From: a virus
Strand: one strand, 5' to 3'
Virus record (IMG/VR): IMGVR_UViG_3300017783_000192
Location: 1 to 25,008 of that record
Length of the DNA: 25,008 nt
Shown piece after piece: positions 1 through 25,008 of the stretch; within the stretch, counting starts at the first letter, position 1, and each line of letters begins with the position of its first letter. The notes under the pieces are model-generated. The model did not search any database. It was not told the DNA's origin and worked only from the letters and a program-made list of their open reading frames with translations. The position numbers and the translations under genes were made by a program.

Positions 1-16
1 CACAGGTAATACTATT

Positions 17-1447
17 ATGGAAATAAAAGGTGTCGCTTTCCATGAAGGATTTAACAAAAACAAGTGGGCTTTGACAAAGCGTGGCGCAGAAGCCGCCGTC
101 AAACAAATGTTTGGAGCAGACTTGACTCTTAATCATCCCAAGGCTAAAGCCGTTGGATTTGAACGCAACACCGATGGTGGCGTCAACGAAGCCAATGTTG
201 GTATTGTTGCCTCAGCCGAATTGAAAGACAAGGGCCAAGATGGATATGATGTGCGATATGTTGCTCATGTTCAACGAAGTGAATTGTTTGAGGCTTTGGA
301 ATCCGGCATGTGGTTGAAACCCGATTATGGTGTTTCAATCGGTGGCTACGGTGTTCCTATCTCGGCTAATGAAAAAGGTATGGTCTTTGATATGGACTTT
401 ACCTTTGACCATCTTGCCATCGTTCACAAGCCAGCATATCCAAGGGCAAACATTGAAACAGCAACTAAAATGGACGAGACTGTGGAGGCAAAACACGGTG
501 GTCAGCATGGTCGTCCCGGAAAAAACGACCCCCGCAAAACTCCGGCCAAACCAAGCGAGCGACGACGAGGTTCAAAGAAAAACCCACCCGGTTCCGCCAA
601 GAAACCTAACAAGTCAATTGTTGTCTCCCCTGCAACTCGCAAGACCATTAGCAACAAAATGTCGGAACATAACAAGAAAAAGAAAGGAAGCCGAGCATCT
701 ATGGGCGCACTTCTTACTGTTTTCCGTCGTGGTGCTGGTGCTTTCTCCACAAGCCATGCCCCTAACATGTCAAGAAACGGTTGGGGCATCGCAAGAGTCA
801 ATGCCTTCCTATACCTTTTACGGAATGGTCGCCCTTCTAACCCCAACTACAAGCAAGACAATGATTTACTACCCAAAGGACATCCAAGGGCAAAACGAAC
901 AGCAAGTGTGGAAGAAACCTTGATAAGTCAGACCGCATCTTGGGCAGAATACCGAAAGGGGAACGAAACCATGTCCGAAGAACATATCGTTGAAGAAAAC
1001 GCTCAAGCGAGCGAGATGGAAGCACTACAAGCAGAATTGGTCCTTGCTCGTGCCGAGTTGGAAAACATGCGTGCCATGGAAGCAGCAAAGCACGAAGAAG
1101 CACGCCTTTCCCTTGTGGAAGCAGCAACCAAACTTGGAATGAAGGGACACGACGACCTTTCCTCCGACACTCTTGAATCAATCATTGCATCTTGGGAAGC
1201 ATCCCATCCTGCTGAACCTGTGGTTGAGATGAAGCCAGCCGAACCTGCTGTCGCTTCCGAGACTTCTTCCCCCGAACCTGTTTCCGAGGCAGTTGTCGCA
1301 AACTACCTTAACGGAAAAATTATTGAAACTCCCGAAACCCTATACTCCCAAGCATGGAACGCTTGGGCTGGTGCTTGGAACAAGACCCTATCAGGGTCTG
1401 AGAACAACGATGAGCGAATTCGCGCTCCAAAATACAACGAAATTTGA
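17..1447 (+). CDS. Prohead maturation protease fused to scaffold, with an inserted central domain
   Basis: 476 residues. Residues 1-150 look like an HK97/DUF2213-type capsid maturation protease: LNHP with candidate catalytic His40, GVSIGG with candidate nucleophile Ser107, and FDHLAIVHKPAYP at 130-142, which matches the family's 'DHvAlV..Pa' signature. Residues 155-200 are a basic, Pro/Lys-rich linker. Residues 200-295 carry a separate module (RRGAGAFSTSHAP, ARVNAFLYLLRNG, DNDLLPKGHP) that I remember from structural proteins of marine phages but cannot name. Residues 319-400 are acidic and predicted coiled coil, as expected of an internal scaffold. The protein would shape the procapsid and then cleave scaffold and capsid N-termini. 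Its position directly before the decoration and capsid genes fits. The ATG follows AGGTAA at 4-9, but the frame stays open to base 2, so a start outside the window is possible. The fold is inferred from motifs only. Confidence 0.78.
   Translation: MEIKGVAFHEGFNKNKWALTKRGAEAAVKQMFGADLTLNHPKAKAVGFERNTDGGVNEANVGIVASAELKDKGQDGYDVRYVAHVQRSELFEALESGMWLKPDYGVSIGGYGVPISANEKGMVFDMDFTFDHLAIVHKPAYPRANIETATKMDETVEAKHGGQHGRPGKNDPRKTPAKPSERRRGSKKNPPGSAKKPNKSIVVSPATRKTISNKMSEHNKKKKGSRASMGALLTVFRRGAGAFSTSHAPNMSRNGWGIARVNAFLYLLRNGRPSNPNYKQDNDLLPKGHPRAKRTASVEETLISQTASWAEYRKGNETMSEEHIVEENAQASEMEALQAELVLARAELENMRAMEAAKHEEARLSLVEAATKLGMKGHDDLSSDTLESIIASWEASHPAEPVVEMKPAEPAVASETSSPEPVSEAVVANYLNGKIIETPETLYSQAWNAWAGAWNKTLSGSENNDERIRAPKYNEI
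971..1447 (+). other. Possible internal start giving a free scaffold protein
   Basis: Within the protease-scaffold frame, ATG at 971 (residue 319) lies 9 bases after AAAGGGG (955-961). It would yield a 158-residue product consisting only of the acidic coiled-coil part. Lambda-type phages make a separate scaffold from a nested in-frame start in the protease gene, so the arrangement is known. The ribosome-binding site here is only a partial match to GGAGGTGA, so this is a tentative call. Confidence 0.3.
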
Positions 1448-1458
1448 GGTGAAAAAAT

Positions 1459-1872
1459 ATGGTAGCATTTTCAGCAAACGACCCACGAAACGCAACTTTG
1501 AAAGACGCAAACACCGTTAGCGGTGTTGGTATCATCGTCGCAAAAGACGGAACAGCAAACAAGATTCAACTTGGAGCCGCAACAGATGTGCCTTTGGGCG
1601 TTTCTGCTGGCGAATCCAGCCGAGATGCCGACCTCGTGCTTGAAACCACGGGTGCTACGGTGTCTTACTTCCCAATGGGCGGAGTCCACATGGTTGCCGC
1701 CCTCGCAGAAACTTATACTACCGGACAACTCGTGTATCTTAAGGGTGCAGGAAGAGTTGGAGGAACGGCTGGCTCCGATAAGTTGGTTGGAGTCTATGTC
1801 GGTGAAGGAGAAGTTGTTGGCACTGCTGGCGACCTTATTCCTGTGAACACGAGTCAATGTGCAACTGCTTGA
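1459..1872 (+). CDS. Capsid decoration (cement) protein, DUF2190-like
   Basis: 137 residues, small and rich in Gly, Ala and Val, with no charged helices. The pattern is that of DUF2190-type capsid cement proteins: an 'N.v..G.iv' start, VPLGVSAGES near residues 47-56, a middle 'TGQLVYLKGAG' turn and a late 'LVGVYVGEG' strand. Such proteins bind the outside of HK97-type shells at three-fold sites and stabilise them after expansion. Position between protease and major capsid protein is the usual place for a decoration gene. ATG is preceded by GAGGTGA at 1446-1452, which overlaps the stop codon of the previous gene. Identification is by pattern and order, not alignment. Confidence 0.7.
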   Translation: MVAFSANDPRNATLKDANTVSGVGIIVAKDGTANKIQLGAATDVPLGVSAGESSRDADLVLETTGATVSYFPMGGVHMVAALAETYTTGQLVYLKGAGRVGGTAGSDKLVGVYVGEGEVVGTAGDLIPVNTSQCATA

Positions 1873-1893
1873 TGAAAAAAAGGAAGTGAAAAA

Positions 1894-2826
1894 ATGAACA
1901 AATCCCTACACGAAATTATGAACGCCTCTGCTGCTGCTGGTCCATTCGGAACCGGTGATGCAGTCCTTGAACAAACTCTCCGAGACTTTATCCAACTACA
2001 ATCCACCCGGATTGCTATTGGAACACAAGTTGTTGGAACCCGAACCGTCCCTTGGCTTGAATTCAAGTGGTATACGGGAGTCCAAGGAACCTTTTCCTAC
2101 CCACTGGACGACGCCGCAACTGTTGACCCCACCAAGATTGGAACCAGCAACTACACTGTGAAGTTGCAGAAGGGTCAAGGTCGCTGTGTTTTCCTTGACA
2201 CTGTGCGCCTCCGTGGTGAATCCTTTGAGAACATTGACCGACAGCAACTTGCTATCGTCCGTGGTCGTGCTGATGTCATTGACAACAACATCCTATCCAC
2301 CCTTCACGGTGGTGCAGGACAGACCCAAGCCGCAACCGCTACCTTCGGTAGTGCTTCGGCTGACGAAGAATCGGACTTGCTCGCAACGATGGATAAAATC
2401 TTCGCTAATGGCCGTGTGTCGGGCGATGAACCAATGGCTCTTATCCTCCCTGCCTCAACCCGAAGTGCTTTGCTCAACACACAACTTTACGGAAATGTCG
2501 TGGAAAGCCTCGCTGACCACATGAAGCGAATCGCCAACATGAGCATTTACTACACCCGAGACTACACGGGCGGTAAGTCGCTTCTCCCAACCGATTCAAC
2601 CGGTGCTATTGAGGACGATGCACTTCTGCTCATCCCCGGTGCTGAAACGGCTGAATTCTTCACCTACAACGGTGCTGGCTACCAAGAGACTGAATTGACT
2701 CGCCTTCCGGGTGTTGGCTTTGACTGGCTCTTGACTGGCTACATGGGAAGCGTGGTCCACCAGCACCAAGACGGTGCAGGGGCCGGAACCTCAAACCGTA
2801 TTGCCAAGATTACAGGCGTCATTTGA
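1894..2826 (+). CDS. Major capsid protein, HK97 fold
   Basis: 310 residues, the usual size for an HK97-fold shell subunit without a long N-terminal delta domain. Visible features fit the fold: an N-terminal arm and helix (to about residue 40), an extended beta segment with VPWLEFKWYTG (about 53-63) and FSYPLDD resembling the E-loop region, the long spine helix around IDRQQLAIVRGRADVIDNN (about 115-133), and a mixed alpha/beta P/A-domain half with MALILPASTRSAL (about 181-193). It ends with a beta strand and short tail. The strong site AGGAAGTGA (1881-1889) before ATG suits the most abundant virion protein. Order after protease and decoration protein is diagnostic. It has no detectable N-terminal scaffold of its own, which matches the scaffold being in the protease gene. 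Confidence 0.82.
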   Translation: MNKSLHEIMNASAAAGPFGTGDAVLEQTLRDFIQLQSTRIAIGTQVVGTRTVPWLEFKWYTGVQGTFSYPLDDAATVDPTKIGTSNYTVKLQKGQGRCVFLDTVRLRGESFENIDRQQLAIVRGRADVIDNNILSTLHGGAGQTQAATATFGSASADEESDLLATMDKIFANGRVSGDEPMALILPASTRSALLNTQLYGNVVESLADHMKRIANMSIYYTRDYTGGKSLLPTDSTGAIEDDALLLIPGAETAEFFTYNGAGYQETELTRLPGVGFDWLLTGYMGSVVHQHQDGAGAGTSNRIAKITGVI

Positions 2827-2832
2827 GGTGAT
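2825..2832 (+). promoter_or_regulatory. Ribosome-binding site that sets a TTG start
   Basis: GAGGTGAT shares its first bases with the capsid gene's stop (TGAGGTGAT) and is 4 bases before TTG at 2837. The same layout is repeated at 10470-10484, which is why TTG rather than the longer frame is chosen for both genes. Confidence 0.65.
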
Positions 2833-2836
2833 TTAC

Positions 2837-3298
2837 TTGGCACAAAACCGCAAATTCCAAGACTTTGTTGAAACAAAGTATCTTGCTGACGATGCCGTGA
2901 CCAACGCAAAAACTGACGGTGCTGCTGACAAGTATCTTGAGGCTGTCTATGACTTCGCAGTTGATGGAGGAGCCGTTGGTGCTGTTCCTATGAAAGACAC
3001 CAGTGGACAACCAATTCAAATCCCCGACAAAGCAATTGTGATTTCTTCACACATTGAGATTGAAGCGGCTGTCACTTCAAGCGGCTCCGCTACTGTGGCA
3101 TTCGGTTTGATTGGAAACAGTGATGCTTTCAAAGGCGCTACTGGCAAGGCTTCCTTGACCTTGGATGCTGTGTTCGCAGGAAGCAACGACCTTCCCTTGA
3201 AGATGGCTGCTCCTACCCCCGTCGCTGTGACAATCGCAACTGCCGCTCTTACGGCTGGCAAGATTCGTCTTTTCATCAAATACATTGAAGGCAACTGA
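2837..3298 (+). CDS. Beta-rich virion protein of unknown role (head minor protein)
   Basis: 153 residues read from TTG. The frame is open further upstream, but GAGGTGAT at 2825-2832 sits 4 bases before TTG at 2837, and the same GAGGTGATTTnnTTGGC arrangement occurs at 10470-10486, so TTG is preferred. The N-terminal 45 residues are mixed helix; the rest is alternating beta strands (IVISSHIEIEAAV, ATVAFGLIG, IRLFIKYIEGN), as in head fibres, decoration proteins and other small jelly-roll virion proteins. It sits between the capsid protein and the first connector, so it is probably packaged in or on the head. No family was recognised with certainty. Confidence 0.6.
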   Translation: MAQNRKFQDFVETKYLADDAVTNAKTDGAADKYLEAVYDFAVDGGAVGAVPMKDTSGQPIQIPDKAIVISSHIEIEAAVTSSGSATVAFGLIGNSDAFKGATGKASLTLDAVFAGSNDLPLKMAAPTPVAVTIATAALTAGKIRLFIKYIEGN

Positions 3299-3310
3299 GG
3301 TTGATTCTTC

Positions 3311-3448
3311 ATGCTTGAAGAATGGACCGACAAAAACGGTGATATTTACCGTTGGGATGCCGATTCAAACCGATACCTTCTGCAAAAGAAGGCAAAAGCA
3401 CCTGCTAAGAAAAAGACCAGTAAAGCAAAGAAGGAGAAGAAGGCATGA
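3311..3448 (+). CDS. Small basic protein, 45 residues
   Basis: A short gene with GAGGTTGA (3297-3304) ahead of ATG and a 4-base ATGA overlap with the following gene, so it is translationally embedded in the operon. The first half (LEEWTDKNGDIYRWD, then RYLLQKK) is a compact, aromatic, charged segment. The last 20 residues are almost only Lys and Ala (KAPAKKKTSKAKKEKKA), a histone-tail-like stretch that could contact DNA or the acidic capsid interior. Function is unknown. Confidence 0.6.
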   Translation: MLEEWTDKNGDIYRWDADSNRYLLQKKAKAPAKKKTSKAKKEKKA

Positions 3449-3798
3449 GCGAGCGTGCAAAATTAGTAAAACAACTCAACAAAAAAGGAATTCAAGTCCC
3501 CAAAGGTGCTAAGGTAGCAGACCTTAAACACCGTCTTGAATATTGGTTATCATCAAACGGTTGGCTTGTCCGATTGGCGAAACCTGCATCTCGTAAGCCC
3601 AATAACCCCATTTCTTTGATAACAACCAAAGACACTGTTTGGATTCCCGATAGCCGAATGGCAAAGGAAATCATTGAAACCAAGTTGGTTTTTGTTCTTG
3701 GACGCACACCAGTTGCACCCGAAGGCGTGGAAGTCATTGATGTCCCCAAAGACTTTAACGACAAATGGCCTGTAAATCAATTGGGTGAAGAAGAATGA
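3445..3798 (+). CDS. SAP/HeH-like domain protein in the head operon
   Basis: 117 residues. Residues 4-34 (AKLVKQLNKKGIQVPKGAK then VADLKHRLEYW) have the helix-extended loop-helix spacing of SAP/HeH/LEM-like domains, small modules that often bind DNA or other proteins and occur in phage head-region proteins. The remaining part contains short strands (ISLITTKDTVWIPD, LVFVLGRTPVAP) and an acidic C-terminus of unknown fold. It overlaps both neighbours by ATGA (3445-3448 and 3795-3798), implying coupled translation with the small basic protein before it and the connector after it. A structural or head-assembly role is inferred from context. Confidence 0.6.
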   Translation: MSERAKLVKQLNKKGIQVPKGAKVADLKHRLEYWLSSNGWLVRLAKPASRKPNNPISLITTKDTVWIPDSRMAKEIIETKLVFVLGRTPVAPEGVEVIDVPKDFNDKWPVNQLGEEE

Positions 3799-4181
3799 CT
3801 GTCACAACTGACAACATTCGGGATTTGCTAAACAGACCACGAGGCTTGAACGACGCAACCATAACTGAATATATCAGTATGCGAACAGAACAAGTCAACA
3901 AATCTGCCCGCAACAATGCGTTTCTTGCAGAAGATTCAACAAATGTTGTTACGACAGCGCAAAAAGAATCAGCAATTAAGGCTTTGGTGTGTGCCGATTG
4001 TTTGCAGGTTATGATTGATACAATTCCTTCCTATGTCAACGAGAACGAGCGAAAACAGCAAGACATACGATTAACCGCACAAATGCGGGGATTTATGAAG
4101 CGTGGAGAAGAAATGCTTGCTCTTGTCTCGGAGGTTGGCGGAACGGCTGTAAAGTTTAGCCAAACCAAGACGAGGCTCTAA
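3795..4181 (+). CDS. Head-tail connector protein (adaptor, gp6-like)
   Basis: 128 residues, predicted almost all-helical: 'TTDNIRDLLNRPRGLNDATITEYI' resembles the N-terminal 'ev...L......d..i..li' helices of HK97 gp6 and SPP1 gp15 adaptor proteins, followed by a helix around residues 55-80 (QKESAIKALVCADCLQVMI) and a C-terminal basic tail. Adaptors form a ring beneath the portal and prepare it for the tail. Size, helical content and position after the capsid genes agree, but no single residue proves it. The start overlaps the preceding stop by ATGA. Confidence 0.55.
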   Translation: MTVTTDNIRDLLNRPRGLNDATITEYISMRTEQVNKSARNNAFLAEDSTNVVTTAQKESAIKALVCADCLQVMIDTIPSYVNENERKQQDIRLTAQMRGFMKRGEEMLALVSEVGGTAVKFSQTKTRL

Positions 4182-4183
4182 AC

Positions 4184-6589
4184 ATGACTAATTATCAATG
4201 GGTCGGTGCTTCTTCCACGCTCGCAAGCACAGCAGCGAATTGGAATCCAAGCGGAACGCCAGCCGCAGGTGATGTTATCATCTTTGACAATTTGGGACAG
4301 CAAAATTGTGTGTGGGATATAGTCTTGCCAGCCACAGCCTTTTCTGTTGATGAAATTATCCTTGAATCCTCTTTTGCACACACCCTTACTATGGGTGTCA
4401 ATATGAGAGTCAAGGGTTTGTTTCTCAATAAAACTATTGTTCCGAGTGCTGGAAATAAAATTATTTTTCAACACGGGGCATCCCCTAACTTTTTTGGTTC
4501 TTACAAAACATACAACGAACGATTTGTGTTAATTGGTGATAGCGGAAACGCCACAGGTATTACCTTTGAAATGACTGGTTTATCCACTCCTGTCACAAAG
4601 TTTGACGATGGCCCACATCCAATAGTGGTTATCGGGGGTGGTCAGTTTGCACCGGATTATGTCGCACCAACGGGAACAAGTGGTAAAGCCACCTTTGATT
4701 CCTTTACCATTTCCACATCAACAAATTTTTCACCCGATGGTGATTTAGTGGATAACGACAGGCTCAAAGTTTTTTCTTTTACTGCATTTTCTATTGCCAG
4801 CACGAGTATTGACTTCGGCCTTTCAACAACGGAATTTACCGCCACAACCAGTGGGTTTCATATTCCAACAGCAGGGGCAAGTAGTATGCCAACTGGATTC
4901 ATAGATGCTTATTACCGAAAAATTGTCTTAAATGCAAATACCGCAGGTGATAAAATTTTGATGAGCGATAACACCTATATTTCCGTTGAAGAATTTGAAA
5001 TTAACGATGGCGTAGTTTTGAAAGGACCGGTAGCCGCCGATGACCAAGGAGCCGATATTCGTTCAATGAAAACCCCAAAGGTAAGGGGAACATGGTCTTT
5101 TAGTCAAATCTCTCCGGGGATTTACCGAAGCCCACGAAACGCTTCGGGACCGATGCCCAAGGTTAATGGAAACTTTCACATTACGGGAAAATTAGATGTG
5201 GACGGATTGATTGACCCAACAGGACTTGAATTAAATCCACAATCCAGCAATCCCGGCGGCGTCACCGCAAACACGCTATGGTTGAACAGCACCGACAGCA
5301 ACAAGTTGTATCTCGGCTCAAGCGAAGTTAGCGGTAGCGGAGCGCAAGGACCGGCGGGACCACAAGGCCCACAAGGAGCAACGGGACCAGCCGGTGCTGA
5401 TGGAGCAGACGGCTCCGATGGTGCGGCAGGTGCAACCGGACCGACAGGGCCAGCAGGTCCAGCAGGTGCAGATGGAAATACGATTAACATTTCAGCCTTA
5501 ACTGCTAACACGGCAATTGCTGACGCAGACTTGCTTTTGCTTGACGATGGGGCAAACGGAACAAACCGCAAAATCACCTTTACCGAGGTCAAGGAGTGGA
5601 TTCGGGGTGAGGGTATCAAGGTTGGCCGAAATGGTGGCGTGAACCAACTTCGCATTCGTGATTCAAGGGACGATGGAGATGTTCCACCTGCTGATTTTCA
5701 AGATAAAGCCGTGTCGTTTGACTTCACCGACGACATAACAGGCTCCCCAACCTCTTGGGATTCTGTTATGACCATGAAAGGCTGGTCGGACAGTTATAGA
5801 GCATGGCAGATATTTTCCGACGCTTCAACCTCTTCTCGTAGTGTGGATGAAACGCCGTTGTTCTTCCGTAGCGGAGAGGGCGATGTTCAAGCGACATGGG
5901 GAGAAATCAAGGAAATTCTTACCTTCCCCGGAACAGCCCCACGCGTTGATGGCGCAACTAACCAAATCCTGCAAACGGACGGGGCTGGAACCCTTTCATG
6001 GGTGGACTTACCTGCTGGCGGAGGAACGCCATCGGGTGCGGCTGGCTCTATCCAATTTAGCGACGGCTCGGCTTTTGATTCGGACGATGCAAACCTGCAT
6101 TGGGATGATGCAAACAACCGTTTGGGTATCGGCACGAATACGCCCGGAAACACCATTCATGCTGTTGGCACAGGCAACTTCCCATTCCGATTTCAAGGAA
6201 ACGGGGGAAATCTCCGTATAAACAATTTTGGTCACCTTCAAATTCAAAACGATAACTCAACCCCAGTTGATGGGACGACAATTGACGCCCCACTATTTCA
6301 AATCGGACAGCGAGACGCAGGACAATTAGACATAGCATTTGGCAACTTAGCAGGCAACCACTTGGTTGCGGCTTCGGATTCTTTGCTTACGCTCAAGCGA
6401 GCCTCCAATAGCGCATCGGGAGCGAAGCAAATCGGCTTCTTAGGGGCTACGCCGGTAGCACAACAGAGCGTAGTGGACCCCGCAGCAGCAGGTTTCAATC
6501 CGGTTGGTGCAAGTGTCAACGAAGTAGCATTACAAACAAGCCTTGATTCAATTATAGCGGCATTACAGGCTCTTGGATTATTTGCATGA
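4184..6589 (+). CDS. Fibre/receptor-binding protein with collagen-like repeats
   Basis: 801 residues. Residues 1-60 (YQWVGASSTLASTAANWNPS, then GTPAAGDVIIFD) match the 'W.G....NW....P..GD.v.F' opening of beta-solenoid surface proteins, and residues 60-340 continue as beta-rich repeats. Residues 386-430 are 15 uninterrupted Gly-X-Y triplets, a trimerising collagen-like shaft. Residues 431-600 form another domain, and near 635-655 the segment HWDDANNRLGIGTNTPGN is the classic repeat of phage tail-fibre distal regions. The C-terminal AKQIGFLGATPVAQQS and short helix also recur in marine phage fibres. It probably binds the host surface as a trimer. GAGG at 4172-4175 lies 8 bases before ATG. The gene is unusual in lying among connector genes rather than after the tape measure. 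Confidence 0.75.
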   Translation: MTNYQWVGASSTLASTAANWNPSGTPAAGDVIIFDNLGQQNCVWDIVLPATAFSVDEIILESSFAHTLTMGVNMRVKGLFLNKTIVPSAGNKIIFQHGASPNFFGSYKTYNERFVLIGDSGNATGITFEMTGLSTPVTKFDDGPHPIVVIGGGQFAPDYVAPTGTSGKATFDSFTISTSTNFSPDGDLVDNDRLKVFSFTAFSIASTSIDFGLSTTEFTATTSGFHIPTAGASSMPTGFIDAYYRKIVLNANTAGDKILMSDNTYISVEEFEINDGVVLKGPVAADDQGADIRSMKTPKVRGTWSFSQISPGIYRSPRNASGPMPKVNGNFHITGKLDVDGLIDPTGLELNPQSSNPGGVTANTLWLNSTDSNKLYLGSSEVSGSGAQGPAGPQGPQGATGPAGADGADGSDGAAGATGPTGPAGPAGADGNTINISALTANTAIADADLLLLDDGANGTNRKITFTEVKEWIRGEGIKVGRNGGVNQLRIRDSRDDGDVPPADFQDKAVSFDFTDDITGSPTSWDSVMTMKGWSDSYRAWQIFSDASTSSRSVDETPLFFRSGEGDVQATWGEIKEILTFPGTAPRVDGATNQILQTDGAGTLSWVDLPAGGGTPSGAAGSIQFSDGSAFDSDDANLHWDDANNRLGIGTNTPGNTIHAVGTGNFPFRFQGNGGNLRINNFGHLQIQNDNSTPVDGTTIDAPLFQIGQRDAGQLDIAFGNLAGNHLVAASDSLLTLKRASNSASGAKQIGFLGATPVAQQSVVDPAAAGFNPVGASVNEVALQTSLDSIIAALQALGLFA
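5339..5473 (+). repeat. Collagen-like Gly-X-Y repeat (15 triplets)
   Basis: The in-frame stretch encodes triplets such as GPA, GPQ, GAD and GAT with glycine at every third position and no interruption. Codons for glycine vary (GGA, GGC, GGT, GGG), so the protein repeat is conserved while the DNA is not a simple tandem repeat. Collagen-like segments in phage fibres form a rigid trimeric shaft. Confidence 0.85.
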
Positions 6590-6598
6590 GGTGAAAAC

Positions 6599-6694
6599 AT
6601 GGATAAATGGCTTGATGAATATGTGGAAAAAGTGATGAAACAACAAATTGTGACGAACAGTATTTTTAAGAAAAAGGTGAAAAAAAATGAGTAA
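6599..6694 (+). CDS. Very small protein, 31 residues
   Basis: ATG follows a strong GAGGTGA (6588-6594) that overlaps the fibre gene's stop codon. The product begins MDKWLDEYVEKVMKQQ, an amphipathic helix, and ends in a lysine-rich tail (FKKKVKKNE). It overlaps the next gene by 8 bases. No family is recognised. Short length makes it hard to prove coding, but the ribosome-binding site and tight packing support it. Confidence 0.45.
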   Translation: MDKWLDEYVEKVMKQQIVTNSIFKKKVKKNE

Positions 6695-6857
6695 AAGAAA
6701 AGGAAAAATTGTGTATCAGCCACCGGAAAGGTGCTACACTAATGTGAACATTGAAGAGACACCGCATGGCTACAAGATTTATCGGATAGGAGAATCGCGT
6801 CATTTCACTGTTATTCCTCTATCCTGTGCAAAAGAAGTGCTTTACAAAGGAGATTGA
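6687..6857 (+). CDS. Small protein, 56 residues, unknown function
   Basis: AAGGTGA (6674-6680) precedes ATG by 6 bases. The product has a basic start (MSKRKGKIVYQPPERCY), then short predicted strands (GYKIYRIGESRHFTVIPL) and two cysteines (16 and 47). It is probably a small globular beta protein. It lies between the fibre and two membrane-associated small proteins and may belong with them; no function can be assigned. Confidence 0.5.
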   Translation: MSKRKGKIVYQPPERCYTNVNIEETPHGYKIYRIGESRHFTVIPLSCAKEVLYKGD

Positions 6858-6861
6858 AAAT

Positions 6862-7068
6862 ATGGAAATTGAAACAATGCTGCTCATAGCAACTGCTATT
6901 TTGGTTGATTTACTAATTCTTGCTGCTGCCGGAAAGTGGTTGCTTGGAAAGTGGAAGGAAATGAAAGCCGACGGCAAAGTCACACTTGATGAAGTCCTTG
7001 ATGTTGCTGACGAAGTGGTTGATAAGGTCAAAGAAACAATTGACAAGTTGGAAGGCGAAGAAGAATGA
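6862..7068 (+). CDS. Small membrane protein, possible holin-like
   Basis: 68 residues from ATG at 6862, chosen because AAAGGAG (6847-6852) lies 9 bases upstream; the open frame extends to 6826 but without a site. Residues 5-27 (TMLLIATAILVDLLILAAAG) form one hydrophobic segment, followed by a basic stretch and an acidic amphipathic helix rich in Val, Asp and Glu (LDEVLDVADEVVDKVKETI). A single-pass N-terminal anchor with a charged cytoplasmic tail fits a class III-type holin or another lysis/membrane accessory, but this is inference. The stop overlaps the next start by ATGA. Confidence 0.6.
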   Translation: MEIETMLLIATAILVDLLILAAAGKWLLGKWKEMKADGKVTLDEVLDVADEVVDKVKETIDKLEGEEE

Positions 7069-7217
7069 CACCCGATGAGCGAATAGATTCGCTGGAAGAA
7101 AGAACCCGTTTGCTTGAGCAAGCCGTTCTTGAATTGTCCACCATGGCAAAGTATCTCAAATATGCCGCTATCGCTCTGTTCGCTTCCCTTGGTGTTGATG
7201 TGCAGGGTGTGATGTGA
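7065..7217 (+). CDS. Coiled-coil plus membrane-anchor small protein (XhlA-like layout)
   Basis: 50 residues, ATGA overlap with the previous membrane protein. Residues 3-27 are a charged heptad-like helix (DERIDSLEERTRLLEQAVLEL); residues 29-45 (KYLKYAAIALFASLGV) are hydrophobic enough to span a membrane. Haemolysin XhlA and related phage lysis proteins have the same order, coiled coil then C-terminal anchor, and are usually paired with a second small membrane protein, as here. Whether it acts in lysis of an archaeal cell is unknown. Confidence 0.5.
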   Translation: MTPDERIDSLEERTRLLEQAVLELSTMAKYLKYAAIALFASLGVDVQGVM

Positions 7218-7218
7218 T

Positions 7219-7752
7219 ATGTCCTACGCCGAAACAACCGATGTTGGCTCCCGTCTTGCTCTTGATAGCGCACAAAGACAGCGAGCAAATAACCGACTAA
7301 TCAGCGTGCTTCGCCGTGCTGGTATTGATATTGACCAAATGTTTCGTGACTACGGAAGAGATGTCCCAAGCAATTACATGGCCGAAACAACTCTTGACGG
7401 AAATGTAAGTGCGGGTGCAACAACTATTACATTGACAAGTGCAACAGGATTCTCAACTGCTGGAAATGGCAACATTAACGGTGATTCCTTTAAATGGACT
7501 GGTAAATCCTCCAACGACTTAACAGGATGCACCGGTATCTCTTTTGACCACGCAACTGGTGTTAAGGTTCAAGAGGGCGAAATGGCTCACATACTCCGTG
7601 AAATTTGTGCGGATATTGCTGCTTCCTACTATCTTGAAGATGAAGCCGTTTTTCAAACCGCCAACAACGATGGGTCGGTGCGTGCCAACTACCTAAGAGA
7701 GCGTGGATTTGATAACCTTCACCGATTGGCTCACTTGGGGAGTGTTGACTAA
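7219..7752 (+). CDS. Head-tail connector/neck protein with inserted beta domain
   Basis: 177 residues. The outer parts (residues 1-53 and 118-177) are helical, with the look of a phage head-completion/neck protein: 'LRRAGIDIDQMFRDYG' at the start and 'REICADIAASYYLEDEAVF' near 122-140. Residues 55-112 (NVSAGATTITLTSATGF, FKWTGKSSNDLTGCTGI, DHATGVKVQEG) form a beta module seen inserted in many phage tail and neck proteins, where 'tiTltsttgFp..G.i.i....i.yTG' is typical. It follows the small membrane genes and precedes the tail-completion gene. A second connector in the same operon is normal for siphoviruses. Confidence 0.6.
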   Translation: MSYAETTDVGSRLALDSAQRQRANNRLISVLRRAGIDIDQMFRDYGRDVPSNYMAETTLDGNVSAGATTITLTSATGFSTAGNGNINGDSFKWTGKSSNDLTGCTGISFDHATGVKVQEGEMAHILREICADIAASYYLEDEAVFQTANNDGSVRANYLRERGFDNLHRLAHLGSVD

Positions 7753-8378
7753 TGCGTGGCCTCCACATTGAACCAATGACAAAGGTTACAACAGGCGGTG
7801 GTGGTTCAACCCGTATTCGTGTTGATACACGAGAGTTTAATATGGCTATGCGCGATGCTGAAAAGGTTATCGCAGATGCTATGTTTAGGGGTTCGGGAAG
7901 GGCTTTTGACCAAACAAAAAGAGAAACCGATAGATACTTGCGTTCCTTGACATTTCAAACCCCACAGGCAAAGAAAGTCGCTAACTCCTTGGATTACAGC
8001 AAAGGGGCGGAAAGAAAAGCAGAAATCCGTGGCGATGAAATTACATTGGAAGCCATGTTCGGTAGCCGTGGACCAAGAATCCACGGTGGAGAAATCGGCT
8101 TCGGTGTTCATACGAGTCCCGACGACAATGGTGGCACATTTAACATTGGTCAAGCCGTTGAAGAAGGCATAAATCCAAGAACATTTTCTTTCAAAGCAAG
8201 TCCCGGTGCAAAAGAACATGGTCGTCAAATTGGACGAGCCAAGGGACCGACAGCATGGTATGGAAAAGGTGGTAGTGCTGATTTTGTAGGCATCAAGGGA
8301 ACAGAATACATTTCTCATGCCTCCAACTTCTTTAATCGTATAATTAAGAAAGAAGTGGAAAGAGAGTTGGTGTTTTAA
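7752..8378 (+). CDS. Tail-completion protein (HK97 gp10-like), tentative
   Basis: 208 residues. The ATG shares a base with the preceding TAA stop (TAATG), and GGGGAG (7737-7742) provides the ribosome-binding site. An N-terminal strand (TRIRVDTREFNMAMRDAEKVI) followed by a helix resembles the opening of HK97 gp10/gp16-like neck proteins; a basic middle (residues 55-95), a Gly-rich central region and a C-terminal helix (ASNFFNRIIKKEVERELVF) match the rest of the family, which closes the neck and joins the tail tube. The central 100-165 region is longer than in HK97. Placement between connector and tail terminator supports the call. Confidence 0.5.
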   Translation: MRGLHIEPMTKVTTGGGGSTRIRVDTREFNMAMRDAEKVIADAMFRGSGRAFDQTKRETDRYLRSLTFQTPQAKKVANSLDYSKGAERKAEIRGDEITLEAMFGSRGPRIHGGEIGFGVHTSPDDNGGTFNIGQAVEEGINPRTFSFKASPGAKEHGRQIGRAKGPTAWYGKGGSADFVGIKGTEYISHASNFFNRIIKKEVERELVF

Positions 8379-8380
8379 TT

Positions 8381-9436
8381 ATGGCAATAGCAACAACAGA
8401 ACAGTTTTGGAATCACCGTTTGAACGGTGAAAACCCTACATCCCCTACGGGTGAAAACAATAACCCTTGGACGGCCACAGGAAGCGGCGCAAGCGAAGTG
8501 GATAAGTTTTGGGTGGTGTCGGATGCCCGATACAATGTGACGCCCACAACCAACGCTTATACGCTTTTTACGGTGCTTCAATACACCAGCACCCCAAGCA
8601 ACGATGAAATCCTTATGTCTTTGGACAACGGAACAAAGAAAGTGGAGGTAAAGGCTTTTGGGACAAAAGTAAAGTTGGTTGGTGCTACGACAGTAACCAG
8701 CGTTGACCTTGACCCACTAATGGCTGAGGAAAATCCTGTGCCTCTCGCTCTCCGACTAACACTTGATGCTTCGGGCAACGCTCGTCTGTATCTGCGTGAA
8801 ATGATTGAGGACGACGACGCACAAACGGTCTATCTATCAGTTGCTGGCGCATCCGGCTCAAGCCGAAACATCGCTTGGGGAAACAATAGCGGAACCATCA
8901 AGTGGGCCTCGGTATATGCAACTGACATGGGTGCTTTTTCCCCGCTTGAGTTGGCCCCCTCCGACTTGGCTACTGACACCCTGCTTCGTATGGGCTTATC
9001 CATCGTTGAAAACTTACGGAATAGCCGCAGGGCGCACCTAAAAACTCATCTTGACGCTGGCTCAATCCGATACGGTTATGACATCTCACAGGAAATGCTT
9101 ACTCGTAGCATCCCACCATTTATTCATGTGTTGTTGCGTGGGCTTGGTTCACCGACCTTTGCCGCCCTCGGTGGTGGACGCATTGACCAAGAATACGATG
9201 TTCTCATCTATGTGACTACTCGTGGAACCACTTACGAGGACGCATACCGTTTGGGGTTGAACATTGTCGGGGAATGTTTTGACGAGTTATATACGACAAC
9301 AGGTTTGAACGGAACAACGGACAGTCTTTTTGAATACGATTTACAATTGCAGTCCCGCATGGATGACGAGGTCACGATTTGCACACATTTGCTAACACTG
9401 ACCTACATGCGTCGTTTGAATATGCGACACCGATGA
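8381..9436 (+). CDS. LamG/lectin-like domain fused to a tail-terminator-like domain
   Basis: 351 residues in two clear halves. Residues 1-195 look like a concanavalin A/LamG-type beta sandwich: YTLFTVLQY, EILMSLDNG, KVEVKAF, PLALRLTLDASGNARLYL and GTIKWASVYATDMG follow the strand order of laminin-G folds. Residues 200-351 resemble a tail terminator (gpU-like): helix LATDTLLRMGLSIVENL, strands FIHVLLRG and YDVLIYVTTRG, helix YEDAYRLGLNIVGECFDELY, and final strands. Tail terminators cap the tube at the neck, and this gene sits immediately before the tail tube gene, as expected. A lectin domain on a neck protein would display a carbohydrate-binding module at the head-tail joint. Fold calls are from sequence pattern. 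Confidence 0.6.
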   Translation: MAIATTEQFWNHRLNGENPTSPTGENNNPWTATGSGASEVDKFWVVSDARYNVTPTTNAYTLFTVLQYTSTPSNDEILMSLDNGTKKVEVKAFGTKVKLVGATTVTSVDLDPLMAEENPVPLALRLTLDASGNARLYLREMIEDDDAQTVYLSVAGASGSSRNIAWGNNSGTIKWASVYATDMGAFSPLELAPSDLATDTLLRMGLSIVENLRNSRRAHLKTHLDAGSIRYGYDISQEMLTRSIPPFIHVLLRGLGSPTFAALGGGRIDQEYDVLIYVTTRGTTYEDAYRLGLNIVGECFDELYTTTGLNGTTDSLFEYDLQLQSRMDDEVTICTHLLTLTYMRRLNMRHR

Positions 9437-9441
9437 AACGC

Positions 9442-9449
9442 TTAAATAT
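9442..9449 (+). promoter_or_regulatory. Putative archaeal TATA-box promoter for the tail tube gene
   Basis: TTAAATAT in the 51-base gap between the terminator-like and tube genes, with a purine-rich GAAACG just upstream that could serve as a BRE. An archaeal start site about 26 bases from the box centre would fall near 9472, giving a short leader that still includes the AAGGTGAT site at 9477-9484. It is the largest gap in the plus-strand operon and precedes a gene that must be highly expressed. Confidence 0.4.
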
Positions 9450-9487
9450 CAACCCATTGGTAGTCTAAACACCGAGAAGGTGATACC

Positions 9488-10471
9488 ATGAGCGGATTCA
9501 ACAACCGATATGTAGGGATTGTTAAAGAAACAACCTACGGAACAGACCCAACAAGCGGATATGTTTTTGGAGAAGTTGACGACGAGTCCATCAAACACAC
9601 TTACGAAGTGATGCAACGCACAGACATGAGCCGATACGGAACGGCCAAGTCCAACACGGGCAAGGAGTTTTCCGAAGGCGATATTAACATGGCTATGCTC
9701 GCTGACAACTTTTTGGGAACGGTTTTGACTGGACTTTTCCCAACCGACACGGTGACTGGCTCAAGCCCAACTTACAGCCACACTTTCACCGAAGCCGGAA
9801 CAGACCGCTCATTTACGATGCTTGTTGGTCGTGAAGAAAAAGAACACACCTACACGGGCATTGCTGTTGATAGCATGTCCGTGAGCGCAAACATCAACGA
9901 ATACGCTATGATTTCTGCTTCTTTTATGGGTAAAGCAGAAAGCGGACTTGCTACTATTGGTGCATCCAGTCCATCCTTCAACACCAACGACCCTCTTTAC
10001 TTCGCTGACGCAAAGGTTTTCTTCAATGGAGACGCTACCGCTTCTAACCTTGTGAAGTCCATCTCCTTTGACATCAACATGAACCGTGATGGAGACAACG
10101 CTTGTGGTCTTGGCGATGCAACCTACACCCGCCTTCCTCCGTTCCAACGCCGTGAAATTTCCGGAAGTATTGAGTTTAACAAGATTATTCACACCGCCGT
10201 TGAAAGTGAGCCGACATACGCTGAATTGACAGCCGCAGACGGTTTGGAATTAAGCGGAAGCGGCGTTGAATTGAAGGTTCAGTTTGGCGACGAAAGCACT
10301 GCTGATGTTGTCACCTTCAACTTTTACAAAATCCGCTTTGAGGCTCCCGATGCCAATGTGTCGGGTCGTGACACGCAGACCATGACTGTGCCGTTCATTG
10401 CTCTTTTCAGCCCCAACGACAGCAAGATGATGGATGTTGTTATGAAGAACGCTCAATCATCCGCTTATTGA
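9488..10471 (+). CDS. Major tail tube protein
   Basis: 327 residues. The N-terminus 'GIVKETTYGTDPTSGYVF' (residues 10-27) is the characteristic opening of phage tail tube proteins ('.g.eE.tyGt.p'), followed by long alternating strands (YSHTFTEAG, SFTMLVGREEK, VDSMSVSANINEYAMISASF) typical of tube beta-sandwiches that stack into the hollow tail. The block ISFDINMNRDGDNACGLGD with REISGSIEFN is also typical of the '44 kDa' tube family. It is longer than lambda gpV, so it may carry an extra surface domain in its second half. AAGGTGAT precedes ATG. Its position before the chaperone and tape measure genes is canonical. Confidence 0.75.
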   Translation: MSGFNNRYVGIVKETTYGTDPTSGYVFGEVDDESIKHTYEVMQRTDMSRYGTAKSNTGKEFSEGDINMAMLADNFLGTVLTGLFPTDTVTGSSPTYSHTFTEAGTDRSFTMLVGREEKEHTYTGIAVDSMSVSANINEYAMISASFMGKAESGLATIGASSPSFNTNDPLYFADAKVFFNGDATASNLVKSISFDINMNRDGDNACGLGDATYTRLPPFQRREISGSIEFNKIIHTAVESEPTYAELTAADGLELSGSGVELKVQFGDESTADVVTFNFYKIRFEAPDANVSGRDTQTMTVPFIALFSPNDSKMMDVVMKNAQSSAY

Positions 10472-10477
10472 GGTGAT
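10470..10477 (+). promoter_or_regulatory. Ribosome-binding site that sets a TTG start
   Basis: GAGGTGAT overlaps the tail tube stop codon and lies 4 bases before TTG at 10482. It contains the GTG that would otherwise be taken as the start of this small gene. Confidence 0.6.
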
Positions 10478-10481
10478 TTGG

Positions 10482-10676
10482 TTGGCTAACAACGGCGGCA
10501 CTGCGATTCCCGACAAAACCAAACTAACGGTATTATCATTTGAAGGAACGGCATCAGCCGTGACCACGGCCCTGCGAGCCGCAATCGCAAACGACGACAT
10601 CATTATCAATGCGTCCACAAGCAGAAAGAAAGACAGTAACACCGTGATTTGCACAGTTGTTGCGATTATAGCATAA
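10482..10676 (+). CDS. Small protein of unknown function, 64 residues
   Basis: TTG start chosen because GAGGTGAT (10470-10477) lies 4 bases upstream and overlaps the tube gene's stop; a GTG at 10473 is inside that site and so is unlikely. The product begins LANNGGTAIPDKTKLTVLSF and ends with a hydrophobic segment (TVICTVVAIIA) that may be a beta strand or a short membrane segment. Genes at this spot in siphoviruses are often small tail accessory proteins. Not recognised. Confidence 0.5.
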   Translation: MANNGGTAIPDKTKLTVLSFEGTASAVTTALRAAIANDDIIINASTSRKKDSNTVICTVVAIIA

Positions 10677-10716
10677 GTATAGTATTCCCCTAAAAGGAAA
10701 GAGAAGTGAGAAAAGT

Positions 10717-11079
10717 ATGCCAGTATTGACAAAAGAGTTTGAATTAGACGACGGAACAAAAATCACCTGCCGACAAGCAGGTGGTATGACCAAACTACGG
10801 ATTGAAAACATCCAAGCGAAGGTTTTTCGCGAACACATACACTTTGGTTTAGACACATCCGAATGGACTGACGAACAACAGAAGCAGTTTGCTGACGCAT
10901 TGGAGCAAGAGGGAGCAGGTCTTGAATCTCAAATGCGTGAATGGATTCCTCGCTCAATCATTGAGCCAAAGGACTTTGATATTGACTCGTTGACCAGTGA
11001 AGAATTGCGGATGATTTTGGGCTTTGTTCGGGGAGATGACCCCGATGGTGCGCCCCCTTTGGACAATTCTTCCGAGTAG
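10717..11079 (+). CDS. Tail assembly chaperone, gpG-like (zero-frame product)
   Basis: 120 residues, acidic, starting with strands (TKEFELDDGTKITCRQAGG) and continuing as helices (KQFADALEQEGAGLESQM, SLTSEELRMILGFV). This is the layout of the short form of siphovirus tail assembly chaperones, which keep the tape measure protein soluble and recruit tube subunits. It lies exactly between the tube and tape measure genes. The last 8 codons overlap a second frame that continues past the stop, and the overlap contains a -1 slippery site (11055-11061). The AGAAGTGA-type site ahead of ATG is moderate. Confidence 0.7.
   Translation: MPVLTKEFELDDGTKITCRQAGGMTKLRIENIQAKVFREHIHFGLDTSEWTDEQQKQFADALEQEGAGLESQMREWIPRSIIEPKDFDIDSLTSEELRMILGFVRGDDPDGAPPLDNSSE
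11055..11061 (+). promoter_or_regulatory. Programmed -1 frameshift site CCCTTTG
   Basis: In the chaperone's zero frame the codons read CCT (11056-11058) then TTG (11059-11061), preceded by C at 11055. This is exactly the X XXY YYZ form required for tandem -1 slippage (CCC/TTT). The -1 frame is open from 11040 to 11360, so a ribosome slipping here bypasses the stop at 11077-11079. No stem-loop was examined computationally. Confidence 0.7.
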
Positions 11080-11360
11080 CACCAACGCTTTGTATGGCAT
11101 ACAAAGGGACGCTACCCTCGGATTTGTGGGATAGGTATGACTGCGAAGGCGGTCAAGAGCGCATGACGCTTGACCTGCTTGTGGCTATGGATATGAATGA
11201 CAAAATATCCGAAGCAACAAACAACGCCAAGAAAAAGTTTGACGGCAAAAGTATGGCATCCCGCTTAAAACAACGGAGACAACAACGCCAATTATTAAAC
11301 GACAACGAAACGGTGTCCTTGTTAGGCGGCTTAGGCTTGCCCATACAGCGTAGCAAATAG
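11061..11360 (+). CDS. Tail assembly chaperone extension, gpT-like, read by -1 frameshift
   Basis: After slippage at CCCTTTG the frame continues GQFFRVAPTLCMAYKG to 11360, adding about 100 residues to the gpG-like protein and giving a gpGT-like fusion of about 215 residues. The segment LCMAYKGTLPSDLWDRYD matches the 'la..y..lPSelw' start of gpT-like and related chaperone extensions, and this motif begins upstream of the only in-frame ATG (11094). That ATG has no ribosome-binding site (ACCAACGCTTTGT precedes it), so independent initiation is unlikely. The C-terminus is basic and Gln-rich (RLKQRRQQRQLL). In lambda the T domain binds the tube protein while G binds the tape measure. Confidence 0.7.
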   Translation, partial: GQFFRVAPTLCMAYKGTLPSDLWDRYDCEGGQERMTLDLLVAMDMNDKISEATNNAKKKFDGKSMASRLKQRRQQRQLLNDNETVSLLGGLGLPIQRSK

Positions 11361-11377
11361 TTGAGAGAGGGTTCAAG

Positions 11378-14300
11378 TTGATAGAAGAGTTATTCCTATC
11401 CTTAATGCCCGTGGTGCTTCTTTTTGCCACAATGACGATGCTCGTTCTTCGGGCTGGTGCATCCCGTATTTTCTTTGATGTCGTCGGTTCTTTCCAAGCG
11501 ACACGATTGATTGGTGACGCACAAGCCAAAATCACTGTTCTTCAAGGTTTGGTTCTTGACGGTTTGTCGGGTATCACAGAAGGTGTTGGGCTAATAGGCG
11601 AACAAATAGGGATGCTTGTTGATAGCACCGTTCCCCTTGCTCAAGAGATTGGTTTTGCTCGCATTGAGTTTGAAAAATTCGTTGCATCGGGGGATGACGC
11701 AGACCTCCTTGCTGGACAAATTGAAAATCTTGGAACACAATTCGGATTCACTGCCGACCAAGCACTTGCCGCCGGTTCAAGGATGGCACAACTTTCTTCC
11801 GTCGTTGGTGGTGGGGCCGCTATTCCCGCCGCAACTCAAGTTGGTATCGCCTTCGGTATGGTCGGTGGTATGCAAACGGAAGAAGCAATGCGTAAGATGA
11901 TTTCGCTACAACAACAGACAGGATTTATGTTTGGAGAATTGACGGAAAAGCAATTCAACAGGTTGGAAGCCGAAGAAAAAGCCAACATAATTAGGGCGAA
12001 CAGCATCAAGTTGTTGAATCAACTAAACACAGTTGAAAATCGTTCTTCTGCTACGATGTCTCAAATTACTTTCGTAATGAACCAGTTTGCTTCGTCGGCT
12101 CGGTTGGCTGGCGACGAAATTACTTTTATGGCAGCAGCATCAGCCACACTGATTGAAGCCGGTGAAGAACAAGGTAAGGCTGGTCGTGCGCTCAAAATGA
12201 TGTATGCTCGGCTTGGTGCTGACACAGGAAACAACACCAAAATTTTACAAAAATACGGAATAGCCACAAAAGATTCCAACGACCAACTTCGGTCAATGGA
12301 AGAAATTATAGGTGATGTTTCGTCAGCAATATCAAAACTGGCTGTTGAGCAACAAGCATCAGCCAAAATGGAAATTGCACAGGCAATCGCTGGAAACGAC
12401 CACTATGTTCGTGCTATCAAGTTGATAGAAGGGTATAATCGCTCTGTTCAACTTCAAACAATGGCTGTTCAAGAGTTAGACACAGCACAAACCGAATTGA
12501 ATAAGCGATTTGAGGACAACGCTTTCCTTTTACAACAAGCACAATCACGACTAACTGACGCAAAAGCGTTGGTTGGTGGTATGTTCACACCAGCCGTAAT
12601 TCGTGCCACAAACGCACAGGCATCGTTAAACGAAGAGTTTGCTGCTATGGGGCAAGAGGCAGGATTGGATGGTTCTTTCATAAGGATGCTTTCGGGTGTT
12701 ATTGTTAATGCACAACAGATGGGACAGATTTTTGCTCCTATGATTGAAGCCAATCTTAACATGATGAGCCTCACGGTTTCCCTCCAAACACAACTGCAAA
12801 TCCAGCGTGCCATCGGAGGACAATCGCTTGTGAACGCAAGTGCTTATGGACGACAGGGTGAAATGGTTCGTGCCAACTTAGGCTCAATACAAGCGACGGC
12901 TGCAATAGAGAACAGAAGGGCAATGTTAGCCGTATCTCAACTACGGATGGATAAAACTGCTACGGACGCACGACAGCGTGCAATGCAACTATCACAAGGC
13001 GAAGTGACAAACAATCAACAAGCCCTATTTACTCAACGACAATCGTTGGAAAGGGGCCTCGCTACATTACAAAACAAAAAGAACCAACTGGAAATTCAAG
13101 GAGTATTAAACAGAAAGGAACAGGATTCCCTTTTTACCGAGGACAGACACCTTCAAATTTTATTGAGAAAAAAAACCATTACACAAAACAATTTACAATT
13201 GATGACACGAGAACAGGCTTATATCGCTGCGGCAGGTAAGTTGGCTGAAAAAGAAGGAATGACGGCACAGCGTTTGATGAATTACAAAAGCACACACTTT
13301 ATTCACGCTAAGGCCGAAAAAATACTAAATGAATCTAACCTTGAAAACCTACAAATACGGTCTGTATTGGAGCAGCAAATTTTAAACATTGAGCAAAGAA
13401 GAGGTGCGCTTAACATACCTTTTACGCAAATAGAAAAAACACAGATGGAAAACAAAAAAACACAATTGAAATTAGTCAATCAACAACTTTCACAAGAAGG
13501 GGAGCGTGTTATTTTCTCTTTGATGAACGCACAAGCGATTGGAGGCGAAACAGAAGCCGCAAAAATCCTACGCAACGCTCACATTGAATTGATTGGTATT
13601 ACAAGACAAAAATCTTCCGCAGAGGTCCAAAACAACCTAATTATGGAGCAAGCCGAGAAAGCCGCACGAGAATTGGCTGTGGCGTATGGTCTTGACGAAG
13701 CGGCTCTTAGAAAGTTGATACCTTCTTTAAAAGTTTTCCAACAGGCATTGAACGGCGTTGAAGAACAAAGCAAATTGACAGTGGATGCGGCAATGGCAAC
13801 TCAAATGGCATTTATGAAAGTCTCCGGTGCGCTTGGTGGAGCAAGCATGATGATGTCAATGTTTTCGGAAAACGAGGATGCAGCAAGGGCTTCCATGATG
13901 CTAATGACGCTTTCAATGGTCCCCATGACCTTTCAAATGTTCACTGCTACAAGTGCATCTATGGCCTTAGTCGGTAGCATGGCAAAAACTGAGGTCCAAG
14001 CCCAAAAAACTTCTATTGCCCTAAAAGGTGTTGCGCTTTCTGCTGGAAAAGTTGCTTTGGCACTTGGCGGAGTCCTTTTGATTGGTGTCGCTTTCATGGC
14101 TTTGTCGCGTGCCACGAGAAATGCAAAAGATGATACCGATGATTTAGCGGCTGGATTTGACAATCTTAACAAAACAGTATCATTCAACAAAGAAATGTAT
14201 TCCGATATTGCTAATAGCCTTACCGATAAAAGTATTCTTGACATTGTTCAAGAGGTCAATGACACTGAAAATCAAATTAAAGAAATTAAAGATAGTCTAA

Positions 14301-15073
14301 AAAACAGCACCAATCCGATTATCATTGACCAACTCAACCAAGAATTGACTCTGCTTGAAGAACAACTTTCCATTCAACAAGACATTGCTGCCGAACGGCA
14401 ATCTTCTGCTCTGTTGGATGACTCTTCGGCTGCAAACGCATTTTTCGGTAATGTAAAAGCATTACAGGATGCTGAAAAAGAGTATCAAGACGCTGAAAAA
14501 AGGTCACCCCTCTTGTTTGGTAAATTCCCAACTGGGGCGGCTGGAAGAACAGCAGAAGATTTCTTTGGTGTGAATTTGCTTGCCGGTGCGCCAATGGCGT
14601 TTTATGACAGAGATGAAGAAGCCGCACTTTCAGCCTACAATGATGCGTTGGAAAAAATACCCGAAAACATGCACGGTGCTATCTTAGAGGCAGCAAAAGC
14701 AAGCACAACTATTGACGAATTCAACAACAGATTGAGTGCTATGGCAGAAGAAGAAAGTTTTGATAATCCTTTTGGCAACTTTGGAAGCGGCATAGAGGAA
14801 AACTTCATTGGTCCGATTGAGGCCGCAAAGGAAGCCGCCTTTGAGTTTAGCAACGCTCGTGAAGAAATGTTCTTCGGTATGAGTAAAGGTAATATTACAG
14901 GAGACATGGTGAAGCAAGTAGTGAACAAAGGCGTGGAAACGCTTATCAACACTACCGAAGTTATTATGACCAACAATTTCAACGGTATGACCACGGGTCA
15001 AGCAGCAAATGAAATCACAAAGCAAGTTATAGAACAGTTAAACGGTTTGGGACTTAACATCCAATCGTCGTAG
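11378..15073 (+). CDS. Tail tape measure protein
   Basis: 1231 residues from TTG at 11378, with GAGAGAGG (11363-11370) 7 bases upstream. It is the long, helix-rich, Gln/Ala/Met-rich protein that follows the chaperone pair. Residues 110-330 resemble the TP901-type tape measure core (FGFTADQALAAGSRMAQLSS, EEAMRKMISLQQQTG, ATLIEAGEEQGKAGRALKMM). Residues 500-800 are long coiled coils. Hydrophobic segments occur at 5-23 (LFLSLMPVVLLFATMTMLVL) and about 885-910 (GKVALALGGVLLIGVAFMAL), as expected of a protein that inserts into the host membrane during DNA delivery. At about 0.15 nm per residue the tail would be roughly 185 nm. No lysozyme or peptidase motif was noticed, which fits an archaeal host without murein. 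Confidence 0.85.
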   Translation: MIEELFLSLMPVVLLFATMTMLVLRAGASRIFFDVVGSFQATRLIGDAQAKITVLQGLVLDGLSGITEGVGLIGEQIGMLVDSTVPLAQEIGFARIEFEKFVASGDDADLLAGQIENLGTQFGFTADQALAAGSRMAQLSSVVGGGAAIPAATQVGIAFGMVGGMQTEEAMRKMISLQQQTGFMFGELTEKQFNRLEAEEKANIIRANSIKLLNQLNTVENRSSATMSQITFVMNQFASSARLAGDEITFMAAASATLIEAGEEQGKAGRALKMMYARLGADTGNNTKILQKYGIATKDSNDQLRSMEEIIGDVSSAISKLAVEQQASAKMEIAQAIAGNDHYVRAIKLIEGYNRSVQLQTMAVQELDTAQTELNKRFEDNAFLLQQAQSRLTDAKALVGGMFTPAVIRATNAQASLNEEFAAMGQEAGLDGSFIRMLSGVIVNAQQMGQIFAPMIEANLNMMSLTVSLQTQLQIQRAIGGQSLVNASAYGRQGEMVRANLGSIQATAAIENRRAMLAVSQLRMDKTATDARQRAMQLSQGEVTNNQQALFTQRQSLERGLATLQNKKNQLEIQGVLNRKEQDSLFTEDRHLQILLRKKTITQNNLQLMTREQAYIAAAGKLAEKEGMTAQRLMNYKSTHFIHAKAEKILNESNLENLQIRSVLEQQILNIEQRRGALNIPFTQIEKTQMENKKTQLKLVNQQLSQEGERVIFSLMNAQAIGGETEAAKILRNAHIELIGITRQKSSAEVQNNLIMEQAEKAARELAVAYGLDEAALRKLIPSLKVFQQALNGVEEQSKLTVDAAMATQMAFMKVSGALGGASMMMSMFSENEDAARASMMLMTLSMVPMTFQMFTATSASMALVGSMAKTEVQAQKTSIALKGVALSAGKVALALGGVLLIGVAFMALSRATRNAKDDTDDLAAGFDNLNKTVSFNKEMYSDIANSLTDKSILDIVQEVNDTENQIKEIKDSLKNSTNPIIIDQLNQELTLLEEQLSIQQDIAAERQSSALLDDSSAANAFFGNVKALQDAEKEYQDAEKRSPLLFGKFPTGAAGRTAEDFFGVNLLAGAPMAFYDRDEEAALSAYNDALEKIPENMHGAILEAAKASTTIDEFNNRLSAMAEEESFDNPFGNFGSGIEENFIGPIEAAKEAAFEFSNAREEMFFGMSKGNITGDMVKQVVNKGVETLINTTEVIMTNNFNGMTTGQAANEITKQVIEQLNGLGLNIQSS

Positions 15074-15088
15074 TGAGAAGTGAAAGAA

Positions 15089-18000
15089 ATGACGAGAACA
15101 GGCACAAGCAAATATGGATTTTGGCTCGCTGGCTACTACGAGGATTGGCTTGGTTCTCGCGTGATTGCAGACGACGCTAACGCTCCTTCCACAGATGGAG
15201 CATACAACTCAACTGATACACACCACGGAAACACCCTTAATGGCGAAGCACCTTTGAATCCCCGCTATCGTTGGGCCGTCAACGACCGTGATTCAACGGC
15301 TTCTGCGGCGAGCAGATTTTCAACCGATGCTGATTTTTCTTTGAGCAATGATGGTGTTGCTCGTTGGGCAACCTTTGATAAAATTCGTTTGGGCAAAGGA
15401 AGTTATTGGGCTGGTCGTTCACAGATTCAATACCCGAACACAAATGTCAATGGGAACAGAATCCGTTTTGGCAAAACAGGCGTTGCTTCAACCGCAGATG
15501 CTTACATGCTTATTAGCGGTTCTTCCGACTCTTCTATTCAATACTACATCCCCACTGGCGACACCGACCCCACAAATGGTCGGCAGACTCGCTACGAATG
15601 GAGTGGTCGCAATTGGTTCAAAGGACAAGCGGGACAATCATCGGGAGTCGCACCCGACTTTATGCAACATGGTCATTTGACGGGTGTGTGGATGGGCGAG
15701 CGAATTCAAATGGGTGCTTATGACGGCACAACAGGAAACGCAACCACACACGAAAACACACCCGAAGCAATTTTTATTCCGATAAAATCACCCTCAAAAA
15801 AGCCTTTTTTGGCTGTTACAACTTACATGAAAGACGACTCGGCCAATCAATTAGACAATCAAACACCAAGCGGTCAATTCCGACCTGTAGTCGCTTCGCC
15901 ATCCAACCTTAACAGTAAGGCTGATGGGGACTACTTCACAATTCGTATGAGCGTTCAAGCCATGATGGGTTCTGCCGCAGGTGTAGTCAATGAAAACGCT
16001 CCATCAGCAGGACAGGCTCAATACACCCTTAAAATTGGTTTTCCGGTAAATACATCTTGGGGAACAACGGGTAGTGGCGGTGGGGTATCTGCCATTGATT
16101 GGACAATCAAACCACACGACGGAACAGGATTGAGTGCAATCATCAGTCAATATCACGCATTGTATCTTGCCGGAATCAAGGTTGGAAACGAAACGGACGA
16201 TGTTTGGTTTGACTTGGACTTCAAGTTAGATTACACCAATAATAAATTTAAGGTTTATCACGACGGGACAGAAGTGACGGCAACCAACCCCACGGCTGGC
16301 TCTTACTCTTCGGGATATACCATGGCTAACAACACACAGACTTCTGCGGCTTTCCTTCCATCGGAAATGACAGGATGGGAGTTGTTCGTGAAGGGTGTTT
16401 CTGCAACCTACAACAACATGGTCGTCGCCACGCTCATTGACCGCGTGGCTCTTTATCGTCCTCTCACTGACATACCCGATGGAACGCTACTTCCCGCTCC
16501 TGTCAACTCGTGGACTTGCACTATGCCCGTGAACGGAGTGAGTCAAGCAAGCATCACGATTTTTGACGACGATACCGAACAGAACCTTACGCCTTGGTTC
16601 ACTAACGACGACATAACCGATTGGCGGTTGCTCATGTTTAGCAGTAACATTGACCGTCCTCTGTGGTCGGGAATTATTGAAACAGTCAATGTCGCACAAT
16701 CGGCAAGTGAAAGGACACGACAAATTCAAATTACCGCTCGCGATTCTCTTTCCTTGCTTGACCGACAAATATCCACTTGGGAGATTGGTCAAATAGGTCT
16801 TGGAGAAAGCGACCAAGTGCTTTCACGACAAGGTGAAGTTGATTTGTTGTCCGAATCAATGTTTATGGGTGCGGCCCGTCTTAGAGAATCACAAAACACT
16901 ATTGGGTATGAATCGGCTACTTCTTATAAAGAATTGACCAACCAGCGAACACAACTCAACACGGCTCACCCAATTCAAATGTATAACAACGAGGATTCGG
17001 CAGGTCCGAACAGTGTTGAGAACGAATGGTTGGGCTACAAAATTAAGGGCATCAACAAAACATCGGGTGGATTGACCCAAGTTATTCTCGCCCACGGTTC
17101 AACAGGCTACACAACCAGCGACACACCCGACATTTACGGAACGGTCAACCACAACGCCAACGGTAAAACAATTACATCCATTGACTCATCACCGTTTGGT
17201 GTTTCGGGGACGCAGGGTTTGGAATACGCCTCTTCTGCAATCGCTTATGTCCCAAACGCTACGGGTGGTTCGGGTGTCCTTGAGGGCGACAGAAGCACCT
17301 TCCCATCCACTGGTGCTGAGTCCGGCTTCAATATTTTACAATTTAGCGTCCATCCAGCCAAGAGCGACGGAACCTTGCTCAAGGTTGGTGACATCATTAC
17401 TGTATCGGAAAACGGCAACAGTGGGACAGACCCACCTGCCGGATTTTACACTGTCATGGCTACCATTACCGATGGTGGAAAGTTTTATGTCAAAACTGAT
17501 AAGACGAGTGGTAGCGCACCTGTCATCACGGGTCGCTCGGTGGACTACACCTTTGAAGAAGGGTTTGTTTCAACCGATGACAATTCTCAACTGTTGTATC
17601 GTGACCAACATGCCGTTTGGATGCGAGACTTACCCAAGTCGGCTTGGTTCAAAAAACACTTTGGGGTTTATGGCTTCTCTTTTGTGGATGCTGGAACAGC
17701 ACAAGCGGCATTCACAGCAAACTCCGATGTCATTCAAGTTTCGTCCTCTTTCATTGATTCGTCCGAGACTCATGGGGTGGGTCAAGTCATCAATTCCGAT
17801 GGGTTCATTGACACCTTTACCTACAACGGCCACATAAGCCCTGCTGACGACGGCAATTACTACCTTGTAGGGGTCAAGGGTCTATCTATTGACCACGAGG
17901 CAGGAGAGTCGGTTTATACGCTTTCCACGAGCAACGACTACAAGCATGTATGGTTGCATTGGGCGGATATGCGAAACGACGCAGATGCGGATGCTGACGG

Positions 18001-21000
18001 TGGGTATCGTAAGAAAACTTTTGGGCTAATGAAACCAGTCAAAGAAAACTACGAAGTATCTATTTCTTTTACAGACCAATTCAAAGAAGATGGCTCGTAT
18101 GACGCATTCACCGACTTGAAAGTTGGGGATGACTTAGATTTGTGGGAATTGGATTCGTCAGTGGACCCAACAACTAACGCTCCTTGGTCAACACCACTCG
18201 GAACAGGCAACACACTACAACTCACTAACGGATATTCGGGAAACGCCATCAACAACGCAAGTGGAGGAATCAAATTCAAGTTATTGGCTTCCGATAGCGG
18301 CGTTTCCGATTTGGCAGTTGGGGATAAAGTGATTATCTTCAACTCGGACAACTACGACGGCATCCACACGATTTCGGGAATCACCGGAACGAGCCTAAAA
18401 GAAATCACTTGCTCAACATCTGCTTTTACGGCAAATGAAACCTACACTGCCACAGGACCATTTGTCCGCAAAGCCGAGGGAGGACACCGAGAATCGGTGC
18501 TGCGTGATTGGGAGAACAAGGGAGGGTCGTTTTTGGTTTATGATTGTTCAAAATTCTTTAACCTCAATACTTTTATCAACGGAGGAACCTACGGACAGCG
18601 AAGTGGAGGAACACGGAATGTTGGCGACTACGAAACGGAGTTTCACGGATTCCCTGTGCTGATGGACAACTACTGGTTAGAGTCAACCAGCACTAACGAC
18701 AACAACGCAGCACCATATGGCTTTCACGAAAACTTCCGAAAGTGGATTGGTGCATCCGGTGAGTTGAACCGGAGCATCAATGCTGGCGATACCGTGATTG
18801 AAACCAAACCATCTTCGTCGTTGATTTCTTCCTTCCCCGAAAACGGTTTTGGTAAAATCAAAGCAAGTCGTGGGGTCAACTCACAGAACCCATCATTTGA
18901 GATTTTTTGGTATGTTTATGATGGAAAGTTAGATGCGTCCGTTGTTGAGAGCGCAACCTCGGCTACGGCATCCACGGCAAGCCCATTTATCATCACATGT
19001 AGCGGCGGCGACTTCGTGAACGATGGTGTTGAGGTCGGTATGAGGGTGCGAAATGTGACGGCAAAATGGGTTGCTCAAATCACAGCCGTGACTGCTACGG
19101 CTATAACAATTGACACCTCAACGATTTTTGCCGAGACTGGAAGCACACGACAGGATGTCGCAATCAGCGACAGCATCAGCATACCACAACAACTTTACGG
19201 TATTTACCTTGAATCCGACGCTGGAACCAACCGAAGTGCAGAAAACGCAGAAGCATACCTTGAAGGTGTGTTGATGGACGATGTTCTCAAGAGCAACGGA
19301 AGCACAGCCAACCTCGCTATCAACGCCGCAGGTTCAGCAGGAACAACAGGAGCATTTGATGAAGTTATTATTGTGGGAAGTGTAAGTCCCCGATACGCAC
19401 TGCGATTCTTGATGAGGGTTGATGGTCATGTAGTATCACCCAACCTTGGAACATATTGGTTGAGCGACAAGGCTCGCTTCCTGTGGTCGCTGAATCTTTC
19501 AAAGACTTGGCTTGCTCAGTCCTCTATCTCGTGCTGGTTTGACCATGGTTCAATCCCAATGACGAACAACCAAACCACTGACGGCACAGATGCCAACTTT
19601 GACTCCTTCGGTGCTGCATATGACGCACGGGGAGGCAAATCTCTGTTTTCCATCCTACGAGAGTCGGTGGAGGCTACTGGATTCGGATATGAAAACAGTA
19701 TTCGGTTGCCAATCACATATCAAATGGGGCGCGATAACAAGTTGGAGATTCGCCCAACCTACAATCTTGGTGAAGCCGTGAATCGCGACATCCTCACCGT
19801 CTCTTCAATGAATGCACAGATGTCGGGACAAATCACCAATGTCCGTGTGTATTACAACAACGGTTCATCATTTGCTGATTTCCCTGCCCCGACCCTCAAC
19901 CAAACATATCGTTGGAAAATTGTTGAGGTTCCCGAAATCACCTTTGACGAAGAAGCACAGGCCGTGGCAAAAGAAGAATACTTCAAGGCTAAAACCAAAG
20001 CAATCAAGGTCAAGGGAGAGGTGATGAGAGATTTGACCCACGACGACAAAATGTTGGACAAGGGGCGATACGGCTACATCGCAGACCCGACACGACACGG
20101 CGAGCGTGGTGTCACACAACATGCCGTTCTCGGCCCCGCTTACGCCCCCGTTATTTCCTCATTGAATTGGGATTGGGCAGGACAACAGGGAACGCTGGCG
20201 AGCGGCATGTGCAACGCCTTAGACGGCAACCTTGGACGACAGAACGGAAGCGACAGGTTTTACCGTGATAGGTTTGGCAAAGGCTACACAGCGATAGCGA
20301 ACACAGCCGCAGATGCGACTAACACCTACGATAAACACTTTTGGTGGTGGGGCGCACACAGCGTAAGTCATGCTGTTCAAGTGGTGCATATTCCAAGCGG
20401 TTGTCCTGCCAACGGTGATACATCAAATAACGAGTTGCGGGTTTGGGTTGCCCTAAAAGATAATCAGTCCGGCACAGATATTGAAAACGCTGAATTTACG
20501 ATTGGTTTGACAGACCCAACTTTTTCCACTACATTATCGTCTTTCACCAATCACACGGGTGGTCCAAGCACATATTCCCCAACACTTGCCGGTGCGTCAT
20601 CGTCGTTTGCTACTGTCAATGTTAAGAGAAACGGATTTTATGAGATTGACATACCCTCAACCTATTGGGCTGACAAACCTTCGGGTGCAAAAATTACTTT
20701 ATCGGTAAATGTGGACTACCTCAAATCACTACTCTATCACCGATGTGGTGACCCAACGGCTTCGGGAATCCTACACAACGCTCACAACATAACAGAAATG
20801 GGTCCAAGCGCATGGGCGGCAACCAACGCCGATTCAATATTCCCAATCGGACCACGAAAATACGACAAAATGTCGGGATTGATGGGGGCGAGAAATTCTT
20901 GGTATTGTCCACGGTTGCATATCGTGGAAGATGTGAGATGGCGACCGGCGACTACGGTGACCTTCACCGATAGCGGACTTGGCCTTGCGGCTGAACCTAT

Positions 21001-21949
21001 GGTCATCACCGACATCCAATGGCGAGTTGACGGTCGCAATGTGGAAAATGTATCTCTAATTCTTGAGCGTGACCAAACCAAGGACAAAGGTGGCTTGGGA
21101 GCATACCTGTTCCCGTCTGTCTCCCGTGGTCGTGGGCAACAATCTTCAAGTGGTCAAGTTGGAGGGGGCACTTCTCGTGAAAAACCTCGCCGCAACAGAC
21201 CTCCTGTTGGGCAACCTATCGGACCAATTGGAACATCACAAGTTGACACACAGCAAATCCTTGAAGGTGGTAAGGGTCAAGACATCCAAGATGCGTTCTT
21301 GAAGAATCTAACCAGCAATCAAATCACTTCCGCACTTTATGGCAACACGAAGGGTCGTATGGACTTCCTTGAAAATGGGGTCTCCGACTCTTCTTTTGGC
21401 ATTCTTGGGCAGAAGCGTAGTCCACCCCCGATGAACACACAACGAGCCGTTGACGGCATCGGAAACAACATGCAAGCGACATCATCCACAACATTGACTT
21501 CCGATGAAGGAATGGTTTTCACGGGAATTGTAAATCCCGAATCCGCAAACAGGTTCACACAGACCCACACTATGAGCGTCAAAGTCCCCGACGATGTGTC
21601 CGACGAAATCCTCACGGTGGGCGGCTTTTACTCGCTCGGTGGGAATGGGACAACCAAGGCAGTTTTGACTATTGAAGCGTCGTGCGTGGAAACAGGAGCC
21701 AGCAACACACGGACCATGACTCTAAGCGGCAACAAAGAAAAGCAATCGTTCCCAATGCTGACTGCGAGCCTAAGTGGAGCATCAACTGTTGGAAACACAA
21801 TTAAAATTACGATGAAAAGAACACCAGCAACAGGCGACGACGACGCAAACTTCTCTTCGCTCGTGGTTCACAATGTATCGGTCAACTTCCAACGGTTTAG
21901 TCTCAAAGGGTTTAGCAACTCGTCTTTGGGCTTCACGCCTTATCAGTGA
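15089..21949 (+). CDS. Giant tail hub/adhesin protein
   Basis: 2286 residues from ATG at 15089, chosen because GAGAAGTGA (15075-15083) lies 5 bases upstream; an in-frame GTG at 15080 is within that site. Residues 310-455 resemble a LamG-type lectin (VWFDLDFKLDY, KFKVYHDG). Residues 470-570 look like a tail hub: a strand block, then PLWSGIIETV and ARDSLSLLDRQIS. The hub pattern resumes near 1515-1600 (KSLFSILRESVEATGFGY, LEIRP, ITNVRVYYN) and at 1960-1995. Between lie about 900 residues of repeated beta modules (LAVGDKVIIF, VEVGMRVRNVT), an insertion likely exposed as the adhesin. A Pro/Arg-rich linker near 2031-2050 leads to a C-terminal beta domain. Position after the tape measure matches a distal tail hub. 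Host binding is inferred. Confidence 0.7.
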   Translation: MTRTGTSKYGFWLAGYYEDWLGSRVIADDANAPSTDGAYNSTDTHHGNTLNGEAPLNPRYRWAVNDRDSTASAASRFSTDADFSLSNDGVARWATFDKIRLGKGSYWAGRSQIQYPNTNVNGNRIRFGKTGVASTADAYMLISGSSDSSIQYYIPTGDTDPTNGRQTRYEWSGRNWFKGQAGQSSGVAPDFMQHGHLTGVWMGERIQMGAYDGTTGNATTHENTPEAIFIPIKSPSKKPFLAVTTYMKDDSANQLDNQTPSGQFRPVVASPSNLNSKADGDYFTIRMSVQAMMGSAAGVVNENAPSAGQAQYTLKIGFPVNTSWGTTGSGGGVSAIDWTIKPHDGTGLSAIISQYHALYLAGIKVGNETDDVWFDLDFKLDYTNNKFKVYHDGTEVTATNPTAGSYSSGYTMANNTQTSAAFLPSEMTGWELFVKGVSATYNNMVVATLIDRVALYRPLTDIPDGTLLPAPVNSWTCTMPVNGVSQASITIFDDDTEQNLTPWFTNDDITDWRLLMFSSNIDRPLWSGIIETVNVAQSASERTRQIQITARDSLSLLDRQISTWEIGQIGLGESDQVLSRQGEVDLLSESMFMGAARLRESQNTIGYESATSYKELTNQRTQLNTAHPIQMYNNEDSAGPNSVENEWLGYKIKGINKTSGGLTQVILAHGSTGYTTSDTPDIYGTVNHNANGKTITSIDSSPFGVSGTQGLEYASSAIAYVPNATGGSGVLEGDRSTFPSTGAESGFNILQFSVHPAKSDGTLLKVGDIITVSENGNSGTDPPAGFYTVMATITDGGKFYVKTDKTSGSAPVITGRSVDYTFEEGFVSTDDNSQLLYRDQHAVWMRDLPKSAWFKKHFGVYGFSFVDAGTAQAAFTANSDVIQVSSSFIDSSETHGVGQVINSDGFIDTFTYNGHISPADDGNYYLVGVKGLSIDHEAGESVYTLSTSNDYKHVWLHWADMRNDADADADGGYRKKTFGLMKPVKENYEVSISFTDQFKEDGSYDAFTDLKVGDDLDLWELDSSVDPTTNAPWSTPLGTGNTLQLTNGYSGNAINNASGGIKFKLLASDSGVSDLAVGDKVIIFNSDNYDGIHTISGITGTSLKEITCSTSAFTANETYTATGPFVRKAEGGHRESVLRDWENKGGSFLVYDCSKFFNLNTFINGGTYGQRSGGTRNVGDYETEFHGFPVLMDNYWLESTSTNDNNAAPYGFHENFRKWIGASGELNRSINAGDTVIETKPSSSLISSFPENGFGKIKASRGVNSQNPSFEIFWYVYDGKLDASVVESATSATASTASPFIITCSGGDFVNDGVEVGMRVRNVTAKWVAQITAVTATAITIDTSTIFAETGSTRQDVAISDSISIPQQLYGIYLESDAGTNRSAENAEAYLEGVLMDDVLKSNGSTANLAINAAGSAGTTGAFDEVIIVGSVSPRYALRFLMRVDGHVVSPNLGTYWLSDKARFLWSLNLSKTWLAQSSISCWFDHGSIPMTNNQTTDGTDANFDSFGAAYDARGGKSLFSILRESVEATGFGYENSIRLPITYQMGRDNKLEIRPTYNLGEAVNRDILTVSSMNAQMSGQITNVRVYYNNGSSFADFPAPTLNQTYRWKIVEVPEITFDEEAQAVAKEEYFKAKTKAIKVKGEVMRDLTHDDKMLDKGRYGYIADPTRHGERGVTQHAVLGPAYAPVISSLNWDWAGQQGTLASGMCNALDGNLGRQNGSDRFYRDRFGKGYTAIANTAADATNTYDKHFWWWGAHSVSHAVQVVHIPSGCPANGDTSNNELRVWVALKDNQSGTDIENAEFTIGLTDPTFSTTLSSFTNHTGGPSTYSPTLAGASSSFATVNVKRNGFYEIDIPSTYWADKPSGAKITLSVNVDYLKSLLYHRCGDPTASGILHNAHNITEMGPSAWAATNADSIFPIGPRKYDKMSGLMGARNSWYCPRLHIVEDVRWRPATTVTFTDSGLGLAAEPMVITDIQWRVDGRNVENVSLILERDQTKDKGGLGAYLFPSVSRGRGQQSSSGQVGGGTSREKPRRNRPPVGQPIGPIGTSQVDTQQILEGGKGQDIQDAFLKNLTSNQITSALYGNTKGRMDFLENGVSDSSFGILGQKRSPPPMNTQRAVDGIGNNMQATSSTTLTSDEGMVFTGIVNPESANRFTQTHTMSVKVPDDVSDEILTVGGFYSLGGNGTTKAVLTIEASCVETGASNTRTMTLSGNKEKQSFPMLTASLSGASTVGNTIKITMKRTPATGDDDANFSSLVVHNVSVNFQRFSLKGFSNSSLGFTPYQ

Positions 21950-22652
21950 AGTTTTTGCGTAAAGACAATACCCGCTTGGCCTGTTTGTGGGTGATACCAC
22001 TTACTTTTGTCATTTCTTTTTGTCGGGTTTTCTTCTGCAAGAGAACGCTGATTGAGCCATAGTGTTCAAGCAGAGCGACGGACTGTTCTCGTGAGATGCC
22101 GCACCCCATCAATGCTTTTATCCTATCATCAGTCTCTTCAAGAACAACCTGTTCCGGCTTGTGTGCCTTCGGTGGTTTTACTTTTGCGATAAGAGTTTGA
22201 CGATGATTCATGTAAAGCCATTCCACGAAGTCGTCCATCGTCGTCAGTTGGAGGAAGTGCAACTTGGGAAAGCGTTGGTGCATCGTCAACTTGAACGAAT
22301 GGATGACAGCCGCCATCTTGCGTCGTTCTTCGGATGTCTCACGGGCCGAAGGCCTTCGTCCGTGGAACCAAGGCTTCAACTCTGTGTTATAGACCACGAG
22401 GAACGGCTTCTCAAACGATTCGCATAGGTCGGTGAGTTGGGCGACAATTGTTCGTGAGCGTCCGATGCCGAGGATGGAGCGATAAAGGTCGTTGATTTCT
22501 TTTGCCTCTATTCCCCAATCACCAAGCACATAATCCCCGCTCGTCATCTGCAAGGTTCGGGCGTGTCCTCTTTCGTCCTTATCTGCATCTCCCAACTTGA
22601 CGAGCAATTTGTGAATCAGTTTTGGGTTTTCACGATGGTCTATGAGAAGCAT
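21933..22652 (-). CDS. XPF/ERCC4-type structure-specific nuclease with helix-hairpin-helix tail
   Basis: 239 residues. The N-terminal half has the ERCC4 nuclease landmarks in order: D5-H-R7-E8, SGDYVL at 38-43, the catalytic E49-A-K51-x3-D55 in place of the usual ERKx3D, and RSRTIVAQLTDL at 65-76. Residues 178-235 form a (HhH)2 DNA-binding domain (GCGISREQSVALLEHYGS, VSGITHKQAKRVL). There is no helicase, so the layout equals the short archaeal XPF form. Such enzymes, normally dimers, cut 3' flaps and fork or branched DNA, useful for resolving viral replication intermediates. The Arg-to-Ala change in the signature is odd; the acidic residues and lysine are kept, so activity is possible. It ends the minus-strand cluster and overlaps the hub gene's 3' end by 17 bases. 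Confidence 0.8.
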   Translation of the reverse strand: MLLIDHRENPKLIHKLLVKLGDADKDERGHARTLQMTSGDYVLGDWGIEAKEINDLYRSILGIGRSRTIVAQLTDLCESFEKPFLVVYNTELKPWFHGRRPSARETSEERRKMAAVIHSFKLTMHQRFPKLHFLQLTTMDDFVEWLYMNHRQTLIAKVKPPKAHKPEQVVLEETDDRIKALMGCGISREQSVALLEHYGSISVLLQKKTRQKEMTKVSGITHKQAKRVLSLRKNFTDKA

Positions 22653-22677
22653 GGTGATGAATCATACCTTCGTTTTA

Positions 22678-22956
22678 TCAATATATCGTGTCATACCATT
22701 GATTGATTTCTTTAATGTCCCTAATCGTTCCGTCCCAAATCAGCATGAACAAACCTTCATACACCCACTTAGTTGCTCCCCACTTTTTCTTAACGAAGGG
22801 GAATAGCAAGATGTCAATGGGTAATGAATACATAGCCGCCAAAAATAAAAATGGACTTATTGCCAAGCATAAAAACTCTAATCCCAAAACCAACATATAC
22901 CACGGGGTCATAATAATTTTAAAAATAACATCTCCAATGTGTGGTTTAGTCTCCAT
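22678..22956 (-). CDS. Small membrane protein, unknown function
   Basis: 92 residues from ATG at 22956, 4 bases after AGGTGAT (22967-22961). An in-frame GTG at 22965 lies in that site. It begins just 1 base after the primase stop. Residues 11-53 are strongly hydrophobic (IFKIIMTPWYMLVLGLEF, LAISPFLFLAAMYSLPIDILL) and should make two membrane passes, followed by a basic KKKW segment and an amphipathic end with many Trp and Tyr. A membrane protein between replication genes might anchor replication or act on the envelope; nothing specific can be claimed. Confidence 0.65.
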   Translation of the reverse strand: METKPHIGDVIFKIIMTPWYMLVLGLEFLCLAISPFLFLAAMYSLPIDILLFPFVKKKWGATKWVYEGLFMLIWDGTIRDIKEINQWYDTIY

Positions 22957-22957
22957 A

Positions 22958-23983
22958 TCAATCACCTATCGTTCCATCATAACGCCAGCATTTGCCTTCG
23001 CACATCCCACGCAGGTTGAACCATCGGCAAGAAGGAGCGTTAGCGTAGCCGATGTTGGTTCGTATTCCCTGTCGGCTTCGGTATTCATTCCAGTTATCCC
23101 AATTAAGACTTTTAAGATAAGAAAAGATTGTTTCCTCAATCTCATTCCGTTGCTCTTGGCTTAGGCTCGTCGGGTCTGCAAACCATCGCAACTCTTGGCT
23201 CATGTGTTGAACCAAAGCCACACGGACTTCGTGTGTTGGGCTTGATGCGTTGACAGCCTTCTCCAAACAGGGCATGAGGGGGACATCACCAGCCGAACCT
23301 ACATCGCCCGTGAATGGTTGCATCTCAACCTTCGGGGGTGGATTGTTGTTGACCCACATAACGATGTCAAAGGTGCTTTCGTTTGGTCGCCCAAAGAACG
23401 GACAGTGTTCTTTGTAGTCTGTCACGGGACGAGATGGGATTTTGAAATCATCAAGGAAAAGAGCATTCGGTGGGATGACGACAGCCCATCGTTTGCGTGT
23501 GACATTGTATGTGTTCGGCAAGCGGGTCAGTTTTGCAGGAAAAGCAAAACCGTCCAATGTAGCAAGCCCTTCGCTCATTCTTCTTTGGTATCGCTGTAAA
23601 TGAGAATTAAAATCTCTTCCCACAACTGGTCGTGAAAATAACTGATGAACATGAAATCCGCGACCCGTGGCAACAACTCTGCAATCTCCATCAAGACGGG
23701 TGAGTAATTCACGAACATCGCTCTTGACCTGTTCAATGTTTCCTCGTTCACCAGCGTCAAAGTCCCACCATGCACGGTCAATTATCGCCGTCGTCGTATC
23801 AACCTTCCACGGCTTTGTTCGCTCCACATCTTGGAACGAATAAAGGGATGTGTAAAGATTACTTTTGCCGTTAAGTTTTCCGATGTATGTTCGGAGTTGT
23901 TGTCGGCTCTTGCACAAAGAACGCTTGAGTCCCATCTCACGGGGGAAGGGGAGAAGGTTTGTTTCAAAGCCATTCATTTTCAC
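22958..23983 (-). CDS. Fused archaeal-type DNA primase (PriS-like catalytic plus PriL-like four-cysteine domain)
   Basis: 341 residues from GTG at 23983. The longer frame starts at 24046, but GGAGGTG (23991-23997) sits 7 bases before this GTG, and the overlap with the methyltransferase then falls to 20 bases. Residues 1-190 are an archaeo-eukaryotic primase core: metal-binding D74-F-D76, GRGFHVH at 107-113 (the sGRGyH nucleotide-binding motif), and KLTRLPNTYN at 151-160. Residues 230-341 resemble the C-terminal iron-sulfur domain of PriL: Cys239 in LMPCLEKAV, then Cys319, Cys328 and Cys332. PriS and PriL are usually separate; fusions are known from archaeal plasmids such as pTN2. It would make primers, or extend them as a primase-polymerase, for viral DNA replication. 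Confidence 0.8.
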   Translation of the reverse strand: MKMNGFETNLLPFPREMGLKRSLCKSRQQLRTYIGKLNGKSNLYTSLYSFQDVERTKPWKVDTTTAIIDRAWWDFDAGERGNIEQVKSDVRELLTRLDGDCRVVATGRGFHVHQLFSRPVVGRDFNSHLQRYQRRMSEGLATLDGFAFPAKLTRLPNTYNVTRKRWAVVIPPNALFLDDFKIPSRPVTDYKEHCPFFGRPNESTFDIVMWVNNNPPPKVEMQPFTGDVGSAGDVPLMPCLEKAVNASSPTHEVRVALVQHMSQELRWFADPTSLSQEQRNEIEETIFSYLKSLNWDNWNEYRSRQGIRTNIGYANAPSCRWFNLRGMCEGKCWRYDGTIGD

Positions 23984-24728
23984 TTTGAGCCACCTCCGAA
24001 TTGATTCTGTTTTCAGCCATTCTGCAATAGTCCTCGCTATTGTCAATCAAAATGTAGTCCCATCCGTTCTTAATAGCCGAAACACCCACCGTTCCCGAAC
24101 CGCCGAAAGGGTCAAGAACGACACTACCTTCACATGAAAGCAAAATGTTGTCCACCAAGCCCACAGGAAAAGGTGCAGGGTGAGGGTTGTTGGTTTCTTG
24201 ATGTATTCTCCAAACATCACCGATTTTGTTTGCTCCCTTCTTTAATTTGAAAGAGTTTTTTCCCTTTGGTGTCTTTGGCATCAAATAAACGACTTCGTAT
24301 GTAGGAACGAAATAACCGGCATTGAAATTGAAACCACCCGACCTTGCCCAAATAATCATCTGTCTCACATTAAAACCTTCAAGGAACGGGTGTCCTTCCA
24401 TTAAGCCCCCCTGCACACGAAATTTGTGGTTGAAAAACAACGCACCTTCGGGCTTCAAAACACGAAAGATTTCCGATAAAACCTTGTTCATCCAATTGAT
24501 GTAGTCCTCTCGGTTCATAGAATCGTTATGTTTTGCGTAGCCTTCACGCAAACCTTTGTCAGCGGAAGTCCACTTGCTACCCCTTCCATCCTTCATGCCG
24601 TTTCCGGTTGAAGTCTTGAGGTTGTAAGGGGGACTTGTCACCACGATGTCTACGGACTCGTCCGGCAGTCCAGCGAGTCTGTCCAACACATCGCCGCACA
24701 AAATCTCATTTCTCAGTCCAGCGTCCAT
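23964..24728 (-). CDS. DNA methyltransferase, beta-class N6-adenine or N4-cytosine
   Basis: 254 residues from ATG at 24728; a GTG at 24749 would add 7 residues but overlaps the zinc-ribbon gene more. Catalytic motif IV, TSPPYN, is at 31-36 and the AdoMet-binding motif I, LDPFGGSGTVGVSA, is near 205-218, the IV-before-I order of beta-class enzymes. NPHPAPFPVGLVDN at about 181-194 is the family's usual lead-in. TSPPY is compatible with either N6-adenine or N4-cytosine methylation, so the base is not settled. No restriction endonuclease is adjacent, which suggests an orphan enzyme that marks viral DNA to avoid host restriction or to regulate replication. It overlaps genes on both sides. Confidence 0.85.
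   Translation of the reverse strand: MDAGLRNEILCGDVLDRLAGLPDESVDIVVTSPPYNLKTSTGNGMKDGRGSKWTSADKGLREGYAKHNDSMNREDYINWMNKVLSEIFRVLKPEGALFFNHKFRVQGGLMEGHPFLEGFNVRQMIIWARSGGFNFNAGYFVPTYEVVYLMPKTPKGKNSFKLKKGANKIGDVWRIHQETNNPHPAPFPVGLVDNILLSCEGSVVLDPFGGSGTVGVSAIKNGWDYILIDNSEDYCRMAENRINSEVAQSENEWL
23991..23997 (-). promoter_or_regulatory. Ribosome-binding site deciding the primase start
   Basis: On the minus strand this reads GGAGGTG, the strongest match to the 16S tail in the replication cluster. It is 7 bases before GTG at 23983 and lies inside the methyltransferase coding sequence. Confidence 0.65.
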
Positions 24729-24853
24729 CGGTGTCCACAATCCTTGCACTCGGCTACATCCAGTTGTTTTGGGGGCTTACCTTGTTGACCTGCTACGAAC
24801 CACATAACTTCAACTTGCATATTTTTGCTACTACACTTCTCGCATTCCTTCAT
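24713..24853 (-). CDS. Zinc-ribbon small protein, 46 residues
   Basis: ATG follows GGTGA by 6 bases and overlaps the upstream stop as ATGA. The product has two Cys pairs, CEKC (4-7) and CKDCGH (36-41), with a 28-residue spacer of short strands (NMQVEVMWFV), the arrangement of a TFIIB/TFIIS-type zinc ribbon. HRW after the second knuckle is a frequent ribbon ending. Its 3' end overlaps the methyltransferase start by 16 bases, so the two are probably translated together. A nucleic-acid or protein-binding accessory role is likely; the partner is unknown. Confidence 0.6.
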   Translation of the reverse strand: MKECEKCSSKNMQVEVMWFVAGQQGKPPKQLDVAECKDCGHRWTLD

Positions 24854-25008
24854 ATTGCTTCACCAATCCCTAACAATTCTTCGTTGCATGACAAATGAAA
24901 TTCGCACCATTGAGTGCAAAAGTAATCATTCCACTTGATAGGCCACTCTTGAGTCATAATACCGTGAACGGCGTTGCTTAACTTTTTCTCCATGGCGGTG
25001 ATGCTCCG
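24850..25008 (-). CDS. Partial or complete Cys-rich small protein at window edge
   Basis: Reading leftwards from the edge, the frame is open throughout. ATG at 24993, with GGAG 10 bases upstream, would give 47 residues; a start beyond 25008 is equally possible. The product has many Trp and Cys (EWPIKWNDYFCTQWCEF, then HLSC), with Cys26, Cys30, His33 and Cys36 in a possible metal site. It ends GEAI and its stop overlaps the zinc-ribbon start by 4 bases, placing it in the same operon. No family recognised. Confidence 0.45.
   Translation of the reverse strand, partial: RSITAMEKKLSNAVHGIMTQEWPIKWNDYFCTQWCEFHLSCNEELLGIGEAI

Follow-up and report, generated by a model that had tools for sequence, protein, structure and literature searches.

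A conserved in-phase C_CCU_UU[G/A/U] site points to -1 frameshifting in the tail assembly chaperone genes of marine, probably archaeal viruses

The window analysed here, the entire IMG/VR record IMGVR_UViG_3300017783_000192 (25,008 bases), carries two small overlapping frames (10717-11360) sandwiched between the genes for the tail tube and the tape measure protein, and these frames very probably encode a gpG/gpGT pair of tail assembly chaperones of the lambda type, produced by -1 frameshifting. At the level of sequence, the comparison with relatives establishes the relation of the two frames, the slip site and coding in the -1 frame ahead of the first in-frame ATG; we further infer slippage itself, its efficiency and the tandem movement of the tRNAs. 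In the proposed mechanism, the majority of ribosomes would translate gpG through to the TAG at 11077. In a minority, tRNA-Pro on CCU in the P site and tRNA-Leu on UUG in the A site would both move back by one base onto CCC UUU (11055-11060), and reading would continue with GGA CAA TTC onward to 11360. The predicted product, join(10717..11061,11061..11360) with the junction GAPPL-GQFFRV, is a gpGT fusion of 214 residues, and gpG and gpGT would together cover the tape measure protein and bring in subunits of the tail tube. Such a frameshifted pair had been put forward in a preliminary description of this DNA, and it is supported by the -1 relation, the conservation of the heptamer and the gene order tube, pair, tape measure.

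Table 1. Features of the putative chaperone locus and its neighbouring genes (window coordinates)
Feature	Position	Strand	Basis
Tail tube protein, preceding the pair	9488..10471	+	PF18906 Phage_tube_2, E 5.8e-23; phrog_290, E 2.4e-26
gpG-like tail assembly chaperone (zero frame), putative	10717..11079	+	120 aa ORF
Candidate slippery heptamer C_CCT_TTG (CCCTTTG)	11055..11061	+	Phase checked; conserved in relatives
gpT-like region, -1 frame after the predicted slip	11061..11360	+	Constant heptamer-KG spacing, third-position excess, predicted helix
In-frame ATG of the gpT frame, unlikely to be the main start	11094..11096	+	SD-like core absent; ATG missing in some relatives
Tape measure protein (start codon uncertain), following the pair	11378..15073	+	PF10145, E 5.4e-17; phrog_5448, phrog_28

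The gpG frame ends with a TAG at 11077-11079, and the second, gpT-like frame, which lies in -1 relative to gpG, is open from 11040 to 11360, giving an overlap of 40 bases. The zero-frame codons CCC (11053-11055), CCT (11056-11058) and TTG (11059-11061) place CCCTTTG in the exact X XXY YYZ phase, which confirms the overlap, coordinates and phase given in the preliminary description. Counted without regard to phase, CCCTTTG shows no enrichment within the window (5 observed, 4.4 expected), and XXXYYYN occurs in phase at 31 of 6919 codon positions of the main ORFs. Since the chance of meeting an in-phase heptamer inside an overlap of this length is about 5%, the window on its own is suggestive only.

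Elsewhere in the window, a head-module protein upstream of the MCP (17-1447) shows a weak match to DUF5824 (PF19141) in its middle part and may represent a protease/scaffold gene carrying a domain insertion. An 801-aa protein with collagen-like repeats (4184-6589; PF01391) is encoded between the head genes and the tail module, and a 2289-aa protein with a GTG start and no PHROG match (15080-21949) is probably a tail-tip or fibre protein. The minus strand encodes an ERCC4+HhH nuclease (Hef/XPF-like; 21933-22652) and an N6/N4 DNA methylase (23964-24749).

To extend the view beyond one record, viral contigs were scanned with gpG, gpT and alignments of both, reaching identities down to about 50%; gpG homologues that are 53-100% identical occur in about 40 contigs. 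Both genes were present at 301 loci, counting the window and allowing several loci per contig, and these comprise 106 distinct junctions. The second frame lies in -1 in all 106, with none fused and none in +1, and 94 of them carry CCCTTT[G/A/T] in phase (62 TTG, 18 TTA, 14 TTT), so the heptamer and frame that the preliminary description proposed to follow across homologues are largely retained. The distance from the heptamer to a conserved Lys-Gly (KG) codon pair of gpT is 48 nt at all 81 loci measured, and the gpG stop varies in position from +7 to +34 relative to the heptamer. Superposing the -1-frame stops and the gpG stops of all loci leaves room for a shift only from -9 to +7 relative to the heptamer. 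The heptamer directly abuts the gpG stop at 16 loci. These include a clade with C_CCT_TT[A/G]_TAG (our loci L180-L182, L194, L207, L208, part of L264-L275, and L292), in which the abutting stop codon itself could affect slippage.

Selection on the site acts on the nucleotides. Among the 80 TTG/TTA loci, heptamer bases 1-6 show no Fitch change, as against 14-16 changes at the neighbouring upstream third codon positions. Base 1, the third base of its codon, is always C at these loci while the encoded residue varies between I, V, P, L and T; elsewhere in these genes, only 7-22% of the codons for these residues have C as their last base. Because base 1 stays C across different amino acids, the constraint is at the nucleotide and not at the protein level, and the conservation of the heptamer in relatives makes a chance origin untenable. 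A Shine-Dalgarno-like (SD-like) upstream stimulator was considered and rejected, as the third bases at -12, -9, -6 and -3 are freely variable. The same pattern bears on transcriptional slippage, by which a fraction of the mRNAs would have an altered base count at the C5T3 run. The window does have five C before TTT; most relatives have merely three C and three T, runs that are to our knowledge too short for known transcriptional slippage, and what is conserved is the two-codon XXXYYYZ pattern and not the run length. We therefore regard this explanation as extremely unlikely.

Alternatively, gpT could be made independently, by initiation or by termination-reinitiation at the ATG at 11094, with the heptamer being incidental. 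This is the first in-frame ATG of the gpT frame and lies 14 nt past the gpG stop, within reach of reinitiation, and an ATG between heptamer and KG motif is shared by 78 of 90 relatives. In the other 12 it is missing, and in 8 not even an ATG, GTG or TTG is found in this interval. The distance between gpG stop and ATG is also not conserved, because the stop ranges as described above, and the heptamer is invariant amid variable surroundings. The preliminary description had noted that the ATG has no ribosome-binding site, and this extends to the relatives, since none of the 69 having the ATG shows an SD-like core upstream of it; as such a core precedes gpG starts in only 15 of 86 cases, its absence is weak evidence when taken alone. 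More telling is the stretch from the gpG stop to the ATG (+25 to +38), where changes fall on codon positions 1, 2 and 3 of the -1 frame in a ratio of 28/14/114. This third-position excess implies that the -1 frame is translated, and conserved as protein, ahead of the ATG. In line with this, the first predicted gpT helix spans residues 2-15 of the frame, ahead of the ATG, so initiation at 11094 would delete most of it. Taken together, an independent start of gpT appears very unlikely.

The remaining 12 of the 106 junctions are without CCC at the P site, and all twelve have TTT at the A site. Eleven of these loci fall into one clade (for example L261:2246-2315 and L259:2501-2570) and have [A/G/T] CCT TTT or [A/G] CAT TTT in place of the heptamer. 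A deviating P site is found at none of the 80 TTG/TTA loci (Fisher p 4e-9, uncorrected for kinship). Across the 26 TTT loci, base 1 changed ten times, which is about the rate of the neighbouring synonymous sites, and U_UUU is unchanged throughout. From their sequences, the eleven loci look like cases of a relaxed rather than an absent signal. Taken strictly, they are what the preliminary description had named as evidence against frameshifting, namely relatives in which both frames persist although the heptamer is not intact; however, the loci form one derived clade, and in each of them U_UUU, which would let a single tRNA re-pair perfectly after a slip, has stayed in place, so that they modify the frameshift reading and do not refute it. 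The CCTTTT of this clade appears, going by our reading of the motif name, to match the 'twofour' motif of PRFect, whose authors deduced it from frameshifts annotated in phages (PMC10885494). A further locus (L126, 2833-2882) reads C AAT TTT TTG, so that T_TTT_TTG is available one codon downstream, and an 8-bp hairpin begins about 6 nt beyond it.

Within the TTT clade, a stem starts 5 nt past the heptamer, and RNAalifold rates it better than column shuffles (z about -4). By named-pair count 90% of its cells are paired, and its covariation score was reached by 0 of 500 shuffles and by none of the slid controls. In 9 of 24 sequences one G-C pair is replaced by A-U; on the tree this amounts to some five joint changes, which 41 of 7750 column pairs also reach. 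The pair links a base of the gpG stop codon with the third base of a Phe codon. The folding energies in this clade are unremarkable. We consider the hairpin plausible, not proven. A tentative and rather doubtful reading is that the signal of the UUU clade has been remodelled under selection, such that P-site re-pairing became dispensable, a single tRNA-Phe slips on U_UUU and a new hairpin 5 nt downstream contributes. If true, these viruses would provide a natural series in which the archaeal ribosome trades the contributions of A site, P site and RNA structure in -1 frameshifting.

For the window clade, by contrast, the stem-loop that the preliminary description had suggested looking for downstream of the site did not emerge. 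Single-sequence folding downstream of the window site gives z-scores of -0.8 to -1.9, RNAalifold on alignments of 35 or 38 relatives yields no structure, and the z-scores of individual loci equal the background. A downstream stem-loop as a general stimulator is therefore rejected, with no conserved one in the window clade; these analyses cover stem-loops, not pseudoknots. Pairing of the heptamer with a CAAAGG about 41 nt downstream was likewise discarded, as it is due to the invariant Lys-Gly codons and would be melted by a ribosome on the site.

Neither gpG nor gpT has a family match in Pfam, PHROGs or PDB sequences. Tail assembly chaperones are typically encoded between the tail tube and tape measure genes, and it is from this gene order together with a weak fold similarity that we infer the chaperone function. 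In a Foldseek search of the PDB, the AlphaFold2 model of gpG (pLDDT 89) matches best, although weakly (E 0.17), to 2ob9, the tail assembly chaperone of HK97, and VIA-align ranks 3klu (YqbN) first and 2ob9 third, again with weak scores (Z 4.9 and 4.6). Against viral models (BFVD), several annotated tail assembly chaperones are among the top matches. Taken together, these weak matches agree with the genomic position. Given the missing family match and the weakness of the fold similarity, the frames might be linked by frameshifting and nevertheless encode some other tail-module factor instead of a tape-measure chaperone. This is unlikely, as the pair lies directly between the tail tube and tape measure genes, its size fits, HK97 chaperone and YqbN are both in the top three PDB matches and tail assembly chaperones rank high in BFVD.

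With regard to the host, we examined 20 related records for replication genes, mostly 60-74 kb long and possibly fragments in part. All 20 encode a family B polymerase (PolB), 10 a GroEL-type chaperonin and 13 an ERCC4 nuclease, which is also present in the window as ERCC4+HhH. Compared with 50,697 phage records, the PolB of one relative matches best to the haloarchaeal viruses HCTV-5 and HVTV-1 (Druskaviridae; E 1e-36), and among 14 control genomes ERCC4 occurs only in the 4 archaea. Because of these two observations, marine archaea are the likely hosts, as judged from gene content; the archaeal host that the preliminary description held to be probable is thus likely, but not proven. Neither PCNA_N nor DNA_primase_S (PriS-type primase) was found in any of the 20 records, and MCM matches are marginal in 4. 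A profile of 18 MCPs did not match the single HVTV-1 MCP sequence, and the phage collection contains no named-virus homologues of gpG, the MCP, the 22958-24046 protein or the ERCC4 protein. Searching gpG and MCP in host genome contigs yielded no copy in a provirus, bin or species genome. One group I, GroEL-like chaperonin (L225:1441-3030) shares about 40% identity with the GroEL proteins found in bacterial and phage records. In the 69,020-bp record IMGVR_UViG_3300020417_001379 (L326/L327), the MCP gene is divided between both contig ends, which indicates a circularly permuted, near-complete genome and hence a size of about 69 kb for the virus group.

The Magrovirales / Aoguangviridae are marine archaeal viruses whose profile labels include a TAC gene, with frameshifting unmentioned (PMC10768690), and which encode an ERCC4 nuclease (PMC10160649). 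The viruses described here resemble them in being marine and in having PolB and the ERCC4 nuclease; half of the larger relatives compared here also encode GroEL. Compared by description, Magrovirales have 90-110 kb and encode PolB, sliding clamp, clamp loader, primase and MCM, in contrast to the contigs of about 60-74 kb here. Our literature search found no paper naming both Magrovirales and frameshift.

As of a 2021 review, fucA1 of Saccharolobus was the only demonstrated case of archaeal -1 frameshifting (PMC8211752), and the frameshift sites of archaeal viruses are so far sequence predictions from few genomes. In the marine and probably archaeal viruses compared here, a conserved C_CCU_UU[G/A/U] site emerges from more than 100 distinct sequences; the slip is localised to about 16 nt, and bases under selection are distinguished from those free of it. 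In addition, the series of junctions supplies a small panel of reporters with which -1 frameshifting by archaeal ribosomes can be measured. For annotation, gpGT in these genomes will escape automatic gene callers.

Lambda uses the slippery site GGGAAAG. Its tail assembly chaperones gpG and gpGT are the reference case for -1 frameshifting (reviewed in PMC5009743), whereas the window pair has CCCTTTG and no sequence-level family match, and its fusion is predicted from sequence. In the HF1-group haloviruses, the chaperone pair is likewise located between tube and tape measure, but the predicted frameshift appears to be +1, with no conventional slippery site (PMC7230728), in contrast to -1 here. 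For the archaeal siphovirus Hardycor1, a -1 slippery site G_GGA_AAT is predicted in the chaperone pair HrrHc1_110/115 (PMC7911831); it differs in its haloarchaeal host, and the prediction is based on one or two genomes and not on a comparison of many relatives. For HVTV-1 and HCTV-1/2/5, -1 frameshifting of the tail chaperones has been reported or predicted as well (PMC8211752, PMC5009743). Hence, the novelty is lower than the preliminary description had suggested, gpG/gpGT frameshifting having already been reported or predicted in these viruses and in Hardycor1. The profiles of our gpG and gpT show no similarity to gpG and gpT of HVTV-1 (Druskaviridae; KC117377). Nevertheless, this archaeal tailed virus shares the gene order, a tail assembly chaperone annotated as a -1 join and, close to where gpG ends, a heptamer in phase, which is GGGAAAG there and CCCTTTG here. 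Our data therefore document a known mechanism newly and well in another virus group, and the new detail is the clade with the decayed site.
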